Notes: a model not told the origin generated them from the sequence alone. A DNA stretch of 64,000 bases from Methanospirillum stamsii (GCF_003173335.1 NZ_QGMZ01000014.1:124001-188000), one strand, 5' to 3'; shown: positions 1-64,000, counted from the first letter of the stretch. Numbers and translations: made by a program.

Positions 1-1
1 C

Positions 2-148
2 TTTCTGTTTCTCTTCATTCCGTTAATACCATTCCTGGGACAGAAACAAAAAATCCGGAAATGTCCTATCTGCGGTTTTGAGACAAAAGGGAATGAACGA
101 TACTGCCCGTATGATGGTGTTCTGCTCGATGAAATTAATCCTGATTGA
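2..148 (+). CDS. C-terminal end of a zinc-ribbon membrane protein (partial)
   Basis: This is the last 48 codons of a gene that begins left of the window. The visible part has a hydrophobic stretch (FLFLFIPLIPFLG), likely the end of a membrane helix, followed by a treble-clef-like zinc ribbon with CPIC and a later CPYDG. Two half-sites are visible, with three cysteines in CPIC and CPYD; a four-ligand site would need a further residue. The gene ends with TGA five bases before the convergent stop of the next gene. A membrane anchor plus a short cytoplasmic zinc ribbon is common in archaeal proteins of unknown function, so no function is assigned. Confidence 0.6.
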   Translation, partial: FLFLFIPLIPFLGQKQKIRKCPICGFETKGNERYCPYDGVLLDEINPD

Positions 149-152
149 TTAT

Positions 153-728
153 TTATTTAAAAATCAGGTGCTGTTGTCCGTATTGTTTTGTGTCTCCTGA
201 CGAAGGAGAGGTTCTTACAGAGCAGGGGGATTCATTGAGTGTTTTCTGTATTTTGTGATTTCTTCCTCCAACTGACTTCCTGATTTTATCTGAGAGAATG
301 ATGTACCGGTCAGACAGTGTTCCAAGAGCTTCGATGATGTTGTCATGCCGGACCGATAGCAGAACAACCGGTGCAATGTATCGTGCATGGGTTTTGCATT
401 CCTCGGCAAGGGCAGGGATACTACTCTCGTATTCTTCCAGGTGTTCATGAGAGTACTGGATGAAGAGCAGATGTGATTCATCTTTTTTCATGGCACCGAT
501 AAGACCGGAGATTCCCTCAACATTTCTGTAATGGATACGGTGTTTAAGATTTACCGGGAGTGTAAGGAGTGGGTCTGTATATCTGAATGAAAGGTATGAG
601 ATTGGGCCATGAGTTGTCTGTACTGGGCCTGATATTAGTGCAATCTGAAGATCCCGTCCTGGAGCGATATAAACTGAGAACGTATTCTGGTTAATTTTCT
701 GAAGTAAATCATATCGCCCGGTCATCAA
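153..728 (-). CDS. Conserved hypothetical protein, 191 aa
   Basis: I do not recognise this protein. It has no signal peptide and no membrane helix. The first 150 residues have the alternating hydrophobic pattern of a compact alpha/beta cytoplasmic domain, with several beta-like stretches (VYIAPG, LLFIQYSH, VVLLSVRH). The last 40 residues are polar and probably disordered. The start at 728 is MM followed by TGRYDLLQ; either ATG could be used. It is a single-gene unit convergent with the zinc-ribbon gene on its left. Function is unknown; lineage-specific distribution is likely but not checked. Confidence 0.65.
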   Translation of the reverse strand: MMTGRYDLLQKINQNTFSVYIAPGRDLQIALISGPVQTTHGPISYLSFRYTDPLLTLPVNLKHRIHYRNVEGISGLIGAMKKDESHLLFIQYSHEHLEEYESSIPALAEECKTHARYIAPVVLLSVRHDNIIEALGTLSDRYIILSDKIRKSVGGRNHKIQKTLNESPCSVRTSPSSGDTKQYGQQHLIFK

Positions 729-956
729 CTACGCATCTTTCACAAAAGGTATGTAAAGATTATCCAAACAGGGTGAAAGTGAAACCGAAATAGAATTGCG
801 TTTATTTCCCGGTTCTTGGAACAGAAGTTATTCTCATCTTTCGAGACTTAAAAGTATATGAAATAATCTGAAAATAATCAGTACCACTATCAAAGAAGGG
901 TCTGACCTAGTACCTGATTTTTATAAAATAAAAATAGTATTCCGGGTTTTAGATTT

Positions 957-1838
957 TCAATAAGGGTCTGAACGGTTCTTTAATTTAACCGTGGTTGTGA
1001 TAAGGACACATCCAGCCAGCATAATGATGATTCCCAAAATTATGAATAATAATTCAAGAATAATTGCAGGAGCATAAAAAATTGTGATAAAGAGAATCAA
1101 AGAGATGATGGCAATTGCTAATCTACTGTAAAAACCTTCGGGTACAGCAGATTTTCCTTTCCTTATCCGGTTAAAAAGAAGAGCTGCACTAAAAAACATC
1201 CAGGCACCAAGAATAGAAATCAGGAGCAGGCTCCAGAAAATGAGGGGAATGTATCCGAGAATACATCCGAGAAAAATAGTAAATCCACCGTAAATTATCT
1301 CTTTTTTCTGATTCACAACTCGTGATCTCCAATCAATTCCTTTCACAATTGCAATAATACCTACCAGAATGACAAAAAATGGAATAATTTCCTCGAAAAG
1401 GCTAACGTACATTTTCTCCGGAGATAAGACGAAGGTTAATCCAAGGAGAATGAGAAATAATCCAAAAAGGGTGCCGTTTCTGATAAATGTTTCCTGGTTT
1501 TTTATTATATCCTGGGTATGGGTTGATCTTCCCCTGGCTTCAGAAAAGAGTGTGATTATTGTTTCTGAAATCATGAGGAACAGGGGGGCATCATCGATAA
1601 GATGAAGAAACGGGTGTTTCTTTGGATCATAACGGTCAAGATGAATTCGCCACTCTGTTTTAGTCTCATGGACATGATATTGACCATTCCGGTAACTGGC
1701 AATAGTTCCTGGTGAAGGAACATTAATGGTGGATTTTACCCATTCTTCACCGGGCAATTCTGTCACATTTTCTTTTGGTATTGCAATCTCCCATACTCCC
1801 TGATGCAAAGGTTTTAGGTAATCGTCGATTTTTGTCAT
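957..1838 (-). CDS. Membrane protein with HdeD/DUF308-like helices, 293 aa
   Basis: The first ~115 residues are soluble and contain a beta-rich, His-containing region. From about residue 120 come six hydrophobic segments in pairs (for example LFGLFLILLGLTFVL, FFVILVGIIAIVKGI, LIFWSLLLISILGAW, LLFIILGIIIMLAGC). Paired helices ending in G-I/W-x resemble the HdeD/DUF308 family, integral membrane proteins of poorly known function. The soluble N-terminal domain is not part of standard HdeD proteins, so this may be a lineage-specific fusion. It stands alone between two minus-strand genes. Function is not assigned. Confidence 0.65.
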   Translation of the reverse strand: MTKIDDYLKPLHQGVWEIAIPKENVTELPGEEWVKSTINVPSPGTIASYRNGQYHVHETKTEWRIHLDRYDPKKHPFLHLIDDAPLFLMISETIITLFSEARGRSTHTQDIIKNQETFIRNGTLFGLFLILLGLTFVLSPEKMYVSLFEEIIPFFVILVGIIAIVKGIDWRSRVVNQKKEIIYGGFTIFLGCILGYIPLIFWSLLLISILGAWMFFSAALLFNRIRKGKSAVPEGFYSRLAIAIISLILFITIFYAPAIILELLFIILGIIIMLAGCVLITTTVKLKNRSDPY

Positions 1839-1989
1839 AATAATCGAAAGATCTGATGGAATTTTCTATGCGATTAAGAATCTTTATTTGAGAATATTCT
1901 TGTAAATGAGTATTGTTTCAATTGATATATGAAGTAAACACATTTTTAAACCGGAAACGGTCTCGACAAATTATTTTTATGAGACCCGG

Positions 1990-2877
1990 TCATTGAATAA
2001 TTTTCTTCTTGATAAATTCATATTCTTCTTCTGTAATATTTCCCTCGTCTCGTAATTTTTGTAATTTAATAAGTTCGTCCACGATAGAAAGATGGTTTGA
2101 TTCATTTTTACTTTCTTTTTTTAATTTTATCTCCTCAAGAAATCCGGAAGCAATGATACCGGTTGGTAATGCAATGATTCCGATTCCAATAAGAAGGCAG
2201 ATGATAGTTAGAAATTTCCCGAGGTCTGTAACCGGCAGAACATCCCCGTAACCCACCGTAGTCAGGGTAACTACTGCCCACCAGATTGCATTGTCAATAT
2301 CATGGAATTTTTCCGGCTGTACATCTGATTCGATGATATAGGTTGCATATGAAACAAAAATAAGAAAAATGGTAAGAACGGTCAGAACAGTGAATAAATA
2401 CTCCTTGTTTTTCCTGAACACGTTCCAGATGACATCTGTTGATCCATAATACCGGAACAGTTTAAAAATTCGGAATAACCGGAATAACCTGAGGAATTTT
2501 ACAATCCTTGGATCAAGAGGTAAGAGGATTGCCAGATAAAATGGGAATATTGCCAGCAGGTCAATGAGCATATTCAAAGTACAGGCATATGCCATTCTTC
2601 CGGTAATAGGGTGTCTGTATTCAGGATAGCAGGTACATGTCCATAATCTGAGGATGTATTCGATGGTGAAAACAAGAATTGTGAAGTATTCAAAAGTATC
2701 TAATATCGCTTTATATTGGACATAGATTGAGACGTAAGTTTCAATAAAAATTACAAACAGGTTGAGGATGATGAGGGTAATAATAAACCAGTCAAAAAAC
2801 TTACTTAGTAATCCCTGCTCATTTCCGGTATCAACTATAGAAAATATCTTTTTTTTCAATGAAATATCATGATTCAA
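1990..2877 (-). CDS. Voltage-gated potassium channel with C-terminal SHOCT-like tail
   Basis: A Kv-type K+ channel subunit with six transmembrane helices. Helix S4 near residues 125-145 has the regularly spaced arginines of a voltage sensor (RIVKFLRLFRLFRIFKLFR). The pore loop near residue 209 contains the selectivity filter TVGYGD. After S6 comes a charged linker and a ~30-residue helical hairpin at the C-terminus (DEGNITEEEYEFIKKKI) matching the SHOCT motif, which is usually an oligomerisation or tethering module. Its 295 residues are typical of prokaryotic Kv channels. It probably acts in K+ flux and membrane-potential control. It is a single gene with its own upstream region. Confidence 0.92.
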   Translation of the reverse strand: MNHDISLKKKIFSIVDTGNEQGLLSKFFDWFIITLIILNLFVIFIETYVSIYVQYKAILDTFEYFTILVFTIEYILRLWTCTCYPEYRHPITGRMAYACTLNMLIDLLAIFPFYLAILLPLDPRIVKFLRLFRLFRIFKLFRYYGSTDVIWNVFRKNKEYLFTVLTVLTIFLIFVSYATYIIESDVQPEKFHDIDNAIWWAVVTLTTVGYGDVLPVTDLGKFLTIICLLIGIGIIALPTGIIASGFLEEIKLKKESKNESNHLSIVDELIKLQKLRDEGNITEEEYEFIKKKIIQ

Positions 2878-3037
2878 GAAATCACCTGTGATCCGGTTAA
2901 TGGCAGTAATTAATTATACCTATAGTGGGATTATGACGTTTTTACCTATGTGTAAAAGTATAGTTTTAAGAGATAGTCATATGTAGTTTATCAGAATATA
3001 AACAGATTCAATTATCCTGCCTGTTAAAACAAAAGAG

Positions 3038-3122
3038 TGCGAGAAGCCGGATTTGAACCGGCGAACCCCTACGGGATTAGGCCCTGAACCTAACGCCTTT
3101 GACCTAGCTCGGCGATCCTCGC
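3038..3122 (-). tRNA. tRNA-Leu (anticodon CAG)
   Basis: On the minus strand the acceptor arms GCGAGGA and TTCTCGC pair over seven bases, followed by discriminator A. The anticodon stem TTAGG/CCTAA encloses loop TTCAGGG, giving anticodon CAG (Leu, CUG codons). A long variable arm follows, as expected for a class II tRNA, then a TTCAAAT T-loop with CCGG stems. No CCA is encoded and no intron is seen. Length is 85 nt. Confidence 0.95.
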
Positions 3123-3153
3123 ATTTTAGTATGAAAATATACTCTCGTGATTC

Positions 3154-3172
3154 ATCTGATTAAGAATCAGAT
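3154..3172. repeat. Short inverted repeat between tRNA-Leu and acyl-CoA synthetase
   Basis: A perfect 8-bp inverted repeat with a 3-nt loop (ATCTGATT, AAG, AATCAGAT). It lies 64 bp past the stop of the synthetase gene and upstream of the tRNA, both on the minus strand. It could be an RNA hairpin at the end of the synthetase message or a protein-binding site. The sequence alone does not decide. Confidence 0.4.
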
Positions 3173-3235
3173 GCAATCGTGCTTTTACATATTGAACTTC
3201 TTCAATATTAAGGATTTGGAATCCTCTTAAAAAAA

Positions 3236-4903
3236 TTATGATTCCTTATATTTTCGCAATTCACGTTCACGAAGTTCGGCACGTTTTATTTTTCCTGAAA
3301 GGGTCTTTGGTAATTCATCGACAAATTCAATAATCCGCGGATATTTATAGGGAGCAGTTACTTTCTTTACGTGCTTTTGGATATCACGAATTAGCTGTTC
3401 TGATGGTTCATACCCTGATTTCAGAATAACAAAAGCCTTAATTATGAGGCCTCTGATGGGGTCTGGTGATCCAACAACCGCAGATTCCTGCACTGCCGGA
3501 TGTTCCTGGAGAGCGCTTTCAACTTCAAATGGCCCAATCCGATATCCTGAACTTTTTATGACATCATCGTCACGGCCAACAAACCAGAAATACCCTTCTT
3601 CATCCATGTAGGCTTTATCTCCGGTGTAATAAAAACCATCTTTGAAAACCTCTGCATTTGCTTCAGGATTGTCCAGGTATTCTACTACCAGTCCTACCGG
3701 GCGGGGGTTTAAACTAATTGCAATTCTTCCTTCCGTCCCCTGGGGTACTGGTTTTCCTTCCTCATCGTGAAGTTCAATCTTCCATCCGGGTGAAGGTTTT
3801 CCCATCGAACCAGGTTTGTGTTTCATACAGGGAAACGTCGCAATACAACAACATGTCTCACTCTGTCCATATCCTTCATAAATCGGAAGGCCTGTTTCTT
3901 CTTTCCATATTCTGATAACTTCAGGGTTTAATGGTTCTCCGGCAGAAATACAGTGTCTGAGAGAACGAAGATCATATTTTGCAAGGTCAGCGATGATAAG
4001 CATCCGGTACACAGTCGGCGGACAGCAGAAGGTGTTAATCTCATATTTTTCAATCAGTGGAAGGAGTTCGGTTGCTTTGAATTTTCCTCTGGCATCGTAA
4101 ATAAATATACAGGCGCCAACGATCCATTGTCCGAAGATTTTTCCCCATCCGCATTTTGCCCATCCGGTGTCAGAAGAGGTAAAGTGCAGATCATTACTAT
4201 TAAGGTCCTGCCAGAGACGGGCCGTTACGATATGACCCAGAGGGTGTCCGTGGTCATGGAGAACCATTTTTGGTTCACCGGTTGTTCCTGAAGTAAAGTA
4301 TATGAGCATCGGATCTGTTGCATGTGTCTTCATAGAAACCGGCATACTAATCGCAGACCGTGAAACCGGAGCCGGGTAAAAGAGTTCGTACTGGAAACTT
4401 ATCCAGTTCGGGAGCTGACCATCAACAAGCATCCGGTGTTTGATAGAAGGACAGAACCTGCAGATTTTCTCAACTTTTTCTGCATTTTCAGTATCGGTGA
4501 TGATAAAACTAAATTTTCCCGCATTCACCCGGTATTGTAGATCTTTTGGGGTAAGCATTGTTGGCGCAGGACAGAATATTGCTCCGAGTTTGATTAATGC
4601 GATTACAAATATCCACCATTCAGGAATGCGATGAAGCATCAGCATCACGCGGTCTCCTTTTTTTACGCCATACTTCAGGAGGATGTTTGCTGCTTCAACT
4701 GAGAGATTCCGGAGGTCACGGAAGGTATATTTCTTTTCTTCTCCAGTCTGACTGACCCATATCATCGCGAGTTTATTTCTGTCAGTTTCTGACCATTTGT
4801 CAATGACATCAAATCCGAAATTAAAAAATTCAGGCACATCAATCTTGAATGACTCGGTGAATTCTTCATAAGATGTCATCTGATGCGGGATCTCATATTT
4901 CAT
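3236..4903 (-). CDS. AMP-forming acyl-CoA synthetase
   Basis: An ANL-superfamily (AMP-binding) enzyme that activates a carboxylate to an acyl-adenylate and then to acyl-CoA. Motifs include the P-loop TSGTTGEPK near residue 204, GYGQSE near 350, the hinge region with YTGDKAYMDEEGYFWFVGRDD near 430, and the catalytic lysine motif LSGKIKR near the C-terminus. Its 555 residues and overall pattern match the medium-chain/ACSM-like branch better than acetyl-CoA synthetase (about 650 residues). In methanogens such enzymes may salvage fatty or aromatic acids; the substrate cannot be read from sequence. The gene stands alone, downstream of a divergent gap with tbp. Confidence 0.92.
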   Translation of the reverse strand: MKYEIPHQMTSYEEFTESFKIDVPEFFNFGFDVIDKWSETDRNKLAMIWVSQTGEEKKYTFRDLRNLSVEAANILLKYGVKKGDRVMLMLHRIPEWWIFVIALIKLGAIFCPAPTMLTPKDLQYRVNAGKFSFIITDTENAEKVEKICRFCPSIKHRMLVDGQLPNWISFQYELFYPAPVSRSAISMPVSMKTHATDPMLIYFTSGTTGEPKMVLHDHGHPLGHIVTARLWQDLNSNDLHFTSSDTGWAKCGWGKIFGQWIVGACIFIYDARGKFKATELLPLIEKYEINTFCCPPTVYRMLIIADLAKYDLRSLRHCISAGEPLNPEVIRIWKEETGLPIYEGYGQSETCCCIATFPCMKHKPGSMGKPSPGWKIELHDEEGKPVPQGTEGRIAISLNPRPVGLVVEYLDNPEANAEVFKDGFYYTGDKAYMDEEGYFWFVGRDDDVIKSSGYRIGPFEVESALQEHPAVQESAVVGSPDPIRGLIIKAFVILKSGYEPSEQLIRDIQKHVKKVTAPYKYPRIIEFVDELPKTLSGKIKRAELRERELRKYKES

Positions 4904-5052
4904 GGTTACAAAAGGTTGCGCCTTCTGCTTTAATATACCATTGAAAGGTGATGATTGGAGTTAATATAATCGAGACCGGATAGTTTTTCAAAATATTACT
5001 GGCATTTCAGAATAATCGTCAATTTACCCGAATTCACCATTAGTATTATGGT

Positions 5053-5631
5053 ATGGAACACCCCATGATAACTGGAATGGAAGATAAACGATACGATAGC
5101 CTGAAGATTGAAAATATTGTAGCGTCTGGGGCTATCGCAGACTCAATAGATCTTGAGATTATTTCAAAAAATATCGATGGCTGTGAACTAAATACCAAAC
5201 GTTTTCCGGGAGCAGTATACAGGATTGAAAACCCGAAAATTGCTTCACTTATTTTTTCATCCGGAAAAGTGGTACTTACCGGTATCAGGGATACTGATTC
5301 ACTGGAAAAAGGCCTGGTCCTCATCATTGAAAAAATGAGAGCTGCAGGAATTACCTGTTTTGAGGAACCACGGGTTGCGGTTACAAACATTGTCTGTTCT
5401 TATGATATCGGAAACAAGATTAACCTGAATAAAGTCGTGATGACCTTAAATCTTGAGAATATTGAATATGAACCTGAACAATTCCCGGGTCTTGTGTACC
5501 GAATCAGTGATCCGAAAATTGTTGCACTCCTGTTTTCTTCCGGAAAAATCATTCTGACCGGTGGAAAGAATATGGAAGATATCAAAAAAGGATTAACGTT
5601 CCTCGAGCAGAAGCTCGGGAACATCATGTAA
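5053..5631 (+). CDS. tbp: TATA-box-binding protein TBP
   Basis: Archaeal general transcription factor that binds the TATA box and recruits TFB and RNA polymerase. The protein is two direct ~88-residue repeats forming the saddle fold. Each repeat carries the conserved pattern ending FPG-x-VYRI-x-PK-I-A-LLFSSGKI-x-LTG, at about residues 55-80 and 145-172. The C-terminus is short, without the acidic tail found in some archaeal TBPs. The ATG at 5053 is used; ATGs at codons 5 and 9 are alternatives, since the repeat starts near residue 17. It is monocistronic, divergent from the acyl-CoA synthetase. Confidence 0.96.
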   Translation: MEHPMITGMEDKRYDSLKIENIVASGAIADSIDLEIISKNIDGCELNTKRFPGAVYRIENPKIASLIFSSGKVVLTGIRDTDSLEKGLVLIIEKMRAAGITCFEEPRVAVTNIVCSYDIGNKINLNKVVMTLNLENIEYEPEQFPGLVYRISDPKIVALLFSSGKIILTGGKNMEDIKKGLTFLEQKLGNIM

Positions 5632-5635
5632 CTTT

Positions 5636-8332
5636 TTATTGCCAGAACCGGTGTGTTTTTACAAAATTTCGTTCTGCTTTTAAAATTTCCCGCATCAGTG
5701 CATCTCCGTCTGTATATGTGGCAAGAATACGGGATGCAGTCTCCGGACCTACGCCTTTTGCAGAAAGGATAAGTATGGCTTTTTTTCCACTGGAAAGGAC
5801 CATGTTTGCATTCCGGAAAAGCTTCTGCTCTAGGGCTTTTTCTTCCGGATTCTTTGTTTTTTTATTCGCTGCTGAGTATAGTTCTGTTTCGTAGGGTTTT
5901 AGTGCTGCAATGAGTCGTGCTCCACAATTTCCACAGACCGGTTGGTCAGGCACTCTTGAAACAACCGTTTTAGTCTTCCATTTTCTGCAGTTCATACACA
6001 CAAGAAGTACTTCCTGTTTGTCAAGCCGGTGTTTCAATGCAGATATCACTGCCTGGTCTGCTGTTGGCGGTGGGATCTGATCCCGTGATGAGGAAAAAAG
6101 AGCAGCAGCTCCGATCATACTGACCGGGGCGATTGTTACTTCAGTTTCATCATTTTTAATTGCCCTGATAATCTCAATTGCATGTGAAACATCCATGTAT
6201 CTGCTGAATAATTCCCGGTATGTCTCTTCCTGAATCTGGGGATGGGCAAGGAGGTCAGAGAGGCGATGCAGACTAAGCCGCTCGTAATCTGCATCAGGGT
6301 CTATTGCTCCAAATTTTTTTGCAATCTGGACCAGTTTCCATCGAAAGAGAGATGTTCGTTTTAGTGCAAGTTCAAGAATTCCTCTGATGTGTTCAGGCTG
6401 CAGTCCAAGCAATGTTTCTCTTACATCTCTCACAGAGATCTCCCGGGGGACCCGGAAAAGAATGCGGTATGCATCAAGTTCAAGGCCGATGGTTGTTCCA
6501 AATCTTGCAGAAAGAAGAATTGATATCACTCTCCCGAGAGCTTCGTTTGTCTGGTGCCCTGCACAATTGTTCAGGACAACTCCTTCATCTGATGGTTCCA
6601 GGGTTATGAGATGGTCTGTCGGGATTATGCCGTGGTTTTTACATACCAGGTCCAGAAAACCGTTTGCAAATGCAATTGCTGCTTTGTCTGTCGTATAATC
6701 TTTAAATGTTCTGGTCCGGCGAAGTCTTCCAACTTCCTGTGCAATCTCGAATGGGACCGGGATCTGCTCACCTTCCCAGGATGGCAATTCTCCCTCGGTA
6801 TTCCTGGCAGGTTCGACAGTTACTTTTCCTTCTTCAAGGTCAAGAACCCGCCAGAGCTGACCTCGGGCGATAAATACGGCACCGGTATGAAGGGAGGTGA
6901 TGATAAAAGACTCATCTAGGGTACCCACGGTTCTCCGGGTGACAATATCGTAAACCGGAAATTTTCGTTCATCCGGAATCATCGAAAGATTTCCGGAAAG
7001 GTATCTTCTTGCCCGGCTGGTAGTAATTATCTTGTTTCCATCCCGGCGGATAAGATAGTGTTCAGTCAGTTGGGAGATGATTCTTTCAAGTGTGTCTTGT
7101 TCTTTTATCCCGATGGATGAATGGGATATGATGGAAAAAATATCATCAATAGAAATTTCCCCATATTCTACTGCAATTGCTGCTATCTGGTTTCCAATAA
7201 CATCTCCGGCCTGGTACGATGGAATAACATTTTCTACGGCCCCCTGCCGTGCCCGCCCCGCAATTACCAGTGATTCACACAGGTCATCAAACCCACTGGT
7301 GATTATGGTTCCGATGGATACTTTTCCTATTTGGTGCCCGGCCCGCCCGACTCTCTGCACCAGTCTGCTGACTTCCCTGGGGGATCCAAACTGGATGACA
7401 TGTTCGACATGACCAATATCTATTCCCAGTTCCATCGAGGAAGTGCAAATAAGTGTTTTAATATCACCTTGTTTAAACCGGTCTTCCGCTTCTATCCGGA
7501 TATCCCGCGAGAGAGAACCATGGTGAACATCCACGTTCCCATCTTTAATCAGGGCATGGCCGAGAGATTCAGCGGTAGATCTGGTATTTACAAATATCAG
7601 GGTTGAATTGTCCTTTTTTATATGCTTACGAATTGCTGATACCTGGCTTTCGAAACGTTCTCCAGTAATCTCTACATGAATGTCCAAAGTTTTTGCAACC
7701 GGAACTTCAACAATAGAGCAGGGTCTCTCACCAGTGAGAAATTCTGAAACCTCTTTGGGATTTCCAACGGTTGCAGAAAGACCTATCCGCTGAAATTCTC
7801 CTGCATATCTGCATAATCTTTCAAGAGCAATGACCAGCTGAGTTCCCCGTTTTGTTCCTGCCAGGTCATGGATTTCATCAACAATGACATATCTGATACC
7901 CCGGAGATGTTCCCTGAGCCTTTTCCCCATGAAAAGTGCCTGCACTGTTTCCGGGGTCGTAATAAGGAGATCTGGTGGGTGGAGCACCTGTTTTCTTCGT
8001 TCAGCCTGTGATGTATCGCCATGTCTGACGCCGCTGGTAAGACCCAGATTCTGGCACCACCATTCCATACGACGGAGAATATCTCTGTTTAAGGCGCGAA
8101 GTGGCGTAATATATAGTGTGGTAAACCCGCTTCCGGTTCCTTTAAGCATCCCGCTTAAGACCGGGATCATGGCACTCTCAGTTTTTCCTGTTCCAGTCGG
8201 AGCAATGAGAAGGAGATGATCCCCATTCAGGATCTTCGGGATTGCCTGTTCCTGAACTAATGAGAGTTCTGAAAATCCCCGGTCCCGGATAACATCAATA
8301 ATTCTACTGTCAAGTTGTTGCTGTTTCGTCAT
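5636..8332 (-). CDS. Lhr-type superfamily 2 helicase
   Basis: A large ATP-dependent nucleic-acid helicase, 898 aa from the chosen start. It shows Walker A APTGTGKTES near residue 44, a DEIH box (VDEIHDLAGTKRG), motif III LSATVGNP and motif VI QRVGRAGHQIG, then a winged-helix and Lhr-core region. The C-terminus carries a zinc ribbon (CMNCRKW...CGNCGARL) and an HhH-like end. Lhr proteins unwind DNA or RNA:DNA with 3'-5' polarity and act in repair or RNA metabolism. The frame is open 41 codons further upstream, but ATG 8332 begins the conserved part (MTKQQQLDSRII) and leaves a 23-bp overlap with the phosphoesterase gene, as expected in one operon. Confidence 0.92.
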   Translation of the reverse strand: MTKQQQLDSRIIDVIRDRGFSELSLVQEQAIPKILNGDHLLLIAPTGTGKTESAMIPVLSGMLKGTGSGFTTLYITPLRALNRDILRRMEWWCQNLGLTSGVRHGDTSQAERRKQVLHPPDLLITTPETVQALFMGKRLREHLRGIRYVIVDEIHDLAGTKRGTQLVIALERLCRYAGEFQRIGLSATVGNPKEVSEFLTGERPCSIVEVPVAKTLDIHVEITGERFESQVSAIRKHIKKDNSTLIFVNTRSTAESLGHALIKDGNVDVHHGSLSRDIRIEAEDRFKQGDIKTLICTSSMELGIDIGHVEHVIQFGSPREVSRLVQRVGRAGHQIGKVSIGTIITSGFDDLCESLVIAGRARQGAVENVIPSYQAGDVIGNQIAAIAVEYGEISIDDIFSIISHSSIGIKEQDTLERIISQLTEHYLIRRDGNKIITTSRARRYLSGNLSMIPDERKFPVYDIVTRRTVGTLDESFIITSLHTGAVFIARGQLWRVLDLEEGKVTVEPARNTEGELPSWEGEQIPVPFEIAQEVGRLRRTRTFKDYTTDKAAIAFANGFLDLVCKNHGIIPTDHLITLEPSDEGVVLNNCAGHQTNEALGRVISILLSARFGTTIGLELDAYRILFRVPREISVRDVRETLLGLQPEHIRGILELALKRTSLFRWKLVQIAKKFGAIDPDADYERLSLHRLSDLLAHPQIQEETYRELFSRYMDVSHAIEIIRAIKNDETEVTIAPVSMIGAAALFSSSRDQIPPPTADQAVISALKHRLDKQEVLLVCMNCRKWKTKTVVSRVPDQPVCGNCGARLIAALKPYETELYSAANKKTKNPEEKALEQKLFRNANMVLSSGKKAILILSAKGVGPETASRILATYTDGDALMREILKAERNFVKTHRFWQ

Positions 8333-9065
8333 AGTGGAGATGAGAGTGAAGACTTCCGGCGTACGTTCCGTCAGGGAGCAGAACTTCGGCGGTTTCAATA
8401 ATGAGTGACCGTGAGAGCGGAGAAAACGGGGAATGAAATGTTTTCTCAATTCCATACCCGGTCATTTCGTTACATGACGGAATCATCAGGAGTGTTGTTG
8501 TTTCACTATCCATTTCTTCTGGAAAGATATGAGAATCAACCTCCCCGAGAATGAAACAGGGGGAACGAAGAGCAACTCCTACCTGGTCCCGAAGTGTAAC
8601 TGTCGGGTGATGATGTCCACAGAGAATGAGTTTTCCCTGAAGCTCTTCATCCGGTATAGTATGACCATGGAGAATTCCTACCTGATCGATGATTGATCCT
8701 TCTTTCTTTCTCATTTCTTCCGGTTTTAAAAATTCTTCTATACCCGGATCATGGTTTCCTGGAGTGACATAAAATGGAATTATCTTCCGAAGAGCTGAAA
8801 AAAGGTTCCCCAGTTCATAAAATTCCTGGTATGAGGTTCCCGGGATCCGGTGTTTTACATCACCAAGGATAACCAGAATATCAGGATCTGCTTCTTTTAC
8901 CAGATCACAAATGCGGGTAATCCGGTCCTGTCCTCTGGTCCGGATAAAAAACCCATGCTTTTGGAGTTCATATTCAATCCCCATATGGATATCTGCAATG
9001 AAAAGAATGCGTTTTTCTTCCTCTATCTGCACAGCCGGCCCTGAAGGAAAAAAATCAATGTTCAT
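8310..9065 (-). CDS. SbcD-related archaeal metallophosphoesterase
   Basis: A calcineurin-like phosphoesterase of the archaeal SbcD-related type, 251 aa. The metal-binding motifs appear in order: DIHMG (near residue 24), LGDVKHR, PGNHDPG, LHGHT and CGHHHP. It lies between an OB-fold RPA-associated gene and an Lhr-type helicase, in the same orientation and overlapping the latter. In haloarchaea a phosphoesterase (Rpe) is encoded with RPA and its associated protein, so a role in single-stranded DNA processing or repair is a reasonable inference. The substrate is not known. Confidence 0.9.
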   Translation of the reverse strand: MNIDFFPSGPAVQIEEEKRILFIADIHMGIEYELQKHGFFIRTRGQDRITRICDLVKEADPDILVILGDVKHRIPGTSYQEFYELGNLFSALRKIIPFYVTPGNHDPGIEEFLKPEEMRKKEGSIIDQVGILHGHTIPDEELQGKLILCGHHHPTVTLRDQVGVALRSPCFILGEVDSHIFPEEMDSETTTLLMIPSCNEMTGYGIEKTFHSPFSPLSRSLIIETAEVLLPDGTYAGSLHSHLHYDETATT

Positions 9066-9071
9066 TCAAAT

Positions 9072-9935
9072 TCAGAGAAGTTTAATATATCCTGGTGAGG
9101 GCTGATATACTTCATCCTCGGCAACCAGTGAATGGATTGTTTCTTTGACCTGTTCATCAGAAAGTCCGGCCTTCCTGGTGTACCGGTAAATATCATCAGT
9201 ATTGATCCCTTTTGGTCCGGAATATTCCTTAATGATTGATAAAATCAGTTCGGCTGGTTCTACCGCGGGCCCAGGCTCTTTGATCACTTCAAGGGCCTTT
9301 TTCGTAAGTTCGGCGATTTTTTTCAGATATTCCTGCCGGACGTGATAATGGGAAAGGGCTGATTGTATTGATTTGGTCCCGTTTCCTGTCTGGATTGCAG
9401 TATTTGTCTCCTGAAGCCGTTTAGTAAGTGTGTCTGCTGCAGAGAGAATCCACAAATCACGTTCCTGCCTGGTTACGATTCGCGAGGTCTCAATTGTCCA
9501 CCTGATCAATTTTTCGTTTTGATCAGGATTTTTTTCTCCATATCCGGTAATTGAAAGAAAAAGAGGAGGATCTAAATCTGAAGGATCTACATTCATTCCG
9601 TTTGACTGATACTTCATATGCAGAGTGATAACTCCGGTAGGATCGGCAATTCTGATTATCGTCCCTTTTTTTGATGAACTACAGGAAGTAAGGGCTCCGA
9701 CCATCCAGAAATGAGTAAATTTCAGACCGGAAGGGGTGATAAAGGAGGAAGTCGCTCCTGAATCATAAATAAAGTCAATCGTATCCAATTCAAATGCAAA
9801 GACGGGCACATAAACCGGGAGCATGTCTGATGATTGGGATTGATGGATGTTGAGATTATTATTTGTCACGTATGCCGTTTTGTTTGGTGGTGCTGATTGA
9901 TAGATGCATTGGTTAGATCTGCGCCGCTGTAACAT
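9072..9935 (-). CDS. OB-fold RPA-associated protein (COG3390-like)
   Basis: Probably the archaeal RPA-associated protein family. A predicted OB fold spans about residues 38-140 (starting MLPVYVPVFAFEL, with a beta-rich pattern including IIRIADPTGVITLHM). A helical linker follows, then a C-terminal winged helix (GINTDDIYRYTRKAGLSDEQV). Neighbour evidence is strong: the next gene downstream, 6 bp away, is a calcineurin-like phosphoesterase, matching the rpap-rpe arrangement known in Haloferax. The upstream ATG (9935) gives 287 aa, but the first 37 residues look unlike the family, so ATG 9824 (residue 38) is a good alternative start. Family call is from pattern and context. Confidence 0.72.
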   Translation of the reverse strand: MLQRRRSNQCIYQSAPPNKTAYVTNNNLNIHQSQSSDMLPVYVPVFAFELDTIDFIYDSGATSSFITPSGLKFTHFWMVGALTSCSSSKKGTIIRIADPTGVITLHMKYQSNGMNVDPSDLDPPLFLSITGYGEKNPDQNEKLIRWTIETSRIVTRQERDLWILSAADTLTKRLQETNTAIQTGNGTKSIQSALSHYHVRQEYLKKIAELTKKALEVIKEPGPAVEPAELILSIIKEYSGPKGINTDDIYRYTRKAGLSDEQVKETIHSLVAEDEVYQPSPGYIKLL

Positions 9936-10178
9936 TTTTGCGCTAATATTTTGAATGAAAATTTTGAAAAATAAGGTTGAATAAATCCGAGTACAATTAT
10001 TATGGGGTAAATTTCGCGGTGATTTTGAAAAAAAGGTAGAATTTCTCCTGAAAGTTTTAAAATCCGAATTTTGTTCATAAATAAAATATCATCCTACATC
10101 CAGCGTGGTTCTCAAATAGCCAAACTGAATTTTTCTCCGAATGACCAGATCTTTCGATATGTTTTTAATCGTTTGTGA

Positions 10179-10186
10179 TTTATAGA
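10179..10186 (+). promoter_or_regulatory. Candidate TATA box for the surface-protein gene
   Basis: TTTATAGA lies 34 bp upstream of the start codon at 10221. With archaeal spacing (start site about 22-27 bp beyond the TATA centre), transcription would begin near 10208-10212 and give a very short leader. This fits the absence of a clear Shine-Dalgarno sequence. Confidence 0.45.
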
Positions 10187-10220
10187 TCCGTATAGATAAT
10201 TTCGACCGCGGGTAATTTGT

Positions 10221-13200
10221 ATGATGGGGAATGCGAAGACTGTGTGGTGCCTCATTCTGGCCATATTCTTATTCTCAGGTACTCTTGTATTTGCAGATGA
10301 GATTGCGGACGAGGATACGAAGGCTCTGCAAGCAAATCTGGCTTCAATGCCCCTTGTTTTTATTCAGAACAATGGGCAGTTTGAAGATGATGTATCGTAC
10401 CAGACCCGTTCCACAGACCAGGTAATTACGGTCTTTGAGAATGGAATGGAATTTAATCAGAACCCGGGAAACAGTTCTGTGTTCATGCTTTTAAACGGGT
10501 CTAACCCGGAAAAGAAGATCATAGGTCTGAATCCGCTTAACGGAACAGCCAACTTCTATCATGGAACTGATCCTTCTGCATGGGTGACCGGAGCACAGCT
10601 TACGTCCGGTGTCATGTATGAGGATGTCTATGAAGGAATTGACTATACGGTGTCAGGAACGGAAGGACTTCTGAAGAGTGAGTTTTTCCTCGATGCCGGA
10701 GCAGATCCGTCACAGATCATGCTGGTTTACCAGGGACATACTGGAATCAGTCTGAATGAAACAACCGGAGATCTGGTTATTGAGACGCCGTCAAGGCAGA
10801 TAATTGATGAAGCACCGGTTGCGTACCAGGAGATTGACGGGAACAGAACTGATGTTGCCTGTTCTTATGTGCTTGGTGAGAATACGACGGTTACCTTTGA
10901 TTTAGGTGAATTTGATCCCTCTCTTCCGTTGGTAATTGATCCGGTTCTTCGGTACTCTCTCTATTTTGGAGGTGACGGCCGGGACCAGGGCAATTCTATA
11001 AAGGTAGATGAGAATGGGTATGCGTACTTCATTGGAACTTCCTGGTCAGATCATCTGAAGTATTTTGAAAAATACGACAAGGACCCGATCTCAAATCATA
11101 ATCCTCCTGCAGTTGAAGCTCTCAGTACTGGTAACATTTCAACTGAAGGAGCCGGAGGTCCTGCACCCGGAAGTATTCAGCCATACTTTGGTGGCGGAGA
11201 AAAGGATGCATTTGTTGTAAAAGTCAATCCGGATGGAACTGAACTTGTATATATTACCTACATCGGTGGAACAGGAACTGATGAAGGGACCGGTCTTGTC
11301 ATTGATGATGAAGGAAATGCCTACATCACCGGTGGAACAAACTCGCCAAATTTCCCGGTAAAAAATGCTTACCGGAGCGAAAATGCAGGGTCATATGATG
11401 CCTTTGTTGCAAAACTGGATCCTACCGGAAATGACCTTGTCTTCTCAACATATTTCGGTGGAGTACACGATGACTTTGGTTTTGATGTCGATATTGATAA
11501 AGACCATAATGTTTTTGTCACCGGACAGACTGCTTCGTGGAACTTCCCGGTAGTGAACCGGTACCAGCTTTCACCATATGGCGGTCTTCCTGATGCATTC
11601 ATCACCAAGTTCACCTCAACAGGAAATTCAATCGTTTATTCCAACTTTATTGGAGGATCTGCATATGATGCAGGTTCAGCAGTTTCAGTTGATACGAATG
11701 GATATGCCTGTATTGTGGGACAGACTGAATCCCCGAATTTCCTGACTATCAAGCCATACCAGGATAAACTTCGTGGTGGTTTTGATGCCTTTATTACAAA
11801 GTTTGATCCGGAAGGGAAATATCCGGCAATGTATTCCACCTACTTTGGTGGATCAGGAACAGATGATGCCCGTGATGTTATTTCCCTCCCTGACGGAAGC
11901 CTGACTGTTGTAGGTACAACAAAATCAAAGGACCTTCCAACGGTAAATCCAATTCAGGGTGAACTTAAGGGACTTCAGGATGGTTTTATCACTACTTTGA
12001 ATGCCGATGGTTCAGCACTTACCCAGTCATCATTCTTTGGTGGTTCACTTATTGATTCAATAAGTGGTGCTGCCCGTGATGGACAGGGTAATATCTACGT
12101 TGTCGGGACGACCGATTCCACCGACCTGCCGGTTACCATGGCCTACCAGAGCAAGCCGGGTGGCAGTTCTGATGTGATGATTGCAAAGTTTTCTGCTGAC
12201 ATCTCGGAGATCGGCTATGTAACATACCTTGGTGGTGGGAACATTGATGAAGGTCGTGCCATTGATGTGATGTCAGAAGGAGAAGCTTATCTGACAGGTT
12301 ACACTCAGTCAAAGAACTTCCCGAAGGTCTGGCCATATCAACAGAACTATGGTGACGGTGACCGTGATGCATTCATTGTGTCCCTTTCAGAGCATGACAT
12401 TATTCCATTGCCTGATTTCATCGGAGTTCCGACTGAAGGCGATGCACCGCTTACCGTTCAGTTCACTGATAAATCACTGGGTATCCCGACATCCTGGTCC
12501 TGGGAATTTGGTGATGGTGGAACCTCTACTGAAAAGAACCCGCTCTATGTCTATCAGAACCCCGGCGTATATTCAGTTACTCTGACTGCAAAGAATATCG
12601 TGTCCAGTCAGTCTGTTACCAAAAAGGACTATATTACCGTTTACGAGCCAATCAAACCGCCGGTAGCAGACTTTAATGGAAATCCGACTTCCGGTATGGT
12701 ACCGCTGACCGTTACGTTTACTGATCTTTCAACCAATGAACCGGAAACCTGGTCATGGATATTTGGAGACGGTGGCACGTCAGCCGAACAGAATCCTGTT
12801 CATACATACACTGAAGTAGGTGTCTACACGGTTAACCTGACAGTCAGTAACCGGGCAGGAACTTCATCCAAGGAGAAACCAGAGTTTATTCATGCACAAC
12901 CATCGGTTATTCCACCGGTAGCAGACTTTAATGGAAACCCGACTTCCGGTATGGTTCCGCTGACCGTTACGTTTACTGATGCATCACAGAATAATCCAAC
13001 AGCATGGTCCTGGAAGTTTGGTGATAATGTAACATCAGTTGAACAAAACCCGGTTCATACATACACGGTACCTGGAACTTATCCGGTCACCCTGAACTGT
13101 AGCAACAGTGCAGGATCAGATGAGATAACAAAACCAGAATTCATCCATGCACAGCCATCAGTAATTACACCGGTCGCAAAGTTTGTTGGTGAGCCAAGAA

Positions 13201-15566
13201 GTGGCACAGTACCACTTATGGTTACCTTTACTGACCTATCAGAGAATAACCCGACCAGTTGGGAATGGAACTTTGGAGATAACAAGAATTCATCCGAGAA
13301 GAATCCGGTTCATGTATATGAATCAGCCGGTAGTTACACGGTTTCTCTTACGGTGACAAATTCTGCAGGTTCAGATACCCTTGTTGAACAGAATTATATT
13401 GTCGTAACAGCGCCCATCCTCCCACCAATTGCTGACTTTAACGGAGCACCCCGGGAAGGAAAAGTACCACTGACGGTAACATTTTTGGATCTTTCAAAGA
13501 ATAACCCAAAACAATGGTACTGGAAATTTGGTGACAACACAACCTCTGAAGAGAGAAATCCGGTTCATACGTATACCGCAGAAGGTATCTACACCGTTGA
13601 ACTGACTGTCAGCAATGAAGGTGGAGCAGATACCAAGATTGCAAATGAATACATCACGGTTACTCCGGCAGGTTATCCACCGGATGCACAGTTCCGTGGA
13701 AATCCAACATCAGGTACTGCACCACTATCAGTCAGCTTTACTGATCTTTCAACAGGAAGTCCGACTTCCTGGCAGTGGGAGTTTGGTGATGGTGGCACTT
13801 CAACACAGCAGCACCCTGAGCATACCTACAATTCACCTGGTGAATACACGGTTACTCTGACGGCAGTCAATGCCTTTGGTATGTCTACTGAGATCCGTGA
13901 GAAGTATATACGGGTCTTTGAAAAGCCGGTACCATTAAAAGCGTCATTCATGGGTGAACCGACATCCGGAAAAGAACCATTAACTGTCCAGTTTACTGAT
14001 CTTTCTGCAGGAAATCCGGAAACATGGATGTGGAACTTTGGTGATGAAGGAACGTCATCTGAAAGAAACCCTGTGCATGTATACCAGAAAGCAGGGACCT
14101 ACACTGTATTCCTGACGGTTACCCGTGGAGAAGACAGATCCAGTGAAATCAGGTATAATTATATCACCGTTCTTCCAGCAGGAAAGCCACCGGTACCAGA
14201 CTTTGTTGCCTCTCCGACGACCGGCTATGTTCCACTGGATGTTCAGTTTACTGATCTGAGTACTGATAATCCGACAGCATGGAGATGGGACTTTGGTGAT
14301 GGAACCTCTTCATCAGAACAGAACCCGGTTCACCGGTACACAACTCCGGGATCTTACACCGTCTGTCTTGAAGCATCGAACGAGTTTGGTTCAGCAGCAA
14401 TCTGTAAGGATAACCTGATTAAGGCAACCGAGGCACCACTTGAACCAGCCGAGTTCTTTGGTGATATTACCATTGACGGAAGTCCAGGCTTTATCGGAAC
14501 CATTGTAGAAGCACGGGGAAGTGGCATTGACACCGGAATCTTTGGAAACCCGGTCACTACTTCGATAGAAGGTTGTTATGGTACACCAGATCCACTGGTG
14601 GTAAAAGGCAAAATCAAGAATGGTGAACTGATTACCTTCTGGGTCAAGGGTCCGGGTATGAAGGACTTTGTCCAGGCTGATTGCTTTGATGTCTATGGCG
14701 GAAATGAATGGCAGAAGTCATTCGCTTTCAGAGCAGGTGCCAAGACCCGTCTCGACCTTCGGTATGGTGAAGCACCAATTCCACCAATGCCGGTCCTTCC
14801 GCATGAATTCTATGGAGAAGTAACTTCCAATGGAATGGCAATGCCGGTAGGGACCATGATAATGGTCAAGGGTGAGAATGTGGTTGAAGGTCACCGGGGT
14901 AACCCGCTTGCTGTTACTTCACCTGGAGTTTACGGATTTAATGAGCTGAATAAACTTGTAGCACAGGGAGACCTGAAAGCCGGACAGGATCTTACCTTCT
15001 GGGTAATTCCTGTAGGTTCCGGAGAACCAGTCATGGCTGAAGTCAGGGACGTTGATGCAGGTGGAGAATGGGCAAATTCATACCCATACATTGAAGGAGG
15101 TCTTACCAGACTTGATATCCGGATTGAAGGAGGTACACCTCCAATTCCGGTTGTCCCAATGACCTTTACCGGGACGGTAATGATTGATGGAAAACCAATC
15201 ACACCCGGATCCATGGTTACCGCTGAAGGTAAAAATGTAAGAATTGGCATTGATGGAAACCCTGTATCTGTCGGTAATGATGGTAAATTTGGTGACGGAA
15301 GAAAACTCACTGTACAGGGAGAGATTGAAACAGGAAGTCTGATAACGTTCCTTCTGTATGATGCTGCCTGTGGAAACCAGTATGTTGCTGAAGTGAAGGA
15401 TCCACAAACAGGAACCTGGGTTCAGTCGATTCCATTTAAGCCTGGAGCAGATTTGCAGATTGAACTTCGAAACAGTGGAGTGATTCCAGCAGATAAAAAG
15501 AGTCCATCAGATGGTCCTGCTGAACCTGTTGATGATACCCCGATAGTTGCAGCATCTGTTCAGTAA
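10221..15566 (+). CDS. Secreted SBBP beta-propeller / PKD surface protein, 1781 aa
   Basis: A very large exported protein. Residues 1-25 are a Sec signal peptide (cleavage probably after LVFA). Residues ~30-245 match the domain that precedes SBBP repeats in such proteins. Residues ~250-725 hold repeated SBBP propeller units (typified by YSTYFGGSGTDDA and VDENGYAYFIG). Residues ~730-1410 are eight PKD domains, each with a W-x-FGDG-type core. Three further ~118-residue repeats (~1410-1757) have a common FWV/FLL core and RLDIR-type end. PKD and propeller domains typically mediate adhesion or cell-surface structure. No C-terminal membrane anchor or PGF-CTERM is visible. The start is ATGATG at 10221. 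Confidence 0.93.
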   Translation: MMGNAKTVWCLILAIFLFSGTLVFADEIADEDTKALQANLASMPLVFIQNNGQFEDDVSYQTRSTDQVITVFENGMEFNQNPGNSSVFMLLNGSNPEKKIIGLNPLNGTANFYHGTDPSAWVTGAQLTSGVMYEDVYEGIDYTVSGTEGLLKSEFFLDAGADPSQIMLVYQGHTGISLNETTGDLVIETPSRQIIDEAPVAYQEIDGNRTDVACSYVLGENTTVTFDLGEFDPSLPLVIDPVLRYSLYFGGDGRDQGNSIKVDENGYAYFIGTSWSDHLKYFEKYDKDPISNHNPPAVEALSTGNISTEGAGGPAPGSIQPYFGGGEKDAFVVKVNPDGTELVYITYIGGTGTDEGTGLVIDDEGNAYITGGTNSPNFPVKNAYRSENAGSYDAFVAKLDPTGNDLVFSTYFGGVHDDFGFDVDIDKDHNVFVTGQTASWNFPVVNRYQLSPYGGLPDAFITKFTSTGNSIVYSNFIGGSAYDAGSAVSVDTNGYACIVGQTESPNFLTIKPYQDKLRGGFDAFITKFDPEGKYPAMYSTYFGGSGTDDARDVISLPDGSLTVVGTTKSKDLPTVNPIQGELKGLQDGFITTLNADGSALTQSSFFGGSLIDSISGAARDGQGNIYVVGTTDSTDLPVTMAYQSKPGGSSDVMIAKFSADISEIGYVTYLGGGNIDEGRAIDVMSEGEAYLTGYTQSKNFPKVWPYQQNYGDGDRDAFIVSLSEHDIIPLPDFIGVPTEGDAPLTVQFTDKSLGIPTSWSWEFGDGGTSTEKNPLYVYQNPGVYSVTLTAKNIVSSQSVTKKDYITVYEPIKPPVADFNGNPTSGMVPLTVTFTDLSTNEPETWSWIFGDGGTSAEQNPVHTYTEVGVYTVNLTVSNRAGTSSKEKPEFIHAQPSVIPPVADFNGNPTSGMVPLTVTFTDASQNNPTAWSWKFGDNVTSVEQNPVHTYTVPGTYPVTLNCSNSAGSDEITKPEFIHAQPSVITPVAKFVGEPRSGTVPLMVTFTDLSENNPTSWEWNFGDNKNSSEKNPVHVYESAGSYTVSLTVTNSAGSDTLVEQNYIVVTAPILPPIADFNGAPREGKVPLTVTFLDLSKNNPKQWYWKFGDNTTSEERNPVHTYTAEGIYTVELTVSNEGGADTKIANEYITVTPAGYPPDAQFRGNPTSGTAPLSVSFTDLSTGSPTSWQWEFGDGGTSTQQHPEHTYNSPGEYTVTLTAVNAFGMSTEIREKYIRVFEKPVPLKASFMGEPTSGKEPLTVQFTDLSAGNPETWMWNFGDEGTSSERNPVHVYQKAGTYTVFLTVTRGEDRSSEIRYNYITVLPAGKPPVPDFVASPTTGYVPLDVQFTDLSTDNPTAWRWDFGDGTSSSEQNPVHRYTTPGSYTVCLEASNEFGSAAICKDNLIKATEAPLEPAEFFGDITIDGSPGFIGTIVEARGSGIDTGIFGNPVTTSIEGCYGTPDPLVVKGKIKNGELITFWVKGPGMKDFVQADCFDVYGGNEWQKSFAFRAGAKTRLDLRYGEAPIPPMPVLPHEFYGEVTSNGMAMPVGTMIMVKGENVVEGHRGNPLAVTSPGVYGFNELNKLVAQGDLKAGQDLTFWVIPVGSGEPVMAEVRDVDAGGEWANSYPYIEGGLTRLDIRIEGGTPPIPVVPMTFTGTVMIDGKPITPGSMVTAEGKNVRIGIDGNPVSVGNDGKFGDGRKLTVQGEIETGSLITFLLYDAACGNQYVAEVKDPQTGTWVQSIPFKPGADLQIELRNSGVIPADKKSPSDGPAEPVDDTPIVAASVQ
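12656..13170 (+). repeat. Recently duplicated PKD-coding units
   Basis: The second and third PKD units are nearly identical at DNA level over their first ~70 bases (starting at about 12656 and 12911), differing at only a few positions. The junctions between units 2-3 and 3-4, encoding a PEFIHAQPS linker, are also alike. This indicates duplication of a ~255-bp module with little later divergence. Confidence 0.75.
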
Positions 15567-15586
15567 TTCCAGAAAATCTAATAATC

Positions 15587-15634
15587 TTTTTTTGACCGAT
15601 TTATAGTCGCAAACTTTTTTTCACTCTTGTTTTT
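15587..15634 (+). terminator. T-rich terminator region after the surface-protein gene
   Basis: Three T tracts follow the stop codon: seven T at 15587-15593, seven T at 15615-15621, and TTTTT near 15630. Oligo-T runs on the non-template strand are the main intrinsic termination signal in archaea. No stable hairpin precedes them. The rest of the intergenic gap up to 15907 is AT-rich and contains no convincing gene; a TATA-like TATTTATC near 15811 could serve the MoxR operon. Confidence 0.5.
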
Positions 15635-15907
15635 AGATGATGTGAAACAGGATACTAATGGAAAATATAATCGTAAAAAATTACTAAATCGAATAATCCT
15701 GAATTTTTTTATTCACATTAACAAATCAAAAGGATTCTGCGATCACAAAAAAAATTCTGTAATGAATATCCGCTATACTCTCTTTTCCTATTTTATTATA
15801 ATGTACTACATATTTATCTAAATGGAAAGCGAACTTTACTTTGCAACGTTATTCTCCTGACAAACAGAGATTTTGAGTCTGGATAATTATTCAGGAGCTA
15901 TATTTCC

Positions 15908-16894
15908 ATGAACGAAGAAATTCAATCACTAACTACCCGGGCAAAGGAATGTGCAGATCTGCTCATACCTCTGGAACATGAGATAGGACAGGTCATTGCC
16001 GGACAAAAACCCATTCTTGAACGGCTTATTATGGCAATAATTGCTGATGGGCATGTTCTTCTGGAAGGGGTTCCGGGAATTGCAAAAACCCTGATGATCA
16101 AGACCCTTGCACAGTGTATCGACTCCGGATTCTGCCGGATACAATTTACTCCGGATCTTCTTCCGGCTGATATTACCGGAACAAAAATATATAATCAGCA
16201 GGACTGTACCTTTAAAACAGTAAAAGGTCCTGTATTCACGCAGTTTCTCCTGGCGGATGAAATAAACCGTGCTCCTCCGAAAGTGCAGTCAGCTCTTCTT
16301 GAAGCAATGCAGGAGAGACAGGTCACTATTCAGGGAGAAACCTATGAATTACCTGATCCTTTCTTTGTTCTTGCTACGGAAAACCCGATTGAACACGAGG
16401 GAACCTATCCGCTTCCTGAAGCCCAGATGGACCGGTTCATGTTCAAGGTACTCATGGGATATCCCTCAAAAACAGAAGAACTTCTCATTCTTGACCGTTT
16501 TACAGAAGGAATTCATTATCATCCAAAATCGGTAATCACGGCATCGGATATAAAAAAAATTCAGGCAGTAGTTCCGATCATTTATGCTGATCTTGAAATA
16601 AAAAAATACATCACTGCTCTTGTTGATGGTACGCGAAATCCTACCGATTATCAGATACCACTTGCATCATACATTCGTTACGGTGCCTCACCTCGTGCCT
16701 CTATTTACCTGATGCTTGGAGCAAAAGCCCATGCCCTCCTTCGGGGACGGGGATTTGTTCTCCCGGATGATGTACGTGCAGTAGCCCCGGATGTCCTCCG
16801 GCACCGGATACTTCTCTCGTACCTGGCGGAAGCAGAAGAAATTACTGTTGATACAATCATCGATCAGATAATCAAAACCGTACCGGTCCCCTGA
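15908..16894 (+). CDS. MoxR-family AAA+ ATPase
   Basis: An AAA+ chaperone-like ATPase of 328 aa. Walker A is EGVPGIAKT near residue 55 and Walker B is LLADEINRAPPKVQ near 116, followed by sensor 1 VLATENP and the AAA lid domain. MoxR proteins act with VWA-domain proteins in assembly or metal insertion of complexes at the membrane. That matches the next genes, DUF58 and VWA, 12 bp and then 4-bp overlap downstream. ATG 15908 is preceded by AGGAG about 10 bp upstream. It is the first gene of a four-gene operon. Confidence 0.95.
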   Translation: MNEEIQSLTTRAKECADLLIPLEHEIGQVIAGQKPILERLIMAIIADGHVLLEGVPGIAKTLMIKTLAQCIDSGFCRIQFTPDLLPADITGTKIYNQQDCTFKTVKGPVFTQFLLADEINRAPPKVQSALLEAMQERQVTIQGETYELPDPFFVLATENPIEHEGTYPLPEAQMDRFMFKVLMGYPSKTEELLILDRFTEGIHYHPKSVITASDIKKIQAVVPIIYADLEIKKYITALVDGTRNPTDYQIPLASYIRYGASPRASIYLMLGAKAHALLRGRGFVLPDDVRAVAPDVLRHRILLSYLAEAEEITVDTIIDQIIKTVPVP

Positions 16895-16906
16895 GCTGGT
16901 GGAGCC

Positions 16907-17794
16907 ATGCCGGATAATGATACGTATTCTGAGTTGATTCAGAAGATAAGGACCATTGATATCCTGACCCGTGCCAGAGTATCCGGTCAGCAGGCAGGAG
17001 TTCATATCTCCCTTTTTAAAGGGCAGGGTGTTGAATTTTCTGATATCAGGGAGTACATTGCCGGAGATGATATCAGGGCAATAGACTGGAAGATAACGGC
17101 ACGATATAACATTCCTTATGTCAAGGAATTTGTTGAGGAACGTGACCATATTCTGTACCTCATTGCAGATGTATCAGGATCCGGATCATTTGGCTCAAAA
17201 GTATCAAAATTCAGCACCCTTCTTTCAGTACTGGCAACTCTTGCATTTTCAGCGGTAAATTATCATGACCGGGTTGGTCTGATCCTGGTATCTGACCGGA
17301 TAGAAAAATTCATCCCTGCACGAAGTGGAAGAAACCATGTAATCCATCTTCTACAGTCGGTTATTACTCATAAATCAGAGTCCAGGGGTTCAGATCTTCG
17401 TCCTGCTCTTCATCTGATACTCCAGCAGGTCAGACGGATGTCAACTGTTGTTCTGTTATCTGACTTTTTTACTCCGGATTGTTCCCGTGAATTATCTATG
17501 GTAAAACGCCATCATGACCTCCTTTCTATCCGGGTATCCGATCCCCGCGAAGGAGAACTTCCTGATGTTGGTTTGATAGAACTGGAGGATGCCGAAACCG
17601 GAGAACAGATTCTTGTTGACACATCTGATCCTGCTATCAGGGATCTCTACATGGAAGCTTCAGCAAATCACCATAATGAAGTGTCCCTGATGATGAAAAA
17701 ATACAAAATTCCCTTTGTAAATATTCGATCCGGAGAAGATTTCGTGCCTTTATTAAAGCATCTCATGATGGCCAGACCTGGAGGTGAATTATGA
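16907..17794 (+). CDS. DUF58 domain protein
   Basis: A 295-aa soluble DUF58 protein. The family core is clear at residues ~45-75 (REYIAGDDIRAIDWKITAR), followed by a VWA-like fold starting with LIADVSGSGSFGS. DUF58 proteins are nearly always encoded between a MoxR ATPase and a VWA membrane protein, as here, and are thought to be partners of that complex. A GGTGGAG ribosome-binding site lies just before ATG 16907. The stop overlaps the next start by 4 bp (ATGA). Confidence 0.93.
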   Translation: MPDNDTYSELIQKIRTIDILTRARVSGQQAGVHISLFKGQGVEFSDIREYIAGDDIRAIDWKITARYNIPYVKEFVEERDHILYLIADVSGSGSFGSKVSKFSTLLSVLATLAFSAVNYHDRVGLILVSDRIEKFIPARSGRNHVIHLLQSVITHKSESRGSDLRPALHLILQQVRRMSTVVLLSDFFTPDCSRELSMVKRHHDLLSIRVSDPREGELPDVGLIELEDAETGEQILVDTSDPAIRDLYMEASANHHNEVSLMMKKYKIPFVNIRSGEDFVPLLKHLMMARPGGEL

Positions 17795-18741
17795 CCGGTT
17801 TTTATCACCCGGAGTGGCTGATTGCATTGGTCATTCTACCGGCACTCTATTACTATTATATTCATGAAACAAAAAGAAAAAAACAGGAAGCAATTGTATT
17901 TTCAAATATCGGATTTTTAAAAAGTGCTCTTCATGGCAGTTCCCAGTCATCAAGACCTAGAACTCTTCTTCTTCTCATCCTAGCCTCGGTCGGTTGTATT
18001 ATTATCGGTCTTGCTGATCCGCATATCCCTCTTGAGCAGGCTAAAGAGGGTGTGAACGTCGTTCTGGTAATTGATGTCTCCGGGAGTATGCAGGCGAATG
18101 ATTACCAGCCGACAAGACTGGAGTCTGCAAAACGTTCAGCTGAAATTCTGCTTAAATCCCTTGATATCAAAGATTATGCAGGGGTTATAACCTTTGAGAC
18201 CGGTGCAACAAGTGCAGCCTATCTTTCTCCGGATAAAGACCGGGTCATTAAAAAATTACGGGCAATCGAACCAAAGGAAGGAGCAACTGCCATTGGAGAC
18301 GGTCTTGGACTTGGAATTGATATGGCAGAATCTATTCCGAATAAGAAAAAAGTTGTAATTCTCCTCTCTGACGGAGTGAATAATGCTGGTGTTATTGCAC
18401 CAGAAGAGGCTGCACAATTCGCCCGGGAAAAGGGTATTCAGGTCTTTACCATTGGAATGGGTTCAGAAAGTCCTGTCGTTCTCGGGTATGACTGGTTTGG
18501 AAATCCTCAGTATGCAATGCTCGATGAAGAACTTCTGCAATCAATTGCCGATAGCACTCAGGGAAAGTACTATAAGTCTGTGGATGACCGGACTTTATCA
18601 GAAATTTACAAAAATCTCAATAAAGAAATTAATCGTGAAAAGGAAGAGACCAGTATTGCAACCTGGTTCTTTACCCTGTCAATGGTATTCATGGTGGGAG
18701 AAGTCCTCCTGCGATATGGACGGAGGCGGATTATTCAATGA
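17791..18741 (+). CDS. VWA-domain membrane protein (BatA/BatB-like)
   Basis: A 316-aa membrane protein with an extracytoplasmic or membrane-proximal von Willebrand A domain. Transmembrane segments lie near residues 7-25, 57-77 and 295-312. The MIDAS motif DVSGSMQAND is near residue 92, with the later LLSDGVNNAG completing the metal site. The arrangement (two N-terminal helices, VWA, C-terminal helix) is that of BatA/BatB. It overlaps DUF58 upstream and the next gene downstream by 4 bp each, so these are translationally coupled. Function is inferred: assembly or quality control of envelope complexes with MoxR. Confidence 0.93.
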   Translation: MTGFYHPEWLIALVILPALYYYYIHETKRKKQEAIVFSNIGFLKSALHGSSQSSRPRTLLLLILASVGCIIIGLADPHIPLEQAKEGVNVVLVIDVSGSMQANDYQPTRLESAKRSAEILLKSLDIKDYAGVITFETGATSAAYLSPDKDRVIKKLRAIEPKEGATAIGDGLGLGIDMAESIPNKKKVVILLSDGVNNAGVIAPEEAAQFAREKGIQVFTIGMGSESPVVLGYDWFGNPQYAMLDEELLQSIADSTQGKYYKSVDDRTLSEIYKNLNKEINREKEETSIATWFFTLSMVFMVGEVLLRYGRRRIIQ

Positions 18742-20372
18742 AGATGAAAATAGTATGGTTAATTCTGACCGGATTTATTCTTCTGTCCGGATTTAATGCA
18801 CTGGCAGACGATATCTCCATGTCATCAGAACAGACTGATTATTACTTTCTAGCCGGAACTGATGCAAAGGTTCCTTTCATCATTGAAAGTTCTTTTCAGA
18901 ATACTATTCCCGGACAATTACAGTACAGTCTGACTGAGCACCAGGATGGCGGAGGGTTTTCGCTTTCAAAAATCAGTACACAGTCACAATCATTTCCGAT
19001 TGCACCGGGTAGATCAAATCATGGATTGTCTCTTTCTTCAGAAACGACAACTGATTTCGATCTCTCATTGATTCTTCTCTATTCTCGGAATACCCAGGAT
19101 TATGCAGCAATATTACCGACAATTTCAGTCCATTTTGTATCTGATATGAAGGATATAAAACAGGAGAAAAATACTGTCCGGTCAACCACTTCCGAAGCAA
19201 CCAAAACACCTTCTTCATCCTCTCAATCGGATCCATTTGCTGCTATGGATGAACAGATGGAACAGATGAGGCAGGAACAGCAACAACTCATGCAAAATTT
19301 CATGTCAATGAGTAGTTCTTCTTCCAAGATGAGTTCGTCTTCTCAGCAATCCTCACAAAATCCACAGCAAGCCCTACAGAATAATCAGATGTCTTCTTCA
19401 GGCGAAGCTCTCAAACAGCAGATGATGGCTGAAAGCCAGCAGTCAAAAGAAGAAAAAGAAAAATTATCTGAATCACTGGAACAGGATCCCCTCCTTCAAC
19501 AACAGGCATCTGAGCTTCGGGATGCCGGATATAACCAGACAAACGGAAGAATTGTTTCAACAGGTCCGGATAGCGGAGAGGTTTCTATTGATTTTGAAAA
19601 TTATGATAGTGAGAAAGTATCCCTGACCGGAAAAGCAGAAGATAGTAAGATCTCTTCTTTGAAAGCAGAGAAATCGGGAGAAATTCCAGTCCCTCAGGAG
19701 CTTGCTTCGAACTCCACATGGAATGACATGAAAAATGATTTACATAACAATTCTATGACTCCGACATCCGGTACTGTTACCCGGACTCCCAATAATACAA
19801 CGGTGAAGCAGAATTATTCAGCTCTGGACGGTAGAAATACAACTCTTTCAGCCAGAATCGTAAATGGTACGGTTGAAGAGGTAATTCTTGAAGAAGAAAA
19901 GGAATTTCCGGTATTTTGGTTATTGGGGATTCTTCTCATAATTATACTGATAGTCTTATGTGCAGGTATCACCTGGTGGTATTTCTCTACCCGAAAGGAT
20001 GAAGTCATGAGTAATCAGGAGATCGTGATTCCGGTAAGAGATTTTAAAGAGGTTGTTTGGGAACTTATCGGGCATGCTGAGAAATCGTATGTCTCCGGTG
20101 ATAAAAAAGAAGGATATGCTTTGTTAGGTCAGGCTGTGAGAGTTTATATCTCCGGCAGATTTGGAGTTGGTGAATCATTCACGAGTGAAGAGATTGTATC
20201 TGGGAAATGTAATCTCTCTATCCCGGAAAAAGACCGGATTTATCAGATTCTTAATGCCTGTTCCACAGTTGAATATATCAGGGGAGCTCCGGTTGATGAT
20301 GATTTTTTCGCGATGTTATCAGATATTAAAGCTTTTATCTCTGATGGTCCTAAGAATTCACTCAATTTATAA
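18738..20372 (+). CDS. Exported single-pass membrane protein with Ser/Gln-rich linker (BatD-like position)
   Basis: Residues 1-23 form a signal peptide (WLILTGFILLSGFNALA). A beta-rich domain (~25-135) is followed by a long low-complexity Gln/Ser/Met-rich segment (~165-260) and a polar region. One transmembrane helix sits at ~393-413, followed by a ~125-residue cytoplasmic helical domain. The topology and position after moxR-DUF58-vwa correspond to BatD-type partners, but I see no clear sequence match, so this is by context. The cytoplasmic part resembles the C-terminal domains of DUF4129-like proteins. It overlaps the VWA gene by 4 bp. Confidence 0.8.
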   Translation: MKMKIVWLILTGFILLSGFNALADDISMSSEQTDYYFLAGTDAKVPFIIESSFQNTIPGQLQYSLTEHQDGGGFSLSKISTQSQSFPIAPGRSNHGLSLSSETTTDFDLSLILLYSRNTQDYAAILPTISVHFVSDMKDIKQEKNTVRSTTSEATKTPSSSSQSDPFAAMDEQMEQMRQEQQQLMQNFMSMSSSSSKMSSSSQQSSQNPQQALQNNQMSSSGEALKQQMMAESQQSKEEKEKLSESLEQDPLLQQQASELRDAGYNQTNGRIVSTGPDSGEVSIDFENYDSEKVSLTGKAEDSKISSLKAEKSGEIPVPQELASNSTWNDMKNDLHNNSMTPTSGTVTRTPNNTTVKQNYSALDGRNTTLSARIVNGTVEEVILEEEKEFPVFWLLGILLIIILIVLCAGITWWYFSTRKDEVMSNQEIVIPVRDFKEVVWELIGHAEKSYVSGDKKEGYALLGQAVRVYISGRFGVGESFTSEEIVSGKCNLSIPEKDRIYQILNACSTVEYIRGAPVDDDFFAMLSDIKAFISDGPKNSLNL

Positions 20373-20489
20373 TTCATTTCTTTTTTCAAAGAAATCAGAA
20401 AAATTTATCAGCATACGAAATTTTTTTCATCAGTATTTGAATGATGAGCGAAGTTAAAAATTCTGAAGTAAAGTACTATCCGGGAAATT

Positions 20490-20672
20490 ATGGAAATTCC
20501 TTATGGCAATGAAAACATCTGTCAGTTCTGTGGCAAACCTGCAATTGGTATCGAAATACTTGGTTGCTGTAAACAGGTTGTTTGCGAAGAACATGCTAGT
20601 TCTTTTTTAAAAAACCTCTCACCTGGTGAACATCTGAATGCTGATGCCTGTTACTATGTCCGATATTTATAA
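20490..20672 (+). CDS. Small Cys-rich (zinc-binding) protein, 60 aa
   Basis: A small protein with CQFC near the N-terminus, then GCC, C and a CEEH motif, consistent with a single zinc site or two. It has no membrane segment. It lies between the MoxR operon and the DUF2207 gene, same strand. Family unknown; such small zinc proteins are often lineage-specific. The gene is supported by compositional pattern and by the regular Cys spacing rather than by recognised homology. Confidence 0.6.
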   Translation: MEIPYGNENICQFCGKPAIGIEILGCCKQVVCEEHASSFLKNLSPGEHLNADACYYVRYL

Positions 20673-20703
20673 TAGTTCCGGATTATCATAGTGGGAGAAT
20701 CAT

Positions 20704-22524
20704 ATGCAGAGTGAAAATAAGGATCTTATTTTTCTTCTCCTCATTACCGGAGGAATAGCTGTCTTTGGTTTTTCAATATTCTCTCTTTTCCAGGGAATTT
20801 TTGTATCAGATCTCATGGTGAGTTCGTATGATGCCACTTTTTCATGGGATGGAACACTTAACGAATCATATGTCTACTCCGTTAATGTTGATGATCAGTA
20901 CAGAAGTCTGAATAGAAATTTCAATGTTCCTGTTTATACAAGTCAGGGCTCCGGTTCCTATATTCGGTATCTTTCCATGATTCCACCTCCCGATACTATA
21001 GGATATCTGAAAGATGCATCGGGTAAAGTAACTCTCACGAGAGAAAAAAACCAGTATTTATCGGTAATTGAGAGTCGTGCAGGAAAAAATGAAGCCGGAG
21101 TATTTAATCCGGTTTATTATTCCCGTGGAATATATCCGGTCTCTTATGCCTGGGATGTGGTGCCTCCCATTGAACGGGGCAGTGACTCTGACCATCTCAA
21201 TATTGATCTGGCAACAATCCATATACCTTATGAATCGGTCAGAATAATTATACCCTCAGAGGGAGTAATCGCTCTCTATCCTCATCCGGCTGACCTCAAA
21301 GTGCAGAAAACCGATGATTCTTATATTCTTTCCGGAGGTGTGGCTGAAGATATTCCCCTCGGATTTGAGGTCCTGATTGATGAATCGGTTACCAAAAGCC
21401 TTGATGGAAAAATATCTTCAGTTTCCGGAACGGTAAAGGATTTGGCGGATAAGGCAAATCCGGGATATGTTTCGTATATAAATACAATTTACCGGATACT
21501 TTCATGGATATCACTCGGTTTTATATTCTTCATTCCTGCTGCACTATTATTAGTTTGGTTTTTGTTTGGGCGGGAAAAATCCTTTTCAGTGCCGGAACAC
21601 CTGAGTTTTGTTCCTGATCCTTCCCTGAAACCTTGGTTGGTAAACCTAATATTCGCCGGTAACCCCCAGAAGTTTACTGAAGAAGGTCTCCATGCAACAC
21701 TTCTTGACCTTCACCGGAGAGGGGTAATTGTAATTGAGCCACAATCAGACAACGGGTTTACGATTCGTGTACTAAAAACTGAAACCGGAGACCAATATGA
21801 AGAACAGGTAATCAGGACCCTTTCTGTTCTGTCAAAAGATGGTGAGATAACTCAAAATACTTTTAAGGATATGGCTGAAGATGCCAATTCTAATTCCACA
21901 ATGAGGAACCAGCTTTTGGAATACCAGAAATCATTCAATGAAATTCCGGCAGGCCTTTCAGACAGTATGGTTTCGCAATATATCAGGGGCGGTCATTCTC
22001 ACCTGATTCCCCTCCTCATTATTGCTATCGGGTTATTTTTCATTTCACTCGTGTTAATTCTGATAGGCCCCGGGGACAGGCTCATTCTAGGTCAGGCGGT
22101 ATATTATTCCTGTCTGAGTATTCTACAGGTAATCATTGCCTTTTTATTCCCTATTTCACTCTTTGGAACATGGAAATCTGATTACTATAAGGAAAGATTA
22201 CAGTGGGAATCATTCAGAAATTTCCTCTCTGATTCGGTAATGATGCAGCGATATAAGCCGGAGGACATCTCCATGTGGGGTACCTGGATGGTGTACGGAA
22301 CAGCTCTTGGGGTGGGGGACCAGGTATCAAAAGCCCTGAAGTCTCTTGATATCCATGTTCCTGATCTACCATCAGGAGGATGGTATGCCCCTGCGTTATT
22401 GCATATCGGATTTTCACCCATGCTTGCATACGTCCCTCCTTCATCAGGTTCAGGTGGCTCATTTGGAGGAGGAGGCTTTGGCGGTGGCGGTGGATTTGGT
22501 GGGGGAGGTGCTGGTGGATGGTGA
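20704..22524 (+). CDS. DUF2207 membrane protein with Gly-rich tail
   Basis: A 606-aa DUF2207 family protein. An N-terminal helix (~8-32) is followed by an extracytoplasmic beta-rich domain (~40-245), a transmembrane helix near 262-287, a cytoplasmic segment with a winged-helix-like part, two further helices (~430-455 and 462-490), and a Gly-rich C-terminus of GGGG repeats ending AGGW. This layout and tail are hallmarks of DUF2207. The family's role is unknown. ATG 20704 follows GGGAG. It is probably an independent unit; the next gene, ileS, starts 182 bp on. Confidence 0.9.
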   Translation: MQSENKDLIFLLLITGGIAVFGFSIFSLFQGIFVSDLMVSSYDATFSWDGTLNESYVYSVNVDDQYRSLNRNFNVPVYTSQGSGSYIRYLSMIPPPDTIGYLKDASGKVTLTREKNQYLSVIESRAGKNEAGVFNPVYYSRGIYPVSYAWDVVPPIERGSDSDHLNIDLATIHIPYESVRIIIPSEGVIALYPHPADLKVQKTDDSYILSGGVAEDIPLGFEVLIDESVTKSLDGKISSVSGTVKDLADKANPGYVSYINTIYRILSWISLGFIFFIPAALLLVWFLFGREKSFSVPEHLSFVPDPSLKPWLVNLIFAGNPQKFTEEGLHATLLDLHRRGVIVIEPQSDNGFTIRVLKTETGDQYEEQVIRTLSVLSKDGEITQNTFKDMAEDANSNSTMRNQLLEYQKSFNEIPAGLSDSMVSQYIRGGHSHLIPLLIIAIGLFFISLVLILIGPGDRLILGQAVYYSCLSILQVIIAFLFPISLFGTWKSDYYKERLQWESFRNFLSDSVMMQRYKPEDISMWGTWMVYGTALGVGDQVSKALKSLDIHVPDLPSGGWYAPALLHIGFSPMLAYVPPSSGSGGSFGGGGFGGGGGFGGGGAGGW

Positions 22525-22593
22525 TTTTAATAGTTAATGGCATAACATTTTGAATGTCTGCCTTAATCTATGAAGTGCATTTAGCGTCCAGGC

Positions 22594-22630
22594 TTTAGAA
22601 TAACCGTCGTTTTATTTCGATTATTCTAAA
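22594..22630. promoter_or_regulatory. 10-bp inverted repeat upstream of ileS
   Basis: A perfect inverted repeat with arms TTTAGAATAA (22594-22603) and TTATTCTAAA (22621-22630) and a 17-nt spacer. It lies 76 bp before the ileS start and 70 bp after the DUF2207 stop. It could be an operator for ileS or a hairpin that ends the upstream message. Neither can be decided from sequence. Confidence 0.45.
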
Positions 22631-22706
22631 TCCTTTTATCTGGCACTATAAGAAACACCTATCTGCCGGTGCAGCCAATTTTATAAGGAATTTTTGAGGA
22701 AATATC

Positions 22707-25700
22707 GTGCAAGAGGTTACCAGCAGTTTTACACCCAGGGATATTGAAAACTCTGTTCAGAAATTCTGGAACAAAGAGGACATCTATGCCAGGGTAAAAG
22801 ATCAGAACCGGAATGGAAAAACATGGTTTTTTGTAGACGGTCCGCCGTATACAACCGGTCATATTCATCTCGGAACAGCCTGGAATAAAATCCTCAAAGA
22901 TAGTATTCTCCGGTTTAATCGGATGCATGGACTTAATGTAATCGACCGGGCAGGATATGACATGCACGGACTTCCGATTGAAGTCAGGGTTGAACATGAA
23001 CTCGGGTTTGAAAATAAAAAGGATATCGAGTCATACGGCATTGGTGCTTTTATTGAGAAATGTAAAAGTTTTGCCTTAAGTCATAAAGACATCATGTCCG
23101 ACCAGTTCAGGTCTCTTGGAATTTGGATGAACTTTGATGATCCCTATCAGACTGTCATGCCCGAATATATTGAAGCGGCATGGTGGACCCTGAAACAGGC
23201 ACATGAAAAAGGACTCCTGGAGCGTGGTCACCGGGTGGTAAACTGGTGTCCCCGGTGTGAGACAGCGATCGCTGATTCTGAAGTTGAGTACTGGGATGAA
23301 AAAGATCCGTCAATATTTGTAAAGTTCCCAATCCATGGTCTTGAGAATGAATATCTCGTCATTTGGACCACCACTCCATGGACCCTTCCGGCTAATGTAG
23401 CTGTTGCTGTTGATAAAGATTTTATATATGCCCGGGTTGAGGCTGTAAAAGATGGAAATAAGGAAATCCTCTGGATTGCCAAAGACCTTGTTGAATCCGT
23501 CTTAAAACGAGGAAAATATCAGAACTTTTCAATTCTTAGTGAAAAGAGCGGTTCTGATCTTTCCGGAACCAAATATTCTTCTCCGCTTGCTCACCTTATT
23601 CCACGTCAGAAGGAAATTGATCATAAAGTTGTAATCGCCGGTTTTGTTGAAATGGATAACACCGGAATGGTCCACATCGCACCCGGACATGGATGGGATG
23701 ATTATCTTCTTGGCGTTGAAAAAGGGCTTGATATATTCTGTCCGGTAGATGGAGCCGGATATTACAATAAAGAAGGTGGGGTATATGAGGGTCTTTTTGT
23801 CCGTGATGCAAATGATAAAATTTTGGAAGACCTTGGATCCCATCTTCTTGGACGGATGAAAATTACCCATCGGTATGGTCACTGCTGGAGGTGTAAGACC
23901 CCAATTATCTACCGGGCAACTGAACAATGGTTCATCTCGGTTCCGAAGATGAAAGAAAAGATGCTATCAGAGATAAAAGCTACTTCCTGGTATCCGGAAT
24001 GGGCAGGAAGTGCCCGTTTTTATGATTTTGTCTCTGATGCACGGGACTGGTGTATTTCAAGGCAGCGATATTGGGGTATTCCGATTCCGGTCTGGCAATG
24101 TTCATCATGTGGTGCCAGCCGGGTATTTGGAACAGTTGCAGAACTGAACGAAGCAGCAGGTAGTAATCTCACTGATCCTCACCGGCCATATGTTGATGAG
24201 ATATCTGTCCCCTGTTCCTGTGGCGGGTCAATGAAACGGGTTGAAGATATCTTTGATGTCTGGTTTGACTCGGCAATGGCATCCTGGGCCACTCTTGGGT
24301 TTCCCCGGAATGATGCCCTGTTTCATGAGATGTGGCCTGCTGATTTTATCACTGAAGGACAGGATCAGACCAGAGGATGGTTTTACTCACAGCTTGGAGC
24401 TTCTACCATTGCATTTAATCGGTCACCCTATAAGAGCGTCCTGATGCATGGGTTTGCTCTTGATGCTGATGGCCGGAAGATGAGCAAGAGTCTTGGAAAT
24501 GTGGTCACCCCTGAAGAAGTAATTGAGAAATTCGGGGTTGATGTTCTCCGTCTCTATATTTTATCATCCAATGCACCATGGGAAGATCTGAAATTTAACT
24601 GGGACGGCGTATCTACTGTGAACCGGACGATGAATATCCTCTGGAACGTGTACCGGTTCCCGCTTCCCTACATGATTCTTGACGGTTTTTCACCTGCTCA
24701 ATCATCAGACGGGATATATGATGATGAATACATCGTTCGTTCCTATAGAGAGATGCCGGAGATTGATAGGTGGATAATCTCTCGTATTAATTCAATCACC
24801 AGACAGATCTCTGCCGACATGGGTGAGTACCAACTCCATAGGGTCACCCGTCAATTGATGAATTTCATCCTTGAAGATCTCTCAAGGTGGTATGTCCAGA
24901 TTGTCCGGCCCCGGATGTGGCTTGAGGAAGATTCTCCTGACAAGAAGTTTGCCTATGAAACCATTGCATACTGTCTTCGCACTCTCTGCAGACTTCTTGC
25001 CCCATTTGCCCCCCATATCACCGAGGCAATGTATGAAAATCTCCGGCTTTCTGCAGATCCGGTCTCGGTTCACATGCTGGCATGGCCTGCAGGAGATATC
25101 CGGCTCATTGATGAGAACCTTGAACGTCGGATGGATGTGGTCCGGTCCTTTGATGAGGCAGTCGCAAATGCACGGCAGGCAGGTAAGAGAAAACTTCGCT
25201 GGCCGGTGGAGAATGTGATTGTTGTGACATCAAGTGAATCAGTCACCGAAGCCTTCAGTTCGATGGAAGAACTGGCAAAGGATCGTGCCAATGCCCGGAA
25301 TATTGAGGTCATCCAGGGATCCTGGGACCGGATGCGGTATAATGCAGAACCGATCATGAAGAAGATCGGACCATCGTTTGGGAAGAAAGGACCGGTTGTA
25401 AAGAGTCTCATTGAGACTGCTGATGGTTCTGCCCTCAGAAAACAACTGGAGGAGTCTGGTTCGGTGACCCTCAGTGACGGAACTGAAGAATTTGTTCTCA
25501 CGGCTGAGCATATGACGTTCAGTCAGCATCTTCCGGAAAGGATCTTTGGTGCAGAGATGCCTGATGCGTCGGTATATGTTGATATAACCCTTACTCAGGA
25601 TATAGAGGCTGAAGGCTACAGTCGTGAGATCATCAGAAGGCTCCAGGAGATGAGAAAACAACTTGATCTGAATGTCGAGGATAATATCCTGATTGATGCG

Positions 25701-25895
25701 GTCATTGGGGATGAACATCTGCGGGAGCTTCTTTCTACTTCATGGCAGGATCTCATAAAACAGGAGGTTCGGGGGAAGATACTGAAGATTCATGAATCTG
25801 TAAGTGGCAGGGATGGGTCAGTATTGTTCCAGCTTGATCGGGATTGGGATATTGAAGGAGTGAATGTTACGCTGGGGATATCTCTGGCCGGATGA
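22707..25895 (+). CDS. ileS: Isoleucyl-tRNA synthetase
   Basis: Class Ia synthetase that charges tRNA-Ile and edits mischarged valine. The HIGH-type motif GHIHLG lies near residue 51, the CP1 editing domain includes TTTPWTLPANVA near 220, and the KMSKS motif is exact (GRKMSKSLGN near 589). Zinc-binding cysteines occur near 390-400 (CWRCK) and around 470-510 (CSSCGAS, CSCGG). The 1062-residue length is normal for the archaeal/eukaryotic type. The start is GTG at 22707, preceded by TGAGGA at good spacing; no ATG fits as well. Confidence 0.97.
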   Translation: MQEVTSSFTPRDIENSVQKFWNKEDIYARVKDQNRNGKTWFFVDGPPYTTGHIHLGTAWNKILKDSILRFNRMHGLNVIDRAGYDMHGLPIEVRVEHELGFENKKDIESYGIGAFIEKCKSFALSHKDIMSDQFRSLGIWMNFDDPYQTVMPEYIEAAWWTLKQAHEKGLLERGHRVVNWCPRCETAIADSEVEYWDEKDPSIFVKFPIHGLENEYLVIWTTTPWTLPANVAVAVDKDFIYARVEAVKDGNKEILWIAKDLVESVLKRGKYQNFSILSEKSGSDLSGTKYSSPLAHLIPRQKEIDHKVVIAGFVEMDNTGMVHIAPGHGWDDYLLGVEKGLDIFCPVDGAGYYNKEGGVYEGLFVRDANDKILEDLGSHLLGRMKITHRYGHCWRCKTPIIYRATEQWFISVPKMKEKMLSEIKATSWYPEWAGSARFYDFVSDARDWCISRQRYWGIPIPVWQCSSCGASRVFGTVAELNEAAGSNLTDPHRPYVDEISVPCSCGGSMKRVEDIFDVWFDSAMASWATLGFPRNDALFHEMWPADFITEGQDQTRGWFYSQLGASTIAFNRSPYKSVLMHGFALDADGRKMSKSLGNVVTPEEVIEKFGVDVLRLYILSSNAPWEDLKFNWDGVSTVNRTMNILWNVYRFPLPYMILDGFSPAQSSDGIYDDEYIVRSYREMPEIDRWIISRINSITRQISADMGEYQLHRVTRQLMNFILEDLSRWYVQIVRPRMWLEEDSPDKKFAYETIAYCLRTLCRLLAPFAPHITEAMYENLRLSADPVSVHMLAWPAGDIRLIDENLERRMDVVRSFDEAVANARQAGKRKLRWPVENVIVVTSSESVTEAFSSMEELAKDRANARNIEVIQGSWDRMRYNAEPIMKKIGPSFGKKGPVVKSLIETADGSALRKQLEESGSVTLSDGTEEFVLTAEHMTFSQHLPERIFGAEMPDASVYVDITLTQDIEAEGYSREIIRRLQEMRKQLDLNVEDNILIDAVIGDEHLRELLSTSWQDLIKQEVRGKILKIHESVSGRDGSVLFQLDRDWDIEGVNVTLGISLAG

Positions 25896-26117
25896 GATAT
25901 CCATTTTCTGGACTTCAAGTAACGATAAAATTATTAAAACAATCCCTTTTTTACAAGCCAATCAAATATTTTCCGAAAATGAAAAAGGTGTTGGTTCTGT
26001 TGAACCGTTTATGGGAAAATCATGATTGTCCGGATTTTCAAAAGAATGATTATGCCATGAGTCATGGATACAATATCAGACAACTAACAATAATACGAAA
26101 AGAATTTTTCAGATCTC

Positions 26118-28520
26118 TTATCCCTCTGGAAATAATGTAAAGTTATCTGAAAATAATGAAAAGTCATCTGAAAATAATTCATCATTCTTTTGAGAATTCA
26201 AATTAAAAAACCGCGAATCATCTTTCAAGTTATATACCTGAATCCGGTTTGTTATACAGTCGGTTAGATATACGAATCCTGAACTGTTGATGGCAATTTC
26301 ATCCGGACACCGGAAATCACCCTCATCTGTTCCATATGATCCCCATTTGGATAGAAAAATTCCATTTGCATCAAATTTCTGTACCTGATGGCGGGTGAGG
26401 TCAGTGATATATACATTATTTTGAGTGTCTTTTGCAATTGATCCCGGATTTAAAAATTCACCATTTTTCGTTCCGGATCCTCCCCATCCGGCAAGATAAT
26501 TTCCCATCAAGTCAAACTGCTGTATCCGGTCATTTCCGTTATCAATGACATATAATGTTTCGTTTATGCCTGATACTATTCCTGTGGGAAAATTGAACTG
26601 TCCGGGAAACCCTCCCTGAGATCCCCAGGTCATGAGAAATTGTCCATCTCCGGAAAATTTTTGAATTCGGTGGTTATTGGTATCACAAATATAGACATTA
26701 TCAGCATTATCCACGGTTAATCCACAGGGATTTTTAAACTGTCCCTTCTCTGATCCTTCTGTTCCCCATGTTGTCTGAAACATTCCGTCTGAATTAAATT
26801 TCTGGATACGTCTGTTTCCTTTGTCTATCACATACACATTACCGGTTTTGGATAATGCAACAGATCCCGGATAAATAAAATTTCCAGTACTATTCCCATA
26901 TCCTCCCCATTCCCTGATGAGAGTTCCATCAGGAGAAATCTTTTGGATAACATTTCGTGATGAGTCTGATAGAATTAGATTATCTGCTGAATCAATTGCA
27001 AGGGCTTCAATCACCGGATTTTCCAATTCAGAACTTCCTGTAAGTATCATATCGGAAAAAAATGAATAATACTGGGTATTCTCTCCGGTTATGGAAAAAC
27101 AATCAATACAGGTATCGTCTCTTCCATTTGGTTTTTTTACGGTCAGGTTCCAGTAACCTATCGGTTCACCGGTTAGATCGAATTTACAGGAAAGGGTATT
27201 ATTCGTGAGCATCTGAATGTTTGTTGCATATATCGGGGAAAATCCTTTCCTGGTTAAATAAATGGAATCCCCATATGAAAAATGGGTGATATTGAGTTTT
27301 GTAATATTAAAAATTTCCGTATTTGGTCCTGTAATTGGTGATATTTCTTCAATCTCCGGTTTGTTCGGAGTATGAATTGTAAGTGCATCATAGATTCTGG
27401 CAGTTTTTCCATCAGGGTTTGTTACCCCTACTGAAAAAGTATCAGAGGGCAGGTTAAGGTTTGAAAATATTGCTGAAATATTTTTTCCTGAAACAATTGT
27501 GGCGTTATTGGAATAAATCTCTCCATAATCCGTTCCTTCTATCCATACTTTTGCACCAGGAAGGAAATGTTCTCCGTAAATATTTATTGAAAAATTCGTC
27601 TGGATATTTAAGATATTCACCGGATGAATTTTAGAAATGTTTGGATATTTTGTCTCGGTTGGAGTGGGCAACTCCACATGGAGAAACAGGTTGTCAGTCA
27701 GGTTGTCAGAAATGGGTAAAATTTCTCTTTTCTCTGGAATTTCTAAATCATTTCCCTGAGAAAACCCGGTAATAATCCAGGGTTGTTCTTTTTCGGAAAG
27801 AAAACTGGCTCCCAAAACCAAAGAGGTTTTATTTCCGGAAAATTCGGCGAGATTGAGATAAGCGGTATTGGAATAATTTCCAGGAGGAACAGAATAGATT
27901 TTGATATTATCAGGACGTACAGTATCTTTAACTAAAAATGCTAAAGAATCCATAATTGAAATATTTCCATTTATAAAAAAGGAAAAACCCGGTTTATTAT
28001 CTGGAATGGTTACTGATGAAAATAAGAGGATACCTTTCTCATGGGTTGCAGGAGGTATGGTAATTTTTTTATTAACCGGATTATTCAACTGTGATGAAAC
28101 GATAATTGTTCCCTCTGGTTCGGTTGATAAAATCCAGTCTAATGGAATATCTCTCCATCGTTCCAGGGGGATATATAATTCGTTACTATTTGCATCATGA
28201 GGAGAATAAGAGTAATTATCCCCGATTATCTGAATTGAATCAGAATTTTTTTGTAAATCCCGAATGTCTTTAAATTGATTCGGGATTTTTATTGAATTTT
28301 CCAGAAAAAGGTTTTGCTTTAGGTAAGCCTGGTTTTCATTATTCCATGGAAATGATAATCCCAAAATATTATTTTTTATTTCTGGATTCGTGGAAATATT
28401 GTGAATATATTCAAAAATTGCCCGGTCTGGAATGAAAGCACTGGCTGGTATCTGAATTGAAAACAGAATTAAAAAAATTATTCCAACGATGATTGCCCCA
28501 TTGCAGATGGATTTTTTCAT
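26118..28520 (-). CDS. Secreted TIG / NHL-propeller surface protein, 800 aa
   Basis: Residues 1-29 are a signal peptide (ending SIQIPASA). Residues ~30-290 are a beta-rich domain I do not recognise. Residues ~295-480 contain one or two IPT/TIG-like immunoglobulin folds (IYGEHFLPGAKVWI, VGVTNPDG). Residues ~495-770 hold six NHL repeats with the pattern YVID-x-GN-RIQKF and WG-x-x-G, enough for a complete six-bladed propeller. The tail is short and has no visible anchor. It is probably an extracellular binding or adhesion protein. It is a lone gene, convergent with ileS. Confidence 0.88.
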   Translation of the reverse strand: MKKSICNGAIIVGIIFLILFSIQIPASAFIPDRAIFEYIHNISTNPEIKNNILGLSFPWNNENQAYLKQNLFLENSIKIPNQFKDIRDLQKNSDSIQIIGDNYSYSPHDANSNELYIPLERWRDIPLDWILSTEPEGTIIVSSQLNNPVNKKITIPPATHEKGILLFSSVTIPDNKPGFSFFINGNISIMDSLAFLVKDTVRPDNIKIYSVPPGNYSNTAYLNLAEFSGNKTSLVLGASFLSEKEQPWIITGFSQGNDLEIPEKREILPISDNLTDNLFLHVELPTPTETKYPNISKIHPVNILNIQTNFSINIYGEHFLPGAKVWIEGTDYGEIYSNNATIVSGKNISAIFSNLNLPSDTFSVGVTNPDGKTARIYDALTIHTPNKPEIEEISPITGPNTEIFNITKLNITHFSYGDSIYLTRKGFSPIYATNIQMLTNNTLSCKFDLTGEPIGYWNLTVKKPNGRDDTCIDCFSITGENTQYYSFFSDMILTGSSELENPVIEALAIDSADNLILSDSSRNVIQKISPDGTLIREWGGYGNSTGNFIYPGSVALSKTGNVYVIDKGNRRIQKFNSDGMFQTTWGTEGSEKGQFKNPCGLTVDNADNVYICDTNNHRIQKFSGDGQFLMTWGSQGGFPGQFNFPTGIVSGINETLYVIDNGNDRIQQFDLMGNYLAGWGGSGTKNGEFLNPGSIAKDTQNNVYITDLTRHQVQKFDANGIFLSKWGSYGTDEGDFRCPDEIAINSSGFVYLTDCITNRIQVYNLKDDSRFFNLNSQKNDELFSDDFSLFSDNFTLFPEG

Positions 28521-28560
28521 AAATATCTTTGTATTTTTGGTAGTTTTTCATGAAACTCTG

Positions 28561-29304
28561 TTATTGCATATCACATACATTCCTTATCAGTCCGTTGATG
28601 AGGTTTTTTCCCTCCGGATTTGTAAACAATGGGATATCCCTGTCTATTGTAATAATATTTCTTAATGCTGTTACCTGCTTACCAGTTTTCGGATTATATC
28701 CATCCTTCTGGGCAACAGTCCGGTACACCAGAATACCCCGTCTTTGCCAGGCGGGAGTCATGGCAAGATTTACTCCCCGCTGAAAACAGAATTCATGAAT
28801 ATCAGCAGCTTTCATAGCATGGAGCATGGAGGCTGTTTCCTGAGATGTATATCCTTCATCCTTCAGCAACTTCTGGCTCCAGCCGTTTATGTGGTTTCGC
28901 CATGCCTCCTGTTGTCTCCAGGAAAGATAGGGCAGGACATGATCCGGTGTGACCGGAATGATTCGTGCATCAAATGAGACTGGCTCTTTTAGTTCTAACG
29001 CTATGGTGAGGCTACTCGAAGCAAATGAGGCAAGAACCGAATCAATCTTTTCTATTCGCCCAAGAAAGGGACTTTCAGTAAAATAGAGACTTATCTCGTC
29101 AGAAAAAGTAAACCCAAGTACTGGGGCAAATCCCGCATCACTGAGCAGGCTTTTCGTAACTTCAGCCATCGCAGATGAAAAAATCTCATCAAAAGGTTCT
29201 GAAAAGGAAAGAGTTTTGGTAACCTGATGAAATGCTCGTCCGTCAAGACGAACCATAAGAGGAGAGAGAGTTTTAAGGTCTGCATATATCTCCCTCTCTT
29301 TCAT
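28561..29304 (-). CDS. thg1: tRNA-His guanylyltransferase Thg1
   Basis: Thg1 adds a guanine to the 5' end of tRNA-His by 3'-5' polymerisation, or repairs truncated tRNA 5' ends in archaeal versions. The polymerase-like core shows VRLDGRAFHQVTK near residue 18, including the first metal-binding Asp-21, and FTFSDEISLYF near 64. The helical C-terminal region carries INGWSQKLL and FQRGVNL motifs. The 247-residue length is typical. The PRC-barrel gene ends 12 bp upstream, so the two may share a transcript. Confidence 0.94.
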   Translation of the reverse strand: MKEREIYADLKTLSPLMVRLDGRAFHQVTKTLSFSEPFDEIFSSAMAEVTKSLLSDAGFAPVLGFTFSDEISLYFTESPFLGRIEKIDSVLASFASSSLTIALELKEPVSFDARIIPVTPDHVLPYLSWRQQEAWRNHINGWSQKLLKDEGYTSQETASMLHAMKAADIHEFCFQRGVNLAMTPAWQRRGILVYRTVAQKDGYNPKTGKQVTALRNIITIDRDIPLFTNPEGKNLINGLIRNVCDMQ

Positions 29305-29316
29305 AAAAACCTGGGA

Positions 29317-29577
29317 TTAAAGTTCTCCACCACTATTAAACATATGAGGGATGTGTCTTATTACAATAACATCAGATATGCTCTTTACCAGACGGTATGG
29401 AATCTTAACACCTTTATGGGTTTTTACTTCTACAACCTCAGGGTTGAGTTTACCTGCCGCAAGAGCATCAATACGTTTTGAATCAATATCAAGGACAACA
29501 TCTTCTACTTCTCCGATAAACATCCCGTTTTCCGAATATATTTTCAGTCCGATCAGGTCTGTTATCTGATTCTTCAT
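29317..29577 (-). CDS. PRC-barrel domain protein, 86 aa
   Basis: A stand-alone PRC barrel. Beta strands carry the family pattern I-G-x-V-x-D-V-V-L-D near residues 22-32, a KTHKGVKIPYRLV region, and a C-terminal I-x-SD-VIVI. In archaea, single PRC-barrel proteins are small cytoplasmic proteins; some relatives bind CdvA or act in RNA processing, but the role here is unknown. It is followed closely by thg1 on the same strand. Confidence 0.9.
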   Translation of the reverse strand: MKNQITDLIGLKIYSENGMFIGEVEDVVLDIDSKRIDALAAGKLNPEVVEVKTHKGVKIPYRLVKSISDVIVIRHIPHMFNSGGEL

Positions 29578-29817
29578 ATTGCATTGACATTACTACCGGA
29601 TAGATAAAAATGTTATCGAATTTATTGATAGATTTTAAAACTGTGGGTTTATCCCGGATCGTTGAATAACAGGGTTTTTATTGAATAGTTGTATTTATAG
29701 GTATTGATGAAGAATTCCCTGATATTATGAAAATGGATATTCTGGTCAGAGTAAAAATTTTAAAATGTCAAGGTATTCATCAGTTATCTGGTCTTCAATA
29801 TGTAAAAAAAAGACTGG

Positions 29818-30022
29818 TTTATATGCATAGTAGTAATTTAAGAATGAGCGAGGATTTGTAAGGAACATATGGGACTTCATGGAGATTGTCCAGACTCTCG
29901 TGAGTTGAAAAACCTCAAAAGCGCAGGTTATGATCAGTATTAGTTATCGGGTAAGGAAGTTATGAGAATTGGAAGTATGAGATACTTATACTGGTTCTCA
30001 GAGACTATGATTACAGGATAGT
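29818..30022 (+). promoter_or_regulatory. TATA box and long leader before the site-2 protease gene
   Basis: A strong TATA-like TTTATATG at 29818-29825 predicts a start site near 29848 and a leader of about 175 nt. Two very short ORFs sit in the leader: 24 codons from ATG 29869 (preceded by TAAGGAAC) and 19 codons from ATG 29962 (preceded by TAAGGAAGTT), the second ending at 30021, one base before the protease start. The leader could also fold, with GAGGATTT near 29850 able to pair with AAAACCTC near 29914. The part from 29578 to 29817 shows nothing I can name. Confidence 0.4.
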
Positions 30023-31156
30023 ATGGATGGATCATTTAAACTTGGCCGGCTTTTTGGAATACCCGTCCTTATTCATTTTACGTTTCTTCTCATCATTCCG
30101 TTATTTGCATGGATAATTGGTTCAGAGATTACATTCTACACTGAAATTGTCAGCAATACCTTTAGAATATCTATAGATGAAACCATTATTACCGCCGGAT
30201 TTTTTCCATATATTCTGGGAGTCATCATTGCTCTTGGGCTTTTTATTGGGGTTTATATTCATGAACTTGCTCATTCTCTCATTGCTATCAGGGCAGGAAT
30301 CCGTATTGACAGTATAACTCTCCTGTTTTTTGGGGGAGTTGCTTCGATTGAGGAACAGGAGCCGGAACCTGGAACAGAATTTGTGATGGCACTTGCAGGT
30401 CCCCTCACCAGTCTTGCAATTGGCATAATCTGTTCTCTGCTGATGTACCTGACATCATTTGTTTTAACAAATGGTCCACAAGCAGGAGTTCTGGTTTTTA
30501 TTTTTGGATATCTGGCAATACTCAACTTCCTGCTCTTTGCATTTAATCTCCTGCCTGCTTTTCCTATGGATGGCGGCCGGGTTCTTCGTGCATATCTTGC
30601 CAGCAGGATGCCTCTTCATCAGGCGACTTCTATTGCTTCAACTATTGGTAAAGGATTTGCTGTAGCCTTTGGTCTTATAGGGCTGCTGCTCTTCTCGCCT
30701 ATTCTCATTCTGATAGCATTTTTTATTTACATCGGTGCCGGGCAGGAATCAGCGGTAACCAGGTATAATTTTCTCTTAAAGGATGTTACCGCAGGTGATG
30801 TCATGTCAAAACCGGTGATGGACCTTCCCCCCCAGATGCCTCTCTCTGAAGTTTTAAATCTGATGTATCAGACAAAGCATCTTGGGTTTCCGGTTACTGA
30901 TCGGGGGATATTATCTGGTATTATTACTCTTACTGATCTTGCCCGGACTCCGGTTCTTGACCGTGATGCAATGCAGGTACGAGACGTGATGACCAGGGAT
31001 GTTGTAACTCTCCCTCCTCATGCTCCGATTATGGATGCTCTCCGGATTATGACACGTCAGGATATCGGCAGAATTCCCATAGTAGAAGACGAGAAAATCG
31101 TTGGGATTATAACCAAGTCTGATATTTTCACCGTTATTGAGCTCAGGGAACTGTAA
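30023..31156 (+). CDS. Site-2 protease family zinc metalloprotease with CBS pair
   Basis: An M50-type intramembrane metalloprotease, 377 aa. The zinc-binding motif HELAH is near residue 80 within a membrane segment, and the third ligand motif NLLPAFPMDGGR is near 175. Six hydrophobic segments cover residues ~12-250. The C-terminus carries two CBS domains (~250-305 and ~315-372; TAGDVMSKPV, VRDVMTRDVV), which usually sense adenosyl nucleotides. The enzyme is predicted to cleave membrane-bound substrates under metabolic control. Substrate unknown. ATG 30023 is used. Confidence 0.94.
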   Translation: MDGSFKLGRLFGIPVLIHFTFLLIIPLFAWIIGSEITFYTEIVSNTFRISIDETIITAGFFPYILGVIIALGLFIGVYIHELAHSLIAIRAGIRIDSITLLFFGGVASIEEQEPEPGTEFVMALAGPLTSLAIGIICSLLMYLTSFVLTNGPQAGVLVFIFGYLAILNFLLFAFNLLPAFPMDGGRVLRAYLASRMPLHQATSIASTIGKGFAVAFGLIGLLLFSPILILIAFFIYIGAGQESAVTRYNFLLKDVTAGDVMSKPVMDLPPQMPLSEVLNLMYQTKHLGFPVTDRGILSGIITLTDLARTPVLDRDAMQVRDVMTRDVVTLPPHAPIMDALRIMTRQDIGRIPIVEDEKIVGIITKSDIFTVIELREL

Positions 31157-32795
31157 GATCAATAAATCCGGGTGGAAAGGTTAGTCCCGTTGCTTTTTCA
31201 AATGCTGGTATCGTTTGAAAGGGCCGGTTTGCGAGTATTTTGACGATGCCCTTTTTAGATAATCCAGGTATCCATTTTAGAGCCTTATGAGGGAGGGTGT
31301 TAATAAGCACCGGATAAGGAAGAGCTGTTAGAGATCGCATTCCGTGACTTATTACAACTGTGTCAATAACACTCCCTTTAGGTATCGACATGGGAATTCC
31401 TACAAGAATCGGATACGATCCCATCTGCCTTCCAAAAGAAATCTCTCCTTCTTCTTCAATCACTACGGATTTCAGTATTGTCTGCTCCGGGAAAACCTTT
31501 CGAAGCATGGGGAGATCAAATTGTTTTCGTGTCCATTCCTTAAAAGTATGAAAGGACTTTTCATTGACCGGAAGTTCATTCAATGAAAAAGCCTTTGTTC
31601 CTTCAAAGGGCATGAGTTGCCGAATATTCACTCTTCTGATAAGGTATTCACTCTGGAGAATTTTCTCTAAAAATTCACGGTTCAGCTCATATGTCCGGGA
31701 TGTTTCCCCTGCAAGGCCGGCGATAAAATTAAGACCTGGAAGGAGTTCCGGAATTCCATCGTTTCGTATATTTCCTGCTTCATTTACTATTCTGATGGCT
31801 TCAAAGACCATATCCGGAGTGGCCTTAAGATTATTTGCTTCAATCACTGCTGGATCTGCGGTTTCTAATCCGAATGCTGCAACGTCACCTGGAGTATGAT
31901 GTCTAACAATGGCAAGAAGTCCTTCATATGCAAGTTCCTGGTGACGTGCAATCGTTCCAGGATTGACATTATCAATATGCAGGGTTTTAAGAGATGGAGC
32001 TGCAATCCTTATGGCTGAAAAAAGTTTTTCGATAAGATCTGGTTTAGGCTTTGGAAATTCTCCTGAACCTGCCTGCCATGCCAGTATGTCCGGTTGTCTT
32101 CCAATTCTGAAATGGATCGCACCAGATGATGAAAGGGCCGCAACTTCAGCCACTATCCCCTTTTGTTCCCGGTATTGGGGTTTACCATAAAACGGTTCAG
32201 TACAAAATGCACATCCACCGGTTACCTCTCTGCTACATCCCCGGGCAGTTTCAATTTCACACATAACATGGGGATAACATGGATGCTGAGTAATGATGGA
32301 GGCACCCTTAACAGACCATGGGTCTTCTATGTGGTAATCAAATGTTGCTGATGGGGTATTACCTGAAAACCATCGCGAAAGAGCTCCTGCTGGTGAACCA
32401 ATAAGGTGTGTATCAACATGGAAATTTTCTTTTTTTACTGCAGTCTTTCCTCCGCTTTTTCCTGCTCCAAAAAGAACGGGTCCTCCAAGAAATGTATGTG
32501 GTCCATTGAGAGCTGATCCAAGTTGTTCTATTTCCTGCCAGGTTGCCGGTGTTCCTCCGAGGTATTTTCCCGGAACCGTCATACCGGCGATAATCACTAT
32601 ATAATCAACAGTTCCCGCTTCTATGAGGAGACCTGGATTTTTCTTAATCTCATCAATCGTATGATAGGTAACCGGAATCTCTTTATCCAGAAATACTCCT
32701 GCTACGGTCCTGATATATGGAGAGATGTATGGGGGGACACCAAGACAGGCCGGTTCATCAACATACCCGTCAATAATCCAGGCTTTAGCACTCAT
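31143..32795 (-). CDS. Radical SAM protein with C-terminal helix-hairpin-helix
   Basis: A 550-aa protein of the COG1031-like group: radical SAM core plus a C-terminal HhH motif (WIPGLSKKGIVKILANRPF). The cluster-binding motif is unusual: CSREVTGGCAFC, a CX7CX2C spacing instead of CX3CX2C. An N-terminal cobalamin-like region may be present in the first ~150 residues (VDYIVIIAGMTVPG), but no clear B12 motif is seen. The reaction is unknown; HhH suggests a nucleic-acid substrate. The start is ATG 32795, giving an 11-bp overlap with mptE; a TTG two codons earlier is less likely. Confidence 0.88.
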   Translation of the reverse strand: MSAKAWIIDGYVDEPACLGVPPYISPYIRTVAGVFLDKEIPVTYHTIDEIKKNPGLLIEAGTVDYIVIIAGMTVPGKYLGGTPATWQEIEQLGSALNGPHTFLGGPVLFGAGKSGGKTAVKKENFHVDTHLIGSPAGALSRWFSGNTPSATFDYHIEDPWSVKGASIITQHPCYPHVMCEIETARGCSREVTGGCAFCTEPFYGKPQYREQKGIVAEVAALSSSGAIHFRIGRQPDILAWQAGSGEFPKPKPDLIEKLFSAIRIAAPSLKTLHIDNVNPGTIARHQELAYEGLLAIVRHHTPGDVAAFGLETADPAVIEANNLKATPDMVFEAIRIVNEAGNIRNDGIPELLPGLNFIAGLAGETSRTYELNREFLEKILQSEYLIRRVNIRQLMPFEGTKAFSLNELPVNEKSFHTFKEWTRKQFDLPMLRKVFPEQTILKSVVIEEEGEISFGRQMGSYPILVGIPMSIPKGSVIDTVVISHGMRSLTALPYPVLINTLPHKALKWIPGLSKKGIVKILANRPFQTIPAFEKATGLTFPPGFIDLTVP

Positions 32796-33414
32796 ATCCA
32801 AGTTTTTTTAGTAGTCTTCGTGCCCACAAGAGTTTTCCTTTTTTCATGGGTGTTACATCCTGATCATCAAGGCAAAAGCCCACAAGATTTACTTTTCGTG
32901 CCTGCATGGCATGTGCCAGGAAAACCGCCCGGTCTCCGTCTGTAAACCCACCAAAATTGTATACATTACCAAAGGGTTTTCCCTGCGTGGTAAGGACCAG
33001 TGGCCCCTCAAATTTTAAAACCCATGAATTGATTCGGGAAATATTATCTCCATGAGCGTGCACCACAAGGATAGTCCCGTTTTTATTCAGTTCAACTGCA
33101 TAATCATCGATACCGTCAAGATCTGTTACAATTACGTCCGGAGTGATATCGTTTTTGATGAGGACTCCTGAGGCGGCGTCTGCTGCGATTATTATCCCCG
33201 AAATTTTATTTATCTCATTTTCAAGGGTGGGTGCATTACCACAAACGGTAACTACCTGGTTATTGATAAGAGTCCTCAGTTTTTGTGTTGCATCCTGATT
33301 TGTCAGGTTTGAAAGAATGTGTGCTGCCTTATCGTCTTCAAGGGGATCAAAGGAGAAGTAATCACATATTTCATGGTATATCGGTTCCCATTCTTCATAC
33401 CTCACTCTCCTCAT
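32785..33414 (-). CDS. mptE: 6-hydroxymethyl-7,8-dihydropterin pyrophosphokinase MptE-like (DUF115)
   Basis: Archaeal MptE activates 6-hydroxymethyldihydropterin as its diphosphate in tetrahydromethanopterin synthesis. The DUF115 core is visible: VCGNAPTLE near residue 75, IIAADAASG near 95, and TPDVIVTDLDG near 115. The frame extends to 33468, but ATG 33414 (MRRVRYEEWEPIY) gives the usual N-terminus and follows GGAGG directly; GTG 33405 with better spacing is also possible. It overlaps the DHH gene by about 20 bp and the radical SAM gene by 11 bp, forming a tight operon. Confidence 0.9.
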   Translation of the reverse strand: MRRVRYEEWEPIYHEICDYFSFDPLEDDKAAHILSNLTNQDATQKLRTLINNQVVTVCGNAPTLENEINKISGIIIAADAASGVLIKNDITPDVIVTDLDGIDDYAVELNKNGTILVVHAHGDNISRINSWVLKFEGPLVLTTQGKPFGNVYNFGGFTDGDRAVFLAHAMQARKVNLVGFCLDDQDVTPMKKGKLLWARRLLKKLGYEC

Positions 33415-34858
33415 CCTCCAAAAGTCCCACCAGCCGGTAAAAATTTTGTAAAACCGGGTCGATAACAAGTTGCAGAAGGTCTTCTTTCTCTTTCACATTG
33501 GTGAAAACATAGAGCGGAATGCTTGCTGCAGCCATCGTCGCATGTCCTCCGGCATCTCCGATATCAGAAAAAGCCTCACTCATTACATTTCCAAGGTTCA
33601 GACGAAGATCCCGGTTTCTTCCGGACATAATAATCGCTTCATCGGTTATCCCATAAACAAGAGCGGTGCTGATTCCTTCAAGATTTATCAGGAGATCAGC
33701 AGCCTGAGGGAGGGCATCCCTGTTTCTTACATATCCCACATTAGAAAAGAGATAACCATTCCTGGTTTTCCGGTTGCGGATTGAAGCCCCGATAATATCA
33801 ATGGTTTCATGAGAATACTGGGGTGACATTATCTTTTCAAGAAGGTCCGCATCACTATATTCCAAGAGGAATGCTGCCATTTCAAAATCAAATTTTGAAA
33901 CATTTCTCCGGAACTGTTTGGTATCTGCCCTGATACCATAGAGAAGGGCCGTTGCTACTTTCTGCTCTGGTTCGATATTGAGTTCTTTCAGGTATTCTGT
34001 AAGGATTGTTGCACAAGCGCCCAAATTTGGCCTTATGTCAATAAACTGTGTTTTATCAAGAGATCCGACATCTTCCTGATGGTGATCGATAATGATATCA
34101 ACCGGCATAGAGTGGATAAGACCGTTATTGGTTCCCGGACCTTTGCTGTCCACCAATGCGATATGCGTACATTCATCCAGGGTTTCCGGCCGAATTCTTT
34201 CCATCCTGATATCAAGAAGATTTACCAGTGTCCGGTTCTCCTGGTGTCCGATTATCCCGTCATAAAAAATTCGTGTTTCAAGATTTTTGTTGGCATGTTT
34301 TGCAATTTCTGAAAGGGCCATGGCACTGGCAATTGCATCCGGGTCAGGGTTTGTATGGGTGACAATTCCAAAAACACCTGACCATGAGGAGAGAAGAGCA
34401 TACAGGTCGCGTGATAAATGGTGTTTTTCAAGTCTTTGCAGGTGTTCTATTGCAGCTTTTGCCACAACCTGTTGCGGGTAGAGAACCAGATCCGCGCCCT
34501 CCTGCATGAGAAGTTTTTCATTAATGGGATCCTGCGCCCGGGCTACAATGTGAACTCGAGGATGGACTCTTCTGATGGTTTTCAGCCCTGCAAGATTTGC
34601 TTCATGATTATCACTCACCACAAAAACGATGTCAAAATGGTTTAATCCCTGAAGCATTTCAGGATCTGTCAGGTCACGAAGATAAGCTTCTATTTTCTGC
34701 TCTCGTAATTCCTGAACCCGTTCAGGATTGCTATCCATGCAGAGCAGTCTGCCTCCTTCTTTCTTCAGTTCTTCAAGAATCAGATATCCGACACTTCCGC
34801 AACCGCAGATAAGGTAGGTTCTGATTCCAGGTGAGGATGCAGGGCTGAATCCAGGCAT
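33395..34858 (-). CDS. TrkA-N / DHH-family phosphoesterase fusion
   Basis: A 487-aa two-part protein. Residues ~14-130 form a TrkA-N-like Rossmann domain (LICGCGSVGYLILEEL). Residues ~150-480 are a DHH phosphoesterase with TNPDPDAIASA (motif I), VDSKGP, IIDHHQED (the DHH box) and, near the C-terminus, the DHHA1 motif GGHATMAAAS. DHH proteins hydrolyse short oligonucleotides, pAp or cyclic dinucleotides; the NAD- or nucleotide-binding N-terminus may regulate the activity. This fusion is seen in methanogens. It is the first gene of the operon with mptE and the radical SAM gene. Confidence 0.92.
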   Translation of the reverse strand: MPGFSPASSPGIRTYLICGCGSVGYLILEELKKEGGRLLCMDSNPERVQELREQKIEAYLRDLTDPEMLQGLNHFDIVFVVSDNHEANLAGLKTIRRVHPRVHIVARAQDPINEKLLMQEGADLVLYPQQVVAKAAIEHLQRLEKHHLSRDLYALLSSWSGVFGIVTHTNPDPDAIASAMALSEIAKHANKNLETRIFYDGIIGHQENRTLVNLLDIRMERIRPETLDECTHIALVDSKGPGTNNGLIHSMPVDIIIDHHQEDVGSLDKTQFIDIRPNLGACATILTEYLKELNIEPEQKVATALLYGIRADTKQFRRNVSKFDFEMAAFLLEYSDADLLEKIMSPQYSHETIDIIGASIRNRKTRNGYLFSNVGYVRNRDALPQAADLLINLEGISTALVYGITDEAIIMSGRNRDLRLNLGNVMSEAFSDIGDAGGHATMAAASIPLYVFTNVKEKEDLLQLVIDPVLQNFYRLVGLLEDEESEV

Positions 34859-34906
34859 ATTCAGGTATAGGTTGGATTATAGAGGTATAAATGGGTGCAA
34901 GAAATC

Positions 34907-34930
34907 TTTATATGTTCGATATGCTAACAT
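34907..34930 (+). promoter_or_regulatory. tRNA-Lys promoter (TATA box plus TGCTAACAT element)
   Basis: TTTATATG at 34907-34914 is followed after exactly 7 nt by TGCTAACAT at 34922-34930, ending 13 nt before the tRNA. The same two elements with the same 7-nt spacing precede tRNA-Glu at 47495-47518, which supports a real shared promoter. Confidence 0.75.
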
Positions 34931-34943
34931 GTATTGGCACAAC

Positions 34944-35016
34944 GGGTCTGTAGCTTAGTCGGTAGAGCGGCGGACTCTTAATCCGCAGGCCAGGGGTTCG
35001 AGTCCCTTCAGGCCCG
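34944..35016 (+). tRNA. tRNA-Lys (anticodon CTT)
   Basis: Acceptor arms GGGTCTG and CAGGCCC pair with one G-T pair, then discriminator G. The anticodon stem GCGGA/TCCGC encloses loop CTCTTAA, giving anticodon CTT (Lys, AAG). The T arm is CAGGGGTTCGAGTCCCTT-like. No intron and no encoded CCA. Length is 73 nt. Confidence 0.96.
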
Positions 35017-35082
35017 CTCGTTGTTCACTTTTTTAGAATAATTAGATCGATTATTTATCTTACTCTCTCATAAAATTCTCTG

Positions 35083-35274
35083 ATGACTGGTGAAGAACCA
35101 GAATATGTAGAAGTTACCTGCCAGCATTGTGAAGGTGCTGGATGTTGTTTTTGTGATACGAAAGGTACCGTGAGTGTAAAATGGCCAGAGAAAATGTGCC
35201 GGCATTGTAACGGAGTCGGCTGTATCTACTGTGGTTACACCGGATGGGGCGGACTTCGTGGTAAATACGACTGA
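35083..35274 (+). CDS. Small double zinc-ribbon protein, 63 aa
   Basis: Most of the protein is two related Cys-rich units, CQHCEGAGCCFCDTKG and CRHCNGVGCIYCGYTG, each with CxxC pairs separated by a Gly-containing turn, much like DnaJ zinc-finger repeats. It can bind two zinc ions. No enzymatic domain is present. It may act in protein-protein or RNA interactions. It precedes the HEAT-repeat gene on the same strand by 53 bp. Function unknown. Confidence 0.75.
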   Translation: MTGEEPEYVEVTCQHCEGAGCCFCDTKGTVSVKWPEKMCRHCNGVGCIYCGYTGWGGLRGKYD

Positions 35275-35327
35275 TGGTGGGTATTCTGCAATTCTGAATA
35301 ATTAAGTTTGATGGGGATACGGGGGAT

Positions 35328-38300
35328 ATGAAACAAATCTTCAAACCTAATCCGGAACGGATGAGACTAAAAGGGGATCTCAAAGGGCTACTCAAATTAC
35401 TGGATTCAAAATATGATAATTCTTTGAGGTCTGAAGTAATTCTGGCACTAGGCAGAATGCAGACACCGGCTGCTGTTGATTTTCTTATCTTGCTCTTTCA
35501 GGATCCTGATCCTGCCATCAGGGCTGCAGCTTCGAATGCGCTCATCCATATCGGGGTTGATGCATTGGATCCGCTCATTTCATCCCTCTCAACCTGTGAC
35601 GAGCAGACCGCAAGAATGGTTCATATCACTCTCGCAGAGATGGATAGTGTTGCTGCCAGGGAGATTGTCCGGAAAATTCCTTTTCTTCAGGGGATCGGAT
35701 ATGAAAGAGCCGGGTTTGTGCTCAACTTAATGGGAATTGATGTTATTCCGGTCTTAATTGATGCCCTTGATACGAGGGATCCGACAACAATTCGGTTTGT
35801 TGAGGGTCTTTTGGAAACTTTTGGAAGAGCGGCCATTCAACCGTTAATTAAAGGTCTTGCACATGACAAGGAGGAAATCAGGGCACGGATATCTGCTCTG
35901 CTCATCGTTCTGGGAGAACAGATTGTCGGGGATCTTTTAAGTTCCTGTGGACAGGATGAAGACTGGCTACGCGAGCTCAAATTTTATATCATCAGTGAAA
36001 TTGGAAAACCCGCTTTAGATCCCTTATATCTGGCTTTGAAAGATCCAAATCCGGTTACCTCTTCAATGGCTCAGAAGGCTTTTTTGGAATTTGGAGAATC
36101 TGCAATAGTGCCCCTCATATCAGGTCTCTATGATGATGATTTTGAAATCAGAAAAGTTTCGGAAAATGCTCTTGCCAGAATAGGAGAGCCTATTATTCCT
36201 CATCTGCTGGAAGAATTATCATTTAAGAGTGAACCTGAGAGAGAGCCCCTTATTGGAGTAATTCAGCAAATCGGAGAACCTGCAATTCCCTATCTAATCA
36301 AAAATCTGGTAGAGGGAAGAGGTGAAGTCAAAAAGACGATGATTCAGATCCTATCACGAATGGGTGCAATAACGATTCCATATCTGATTAATGCAATCAG
36401 CACCGTTTCTGACACTTCATCTCTCCGGGATGCATTTCTTTCAATGGGACGTATTGCATATCCTTTCCTCGAAGAAGCATCAGAAAGAGAACGGGGGAAA
36501 ACCGCGGTTTTTACTGTTGACATTCTAAGGCAGATTGATCCGGTAAGGGCGGTTGAACCTATGATTACTGCTCTTTATCATACTGATCAGGAGGTCCGGG
36601 AGACAGCACTTGAAAACCTTGTCGAGACCGGAGAGATGGCAATTCCCCGTCTTGTTCAGGTTCTTGGGTCCGGAAACGAAGAAGCGGTAAACCTTGCAAA
36701 GACAGCTCTTATCCGGAACGGGCAGCAGGCAGTCCCTCACCTGATTGATTCTCTAACCGACCCGATGGGTTTTGACCATGCAATAATTCTGGATATTCTT
36801 CGTGAGAGTAAGACCGATGCAATTCCTTATCTTATTCCTGCTATGGTTCCCGGAAAAGATGGGCATGATGAAGCGATGGCTCTGATATCAGAGAATGGAA
36901 TTGATGCTACCCCGTACCTCCTTGACGGTTTACATGGAGCAGCACCGGATCTTGAGCAGGTAATTAAAACACATCTGGAAAATCTGTTCAAACAGAATCC
37001 GGAAGCCTTTTTGAATCTGCTTTTTTCCGGAAATGTTCTTGATACTGATCTGATGTACGAACTTGTCAGCTCTAATCCTGATCTGGTAATCCCGAACCTC
37101 ATTGAAATATTCCAGGGAGACGATAATGAAAAAGCCCTGGTTGCAGGAGATCTTCTTTCACGATTTGGAGAAGCTGCAATTACTCCGTTTATCACTGCAC
37201 TCCGGAATGAAACGGATGATGACCGGAAGCTGGAAATTACCACATTTTTAATAAAAATCGGTCCTGATGTGGTTCCTGAGCTTGTCAGTCATCTTGGTGA
37301 TGAAGAAATTGCTCCGTATGCAATGGCTGCATTAAGTGCAATTGGAGAACCTTCAGTTCCGGCTCTGTTACCATTACTAAAGCATTCTGATACAATTACA
37401 CAACAATACGCAATTCATGCCCTGACACGAATTGGAACTCCTGCTGCTTCTGCTCTCATGACCCTTATGCAGGAGGATGAAAGCCTTGTTCCCCTGATTA
37501 CCCGGATTCTGGCAAATATGGGTGGGGCTGCCCTTCCTGACCTGATTCAGGAGCTTCAGACTCTGCAGAGCGTCGGAGAAGAAGGAAGCAGCAGAGGTAT
37601 TGCAGTTATGTCACTTATTACCGAGATTGCACTATCTCGTCGTGATGACCTGCAACATCTGTTTACCATCCAGGATCCTGCTCTGAACATGATGTTTGAA
37701 AGGATTCTGATTAGTAAGGGCGATCAAATTCTAAATCCCTTATTGGATGCAGTGATGTATGAGCCAGAGGTTCCTCCCCTTGCATCTGCTATCTTCTCTT
37801 CAATGCGTCCACAGACCCAGAATGCCGCGACAAATATATTAAAATCACTTTCCCCCGGAGACAAAAAGAAGATTGCACTGCTTAAAGTTCTTGGGCTGCT
37901 TAAGGATCCATCATCTGCCAATCTTATGTATGAGGCCCTCAAAGACCCGGACCATGATGTCAGAATGACAGCCATCCGGGATCTAGGGAAATTTGGTCGT
38001 GAAGCGCTCGAACCACTCACAGATGCGATGCATGATAGAGATCCGGATGTACGGGCGGCAGCAGTGCAATCGTTAGGTGATATCGGCCTTCCTGTTCTGG
38101 ACCAGCTGATTTCAGCATTAAAAGATAAAGATGGCAATATCAGGGCTGCTGCAATTACCGGAATCGCAAAGATAGGTGAACCCGGACAATTCATGCTTAT
38201 TCAATCCCTTGATGATAAGGACCGGCAGGTCAGAATTGCTGTTGCTAGACTCCTGGAAAAGAGCGGGTGGAAACCAAAATACACAACCGACCGGTTAAGT

Positions 38301-38453
38301 CTCCTGTTTGCAAAAGAGATGTTTGACGATCTGGTAAAAATCGGACCCCCTAGTGTTGACATTCTTGCACGTGGTCTTCACGATGATGATCCTGAAATTC
38401 GTGAAAAATCAAGAGACGCACTCGCTACTATCAGAGATTCAATTCAGACCTAA
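35328..38453 (+). CDS. HEAT-repeat (PBS-lyase-like) protein, 1041 aa
   Basis: A solenoid of more than twenty ~31-residue alpha-helical repeats across nearly the whole length. The repeat core reads A-I-x-PLI-x-AL-x-D-x-D-x-x-VR-x-x-A, clearest at residues ~40-80 and ~860-960 (HDVRMTAIRDLGKFG). Such repeats form protein-binding scaffolds; no catalytic domain is seen. No signal peptide, so it is cytoplasmic. It stands between the small zinc-ribbon gene and pyrB. The partner is unknown. Confidence 0.9.
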   Translation: MKQIFKPNPERMRLKGDLKGLLKLLDSKYDNSLRSEVILALGRMQTPAAVDFLILLFQDPDPAIRAAASNALIHIGVDALDPLISSLSTCDEQTARMVHITLAEMDSVAAREIVRKIPFLQGIGYERAGFVLNLMGIDVIPVLIDALDTRDPTTIRFVEGLLETFGRAAIQPLIKGLAHDKEEIRARISALLIVLGEQIVGDLLSSCGQDEDWLRELKFYIISEIGKPALDPLYLALKDPNPVTSSMAQKAFLEFGESAIVPLISGLYDDDFEIRKVSENALARIGEPIIPHLLEELSFKSEPEREPLIGVIQQIGEPAIPYLIKNLVEGRGEVKKTMIQILSRMGAITIPYLINAISTVSDTSSLRDAFLSMGRIAYPFLEEASERERGKTAVFTVDILRQIDPVRAVEPMITALYHTDQEVRETALENLVETGEMAIPRLVQVLGSGNEEAVNLAKTALIRNGQQAVPHLIDSLTDPMGFDHAIILDILRESKTDAIPYLIPAMVPGKDGHDEAMALISENGIDATPYLLDGLHGAAPDLEQVIKTHLENLFKQNPEAFLNLLFSGNVLDTDLMYELVSSNPDLVIPNLIEIFQGDDNEKALVAGDLLSRFGEAAITPFITALRNETDDDRKLEITTFLIKIGPDVVPELVSHLGDEEIAPYAMAALSAIGEPSVPALLPLLKHSDTITQQYAIHALTRIGTPAASALMTLMQEDESLVPLITRILANMGGAALPDLIQELQTLQSVGEEGSSRGIAVMSLITEIALSRRDDLQHLFTIQDPALNMMFERILISKGDQILNPLLDAVMYEPEVPPLASAIFSSMRPQTQNAATNILKSLSPGDKKKIALLKVLGLLKDPSSANLMYEALKDPDHDVRMTAIRDLGKFGREALEPLTDAMHDRDPDVRAAAVQSLGDIGLPVLDQLISALKDKDGNIRAAAITGIAKIGEPGQFMLIQSLDDKDRQVRIAVARLLEKSGWKPKYTTDRLSLLFAKEMFDDLVKIGPPSVDILARGLHDDDPEIREKSRDALATIRDSIQT

Positions 38454-38516
38454 CAACAAAACATACTAGCGGAAATAAATCATTAGTACCTGTACCGGAG
38501 GAGAAGACATACGTCG

Positions 38517-39413
38517 ATGAATCATATCATCTCCATCCATGATCTTGACAGGGACCAGATTGATCATATTCTGTCAAGAGCTGGAGCAATTACCACTGAA
38601 TATGCAGGAAAAGAACCGTTAAAAGGAAAAATCCTGGGTCTTCTCTTTTTTGAACCCAGTACCCGGACCCGTATGTCTTTTGAATCAGCAATGCTCAGGC
38701 TCGGGGGATCATGCATGAACCTTGGCGGAGTGGAAGTCAGTTCTATGGCCAAAGGTGAAACACTTGCTGATACTATCCGGGTGGTCAGCGGATATGCAGA
38801 TGCCATAGTTCTCAGGCATCCAAAAGTTGGAGCTGCACGTCTTGCCAGCGAATTTTCAGATATCCCGATTCTAAACGGGGGAGATGGTGCCGGTCAGCAT
38901 CCTTCGCAGACGCTAATTGATCTGTACACGATTCGCCAGTCCATGTCTCTTGACAATATTAACATCGGTCTTATCGGAGATCTGATGTACGGACGAACCA
39001 CCCACTCACTGGCATATGCACTGACACATTACAATGCCAGGATCCATACCATCGCACCCAAAGGTCTTGGTCTTCCTGATTCGATACGCGACAATCTTGA
39101 AGAAAAAGGATCAAAAGTATTTGTCCATGATTGTATTGAGGATGTGATTAACGAACTCGATGTGTTGTATATTACCCGTCTTCAGCGTGAAAGATTTCCT
39201 GATCCGGCAAAATTTTTTGATATCTCTTCCAATTACCGGATAACTCCCAGTCTTCTTACCGATGTAAAAGAACACCTTGCAATCCTTCATCCTCTTCCGA
39301 GAGTGGATGAAATTGATCCTGCTGTTGATAGTATGCCGTATGCACGGTATTTTACCCAGGCCAGGAATGGAGTTCCGGTCAGAATGGCAATGCTCACCGA
39401 GGTGATGACATGA
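38517..39413 (+). CDS. pyrB: Aspartate carbamoyltransferase catalytic subunit
   Basis: PyrB condenses carbamoyl phosphate with aspartate in the second step of pyrimidine synthesis. The carbamoyl-phosphate motif FEPSTRTRMSFE is near residue 42, HPSQTLIDLYT near 125, and LHPLPRVDEI near 260. Its 298 residues are close to the normal length. The 4-bp overlap with pyrI indicates translational coupling. A GGAGGAG lies 13 bp upstream of ATG 38517. Confidence 0.97.
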   Translation: MNHIISIHDLDRDQIDHILSRAGAITTEYAGKEPLKGKILGLLFFEPSTRTRMSFESAMLRLGGSCMNLGGVEVSSMAKGETLADTIRVVSGYADAIVLRHPKVGAARLASEFSDIPILNGGDGAGQHPSQTLIDLYTIRQSMSLDNINIGLIGDLMYGRTTHSLAYALTHYNARIHTIAPKGLGLPDSIRDNLEEKGSKVFVHDCIEDVINELDVLYITRLQRERFPDPAKFFDISSNYRITPSLLTDVKEHLAILHPLPRVDEIDPAVDSMPYARYFTQARNGVPVRMAMLTEVMT

Positions 39414-39877
39414 CTGGGGAAGAACCAAAACGCACTCTTGTCATCAGCACAATTGAGAACGGGACCGTGATAGATCACATAAATCCCGGTGAAGCACTCA
39501 TTGTTCTTCGAATTTTAGGTATAACAGGAAGCACAAGGGAATGCGTCAGTGTTGCAACGAATGTAACCAGTAAGGCTCACGTAAAAAAAGACGTGGTCAA
39601 GATTGAAAACCGGGAACTGAAGACCAAAGAAGTTGACCGGATTGCTCTTGTGGCACCAGATGCGACGATAAATATTATCCGCGATTACAGGGTTATTGAG
39701 AAGAAAGGAGTTATTATTCCTCCGGTTCTGATGGGTGTTCTCAAATGTCCGAATCCCTGTTGTATCACCAATACCAATGAGCCTGTAATGAGCCGGTTCG
39801 AAATGCAGGGAAAAAAAGCAGTGTGTTCTTATTGTGATGCGGTAATTTCATCAGATATATCTGCACATATCATCTGA
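39410..39877 (+). CDS. pyrI: Aspartate carbamoyltransferase regulatory subunit
   Basis: PyrI is the allosteric nucleotide-binding subunit of ATCase. Its N-terminal domain is the regulatory ferredoxin-like fold. The C-terminal zinc domain carries the four cysteines (CPNPCCITN near residue 109 and CSYC near 139) that anchor it to PyrB. The 155-aa length is standard. It overlaps pyrB by 4 bp and ends directly against the convergent coaD stop codon with no base between. Confidence 0.97.
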   Translation: MTGEEPKRTLVISTIENGTVIDHINPGEALIVLRILGITGSTRECVSVATNVTSKAHVKKDVVKIENRELKTKEVDRIALVAPDATINIIRDYRVIEKKGVIIPPVLMGVLKCPNPCCITNTNEPVMSRFEMQGKKAVCSYCDAVISSDISAHII

Positions 39878-40354
39878 TTATTCTGATTTTTCCTCTTTCT
39901 GGATGATTTTTCCATGAATATCAATTTCTCCGCGCCATATCCGGGTACTTGAGATCCATCTCCCGTCTTCTGCCAGAACACAACGGATCATATGGATTTC
40001 GACGCAGGGTTTTCCTCTCTCCCGCCTTAAGTGGTTGATATTTTTTCCGACCGGAAATGTCTCTTCACTTACTACAAGTGCATCAAAGTCTGTATCCAGG
40101 CTTGATCCATATTGATCATGTAATTCTTCAATCTCCCATGGAACATCTGTATTCAGCGATGTTATACATCTGACGAGGTCTTTATATCGTTCATTATAGG
40201 GATGAATCGGATGGACTTTCCGATTTGCGAATGTGTCATTGGTAAGGCCGATAATTACTTTACCATCCGGAGAGGCAAGGTCAAAAGCGCGCTTAATGAG
40301 GAGGCGGTGTCCATCATGGAGAGGATCAAATGTGCCCCCTACCATTATTTTCAT
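39878..40354 (-). CDS. coaD: Phosphopantetheine adenylyltransferase (archaeal type)
   Basis: This enzyme transfers AMP to 4'-phosphopantetheine to make dephospho-CoA. It is a nucleotidyltransferase with GGTFDPLHDGH at residues ~6-16 (the HxGH motif) and SSTRIWRGE near 134 (the SxTR motif). The archaeal 158-aa form is related to eukaryotic PPAT rather than bacterial CoaD. It is monocistronic and convergent with pyrI. Confidence 0.92.
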   Translation of the reverse strand: MKIMVGGTFDPLHDGHRLLIKRAFDLASPDGKVIIGLTNDTFANRKVHPIHPYNERYKDLVRCITSLNTDVPWEIEELHDQYGSSLDTDFDALVVSEETFPVGKNINHLRRERGKPCVEIHMIRCVLAEDGRWISSTRIWRGEIDIHGKIIQKEEKSE

Positions 40355-40573
40355 GGAAATAATGTTTCATGCAATTTTATAAAATCTGATTACATTTGTT
40401 CATCATCATCCTGACATCTACCCAAATATTTCTCTTTGAAAATTCATCATAGAAACAATCAGAATGGATTTCACTGATGCTATTATACTATGTCATTCTA
40501 AAAGTATGAGAAACAATTATCAGTAATACCCGGATTCCGGGATGTCTGATAGTTCATTCCATGTGGACGTCTT

Positions 40574-41065
40574 ATGCAGATTCATAAAAATATCCCTCAT
40601 GCATCCTTTCTGGCACCAAATGCAACTGTTATTGGTGATGTTGAGGCAGGTCCGGATGTCAATATCTGGTATGGAGCGGTTATTCGTGCCGATAAAGACC
40701 GGATTTTGATTGGTGAACGTTCAAACATCCAGGATAATTGTGTCGTTCATACCTCAAAGGGTCATCCGGTCATAATTGGTGATGATGTATCGGTTGGTCA
40801 TGGCGCAATACTTCATGGCTGTACGATTGGTAATACGGTTCTTGTCGGCATGGGAGCTATCGTATTAAACGGAGCGGTTGTTGGAGAAAATACAATCATA
40901 GGGGCCGGGGCACTTGTCTCTGAAGGGAAAACTATCCCGCCAGGTTCACTTGTTATTGGTATTCCTGGAAAAGTAGTCCGGCAGATTACCGAAGAGGAAA
41001 TTGCCGGAATAAAGACAAATGCCTCCGGTTATGTAACTCTTGCAAAGGAACATGCACATGAATAA
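40574..41065 (+). CDS. Gamma-carbonic anhydrase-like hexapeptide protein
   Basis: A left-handed beta-helix protein of 163 aa. Hexapeptide repeats run through most of the length. The metal ligands expected in gamma carbonic anhydrases are present: one His in NCVVHTSKG (near residue 59), and VGHGAILHG (near 76-81). The motif RADKDRI is also typical. The long acidic loop with the proton shuttle of Cam is absent, so activity is uncertain. It overlaps the start of the HdrA-like gene. Confidence 0.88.
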   Translation: MQIHKNIPHASFLAPNATVIGDVEAGPDVNIWYGAVIRADKDRILIGERSNIQDNCVVHTSKGHPVIIGDDVSVGHGAILHGCTIGNTVLVGMGAIVLNGAVVGENTIIGAGALVSEGKTIPPGSLVIGIPGKVVRQITEEEIAGIKTNASGYVTLAKEHAHE

Positions 41066-42335
41066 TGCAGTGGTTATCGGAGGAGGAATTGCCGGAATTA
41101 CTGCAGCCATTGACATTGCCTCTCATGGTATCCATGTCTCACTTATAGAACGTGAGCCTACTATTGGCGGTCATATGGCAATGCTTGACAAGACTTTTCC
41201 TACAAATGACTGTTCAATGTGCATCTTAAGTCCTAAAATGGTAGAAGCACAACGTCACCCGAATATTACTCTTTATACCTTAAGTGAGGTCACAGGTGTC
41301 GAGGGACAGGCTGGTGATTTTACGGTTCATGTAATCCAGCATCCCCGATATATCAGGGAAGAAGATTGTACTGGGTGTGGGGACTGTGTTGAAGTCTGTC
41401 CGGTAGAGGTTTACAACCGGTTTGATGCAGGAGTCGGGGTGAGAAAGGCAATATACAAGGCTCATCCGCAGGTTGTTCCGAATATTGTAATCAGAGATAA
41501 GGAACATTGCATAGATTGTGGGTTATGTTATAGCATCTGTGGCAAAAATGCAGTTCTTCATGATAATGAAGATGAAGGAAAGGAATTTCTTCTGAATGCA
41601 GGAACAATTGTTATTGCTACCGGTTATGAAATCTTTGATGCAAGGAGAAAGTTACCCTATAAATATCTCTCAATTCCTGATGTCATCACCAGTCTTGAAT
41701 TTGAACGGTTAATTAATGCAAGTGGGCCTACCAACGGGAAAATAAAACGGTTATCTGATGGAAAAACTCCGAAGGAAATTGTGTTTATCCAGTGTGTTGG
41801 TTCACGGGACATACCTTTAGGGTGCACCTCGTGTTCGGCTGTCTGCTGTATGTATGCAATAAAAAATGCCATGCTTATCAAGGAAAAGTATCCTGACTGT
41901 AATGTTACCATATTGTATATGGATATTCGGGCATATGGAAAAGGATACCAGGAATACTATGACCGGGCAGAAGCTCTTGGGGTTAATTTTGTTCGTGGAT
42001 TGCCTGGAGATCTATATGCTGGTGACGGAAAAGTAATTCTTCAGGTAGAAAACAGTGAAACACAGGAGGTAAAAAAGATTCAGGCCGATCTTGTTGTTCT
42101 TTCTGTAGGTATCCGACCGACGAATGATGCATCTGCTTTAGCTGAAAAACTTGGTATCACCTGTGATGATACCGGATTTTTTGAATCTGCAGATGTGAAA
42201 TGTGGTCCGGTAAAAACACTAAAGCCCGGAATTTTTATTGCCGGGACCTGTAAGGAGCCAATGGATATTCCTGATTCTGTAATGGAAGGCGGGGCTGCAG
42301 CAATGCAGGCGGTAATCGCAACATTTCGTGGATGA
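41058..42335 (+). CDS. HdrA-like flavoprotein with inserted ferredoxin domain
   Basis: This resembles the core of heterodisulfide reductase subunit A, which bifurcates electrons with FAD. It has a Rossmann FAD site (VVIGGGIAGITAA), a Cys cluster (DCSMCILSPKM), an inserted two-cluster ferredoxin (CTGCGDCVEVC near residue 112 and CIDCGLCYSIC near 155) and a second FAD-binding part (FIAGTCKEPMD). At 425 aa it lacks the N-terminal iron-sulfur domain and C-terminal ferredoxin of full HdrA (about 650 aa). ATG 41058 has AAAGGA at good spacing; TTG 41040 and ATG 41052 are weaker choices. It overlaps gamma-CA upstream and mtnA downstream. Confidence 0.9.
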   Translation: MNNAVVIGGGIAGITAAIDIASHGIHVSLIEREPTIGGHMAMLDKTFPTNDCSMCILSPKMVEAQRHPNITLYTLSEVTGVEGQAGDFTVHVIQHPRYIREEDCTGCGDCVEVCPVEVYNRFDAGVGVRKAIYKAHPQVVPNIVIRDKEHCIDCGLCYSICGKNAVLHDNEDEGKEFLLNAGTIVIATGYEIFDARRKLPYKYLSIPDVITSLEFERLINASGPTNGKIKRLSDGKTPKEIVFIQCVGSRDIPLGCTSCSAVCCMYAIKNAMLIKEKYPDCNVTILYMDIRAYGKGYQEYYDRAEALGVNFVRGLPGDLYAGDGKVILQVENSETQEVKKIQADLVVLSVGIRPTNDASALAEKLGITCDDTGFFESADVKCGPVKTLKPGIFIAGTCKEPMDIPDSVMEGGAAAMQAVIATFRG

Positions 42336-43396
42336 AAATGGAGCCGCTTCGTCCTATTCTTTTTCATCCTCATATCCCGGAGATTGAATATATTGAACAA
42401 ACACTTCTTCCGGATATCTATGAGGTCAGAAAAGCACAAACCGTTGAAGAGCTTGCAGGAGCTATTCGTCGTCTTGGAATAAGGGGAGCTCCTGCTCTTG
42501 GCTGTGCCGGTGCATGTGGGGTTGCTTTATCCGCACTAGTGGCAAAGGCAGGAACATTTTTGGAATTTCTTTTTTTGGTCAGATCTGATGCTGAGCGTCT
42601 CCGGGAAACCAGACCAACCGCCGTCAATCTTTTTTATGGTATAGATTTTGTTTTATCTGCAGTCCTTACATCATCATCAATCGAAGAAGCGAAATGTAAT
42701 GCAGTTGATGCAGCAAAAGCAGTGATTGATGCAGACACCAGAACCTGTCATGCAATCGGAAAAACCGGTCTTTCTGTAATTCCGGACACCGCACGGATAC
42801 TGACTCATTGTAATGCCGGGGCACTTGCCTGTGCAGAATGGGGAACTGCTCTTGGTGTTATCAGGTCTGCTCATGAAGCTGGGAAGAATATATCCGTATA
42901 CGCCTGCGAGACCAGGCCACTTTTACAAGGAGCAAGACTTACGACCTGGGAATTACTCCGGGATGGTATTGATGTAACGCTCATTACCGATTCGATGGCA
43001 GCGGTCCTGATGAGAAAAAGAAAAATTGATCTTGTGATTGTGGGCGCTGACCGGATTGTATCTGATGCCGTCTTTAATAAAATCGGTACGTATATGCATG
43101 CAGTATGTGCAAAAGCTCATAATATTCCTTTTTTTATTGCAGCTCCCCTGTCTACCTTTGATGAAGAAAATTCTGAAGATAAGGTGATAGTTGAGGAACG
43201 AAATCCTGATGAAGTCAGAAAATTCCGGGGCTGTGTCACTGGTCCGGAATTGGTTCCGGTCTGGAACCCTGCATTTGATGGAACTCCTGTAGATCTGGTA
43301 ACTGGTATTATCACAGAATATGGAATTTTCTCGCTTCCGCGTGACATTGAAACCATAAAACAATTAAAGCGGGGAAAAGATATGGGGGAGACATAG
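42332..43396 (+). CDS. mtnA: S-methyl-5-thioribose-1-phosphate isomerase (MtnA-like)
   Basis: A 354-aa member of the eIF2B-alpha/MtnA superfamily. Motifs include GIRGAPALG near residue 49, CNAGALACAEWG near 154, CETRPLLQGARLT near 195, TDSMAA and the catalytic-Asp region IVGADRI near 235. These fit methylthioribose-1-phosphate isomerase in methionine salvage; an archaeal ribose-1,5-bisphosphate isomerase or a 5-deoxyribose salvage role cannot be excluded. It overlaps the HdrA-like gene by 4 bp (ATGA). Confidence 0.9.
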   Translation: MKMEPLRPILFHPHIPEIEYIEQTLLPDIYEVRKAQTVEELAGAIRRLGIRGAPALGCAGACGVALSALVAKAGTFLEFLFLVRSDAERLRETRPTAVNLFYGIDFVLSAVLTSSSIEEAKCNAVDAAKAVIDADTRTCHAIGKTGLSVIPDTARILTHCNAGALACAEWGTALGVIRSAHEAGKNISVYACETRPLLQGARLTTWELLRDGIDVTLITDSMAAVLMRKRKIDLVIVGADRIVSDAVFNKIGTYMHAVCAKAHNIPFFIAAPLSTFDEENSEDKVIVEERNPDEVRKFRGCVTGPELVPVWNPAFDGTPVDLVTGIITEYGIFSLPRDIETIKQLKRGKDMGET

Positions 43397-43400
43397 AGCG

Positions 43401-44099
43401 ATGAGTATTGTTGGACCATATCTTCCGGTAGTAACGCTCATTGGTGAACTTACAATCCTTATCATCTCATCAATCATATTTTGTGGATTTATCCTGCTAA
43501 TTCTCACCTTTTATTCCATGAAGTCCGGGAATATCCTTTTTCCCCGGTTTATGAGAGCCGGTCTGTTGTTTCTTGAAGGATTAATGCGGGCGCTTTTCAG
43601 ACTTTTTGGATTTGAAGATAGTGATTTTTTAAAAATTATCGTGACCCTTCAAAATTCTTTGAATTGGAAGGCATTTCTTGCAATTCCTGTCCATGATCGA
43701 GTTGTTTTTATCCCTCATTGTCTTCGATCCAATTCCTGTCCGGCTCATCTTCATGACGAAGGCCTTAAATGTCGTGAATGTGGATTATGCCGGGTCGGAG
43801 AAGGAAAACGGTTTCTGGAAGCTCTTGGATACCGGGTTTTTATCATTCCGGGTTCCTCGTTCATCAAACGAATGATAAAACGGTATCATCCGAAAGCAAT
43901 TATCGGGATTGGGTGTCTTATGGAGGTGAAAGAAGGACTTGAGATGGCTAACCAGGTTGATATTATTGCAATGGGTGTTGTCAATTTATCAGATGGATGT
44001 GTTGAAACAACAGCGGACTGGGACCAGGTGTATAAGATAGCCCTTCTTGGAATTCCCGCCAAAAATGTTCCGGATGAGATGAAAAAATATCTTGATTGA
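43401..44099 (+). CDS. DUF116 membrane protein
   Basis: A 232-aa DUF116 protein. Two hydrophobic helices lie in the first ~65 residues. The soluble part contains the conserved Cys region IPHCLRSNSCPA near 112 and CRECGLCRVG near 130, consistent with a metal or iron-sulfur site, and IIGIGCLMEVKEGLEM near 173. The family is common in methanogens; its function is unknown. It starts 5 bp after mtnA ends, with GGGGGAG upstream, so it belongs to the same operon. Confidence 0.9.
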   Translation: MSIVGPYLPVVTLIGELTILIISSIIFCGFILLILTFYSMKSGNILFPRFMRAGLLFLEGLMRALFRLFGFEDSDFLKIIVTLQNSLNWKAFLAIPVHDRVVFIPHCLRSNSCPAHLHDEGLKCRECGLCRVGEGKRFLEALGYRVFIIPGSSFIKRMIKRYHPKAIIGIGCLMEVKEGLEMANQVDIIAMGVVNLSDGCVETTADWDQVYKIALLGIPAKNVPDEMKKYLD

Positions 44100-44942
44100 T
44101 TATAATAAGACTGCTGATCCCAGGAATACCAGGAGAGAAGCAAACATTCCCATTTTTAATTTCTTTGAACTTTTTGTCTGAATAATCTCTTCTGAATTTG
44201 TTGCTTTTATTCCAGATATTGCTCCATACAGGATAAATGCATCTACCAGTGATATAGCAATAAGATATGTTGTGCCCCATTTTGAAACCATAAAGAGACT
44301 AACTAAAACACCAGCAATCGCACATCCCAGAGCAAGGTAAAGTGTTGGTCTGATACCATAAAGCAGGGGAAATGTTCGTGCTCCATGTTCATTATCGCCG
44401 GGCATATCCTCAGCATCCTTAATCAGCTCCCTTGCAAGCATGACTCCAAAAGTGGCTCCTGCAATGGGAAGTACAGATATCAATCCGGGAATACCTTCAA
44501 TAGCTCCTCCAAAAAGGAAAATACTGGCCGCAAGATATGAGACCGAAATATTTCCAAATAGTGGTGTTACTTTCAGGTATGCTGCATAAAGCCAGAGCAG
44601 AATTGAATTTACCAGAGCAATACCTGCTAATGATATCGGAGTAAAGGCAATTGCAATTGTATTCCCTGCCATGAATAGAATAGCAGCATAAGCCAATGCA
44701 TTTCCTGATGAGATGAGTCCTGAGGGGATTGGTCTTTCAGGCTGGTTTATGGCATCAATCTCCCGGTCATAATAATCGTTAATTACATTCCCTGCACCGG
44801 TGATAAAAAGAACAATAAGAAAGATGAATACGAATATCGATGGAATTGTTCCGGTGGCGATGATAACTCCCAGAATTCCGGCAAGACCGGCAACAACTGC
44901 ATTGACCGGCCTGATAATAGAAATATAAGCTGCGCCGTTCAT
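44100..44942 (-). CDS. UbiA-family prenyltransferase (archaeal lipid type)
   Basis: An integral membrane prenyltransferase of 280 aa with about eight hydrophobic helices. The two Asp-rich motifs for Mg-diphosphate are NDYYDREIDA near residue 69 and DAEDMPGDN near 193. In methanogens this branch contains digeranylgeranylglyceryl phosphate synthase, which attaches the second C20 chain in archaeal membrane lipid synthesis; that is the likely role, though menaquinone-type relatives exist. Its stop codon lies directly against that of the convergent DUF116 gene. Confidence 0.87.
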   Translation of the reverse strand: MNGAAYISIIRPVNAVVAGLAGILGVIIATGTIPSIFVFIFLIVLFITGAGNVINDYYDREIDAINQPERPIPSGLISSGNALAYAAILFMAGNTIAIAFTPISLAGIALVNSILLWLYAAYLKVTPLFGNISVSYLAASIFLFGGAIEGIPGLISVLPIAGATFGVMLARELIKDAEDMPGDNEHGARTFPLLYGIRPTLYLALGCAIAGVLVSLFMVSKWGTTYLIAISLVDAFILYGAISGIKATNSEEIIQTKSSKKLKMGMFASLLVFLGSAVLL

Positions 44943-44968
44943 TTCACACCTGTTTCAAAAAAGTGATA

Positions 44969-45043
44969 CGGACGTGGAGGGATTTGAACCCCCGGCATTC
45001 AGCTTAGGAAGCTGACGCCATATCCTGACTAGGCCACACGTCC
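44969..45043 (-). tRNA. tRNA-Arg (anticodon CCT)
   Basis: Acceptor arms GGACGTG and CACGTCC pair fully, followed by discriminator G. The anticodon stem TCAGC/GCTGA encloses loop TTCCTAA, giving anticodon CCT (Arg, AGG). The T-loop is TTCAAAT. Length is 75 nt, with no intron and no CCA encoded. It is divergent from trm1. Confidence 0.95.
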
Positions 45044-45101
45044 TTCCCCACTATATGGAGCAGGGATAGGTATAAGACTATCGAACGCCATTTTTAGCGG
45101 A

Positions 45102-46214
45102 ATGGACCTCACCCAGGTCACGGAAGGCAGGACCACGATTGCTGTGCCCTGCCAGAATCCTGACGTACCCTTTCCTCCCGGAACGGCGCCGGTCTTTTAC
45201 AACTCCCGAATGGCGCTGAACCGGGATACTACTGTTCTTGTTATAAGGCAGACAACTCCGCATTCCTACCTTGATGCCATGGCAGCTTCCGGTATTCGTG
45301 GTCTTCGGGTAGGATATGAAACAGGCGTTCCGATAACTCTCAATGATAAAGATCCACTTGCAATTGATCTCATCACGCATAATGTGAAAGCCCTGGACCT
45401 TGATGCCCGGATAACCTGTCGGGATGCAAACAGTCTGATGTCGGATGAAAAATTCGGGTTTGTAGATCTGGATCCCTTTGGGACTCCGGCACCATTTATT
45501 GATGCAGCAATACGGTCTTCCGGAAAGTATCTTGGTGTCACAGCAACCGACACAGCACCTCTATGTGGTGCTCATTTAAAAGCAGGCATCAGACGGTACA
45601 TGGCACGACCGCTCAATACTGAATACCATACCGAAGTGGGTCTTCGCATTCTTCTGGGTAATGTTGCCAGACATGCAGCAGTATATGACAAAGGAGTGAG
45701 TCCGCTTTTCTGTTATGCTCACGAACATTTTGTCAGGCTTCATCTCCAGCTGAAAAGTAGTGCATCAGCTGCAGACAAGAGTATTGCACAGCTTGGGTAT
45801 ATTCACCAGTGTCCGAAATGTCCGTATCGGATGGAAGAACAGAGATTTTTTCCCGGGGTCCACACCTGCCCCTTTTGTGGAGTACCACTAACACCCACCG
45901 GACCACTCTGGACCGGTTCAATCCATGATCCGGATATTCTTGCCGGAATGATAATGGATGCTGATACATTTGTAGCCGGAGATAAGGCAGGACTTTCAAA
46001 ATTGTTACCGGTGTGCAGGGATGAGCCTGATATCTCCTTTAGTTATGACTATCATAAACTTGGGAAGTTTTATCGCCTTTCACCCGGACCGATTGATGTG
46101 CTGCTTAACCGTCTGAGGGATAAAGGGTACCATGCTGGCCGGGTCCATTATTCAGGGTATGGTATTAAGACCGATGCACCGTTGGATGAAATCAGGGAAT
46201 GTCTTAGTCCCTGA
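45102..46214 (+). CDS. trm1: tRNA (guanine26-N2)-dimethyltransferase Trm1
   Basis: Trm1 uses S-adenosylmethionine to dimethylate G26 of tRNAs. The start of the catalytic domain is characteristic (TEGRTTIAVPC and FYNSRMALNRD near residue 37), followed by the SAM-binding region LDAMAASGIRG near 57, and DLDPFGTPAPFID (motif IV) near 125. A zinc ribbon is present near residues 230-260 (CPKCPY, CPFCG). The 370-aa length matches archaeal Trm1. It is divergent from tRNA-Arg. Confidence 0.96.
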   Translation: MDLTQVTEGRTTIAVPCQNPDVPFPPGTAPVFYNSRMALNRDTTVLVIRQTTPHSYLDAMAASGIRGLRVGYETGVPITLNDKDPLAIDLITHNVKALDLDARITCRDANSLMSDEKFGFVDLDPFGTPAPFIDAAIRSSGKYLGVTATDTAPLCGAHLKAGIRRYMARPLNTEYHTEVGLRILLGNVARHAAVYDKGVSPLFCYAHEHFVRLHLQLKSSASAADKSIAQLGYIHQCPKCPYRMEEQRFFPGVHTCPFCGVPLTPTGPLWTGSIHDPDILAGMIMDADTFVAGDKAGLSKLLPVCRDEPDISFSYDYHKLGKFYRLSPGPIDVLLNRLRDKGYHAGRVHYSGYGIKTDAPLDEIRECLSP

Positions 46215-46315
46215 CCCGGTTTAGAGAGAAAAAAGGGTAACTTGGCTTTGGAATGAACATATCAGCACAGATTATGCTGATATCCCTTCTGTAATTCTGT
46301 ATTGGTATCGGATAA

Positions 46316-47428
46316 TTATCGTTCGATGATGATTTGTAGGATATCCTCATCTGCAAGGCTATGTGCAATACCTACCCGTTGTGCCTCATGCTTGACGGAT
46401 GTTCCCCAGATTCGTGCATATCTGAATTTATCAACAAAGTCACGATGAAGTTTCCGGCAGACATCTTCAATTTTTGAACCGGTTCTCATGATGAGTGGTT
46501 CGTCCAGATCCGCAGGTCCTGATTGTGGTTTGAGGAATATCCTGATGAACCCAAGGGCATCGTACACAGCATCCTTTAATTCCTCCATATGGTATCCGGT
46601 TGCTGCAGATATCATAAGCGGGTTTTGTCCAAACCGCTCAGTAAGATCCTCTTCGATCTTCTTTCGGTCTGCTTCATCAATAAGGTCTACCTTGTTTACG
46701 GCAATTATTGCCGGAACATATACTCTGCTTCCCATTATTGCATCAATGAGGTCATCCTGTGTTGCATTTCCTCTGATGAGGATATCAGCACTTGCTATCC
46801 GGTTTTCTGTCAGGATTGAACGAACTTCTTCAATATCCAGATCCAGTGATCCAACCGCATTTAATCTGACACCTCCGCGTGAGGTTTTTTTAATAGTGAT
46901 ATCCGGTCTTGGTACATTGACTCTTATTCCGGCATCATAGAGTTCACGAAAGAGGACATCAACATGCTTTTCATTGAAAACGTCTACTAAAAGGACGATC
47001 ATATCGGCATTCCTGACAACAGCAATGACTTCTTTTCCTCTTCCTTTTCCCATTGCGGCACCTGCAATAAGCCCGGGGATATCCAGAAGTTGTATCTTTG
47101 CGCCTTTATGTTCAAGAGCGCCGGGAACCACTGTCAGGGTTGTGAACGCATATGCTCCAGTCTCACTTTCAGTCCCCGTGAGCACATTCAGGAGCGTGGA
47201 TTTACCTGTAGAAGGAAAACCGACAAGAACCACCGTAGCATCACCGGATTTTTTGACGGCATATCCTTCACCGCCACCTCCGGCTTTCATTGCACGATTG
47301 ACGGCGTCTTCTTTCATCTTGGCAAGTTTTGCCTTGAGCCGTCCGATATGCTTTGAAGTTGCTTTATTATATACGGTATTCTGGATCTCGTCCTCTATTT
47401 CCTTGATTTGATCCTCAATACCTGCCAT
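46316..47428 (-). CDS. DRG/Obg-type GTP-binding protein with TGS domain
   Basis: A developmentally-regulated GTP-binding protein family GTPase. G1 is GFPSTGKSTL near residue 70, G3 DIPGLIAG near 115, and G4 NKVD near 245. An N-terminal helical coiled region and a C-terminal TGS domain (~300-370) complete the family layout. DRG proteins bind ribosomes and act in translation. The frame extends to 47518, but ATG 47428 (MAGIEDQIKE) follows AGGAT and gives the usual 370 aa. Confidence 0.94.
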   Translation of the reverse strand: MAGIEDQIKEIEDEIQNTVYNKATSKHIGRLKAKLAKMKEDAVNRAMKAGGGGEGYAVKKSGDATVVLVGFPSTGKSTLLNVLTGTESETGAYAFTTLTVVPGALEHKGAKIQLLDIPGLIAGAAMGKGRGKEVIAVVRNADMIVLLVDVFNEKHVDVLFRELYDAGIRVNVPRPDITIKKTSRGGVRLNAVGSLDLDIEEVRSILTENRIASADILIRGNATQDDLIDAIMGSRVYVPAIIAVNKVDLIDEADRKKIEEDLTERFGQNPLMISAATGYHMEELKDAVYDALGFIRIFLKPQSGPADLDEPLIMRTGSKIEDVCRKLHRDFVDKFRYARIWGTSVKHEAQRVGIAHSLADEDILQIIIER

Positions 47429-47494
47429 GTATCCTAATAAGTTCCTCTCTGTGAGAGATATATCCTTGGGATCGAATTGAAAAAAACCGGTTTG

Positions 47495-47518
47495 TTTATA
47501 TGAGTAAAGTGCTAACAT
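47495..47518 (+). promoter_or_regulatory. tRNA-Glu promoter (TATA box plus TGCTAACAT element)
   Basis: TTTATATG at 47495-47502, 7 nt, then TGCTAACAT at 47510-47518, ending 11 nt before the tRNA. This matches the arrangement upstream of tRNA-Lys exactly in both elements and spacing. Confidence 0.75.
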
Positions 47519-47529
47519 TTAGAGGCACG

Positions 47530-47602
47530 GCTGATATAGTGTAGGGGTCAATCATGCAGGACTCTCACTCCTGCGACTGGGGTTCAAATCCCCATATCAG
47601 CA
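47530..47602 (+). tRNA. tRNA-Glu (anticodon CTC)
   Basis: Acceptor arms GCTGATA and TATCAGC pair fully, with discriminator A. The anticodon stem CAGGA/TCCTG encloses loop CTCTCAC, giving anticodon CTC (Glu, GAG). The T-loop is TTCAAAT. Length is 73 nt, no intron, no encoded CCA. Confidence 0.96.
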
Positions 47603-47754
47603 CTATAAGGGACAATCAAAGTCCGTTCTTGTTTTCGTAGAAAATTTAACTAATTTCTTATCCGGTTATTATTCAGATCATTAGTAACTACATAATCATA
47701 CCACTTAGCCCACAAAAGATGATTGTGAGCCGTTTATTAAATCGATCTCATGAT

Positions 47755-47916
47755 TTATGCCGGAATCGGAAATCCTACTTTGTTCCCGGTTGTGTACTTG
47801 ACGGTCAACGTTTTCTCGTTCTTGCCGTCTCGGAGAAAATTGGTGAGGTTTTTCAGTTCGCGGCTCATAGTTTCACCTTCAAGAGTATATGGGTCGTTTG
47901 AGTGGTAGGGGATCAT
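47755..47916 (-). CDS. Possible small protein, 53 aa
   Basis: A short open frame that looks coding: MIPYHSNDPYTLEGE near the start, a charged middle (RDGKNEKTLTVKY) and end GFPIPA. A second ATG at 47868 is preceded by AAGGTGA, a decent ribosome-binding site, and would give 37 aa. I do not recognise it. It could be a real small gene or the tail of a decayed one, as the region is full of broken genes. Confidence 0.4.
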   Translation of the reverse strand: MIPYHSNDPYTLEGETMSRELKNLTNFLRDGKNEKTLTVKYTTGNKVGFPIPA

Positions 47917-47984
47917 TTTTGTTGTGTATGCTTTTTGGTGGTACCGGTTGGAAAATCAAAGACTTTGTTGTTGAGAGTAGTGCC

Positions 47985-48122
47985 TCAACTTGTGACCTGG
48001 TTGATTCGGTATGGTATGATACCAGTCGTCGCTCCCCCGAGTAGTCTCGTGATAATATCAGCCAGGTTTAACGCCGCAACATTTTGTTGATATACTGCAT
48101 GTACCTGCTGCAATAGTCTCAT
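47985..48122 (-). CDS. Possible small protein, 45 aa
   Basis: An ATG-started 45-codon frame, moderately hydrophobic in the middle (NLADIITRLLGGATTG). TATA-like CTTATATATT lies about 12-22 bp upstream of the ATG (near 48134-48144), which is close for a normal archaeal promoter. The 53-aa frame follows 68 bp downstream on the same strand. The two together could be one frame-broken gene or two small genes. Not recognised. Confidence 0.35.
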   Translation of the reverse strand: MRLLQQVHAVYQQNVAALNLADIITRLLGGATTGIIPYRINQVTS

Positions 48123-48263
48123 ATAATCCATTAATATATAAGGAATAGAAACTGCTCTTTATCCTTCCTCTATTCAGTAAGAGACTTTGCGGACATGGTT
48201 TTTCTTCCCTGCCCTTAGTCCTATCTTTGTAAGGGCCAAGAAATTATTGTTCAAAAAACAAAA

Positions 48264-48533
48264 TTATTTAGAGTAAATATTTTCCCGCTTGCCGATTTCG
48301 ATAACGATGATGATGAGTTTGTCATCTTCGAAAGTAAGAAACGCTCGATAGTCTCCGATCCGGTATCGATATGTCGGAACGTCTGGTATTCCTTCAACTT
48401 TCCGGAGATATTTTCTGGGATTGTTTACCTTTTCAAGCCACTTTATTTTATCTCGAATTCTGATGGCTACATCCCGCTGAAGCCGTTTTAGATTTAATTC
48501 CGCTTCATCGGAAAAAAAGACGCGGTAATGCAA
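48264..48533 (-). CDS. RelE/ParE-family toxin
   Basis: An 89-aa RelE-superfamily toxin. The pattern is typical: YRVFFSDEAELNLKRL at the start, a YRYRIGDYRAFLTF strand pair near 55-70, and a C-terminal I-x-VIEIGKRENIY. Such toxins cleave mRNA at the ribosome or poison gyrase; the RelE pattern is favoured. It begins with TTG immediately after the antitoxin stop codon. The pair is intact, unlike its neighbours. Confidence 0.9.
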   Translation of the reverse strand: MHYRVFFSDEAELNLKRLQRDVAIRIRDKIKWLEKVNNPRKYLRKVEGIPDVPTYRYRIGDYRAFLTFEDDKLIIIVIEIGKRENIYSK

Positions 48534-48815
48534 TCAGATCCCCATTTCTTTGGAAATTACATCCAGAGAACGGTATCTTCCATGTTTCATATCTTCGAGT
48601 CCCCTGCGAATCCCTTCCATAGTCCTTTCATCAATAGGTTCTTCCAGTTCGTTCGCTTGTTCCATGAGTTCAGCGATGATTTCCGCTTCTGTCGGGTCGA
48701 TAGCACTTATTAGGCATTTATGAAGGACTTCACTATCAGATGATGCATCGTCACGAGCTTTCAGTATTTGAACAAGCTTGTAATCTGATTCGCTCAGGGA
48801 TACGGTGACGGTCAT
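48534..48815 (-). CDS. Antitoxin partner of the RelE-family toxin
   Basis: A 93-aa protein with an N-terminal ribbon-helix-helix-like segment (MTVTVSLSESDYKLVQ) and an acidic helical C-terminal half (GLEDMKHGRYRSLDVI) that would wrap the toxin. It directly precedes the toxin, with no gap, as expected for a type II toxin-antitoxin operon in which the antitoxin also represses transcription. Confidence 0.82.
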   Translation of the reverse strand: MTVTVSLSESDYKLVQILKARDDASSDSEVLHKCLISAIDPTEAEIIAELMEQANELEEPIDERTMEGIRRGLEDMKHGRYRSLDVISKEMGI

Positions 48816-48880
48816 AATAATTTATTATCCCCAATGTATCATATAGTCTCTATCAGTTTTCAGTAAAAGTTGGATAAGAT

Positions 48881-49341
48881 TTATCGTATTTTTTGTGATA
48901 TTTCATTAATATGAGTAATCGTTTCTATCATGTCAGGAAGTGCATCTCCGAAGTATTTTTCTTCATCCAGATGAGTAACCGTTTTAAAATGACAATGCAA
49001 TCGTGTTTCGTATTCTTGGAAAAATCCCGACCTTTCTGGTTTGAGGCCTTGCTCAGGAGATTGATGGCCATGTATTGATCTCCCTTCGTGAGATCCTGAC
49101 ATTCTATCTCAATCAGCTTATTCTTTCTCCATCCGAGTTAGGTGGAACCGAGTTTAAGCTACCGGGCCTTCGAAAAATGATACCGTGTAGTTATTTTTGC
49201 AAGGTATTGAACAATAAGAGAATACTCGGACTTTGTGATTGCGCCCGTTATTACGGTCTTTTCCAGTACGGTTGATTCCTTCCGGGAATAAAAGCCCGAA
49301 ATTGACCTGAACTCTAATATGTTCGTCAGTGCATTAAACAT
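48881..49341 (-). pseudogene. Frameshifted gene remnant
   Basis: Coding-like sequence runs across this region on the minus strand but in changing frames. A start MFNALTNILEF (49341) runs 60 codons to a TAG. A middle stretch in a second frame reads NKLIEIECQDLTKGDQY and MAINLLSKA. A final frame reads FFQEYETRLHCHF through EKYFGDALPD to the end at 48881. The three parts look like one protein broken by two frameshifts and a stop. The family is unknown. Confidence 0.5.
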
Positions 49342-49433
49342 ACTCGTCTAATGCTCTATTATTCCTCTTTTCAATCATCCGGATGATGAGGTCTTTGATG
49401 AGGTATTTTTCCTCATTAACAAGGATGAATCCT

Positions 49434-49646
49434 ATGCCAGTACATGAACTCATGCCTCACATCCATTCTGAAAGTGCCCAGGAATTAGTTGGAATATTGA
49501 ATGTTCTCGCCAATAGCTGAGATATTTCTGTTATTGAAAAAAATTCTCATCCAAAAGAGCATCCGGATAATGATATCAGAGAAACCGTAGAATGGGCGAT
49601 AAATTTAATTATTAAATCACAAAACGAAAAATCTATAACGATATGA
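49434..49646 (+). pseudogene. Small ORF with in-frame TGA
   Basis: From ATG 49434 (or 49425) the frame reads MPVHELMPHIHSES and NVLANS, then a TGA at 49518-49520, then continues in the same frame DISVIEKNSHPKEHPD and ETVEWAINLI to TGA at 49644. Both halves look like one helical protein of about 70 residues. Nonsense mutation is the simplest reading given the decayed surroundings. Confidence 0.45.
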
Positions 49647-49757
49647 CCTGATTGTAGAGATAGAAAATATAAATGCTCTCCATTTTTCTATTGGTCCGTA
49701 GTAAGAGTATATTGGACAAAGAATTCTTTTGTTACTATTATTGATTCTGTCGGATTA

Positions 49758-49976
49758 TTATTCAAGATCTTCTCTTGAGATTCCAGCCTGCTTTAGGATT
49801 TCTAAAAGGGTTCCTTTCGGGATCTCACGTCAAGGGTGAACTGCAACAATGACCATGCGGCCGGAATCATGATGAATAAATATGTGGTGACTCCCCTTTA
49901 GACCGGTCTAACCTGATTCCTGCATGATAGAAATGCTGATGATTTGTTTAGGGGTGAGACGTGGCAATTTGCTCAT
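49758..49976 (-). pseudogene. hicA toxin gene with two in-frame stops
   Basis: The frame reads a HicA mRNA interferase: MSKLPRLTPKQII at the start, SHHIFIHHD with the catalytic His region, and EIPKGTLLEILKQAGI at the end, the family's hallmark. A TAG at 49908-49910 and a TGA at 49830-49832 (in place of the Gly usually found before RE-IPKGT) stop translation. The gene overlaps hicB by 29 bp. Confidence 0.85.
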
Positions 49977-50202
49977 TTTCAGAGATTGTTAATAGATATT
50001 CAAGGACATTTCTTTCAGATGGTATTTCCTCCCCATGAGCGGTTAGGCTTTCAAGATATAACTCAATAGCCTCTTTGGCATTTCCTATAGCCTCATCAAG
50101 AGTATCTCCCCATGTTACACAGCCTGGAAGGAGTGGGACAGTTACCGTGAATCCCCCTTCCGGTTCTCTCCTAAGGAGTATCCGATATTGAATCTGATTC
50201 AT
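49948..50202 (-). CDS. hicB: HicB-family antitoxin
   Basis: An 84-aa HicB protein with the partial RNase-H-like fold: YRILLRREPEGGFTVTVP, then LPGCVTWGDTLDEAIGNAKEAI, the family signature. It lies upstream of and overlaps hicA. No C-terminal DNA-binding domain is present. With its toxin disabled, it may be a leftover or may protect against HicA toxins encoded elsewhere. Confidence 0.92.
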   Translation of the reverse strand: MNQIQYRILLRREPEGGFTVTVPLLPGCVTWGDTLDEAIGNAKEAIELYLESLTAHGEEIPSERNVLEYLLTISENEQIATSHP

Positions 50203-50429
50203 CGATGTATTTGAGAGTATGTGCGGACTTCATGAAAAACTTTTGAGTCGCAAATTCGTTGTTTACTCTATTTTTTTCGTGATTAAATTCTTGTTAGAAA
50301 GTGTTGTGCGAATTTAGATAATAGGCCAGGTCTGTAAAACTTATTCATGACCCGGAGTTTCAGGAGACCTTTCCAAATTGCCACTCTTCCACCGTTTCTC
50401 TTCCTAATTATTGAGCAGGCACCGAATGA

Positions 50430-51030
50430 CAGCGAGGTTTTGTCGCTGGTTGATGCAACCATCCGCCTGTAGAAGGGAGACTCAGTTCATCCGGGGAAGG
50501 TTTCGATCCGGGCGATCAACCCGGAAGAATTCAGACCGGTGGATGGCTGGCCTGACAAGAAAACGTGTATCGTCTGCGGGAGAAGGCCGACCCATTATCC
50601 GGAACGAACGAAAGGGAAGACCCAACCTGTTACGCTCTGTAAGGTTTTTTTCCACCGGAATTGACGATTAAATCCAGCCAGCTTTGGACCATTCCCGGCA
50701 TTATTGATCTCACCCGACTGGAGAGATGGACCGGTTCTTAACTCGCGGTGATATCTGTGATGGAGATGCGATCGCCTGGCAGGATTCGGGTGATCACTTC
50801 GGGATGTGTGAGACCTGCTATTCCCAGCTATGTGAGTCAGAGGTGAGAACGTTATTACTCCCCTGGCTCTGGACCGGTCACCCGTCTTCCGGAGTCTCTA
50901 TTGCCCCATACTCTCGGGCTAAGCTCGCTTCACCAATGGCAGATGAACTACCCTGGTTTGAATCGAATACTCCCGGATGTGAAGACGTGCATACTGAGTC
51001 ACGATGCTCTGCAATCTTCCAAATAAGAAA
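50430..51030 (+). pseudogene. Degraded Cys-rich gene, copy A
   Basis: A broken gene homologous at DNA level to copy B at 51795-52365. Coding-like pieces in different frames include INPEEFRPVDGWPDKKTC with IVCGRRP, and MCETCYSQLCES, giving several CxxC pairs that could bind zinc. Frameshifts and stops separate them. Homology with copy B begins near 50440 and fades near 50960. No function can be assigned. Confidence 0.6.
50673..50729 (+). repeat. Direct repeat block, copy A
   Basis: This 57-bp block (starting TCCAGCCAGCTTTGGACC) differs at one base from 52030-52086. It is the best-conserved part of the larger A/B duplication, offset 1357 bp. Confidence 0.85.
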
Positions 51031-51489
51031 TTAGTTCAGATGTTCTTTGAATTCTTCAAGGGTGATAGTGTTCGGTTTCACAAATCCTGCATCTTCCAGA
51101 TTTTTGGGAACCCGATATTTTATCCGATTCTTATCTGAAGTGATAAACAAATCGCATCCATATGCAAGAGCGTATATCAGATGAACCCGATCCGTGTTCT
51201 CTACCCGTTAATCCACCCCTTCTGTTGCGAGCCGATAACAAATCTCTACAACTGCGGGATCAGGGTACAAAGAGGTGATATTCCATTCATCAAAAGAACG
51301 GACCAGTGATGATATTAGACGAGAGCGATCAGATTGTTTTCTCATCTGATCAATAGCTTCTCCCATTACGGTTATCGATGTTACAAGGGGAAAATTAATA
51401 TTCGCTGCGTGATTCAATATGGTTTTATTTTTTGAATTCAAAGCACATTCAAAAAAGATACAGGTATCTAGAAAAGCAGACTTTACCAT
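51031..51489 (-). pseudogene. PIN-domain toxin gene with in-frame TAA
   Basis: A VapC-like PIN domain RNase. The first part has FLDTCIFFECA (first catalytic Asp) and ITVMGEAI. An in-frame TAA at 51208-51210 follows TEGVD. Beyond it the same frame continues with VHLIYALAYGCDLFITSDKN (with further conserved Asp residues) to TAA at 51031. The two pieces form one normal ~152-codon gene, so a single nonsense mutation has probably inactivated it. Confidence 0.82.
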
Positions 51490-51560
51490 TTAATAGATTT
51501 GAGTCTACGCATTTTCTCATCAAATTCTTCTTTCGTAACTACAAAAGAAATGAGGCCACC
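51486..51560 (-). pseudogene. Remnant of an antitoxin 3' end
   Basis: Just upstream of the PIN gene, in another frame, the minus strand reads GLISFVVTKEEF and EKMRRLKSIKW then TAA, overlapping the PIN start. This is what the tail of a cognate antitoxin would look like. Upstream of about 51560 the sequence changes character and the rest of the gene is missing. Confidence 0.45.
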
Positions 51561-51794
51561 CCGCCCAACTCCCCCACCATACGGTCACATACCCCGCTCG
51601 TATGGCTTACCGATATTCTCCCGTGGGTCCAGTTCAGCTTCCATTACTAATACATGGAAAAGGAGTAGAATTAATATTTCTTTTCTATCCCTCGATTATG
51701 ACATCGTTCAATCTCATCTGTCTGGCATACCATTAAGAAATTTTAGCGGCCGATACCCTAATCCTGCACGCTATAGCCCATGAATGTTAGCGGG

Positions 51795-52542
51795 ATTCTG
51801 CCGCCGGCTGCTGCAACCACCCACCAGAGTAAGGGTGACTCCGCTCATTTGGGAAGGGTTACGATCCGGGTATCAACCCGGAAGAATTCATATCGGTGGA
51901 TGGCTGGCCTGACAAGAAATCGTGTATTATCTGCGGGAATAAGTAGGCCTATTACCCGGAACGAACGAAGGGGAAGACCCAACCTGTTACGCTCTGAAAG
52001 GTCTGTTACCATCGGAGTTGACGATGCAGTCCAGCCAGCTTTGGACCATTCCCGGCATTATTGATCTCACCCGGCTGGAGAGATGGGCCGGGGCTAAACA
52101 GCGGTGATATCTGTCATGGAGATGCGATTGCCTGGCAGGATCCGGGTGATAATTTCAGGATGTGTGAGACCTGCTATTCCCAGCTCTGCGAGTCATAGGT
52201 GAGAATCTGATCACTCCCCTGGCCGTGGACCGTTCTTTTGTCTTCCGGAGTATTTATTGTCCCCATACCCTTGAACAATGCCCGCTCCGCCGCTGGCAGA
52301 TGAACTGTCTGGCCTGTGACCGGTACTCCCGGGTGAGGAGGATGGCATACAGAGGGTCTGTCCGCTGGAGGAGGCCTGTGCAGCTTGCTGATGCCCTCCG
52401 GCTGGTCCGGAATGAATACCAGGTCTTCCGACACCGGAAGAAATCACGGGCATATTATCATCGGAACCGTGAGAAGATCCTGCAGAAGAGGAGAGAAAAG
52501 AAATTTCCGGGTTTATTCAGACCGGAGGCTGTAATGGCCTGA
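51795..52542 (+). pseudogene. Degraded Cys-rich gene, copy B, with readable C-terminal part
   Basis: Second copy of the repeated Cys-rich gene. Early pieces (CIICGNK and MCETCYSQLCES) are separated by stops or frameshifts. From 52225 a clean 105-codon frame runs to 52542 with YCPHTLEQCPLRRW and CLACDRYSRV, then a basic helix-rich tail (YYHRNREKILQKRREKK). The Cys pairs suggest zinc binding and the tail suggests nucleic-acid contact. GTG 52225 might allow the C-terminal part to be made alone. Family not recognised. Confidence 0.55.
52030..52086 (+). repeat. Direct repeat block, copy B
   Basis: Partner of 50673-50729, one mismatch in 57 bp. Together they date the duplication as recent relative to the decay in other parts of the copies. 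Confidence 0.85.
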
Positions 52543-52575
52543 CCGGAAGGGGTTCTTCTCCTCCGGAGGTGTGTT

Positions 52576-52914
52576 GTGGGAAAGTTTGCGGTTTTTCGTG
52601 AGCGTTCGTCCCGTTCCCTGGAGAAGGTCGGCCGGTTTCGGATTGAAGGGGAGAATATTGTGAGATACTTGGATGGTATGGGAACGTATCAGGTGAGGAG
52701 ATCCTGGGAGATCCTGGTTCTTCTCCGGTTAGGGGATGAGGTGATCCGGGACCTGGATGGGGGAACAGTCGGGATGATGAGCCTGTCCGGGAGTGGAAAG
52801 GGAGTGAAGATGGTGATCCAGGAGCGGTTGTATGTTGCTCCGGGCCGGAGGGTGAAGCAGGTACTGGAGGGGAAGGAGAAGAAAGGGGCGGTGTTTGGGG
52901 TAAAATTGATGTGA
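52576..52914 (+). CDS. Hypothetical protein, 112 aa, with strong ribosome-binding site
   Basis: A GTG-started gene preceded by GGAGGT at 52565-52570, a near-perfect Shine-Dalgarno at 5-nt spacing. The protein is beta-rich and basic in its second half (YVAPGRRVKQVLEGKEKKG). It follows the Cys-rich copy B by 33 bp and shares its GC-rich composition, in contrast with the AT-rich defence operon that converges on it. No recognised family. It may be a partner of the Cys-rich protein in a mobile or variable element. Confidence 0.65.
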   Translation: MGKFAVFRERSSRSLEKVGRFRIEGENIVRYLDGMGTYQVRRSWEILVLLRLGDEVIRDLDGGTVGMMSLSGSGKGVKMVIQERLYVAPGRRVKQVLEGKEKKGAVFGVKLM

Positions 52915-52923
52915 TATTTTTAC

Positions 52924-53658
52924 TTAGCTTTTGAATGAAACAACAATCCTACCCGATCCTGATGAATGAGTTGTAAAAAATTCACTCCGGGCAATGTCAT
53001 CCATCGTGATGGAGAAAGAGAAAGGAAATGCTATCAGTAAATCAATAATCTTAGAAATTTCTACAGGATTACTATTTGCTTTGATAAGAGTTGCTAATAG
53101 CCACAATTGGAGTTCCCTATTATTGCTGGATAGCAGATTTTCTTTCGAGTACTTGTATTTTTTTCTCTGTAAGAGATTCCATTCGAATAATGTCAATGGA
53201 ACAAGACAAGTTTGTTTTTGAACACAAGAACGTTCACCCCATGTGTTTTTTAATTCATTATATATCATCGGTGAACTTACTTCGTCATAAAACCCTAATT
53301 TGGTTGAGAGAATTCTCACTATATCACATACAAAGGGATAAGCAAGAATTAACAGTCCATAATGAAGCCATATACGGTCTTTAGTTCGGATATTTTTTAA
53401 TAAATTACATGCATAATCCCTCAATTGTTTATCATCATCTGGGACTCTAATCCATATACGAAGTAATATTGTTATGATTTTTTTTCTACCTGCCTCATTT
53501 GGATATTTTTCTGAAAGAAACTCATGAAGAAATTTTCGGGTTAGATCTAGGTCCTTTGTTTTGCAGTAATGATCTGCTGTAAGATCAATCAAATCATGTG
53601 GGATTTTTCGATCATATCCAATCTGTTTTTTCTTCACATTCTCACCGAAGGATTTCAA
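52924..53658 (-). CDS. Helical protein at the end of the defence operon
   Basis: A 244-aa, mostly alpha-helical cytoplasmic protein with a central hydrophobic helix region (HYGLLILAYPFVCDIV near residue 100) and a winged-helix-like end. It overlaps pglZ by 17 bp and is the last gene of the operon. In type 3 BREX the last gene after pglZ is brxA (DUF1819); this protein's length, position and helical pattern are compatible with that, but I cannot confirm homology. Unassigned otherwise. Confidence 0.7.
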   Translation of the reverse strand: MKSFGENVKKKQIGYDRKIPHDLIDLTADHYCKTKDLDLTRKFLHEFLSEKYPNEAGRKKIITILLRIWIRVPDDDKQLRDYACNLLKNIRTKDRIWLHYGLLILAYPFVCDIVRILSTKLGFYDEVSSPMIYNELKNTWGERSCVQKQTCLVPLTLFEWNLLQRKKYKYSKENLLSSNNRELQLWLLATLIKANSNPVEISKIIDLLIAFPFSFSITMDDIARSEFFTTHSSGSGRIVVSFKS

Positions 53659-55579
53659 TAAACGGAACTAATACTTCTTCAATAGAAATACCGCCATGAC
53701 AAAGAGAGGAATGATTTTTTTTATCATATGACCTGGTTCCCGACATTAACAAAGGAAATAAAAAATTGTTGAAATTTGATGATGGCCAAATAATTTGTTC
53801 ATCTAATTTACTCAGTCCTCTTGATTGGAATGCCTTGTCTTTAAATATTTTAGCCCGCTTACTATTTTCTGTTAATAATTCACCTTCATTATAATCTCCA
53901 ATCCCTTGGGCTAAAATATGACCATGATCTGATGTGATAAAGATATTAAAGCCTCTATCTTGCAGGGTGTTAAAAAATTGAGAGACAAATCCTTGATCTA
54001 ACCATTCACGAATTTTCTTTGGCATAAGAGTGTATGAAAAATTTTCTTCATGAATGAACTCGTCAATGGTATTAATTACTAATCCAACAATGTCAGATTG
54101 ATAAATCTCTTGAATTTTTGATTGATCAGTAATATCTTTTAAACGAATTCCTGTGAAATGAGAAATCCTTGTTCCTCTCGGTTCAGATGAGGACCAATAA
54201 TTGATCCATAAATTTCTCTCTTTACTTTGTGTAATATCATTTATAGAATTTGATTGATGATCACTATTCTCAAATAGATAAAATGGAGGAACTCCAGAGA
54301 AAATACTTTTTCTTGATATCGATGTTAATGTGGGTATATGGGCGAATACTGGAATAATTTTAGGGTTATCATTTTTTAAAATTTCTTTTTGAATTAGTTC
54401 CCATTCATAATATGCTAATCCATCTATTACAATCAGAGCGATTTTGTCACCATTCTTCCGTTTTGATTTAATATATGGAAGAATATGATGAACCATAACT
54501 GGTTCAGGAAGATATGGGGCATTAAGGATTAATGGGTATGATTTTTGAATCCAATGGAGAAATAATTCTTCAACATTTGATTGGACAGCATTAAATTTCT
54601 CAATGTGTTTTTGATTTTGAACCTTCATTCTTAAATTTAGAATGTCAGCCCATATAGAGCAAATTTTTTGCCAATCAGAATAATGGTTTGCAATATTTGC
54701 CAATGATACAGTCCGATGTAAAAGGTCAAGAAATCTGTTCTCTAATGTTTCAGCTGAATCATGAGCAACACCGATTCTTAATCGTGGTGGAAGATTCTCG
54801 ATCGATTGGGATGAAACAGGTCTTATTATCCCTTCAATAATCATCGAATCTAAATATACCCATATTTCTGTTTTTTCAAGAAATATTTTAGGTCTTTCAC
54901 CATTAATAACCGAATCAAGATATTGATTCCATAGAACCTGCAAATGATCAATAAAAGAAGAATAATCAAATATGTCTATGCCATCAACTTCTGAAAATTT
55001 TTTAGTCTCTAATTTTTGAAGTATATATTCTGAATAATCTGAAGGAAGATATATCCGTTTATAATGAATTCTTATAAGATTTTCAAAGAGATCTTCAATT
55101 GTATTAATCGCATCAATGTTTATCGAAAAGACTAGCCGAAGAATTAATTCTGTTGTTTCATTAGAACCAAGTCTTTTTTGGGGTAGAAATGTCTGATATG
55201 ATTCGTAAAATTGTTCAAGTAATGATACATCTAAATTTTTTACTACTGGAGTGGACAATTTATCGAAAATACTAGCTAATCCTACCTCATATGTTTCTGC
55301 ATGAATGAAGATATCATACGGAATTTCAGGTATGGGAATTTCTATTCTGACAATAAAGTGGAAGGAATGATCAGAATTATAGAGATTTGGGCGAATTTCT
55401 GATTCATACCAAAGTCTAAATGAAAATGGATCAAAAAATTGAAAAAATTGATAATTCAGTGAAATTATCTCCCTTTGAATCGATTCAACGAGGAGTAATT
55501 GGTCTGGATCATATACAAAAATAAACCTATGGCGTGAGTACTTTATTTTTTCTAATACTGCATCAGGTAATGATTTCAT
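53642..55579 (-). CDS. pglZ: PglZ-domain protein
   Basis: A 645-aa protein with a C-terminal PglZ domain of the alkaline-phosphatase superfamily. Core motifs are ALIVIDGLAYYEW near residue 383, the Thr/Ser-containing ISRKSIFSG near 425, and ITSDHGHILAQG near 550, with a late HGGIS. The N-terminal ~350 residues are helical with a Rossmann-like start (FIFVYDPDQLL). PglZ proteins are the common component of all BREX phage-defence systems, of unknown hydrolytic substrate. It overlaps the helicase gene by 4 bp. Confidence 0.9.
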   Translation of the reverse strand: MKSLPDAVLEKIKYSRHRFIFVYDPDQLLLVESIQREIISLNYQFFQFFDPFSFRLWYESEIRPNLYNSDHSFHFIVRIEIPIPEIPYDIFIHAETYEVGLASIFDKLSTPVVKNLDVSLLEQFYESYQTFLPQKRLGSNETTELILRLVFSINIDAINTIEDLFENLIRIHYKRIYLPSDYSEYILQKLETKKFSEVDGIDIFDYSSFIDHLQVLWNQYLDSVINGERPKIFLEKTEIWVYLDSMIIEGIIRPVSSQSIENLPPRLRIGVAHDSAETLENRFLDLLHRTVSLANIANHYSDWQKICSIWADILNLRMKVQNQKHIEKFNAVQSNVEELFLHWIQKSYPLILNAPYLPEPVMVHHILPYIKSKRKNGDKIALIVIDGLAYYEWELIQKEILKNDNPKIIPVFAHIPTLTSISRKSIFSGVPPFYLFENSDHQSNSINDITQSKERNLWINYWSSSEPRGTRISHFTGIRLKDITDQSKIQEIYQSDIVGLVINTIDEFIHEENFSYTLMPKKIREWLDQGFVSQFFNTLQDRGFNIFITSDHGHILAQGIGDYNEGELLTENSKRAKIFKDKAFQSRGLSKLDEQIIWPSSNFNNFLFPLLMSGTRSYDKKNHSSLCHGGISIEEVLVPFIEILR

Positions 55580-58143
55580 GCAGTGTCTCCAACTGCAAGT
55601 AACAATACTGGATACTTTTCAGAAGTACTATCTACATTATTTGAACAGAATTGTTCAACTGAATTCATCAGGTTTAAATAAATTGCCTCTTTAAACTGCG
55701 TCATCCCAGATATCTGAAATGTTCCTCTTCCCAGGATCTCCCATATTTTGAATGCTGTTGTTTGAAAAAGCCTATTTTGATAATCGAGGAATATGGGCAA
55801 TACCTGAATATTTCCGGATGAATTTCTCAAATGATATAAACCGAAAGTCCCTTTTACCGATCCTATTCCTTCTAATTGAATTATTGGGATATCACAGGTT
55901 TCTGTTACTCTTACAATTTCGGACAGGATTTTCTGGATTTGAGGGGTTTTTAAAGTTGCCAATTGTGAATGAGGATCTTGTGCCTCGTCAAAATCAAAAA
56001 CTAAGTTATAATTTTTTGATCCATCTGGCCAAAGAACCTGATATCCAAATAGGTCTGATCCTATCTTCCCTCCGGATAATGGGACAAGGTTGTGAACCAT
56101 TTGAGAAAGCCAATACGGAAGAGGATGGTGCATTAAATCATAAGCCTGTTCTGGGGAAAGTTCTTGATCACTGATAATCACATCCCAGTATCCCCGTTCT
56201 TGGTTGGCCCTACTTTTTATAATATTAAGTAGCCGGTCAATTTTCTGTTGTAATTCACCGGGATTTAACAGCGCATTTATATAAAGATCATCAAAATTCT
56301 GTTCTGCTTCTGATGAATCAAGAATATCTGATAATTTATCAAATCCAAGTTCTTGTAAAATAATCCAGAGTTTTTTGTTTAAGACTTCCCAAACCCGCTC
56401 ATCAACAGTATCCTTGTATACTAAGTTATATACTTCAACATCGCGATTCTGACCAATCCTATCCACACGGCCGATTCTCTGTTCAACTCTCATCGGGTTC
56501 CAGGGAAGATCATAATTAATTACTATATGACAGAATTGCAGGTTGAGTCCTTCTCCTCCGGCCTCAGTGGAAATGAGGATCTGTATTTTTTCAGAAAAGA
56601 GACGTAGTGATATCTGTCGTTCCTCAATATCCATACTCCCATTAAGACAGATTACTGAAAATCCTCGTTTCTCTAAGTACTCTTTCAGCATCATTTGGGT
56701 TGCTACAAACTCAGTGAAAATAAGAAATTTAACCCTGGAATCAGATTCCCGGGAAATAATCTCTCTTAAGATAGCTTCTAAGGATTCAGCCCTGATGTCT
56801 GGTCCTGTCCGGGTGCAACGTTCAGCGATGGCTAAAATCTTTTGAATCTGTTCATATTCTTCGGTAAGAGGAGAGGGAGAAGTTTGAAGTAGATATTCAA
56901 GTAATTCCTGGGTATCGGTCTCAAGCATTTGTTCCAAATCTTTTGGAGAATAAGAGCACGATACTAATGATGATTCAACGACTAATGAGCGACGACGCAT
57001 TGTCTCTAAAATTGCTTGAGTGCTTGAAGAAACGAGCCTCTGCATAAGAACCATGAGAAATCCGATTCCGGTTCTTTTTTCTCGTTTTGCATAGTCGTAC
57101 CAGTATTTTACGTAAAAGGTTACGGCATTATACAACTCATGCTGGAGGGGCGATTCCTTGAGAGAGACAGCAATTGTTTGGGCGTGTCGTTTTCTGAATA
57201 ATTGCTTCCCTTCTGCATCTATTGCATTTCGTTTTTCAGTCCGAATAACGTATTCTGATACGACTTCTCGTTCTACTTCCTGAGCCGATCTGAATCGTTT
57301 CGGATCCAAATGACCCATTAATCGAAGAAAGGCGTCCGTCTTCCCCTGGTGCGGTGTAGCAGATAATAAAAGAAGATGTTCTGTTTTTTCGGTGAGAGTT
57401 TTTGCTAATTTATATCGAGCAACCAGTTCAGATGTCCCTCCCGTTTTATGGGCTTCATCGATGATAACAAGGTCCCAATCAATAGAAGTAACAGCCAAAA
57501 ATCTGGCACGATTATACTGATCACATTCTTCTGGAGTCCATCCTTTTCTTTCTTCTATTGGCTTGATAACATCAATAGAAGTAATAATCTGATTGTACCG
57601 CATCCATGCTTCTGGGGAGGCTTCAGCGGTTTCTCCAGGAATTACAATAGTAAAATCCTCATCAAATTTTTCAGATAGTTCCGATCTCCATTGCCTGATA
57701 AGACCAGCAGGGGCAACGATTAATATCTTTGATATTTTTCCTCTGACCTTTAGTTCCTGCATTATCAGGCCGGCTTCAATTGTTTTTCCAAGACCAACTT
57801 CGTCAGCTAATAGAAATCGAACCCTGGGGGATGCATATGCTCTAGCCAAAGCATATAATTGATGCGGGAGAGGAAGTATTCGTGAAGAGAAAGGTGAAAT
57901 CAATGGTTCTTTTTGAATAATATCCCTTAATTTTTCTGATGCAGAAATTCCAATGATACGCTCCTTCACCCAATAATTGGAAGGGATATCACTCAGGGAA
58001 GTATTCTCTCTGATAGCTACGGTATCAGTCGAAGGAATCCATACCCGGTATTTCCCCTGTTGTATTAGAGATATTATCTGGATGGATTGATGATCATCTG
58101 ATGAGTATAACCATGAGCCCGGAATTATTTTCTCATTTTCCAT
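55576..58143 (-). CDS. SNF2/RapA-type helicase-like ATPase
   Basis: An 855-aa superfamily 2 DNA translocase. Motif I is LADEVGLGKTIEAG near residue 107, motif II IIDEAHK near 227, motif III LLLSATPHQG near 260, and motif VI QRIGRVDRIGQ near 554. The C-terminal third has no recognised domain. Within BREX-like loci this matches the BrxHII type (SNF2, COG0553); DISARM DrmD is a more distant alternative. It overlaps pglZ by 4 bp, implying coupling. Confidence 0.92.
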   Translation of the reverse strand: MENEKIIPGSWLYSSDDHQSIQIISLIQQGKYRVWIPSTDTVAIRENTSLSDIPSNYWVKERIIGISASEKLRDIIQKEPLISPFSSRILPLPHQLYALARAYASPRVRFLLADEVGLGKTIEAGLIMQELKVRGKISKILIVAPAGLIRQWRSELSEKFDEDFTIVIPGETAEASPEAWMRYNQIITSIDVIKPIEERKGWTPEECDQYNRARFLAVTSIDWDLVIIDEAHKTGGTSELVARYKLAKTLTEKTEHLLLLSATPHQGKTDAFLRLMGHLDPKRFRSAQEVEREVVSEYVIRTEKRNAIDAEGKQLFRKRHAQTIAVSLKESPLQHELYNAVTFYVKYWYDYAKREKRTGIGFLMVLMQRLVSSSTQAILETMRRRSLVVESSLVSCSYSPKDLEQMLETDTQELLEYLLQTSPSPLTEEYEQIQKILAIAERCTRTGPDIRAESLEAILREIISRESDSRVKFLIFTEFVATQMMLKEYLEKRGFSVICLNGSMDIEERQISLRLFSEKIQILISTEAGGEGLNLQFCHIVINYDLPWNPMRVEQRIGRVDRIGQNRDVEVYNLVYKDTVDERVWEVLNKKLWIILQELGFDKLSDILDSSEAEQNFDDLYINALLNPGELQQKIDRLLNIIKSRANQERGYWDVIISDQELSPEQAYDLMHHPLPYWLSQMVHNLVPLSGGKIGSDLFGYQVLWPDGSKNYNLVFDFDEAQDPHSQLATLKTPQIQKILSEIVRVTETCDIPIIQLEGIGSVKGTFGLYHLRNSSGNIQVLPIFLDYQNRLFQTTAFKIWEILGRGTFQISGMTQFKEAIYLNLMNSVEQFCSNNVDSTSEKYPVLLLAVGDTA

Positions 58144-58201
58144 AATTTTTCCATGTGTTCATAATTTTTTTAAAAAATGGAAAAAAGAAATAAATTATAC
58201 A

Positions 58202-59464
58202 TTACTCATCATCTATTGAAATTTCAGGTTCTGAAGCTGCATAGATGGTTAATAATAACTCACTATTATCGATGAGGGCATATTTTGGTTCAATTTTTGA
58301 AAGTTTTTTACTTTCTTTTATAATTAATGGAACCCCTTCTCCTCGTTTTTCCATGAAATGCTTTCGACCTGGAACTCCCGGTTCATCTATTGTACATTCT
58401 GAAAGTAATTTAGTAATTAATTCATTTCGAGTAACTTGTCTGAAGGCAAGACCTTCAATAGTCAGGGTATTGGGTAGTGCTCCTGGAGAATAAATCTCTA
58501 AACGGTCACTAAATATGAAAAATCTGATTTTAGATCCTGATATCGAATAATCACGATGAGCAATTGCGTTTACAATGGCTTCAAAAACTGCAATATCACT
58601 AAAACGAGGATAATCTATTCTTTCCGGGACTTTTTTTGCGCTGATATAGTTATTTCTTTTAAAAAAAATTATAGCATCCTGTATCTGGTGATCAAGGGGG
58701 CCAAAGATTCGTTTCGAATCAACCTGATAATTTGAATCCTGATCAACTCCCCTATAACTTACTGCCTCAATGAAAGCCCCGGGGAGGTATTCTTCTGGAT
58801 GATCACTACACATGAGAAGACCAGCAACGGATGCACGAATTATGCCATCTTCATCTTTTGTCAGCAAATTTCTTTTTAATAAAGTCGTCTCCTGATCCCC
58901 TTCAATACCTTGTATGAATCTCTCTAACAGATCGGGTTTCAAGGTTCGTGATTCCGTTCCTGGAACGCTTTGTTCTTCAAAACGGATTACTCTAGCCTGA
59001 CTTCGTTGCTGAAAAAGTCTAGCTAATAAATCTGGTGCCATCTCCCTTTTAGAGCTTCCATGTCGATAAAAATAACCCCCAGGACTTTTATGAACAAAAA
59101 GACTTCGAGGGATATCTACCTTAATTACCGCTCGTTTTATTCCCGTAGAATCTGGGAGTTCCATTCGGTAAACGCGAACAGTTACCGCAGGTTTTATTAC
59201 GTCTGTCGTAATTTCACGGACATAATCCTCAACAAGATTTAATTTGTCAATAGGAATCCCAATAATCTCTCTTGATTTATCATCTACACCCAATACAAGG
59301 ACTGCACCTGATGTATTAGCAATGGCTGCGATCTCATCGGCAAGATCTGATCTTGAAGGTCCAGCAACTTTTTCACCTCTAAATCTGACTTCCTTCAATT
59401 CAAGGGAGTTATCTTCACCAAGAAAAATTTTCCTTTGAAGTTCTTCCTGACTATCAAACATCAT
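58202..59464 (-). CDS. AlbA_2 (Schlafen-like) domain protein
   Basis: A 420-aa protein. The N-terminal AlbA_2 domain (~12-130) has ELKEVRF, IAAIANTSGAVLVLGVDD and FYRHGSSKREM, the usual signature. The C-terminal half matches the COG2865-type region with NAIAHRDYS near 290 and LPNTLTIEGL, a GHKL-like or wHTH-bearing part seen in putative transcriptional regulators. Related Schlafen proteins cleave tRNA and appear in antiviral systems. ATG 59464 or 59461 follows AGGTGG; the GTG at 59470 is less likely. It overlaps the upstream ATPase gene. Confidence 0.87.
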   Translation of the reverse strand: MMFDSQEELQRKIFLGEDNSLELKEVRFRGEKVAGPSRSDLADEIAAIANTSGAVLVLGVDDKSREIIGIPIDKLNLVEDYVREITTDVIKPAVTVRVYRMELPDSTGIKRAVIKVDIPRSLFVHKSPGGYFYRHGSSKREMAPDLLARLFQQRSQARVIRFEEQSVPGTESRTLKPDLLERFIQGIEGDQETTLLKRNLLTKDEDGIIRASVAGLLMCSDHPEEYLPGAFIEAVSYRGVDQDSNYQVDSKRIFGPLDHQIQDAIIFFKRNNYISAKKVPERIDYPRFSDIAVFEAIVNAIAHRDYSISGSKIRFFIFSDRLEIYSPGALPNTLTIEGLAFRQVTRNELITKLLSECTIDEPGVPGRKHFMEKRGEGVPLIIKESKKLSKIEPKYALIDNSELLLTIYAASEPEISIDDE

Positions 59465-62270
59465 GGCCACCTGCAGTTAATCGCTTATACCTTTTTTCAA
59501 GAGCTTCATTTCCACCTTCCATTATGGTGCAAATATCATCCCTTACTTTTTGATTTTGCAGACTATCTTTGCAGGAAGGAATTGTCAGGCCACTGGTATT
59601 GATTTTCAAAGCAATAACTAATTCTGCATCGCCATTTACAACAATGTTTGGATTATGTGTGACGATTATTATCTGTCTGTTGGTTTTCTTCTCTTTAATT
59701 TGTGAAACGATAAGCGTGTATATTAATTGATTATCCAAATCATCTTCGGGTTGGTCAAGGATAAGGGGTTCATTTCCATACGATAAGAAAAAAGCAAGAA
59801 GCGCTGCAGTCATCTGTCCTGGTGAACCCTTTTTTATTGATCGAAAACTTTCCCGTGTGCTTGTTCGATATTCTATTTCTATTCCATCTTCAGGGAACCA
59901 GCAATCAAGCCTATCAATCAGCTCTGGAGATACTTTTTGAAGTCGCTTTTGAAAAGATAATCCAAATGACTTCGTATCATTCCCATTATATATCAACCGG
60001 ATATCATTTTTGATTCGTTCTAATCCCTGTAAAACATGGTTTTCCAGATCATCGGAATCACAATTTCTGTGATTATGAGGATACAGATCTTTGAATAGGC
60101 CTGTATTATCCTCAATGGAACCAATATCTTTTTCAAATTTTTCTGGTTCAATTCCAAGAACTTCCCTGAAATTTGCTTCAGCATTCTTTCTATCATTATA
60201 TGGAGATATTATGATTCGGACAACAGGATTATTACCCAATATCTCATTCGCAAAAATTATTCTCTGCTGAGTAAGTTTTTTTCTGAGTGTATAATAATTA
60301 TTAAGACAGGATTTCGCCTCTTTTTCTACATTACTGTATGTTTTTTTTCTTGTTGAAATATCCAGGAGTGATTGTTCAAGATAATATTTCTTCTGTATGA
60401 GAGAACCGTAGTCAGAAGGATTAATTACACCTGAATCTGCCATATTGGAGATCAATTGATGATATTTTTTCTCATCTTCGGCAATTTCTGCGATAGATGC
60501 AGATTTTTCTTTACATAGGGTCCAATCTTCCCAAATCGAGTCAATTTCACTTGCATTAGTCTTAATTATATCCGAAATTGTTTCCAATCTTTTTGTAACT
60601 GCAATAATATCTTTTACAAAATCTGGTGGATTATCTTCCAATTCATTAAAATCTGAAGGGAGGATGCGATCGGCTACTTTAAGTAAAATATCTTTGTTAT
60701 TTTGCCAGGATTCTTCCCAATTAGATAATTCACGGCGAATCCTTTGTCCTTGCTGATATTTTTTTAATATATCTGCATATCCAGATGTTTCAAATATTTC
60801 TATTCTCTTCGTGATATCATCGAGTTCACCTTTAACTTTAGATTCATCCTTTATCTGATTGTAAATTTCCCGAAGAGATGATTGCAAAGAGAGATATCGC
60901 GACTTTTCCTGCTCTATTTTTTCTCTGATCTCGATTATTCCACTATCTGGGGCATTATCAATAATTTCCAGAATGCTTTGTGGATTTTTTGCCATTTCAA
61001 AGATTTGTTTTTGGCTGCAGATTCGAACAGGAAATCGTTCAGGGATAATACCATCAGAGGTTCTCCTTGTCCCATCACCGGTAATTTCCTGAATTGAAGG
61101 TACTGTTCCATCAGGGTTCCATTGAATACAGTACGAATACTGATCTTTATAAAATTGAACGTAAAAATGAGAATTTTGAGTAATTAATCCATCATCATCA
61201 CGAGTTTTGGAGACGGCTGAATATTTTTTTTGTGTCTCGTATATCTCTTCTAATTGTTTAATTTCATCTTCACGCCGTAATGCCAAACGAAGAAATTCAA
61301 TGATACTGGATTTACCAGTACCCCTTCCACCAATGATGGTATTCAAACACGGATTTAATGAAAGGGTAAGTGAAGAACCTCTCCCAATATATTTGGCATC
61401 TTTGATAGTTATTGAATGGATGTAATTCTGGGTATAGTAATTTGGATCTGTTTGGACTGAATCTGACCGTTTTATTGATTCATTACCATCAAGGAGAGCT
61501 AGGCATAACCCCTCAAATGAGGGAGTATTTCCCATCTTTATCCAGGTATAAAAACTTCCCGGGATCCTATCCTCTGGGTTTCCATATGGTATGTGCGAAT
61601 CAGAACATAAAATTTCAGAGAATGAAAATTTATTATCATAATATAATGGAGGTTTTGTGGACTGAAGATCCCTTACCTCAATGGCACGTATATTTTGGTT
61701 ACTCAATTTTTTTACTAAAGATATTCCATCTATAACCTGATTATGTTCAATATAGTGATGAAAAATTCCTTTTGGAGTATCAACGTGGGCTAATATTGCG
61801 ATACCGCCTAAATCTGCTATAGCATTACAAACATCATCAACTGATTTTAATGTTCTTCCATTATGATCACCAATTTGATCATCATAATTGATTTTCCCAA
61901 AGAGTTGATAAATGATCTCACTTCTCTTTTCCGGACTAAAGATTCCCAATAGGTGAATCCCATCTGCGGATATTTCTACTCCAGGGAGAATACATATTTC
62001 TCTAAATTCTGGATTATTTTCATTTTTAAGGGATTGATATGCATCCTGGATTTGAGATATCCATTCACCGGAGTTGTGATCAGTTATGGCAATGCAATCA
62101 ATATCTGCCTGCATATACAGAAGGAGCCATTCTCTAGGAGTAATAGCATTAAATCTTTCTTTATCGGGTCCATTACCATAGTCAAGAGAGGCGGGAGTAT
62201 GAGTATGAAGATCACATCGCCACCATTTTGCCCCGGCCCAGTTTCTGTAATTAACAGAATCTTCCATCAT
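59454..62270 (-). CDS. PHP-domain / SMC-like ATPase fusion (TrlF-like)
   Basis: A 938-aa protein. The N-terminal PHP phosphoesterase (~15-260) has CDLHTHTP (His-22, His-24), AITDHNSG, LAHVDT and CSDSHIPYG metal sites. An ABC/RecF-type ATPase follows, with Walker A GGRGTGKSS near 312, a coiled-coil middle (~450-690), the signature-like GSPGQMTAAL near 800, Walker B LILDQPEDDLDNQ near 830 and IIVTHNPN. PHP domains hydrolyse nucleic-acid phosphodiesters, so ATP-gated nuclease action is plausible. NCBI's TrlF-like group has this layout; the name is from memory. Confidence 0.88.
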   Translation of the reverse strand: MMEDSVNYRNWAGAKWWRCDLHTHTPASLDYGNGPDKERFNAITPREWLLLYMQADIDCIAITDHNSGEWISQIQDAYQSLKNENNPEFREICILPGVEISADGIHLLGIFSPEKRSEIIYQLFGKINYDDQIGDHNGRTLKSVDDVCNAIADLGGIAILAHVDTPKGIFHHYIEHNQVIDGISLVKKLSNQNIRAIEVRDLQSTKPPLYYDNKFSFSEILCSDSHIPYGNPEDRIPGSFYTWIKMGNTPSFEGLCLALLDGNESIKRSDSVQTDPNYYTQNYIHSITIKDAKYIGRGSSLTLSLNPCLNTIIGGRGTGKSSIIEFLRLALRREDEIKQLEEIYETQKKYSAVSKTRDDDGLITQNSHFYVQFYKDQYSYCIQWNPDGTVPSIQEITGDGTRRTSDGIIPERFPVRICSQKQIFEMAKNPQSILEIIDNAPDSGIIEIREKIEQEKSRYLSLQSSLREIYNQIKDESKVKGELDDITKRIEIFETSGYADILKKYQQGQRIRRELSNWEESWQNNKDILLKVADRILPSDFNELEDNPPDFVKDIIAVTKRLETISDIIKTNASEIDSIWEDWTLCKEKSASIAEIAEDEKKYHQLISNMADSGVINPSDYGSLIQKKYYLEQSLLDISTRKKTYSNVEKEAKSCLNNYYTLRKKLTQQRIIFANEILGNNPVVRIIISPYNDRKNAEANFREVLGIEPEKFEKDIGSIEDNTGLFKDLYPHNHRNCDSDDLENHVLQGLERIKNDIRLIYNGNDTKSFGLSFQKRLQKVSPELIDRLDCWFPEDGIEIEYRTSTRESFRSIKKGSPGQMTAALLAFFLSYGNEPLILDQPEDDLDNQLIYTLIVSQIKEKKTNRQIIIVTHNPNIVVNGDAELVIALKINTSGLTIPSCKDSLQNQKVRDDICTIMEGGNEALEKRYKRLTAGGHDV

Positions 62271-62324
62271 CTCGACCCCATTTATATAGTATAGGAAATT
62301 GCAAGGATATAATTCTACTCGCTC

Positions 62325-64000
62325 TCATTCTCCCCCTCTCATTACCGCATTATCGAAGTACATCAATAACTGATCATCTTCCTGGAGAACCTTTGGCGGG
62401 AGTCGTTTTCCAACCGAAACAATAGTCCCGTAATCCCGCTCCTTCCATGCCTTTGCAAATCCGGCCCTGACAGCCTCACTCCTGAAGAGTTTCAATTTTC
62501 CTTTACCCTGAACATACGTTCCAAACTCCCGAAGGAGCGAGCGTTCACGTATTTTTTCAAGGTCAGATGTCTTTGATGGATTTGGAACATACCATTTTCC
62601 CTGGTCATCTTTAAGGAAATTCTCTTCAAGAACATCAGATAATTCTGGAAGAGCCTCATGGGAATCCTGATGTAGTTGCCTTAAAAAGGCTGGCTGAATC
62701 TCCTGATAGGTCTGTGGAGTTGCAAGCTCCTGCCTGAGCCACTGAACCGCACTTCGCTCATCATGGACAAATATCGAAAGTTGTCCCACATCATGTGCCT
62801 GTAATCTCGCTGAATCATACCCCTCAACCTGTTCGGGGAGGAAATACATAGTATCCCGCTCCGGGTATCTCTGGGCAAGACCAGCATAGAATTCGGCAGA
62901 AGAAATAGGCACGGTGATACCACGCTGGACATGGAAGGCGACCATCCGGTCAAACAGAAGATAGTTTTGGCGCTCTGCTATCGTTTCGATGATACCTTCT
63001 TTTTCAACAACCACAGGGAGATGTTTAAGATGTTCATCGATAAATGTCCAGACTCCTTCTTCAGTACCGGCAGTTAAGGTGAATGTTTGTTCGAGAACTG
63101 TAGAGGGTTTGTAGGCGGATATGATAAGATCTTGTTTAACGGCCCCTAAAGTTGATGATTGTTTTATTGTTCCGCTTTTCTTGTCTAAAATTCTAACATC
63201 AGCGATAATAAAACCACTTTTTTGCATTGCTTCCTGTATCGCAATCCACACATTATTTGATGAATTATGAAATTCGATAGTGATCCAACGATTAGGTTTT
63301 AATATAAAAAAATTTTTAGAAAAACAAGATTTCATTAATTCTTTATAGTCGTCAATTGACTTTTCTTGTGTTTTGTTAATTATCGCTTCGGTTTTTTGAT
63401 TAGTAAACACTTTTAGCCAAGATTCCCACAAAAAATTCACTTCGGAATACATTATATTTGCCCCAAATGGAGGATCTGTGAATATATAATCAACAGTATT
63501 CTCGATGATATTTAATTTACTATTAGAGGATGTTTGAATTATCACATCAGAATTTTGTTTTCGACGATGAATATTCAAAATATCTAAAAATTTACTCTGA
63601 AATAATTCTAAAATATTTTGTTCACACATCAATGCAGGTATATATAACGTGCCTAAAAGCGGTCCATTTATTCTCCCATTAGGGTTATGTTCGTTAATTA
63701 CGAATCTATTTCCAATATATCCATTTCGCTGTATAAAACTGGTAAGTATACACTTAATTGAATTTTTTAGGCCTTTATTGTCAATTTTATCTATTTTTGC
63801 TAAAAATGCTGATATTATGAAAAGGTTTCTTTTTGTATAGAAATGATGAACTCTTGTTAAACCTAAATGTGTTCCTTTTCTCCAAATATCTCCCCAATTC
63901 TCTTCTTTGAATAATATAGGAATAGTGGGATGAAAATATGGAATTGAAAGTGAATCTATTTTATTTAGTAATGAAATGTCATTTTCATCAGGTTCCTTAA
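62325..64000 (-). CDS. DNA methyltransferase, COG1743/PglXI-like (partial at right edge)
   Basis: The frame is open to the window edge: codons upstream of 63632 read on without stop (DIWRKGTHLGLTRVHHFYT and HNPNGRINGPLLGTLY), so the internal TTG at 63632 is not the start. The catalytic motif TDPPFGANIMYSE lies near 63470, followed by the family region ITIEFHNSS and LGAVKQDLIISAYKP. The ~260-residue C-terminal part is a separate domain. COG1743-type enzymes are N6-adenine or N4-cytosine methylases and include PglXI of type 3 BREX. The GC content rises sharply in the C-terminal part. Confidence 0.85.
   Translation of the reverse strand, partial: KEPDENDISLLNKIDSLSIPYFHPTIPILFKEENWGDIWRKGTHLGLTRVHHFYTKRNLFIISAFLAKIDKIDNKGLKNSIKCILTSFIQRNGYIGNRFVINEHNPNGRINGPLLGTLYIPALMCEQNILELFQSKFLDILNIHRRKQNSDVIIQTSSNSKLNIIENTVDYIFTDPPFGANIMYSEVNFLWESWLKVFTNQKTEAIINKTQEKSIDDYKELMKSCFSKNFFILKPNRWITIEFHNSSNNVWIAIQEAMQKSGFIIADVRILDKKSGTIKQSSTLGAVKQDLIISAYKPSTVLEQTFTLTAGTEEGVWTFIDEHLKHLPVVVEKEGIIETIAERQNYLLFDRMVAFHVQRGITVPISSAEFYAGLAQRYPERDTMYFLPEQVEGYDSARLQAHDVGQLSIFVHDERSAVQWLRQELATPQTYQEIQPAFLRQLHQDSHEALPELSDVLEENFLKDDQGKWYVPNPSKTSDLEKIRERSLLREFGTYVQGKGKLKLFRSEAVRAGFAKAWKERDYGTIVSVGKRLPPKVLQEDDQLLMYFDNAVMRGGE

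Follow-up and report, generated by a model that had tools for sequence, protein, structure and literature searches.

A TrlF-family PHP-ABC protein and its Schlafen-like partner as probable exchangeable cargo of a BREX type 3 operon in Methanospirillum stamsii

The BREX type 3 operon and its border genes

The window analyzed here is a 64,000-nucleotide stretch of the Methanospirillum stamsii genome (NZ_QGMZ01000014.1:124001-188000, our contig G000:C6), which ends inside a defence operon; the operon was followed past the window end for BrxF, BrxC, and the first PglXI methylase. Its gene order, BrxF-BrxC-PglXI-PglXI-[TrlF-Schlafen]-BrxHII-PglZ-BrxA, is that of BREX type 3, with BrxF, BrxC, PglXI, BrxHII, PglZ, and BrxA in a single operon. 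Within this full set there are two PglXI methylases and two inserted genes, one encoding a PHP-ABC protein and the other a Schlafen/AlbA_2-HATPase protein. An earlier, sequence-only reading of the window had described a methylase-PglZ operon, correctly so; PADLOC and NCBIfam identify it as BREX type 3. The genes are as follows, in window coordinates unless another record is given.

52576..52914, plus strand: border ORF A, 112 aa, of no known family, which brackets the BREX island together with border ORF B
52924..53658, minus strand: BrxA (PADLOC PDLC02437, 183 bits)
53642..55579, minus strand: PglZ of BREX type 3 (NF033449, 488 bits against a cut-off of 250)
55576..58143, minus strand: BrxHII, an SNF2-type helicase (PADLOC PDLC02500, 914 bits)
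58202..59461, minus strand: Schlafen/AlbA_2 plus HATPase_c_4 partner, 419 aa from ATG 59461, the ORF being listed from GTG 59470 (PF04326, PF13749)
59454..62270, minus strand: TrlF/Ppl-family PHP-ABC ATPase, 938 aa (NF045780, 583.8 bits; PADLOC Ppl PDLC02208, 424.7 bits; AF2 pLDDT 89.2)
62325..64000, minus strand, running off the window end: second PglXI methylase, PglXI_b (PADLOC PglXI, 1230 bits; full gene L007:10326-12935)
Beyond the window, upstream in the genome: PglXI_a (1153 bits), BrxC (1302 bits), and BrxF (83 bits), all by PADLOC
G000:C6:195980-196264, upstream of BrxF: border ORF B, short, with no known homologues

The BrxC reading frame is interrupted at codon 1074 by a TAA, either a nonsense mutation or a sequence error; therefore, the BREX core may be impaired. 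The segment past the TAA still matches the end of the BrxC profile, and the sister genome has a sense codon at this position, giving a protein of 1230 aa.

In the genus, 28 of 34 copies of ORF A have ORF B within 20 kb; the two are usually about 4 kb apart, with a gene for a P-loop protein of roughly 1000 aa between them, or are directly adjacent. The same bracket flanks BREX in one genome (G204) and a solo TrlF gene in another (G201). This suggests that defence genes took the place of the central gene in a repeated integrated element bracketed by A and B.

Family and architecture of the PHP-ABC protein

The PHP-ABC gene is an intact ORF on the minus strand, beginning with ATG and containing no internal stops. 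The following parts of its 938-aa product can be placed.

61446..62228, minus strand: PHP domain, residues 15-275 (conservation, alignment to solved PHP enzymes, EndoQ fold match)
H22, H24, D30, H65, E99, H106, H162, D224, and H226: candidate metal ligands of the PHP domain (alignment and conservation)
60951..61430, minus strand: N-lobe of the ABC head, residues 281-440 (motif conservation, AF2 model, fold match)
61308-61331, minus strand: Walker A, GGRGTGKS, residues 314-321
60231..60938, minus strand: coiled-coil insertion, residues 445-680 (long helices, AF2 model)
59475..60230, minus strand: C-lobe of the ABC head, residues 681-932 (motif conservation, AF2 model, fold match)
59814-59825, minus strand: ABC signature, SPGQ, residues 816-819
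59742-59768, minus strand: Walker B with catalytic acid, LILDQPED, residues 836-843

The PHP motifs are D20-L-H22-T-H24, T63-D64-H65, P96-G97-V98-E99, H106, A161-H162, and S223-D224-S-H226. Among 14 relatives, no substitution occurs at H22, H24, D64, H65, E99, H106, or H162, and at least 90% of the relatives compared retain D224/H226. In profile alignments, these motifs match one by one with those of the solved enzymes 9etk, RNase AM (7ug9), and TM0559 (2anu), and their order and fold agree with the PHP superfamily (sequence alignment, AF2 fold match). The second half of the protein has every element of an SMC/Rad50-type ABC ATPase, i.e., Walker A, signature, Walker B with catalytic acid, an H-loop (TH, residues 871-872), and a head split by a coiled coil; most of these motifs are invariant or nearly so in 42 relatives. 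The AF2 model, built from 42 relatives, has a mean pLDDT of 89.2. Its residues 15-275 match EndoQ with a Z score of 20.5 (rmsd 3.4, 225 residues), TM0559 with 16.8, and RNase AM with 16.3, while residues 281-921 match SMC/Rad50 heads with Z scores of 16-19. The motif set is far beyond chance, given a full-length profile match at E=1e-174 and a model with matching folds. As aligned and modelled, the protein begins with a PHP domain, and the SMC/Rad50-type ABC head that follows is complete and split by a coiled coil; nuclease activity is predicted for the protein.

Judged by its sequence, the protein is a member of an already named family, TrlF, and a sister of the antiphage exonuclease Ppl rather than the founder of a new family. 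It scores 583.8 bits on the NCBIfam TrlF model NF045780 (cut-off 350), with residues 13-931 covering positions 2-943 of the 944-position profile. On the Ppl equivalog model NF042955, it reaches 555.2 bits, below the curated cut-off of 1000; for comparison, a Klebsiella Ppl scores 1325 bits. PADLOC assigns the protein to Ppl, and a Klebsiella plasmid Ppl falls within the same supported tree clade. Pfam matches the ATPase part only (PF13304). A PDB search with the single sequence gave no match; PDB profile searches matched the SMC/Rad50 and PHP parts and reported no solved Ppl structure.

These results bear out the core of the sequence-only reading, which had claimed the PHP metal motifs and the Walker A, signature, and Walker B motifs in one polypeptide, that is, a PHP nuclease fused to an SMC-like ATPase in a defence operon. 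A profile search and a structure prediction, both among the checks it had proposed, yielded the TrlF family and a PHP fold at residues 15-275, respectively, and the TrlF/Ppl family has an experimentally known antiphage member.

Relatives were collected by a profile-based scan of 84,980 species genomes, which returned the best 80 of 319. TrlF-family genes are patchily distributed, being present in 7 of 232 genomes of the class. Plasmids carry them as well (468 records), solo TrlF genes being common on those of enterobacteria; the closest E. coli plasmid relative lies at L117:4986-7841. The phage records searched contained short partial matches only.

The Schlafen partner and the exchangeable slot

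The Schlafen gene, if started at ATG 59461, overlaps the PHP-ABC gene by 8 bases. Residues E16, E21, and D61 of its product align with the catalytic triad of SLFN13; cleavage by the rat enzyme needs E205, E210, and D248 (PMC5862951). The acidic triad is conserved in the paired proteins, with one conservative change of E to D (L098). In fold comparisons, the partner matches 3lmm with a Z score of 22.9, SLFN13 with 10.0, and Schlafen cores with about 10. It combines the AlbA_2 fold with the E-E-D triad and is a predicted Schlafen/AlbA_2 RNase.

The pair recurs. In a tree of 84 TrlF/Ppl-family rows, based on the best 80 of the 319 relatives, a Schlafen gene lies directly downstream of the TrlF/Ppl gene (overlapping or at most 150 bases away) in 22 rows. 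Such pairs are spread over Pseudomonadota, Acidobacteriota, Nitrospirota, Bacillota, Chloroflexota, Actinomycetota, Bacteroidota, and Tharpellota as well as archaea, i.e., at least eight phyla. Presence of the partner is clustered on the tree (10 changes versus 19.6 after shuffling). Pairwise distances of the PHP-ABC and Schlafen proteins are correlated (Mantel r 0.87, n=19 pairs), also among the 13 closest pairs (r 0.69), with 0 of 20,000 permutations as high. This correlation supports long-term co-travel of the two genes and is not by itself a sign of a physical complex.

In the BREX operon of a congener (L018, contig G204:C45), the BrxF, BrxC, PglXI_a, BrxHII, PglZ, and BrxA proteins are 97-98% identical to those of the window operon, and a different TrlF gene, without a Schlafen partner, stands in place of the pair. 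This gene encodes 938 aa, is 45% identical to the window PHP-ABC protein over 117 residues only, and has partly degenerate PHP motifs (TDY for TDH). DNA similarity between the two operons extends up to the PglXI_b stop codon and is found again from the BrxHII start onward; these blastn breakpoints define the cassette borders, DNA alignment of the two cassettes being uninformative. The two PglXI_b methylases are 94% identical over the first 50 residues, about 28-40% at residues 200-450, and about 99% from residue 650; therefore, the recognition region, placed according to PMC12839542, also differs between the two operons.

BREX-3 PglZ is present in 12 of 393 Halobacteriota genomes. The corresponding slot is empty in three archaeal operons (L111-L113) and is occupied by a complete Gabija system (911/908 bits) in L104, by a HEC-01 pair in L105, and by other ATPase-anchored genes in L107 and L109. 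Among the 12 genomes, only the window genome and G204, both of one genus, have a TrlF gene in the slot.

Elsewhere, TrlF/Ppl genes are found in analogous positions. They lie between PglX and PglZ of BREX type 1 in Gammaproteobacteria (L025), Acidobacteria (L026), Tharpella (L032), and, without a Schlafen partner, Bacillota (L056). In L024, the TrlF/Ppl gene has type I specificity and restriction genes on its two sides; in L039, L045, and L049, it is flanked in the same way by the methylase and restriction genes of a type III system. Of the 57 loci with sufficient flanking sequence, 20 have a DNA methylase no more than 8 kb away, compared with 0 of 22 control stretches (Fisher p=0.0009); this is a rough test because the control stretches are mostly archaeal. 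It should be noted that a Pfam PglZ scan of the genomes to which the loci belong mostly matched other PglZ-domain proteins and nearly missed BREX-1 PglZ; it was excluded from counting.

Role of the pair and comparison with known systems

In our opinion, the PHP-ABC gene and the overlapping Schlafen gene probably make up a backup defence module of two genes, which travels as cargo in the variable methylase-to-helicase/PglZ slot of BREX type 3. The pair is replaced in the congener, and the slot is filled by Gabija or other genes, or is empty, in other operons; therefore, the pair is most likely a mobile backup module and not the BREX killing arm. The suggestion that the gene serves this system as its killing or restriction arm does not agree with the BREX-3 operons that lack it, with the occurrence of both gene and pair without BREX, or with the different TrlF gene of the sister operon. 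Points that weigh against the module reading itself are the possible impairment of the BREX core by the BrxC stop, the lone-gene nature of Ppl, and the confinement of TrlF genes in the archaeal BREX-3 slot to two genomes of one genus.

A neighbouring explanation, that the pair is an independent defence system sharing the island with BREX, its operon position reflecting shared expression without functional coupling, is in our view quite possible, though we would give it somewhat less than an even chance. The pair stands alone, without BREX, in three loci of the same genus (L015, L019, L020) and in many bacteria, and the solo genes on enterobacterial plasmids point the same way; the position of the gene among the core genes of the operon, in BREX-1 as in BREX-3, and the enrichment of methylases near TrlF/Ppl genes argue against it. 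Integration into BREX could also go further. If the methylation state set by PglXI_b controlled the PHP-ABC protein, the pair would be the restriction nuclease for that methylase. Such a role fits the recurrent position, which in BREX-1 and BREX-3 is directly after the methylase and in type III R-M is between the methylase gene and the nuclease gene, as well as the joint difference of PglXI_b recognition part and cassette between two otherwise near-identical operons. However, only a single swap event is seen, BREX-3 operons exist without any such gene, and the slot also takes Gabija or HEC-01 pairs, so that we regard this explanation as improbable. Least probable is a housekeeping DNA repair nuclease of Rad50- or EndoQ-like type that lies in the operon by chance: the best fold matches are indeed EndoQ and Rad50/SMC heads, but the patchy distribution, carriage on plasmids, defence neighbours, and a known antiphage relative led us to set it aside.

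A separate question is whether the Schlafen-like protein is an RNase effector at all; instead, it might regulate transcription or hold the PHP-ABC protein in check. Regulator is a frequent annotation for AlbA_2-HATPase_c_4 proteins, and 3lmm, the best full-length structural match, is uncharacterized. We consider a regulator rather unlikely, as the paired proteins retain the acidic residues on which cleavage by SLFN13 depends.

How the module considered probable here would act is suggested by the E. coli Ppl, described in a review (PMC12904381) as a 3'-5' single-stranded DNA exonuclease that NTPs restrain at the PHP site as well as the NTPase site and that is triggered when nucleotides are depleted and 3'-OH ends are present. 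By homology, bound NTPs would keep the Rad50-like head and the PHP site inactive; infection would deplete nucleotides and expose ends, upon which the PHP-ABC enzyme would degrade DNA from free 3' ends. Given the shared architecture, DNA degradation at exposed ends after a metabolic licence is the likeliest action, a DNA-end- and nucleotide-sensing mechanism that we carry over from Ppl by analogy; as the protein reaches only 555 of the 1000 bits required of a Ppl equivalog, this mechanism may not transfer. The Schlafen partner, as its conserved active-site residues indicate, would add RNA cleavage. It may be a second-line RNase, probably tRNA-directed, the activation of which depends on the ATPase; we propose that, for this reason, viruses defeating BREX would still trigger DNA decay and translation arrest. 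The backup role for BREX is deduced from position and from the published backup-effector concept (PMC12839542). A bolder version, which we put forward tentatively as a real but less than even possibility, holds that this is an undescribed two-gene system, in which DNA ends are sensed by a Rad50-like PHP nuclease that licenses a Schlafen RNase, and which has repeatedly been built into methylation-based systems (BREX 1/3, R-M) as an exchangeable second tier, the Methanospirillum island riding between two border genes of an integrated element.

A literature search found no paper naming a TrlF/Ppl-Schlafen pair; preprints were outside its scope, and a report may exist. Within the same limits, exchangeable BREX cargo composed of a PHP-ABC protein of known family and a Schlafen protein appears not to have been described. 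Such cargo would extend the known range of BREX backup effectors by one of PHP exonuclease type. A predicted DNA-end-type nuclease and a predicted Schlafen RNase form a partnership that is conserved across bacteria and archaea, and the near-identical operons with different cassettes offer a natural experiment on the question of whether the adjoining methylase matters to BREX cargo.

Several known systems resemble the pair in part. Ppl, the antiphage PHP-NTPase of Enterobacteriaceae, has the same full-length layout of PHP domain and Rad50-like ABC head; however, it is only about 28% identical to the PHP-ABC protein and is a lone gene, whereas the PHP-ABC gene has a Schlafen partner and a BREX location. 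TrlF-family plasmid members (NF045780) reach at most 41% identity along the entire protein; those inspected are without a Schlafen partner, and the family name conveys no mechanism. In Gabija/OLD-TOPRIM systems and PARIS, too, a nuclease is fused to or accompanies an ABC-type ATPase, and Gabija fills the same BREX-3 slot in L104. The likeness to OLD and Gabija proposed in the sequence-only reading holds for the ATPase part: GajA models match weakly and in the ATPase parts only (34 bits), no TOPRIM family matched at E up to 0.01, and the nuclease domain is PHP, so that membership was rejected. A layout of Lamassu type, with an LmuB SMC protein and an adjoining LmuA effector, was likewise discarded, the neighbours being BREX and Schlafen genes and no Lamassu model occurring among the PADLOC matches listed. 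SLFN13 and prokaryotic AlbA_2 proteins share the AlbA_2 fold and catalytic triad with the partner protein, in which one AlbA_2 unit precedes a HATPase-like domain, whereas Schlafen RNases such as SLFN13 have a doubled Schlafen core. BREX loci encode extra nucleases as auxiliary or backup effectors, among them Schlafen-HATPase proteins and modules of OLD-ABC type (Rakesh and Krishnan 2026, PMC12839542); the main text of that survey contains none of the terms PHP, TrlF, and Ppl. The pair has this concept in common with them and adds to it a PHP nuclease on an SMC/Rad50-type head, paired with a Schlafen gene.

Small ORF families bordering the BREX island

The BREX island is flanked on both sides by two multicopy families of small ORFs, A and B, whose copies and further entries are as follows:

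52576-52914 of the window, + strand: border ORF A, small ORF of no known family
G000:C6:195980-196264 (source genome): border ORF B, small ORF of no known family
G204:C45:21046-39376: A/B entry in the congener
G201:C2:252099-256021: A/B entry in a second genome of the genus
L139-L154: further loci listed for the A/B entry

Elsewhere in the genus, A and B enclose a solo TrlF gene or a gene for a P-loop protein of about 1000 aa. The A/B-bounded unit is possibly an undescribed integrated element that gathers defence cargo. A 1415-aa PNP-TPR-GreAB-PIN gene was found between two copies of ORF A. To judge from their sequences alone, small genes that adjoin the island (window 48264-50202, - strand) resemble toxin-antitoxin components (RelE-like, HicB-like).

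State of the BREX core

BrxC of the source genome, encoded past the window end, carries an in-frame TAA at codon 1074 (L007:16048-16050); its counterpart in the sister genome G204 is 1230 aa long. The BREX core may be impaired, or the TAA may be a sequence error. The same operon holds two tandem PglXI methylase genes (L007:10326-15520), 52% identical to each other, the second of which has diverged in its middle (recognition) part between two operons that are near-identical in all else.

Related loci in other genomes

A Hakubella locus (L080:5338-12938) has, one after the other, genes for an HmaA-like helicase, for TrlF and for Schlafen, next to which a DUF1156-like methylase gene begins; this is one more methylation-linked setting for the TrlF-Schlafen pair. 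An E. coli plasmid locus (L117:293-7841) comprises helicase, N6 methylase and TrlF and is a convenient laboratory model. Among complete E. coli genomes, 80 out of 5,426 carry this TrlF gene at 99% identity or more, on a plasmid every time. L104 has a further archaeal operon of the BREX-3 type, in which two PglXI-like methylases flank a candidate defence gene, PDC-S68 (L104:13004-16642; 1237 bits), and the slot holds a complete Gabija system as well.
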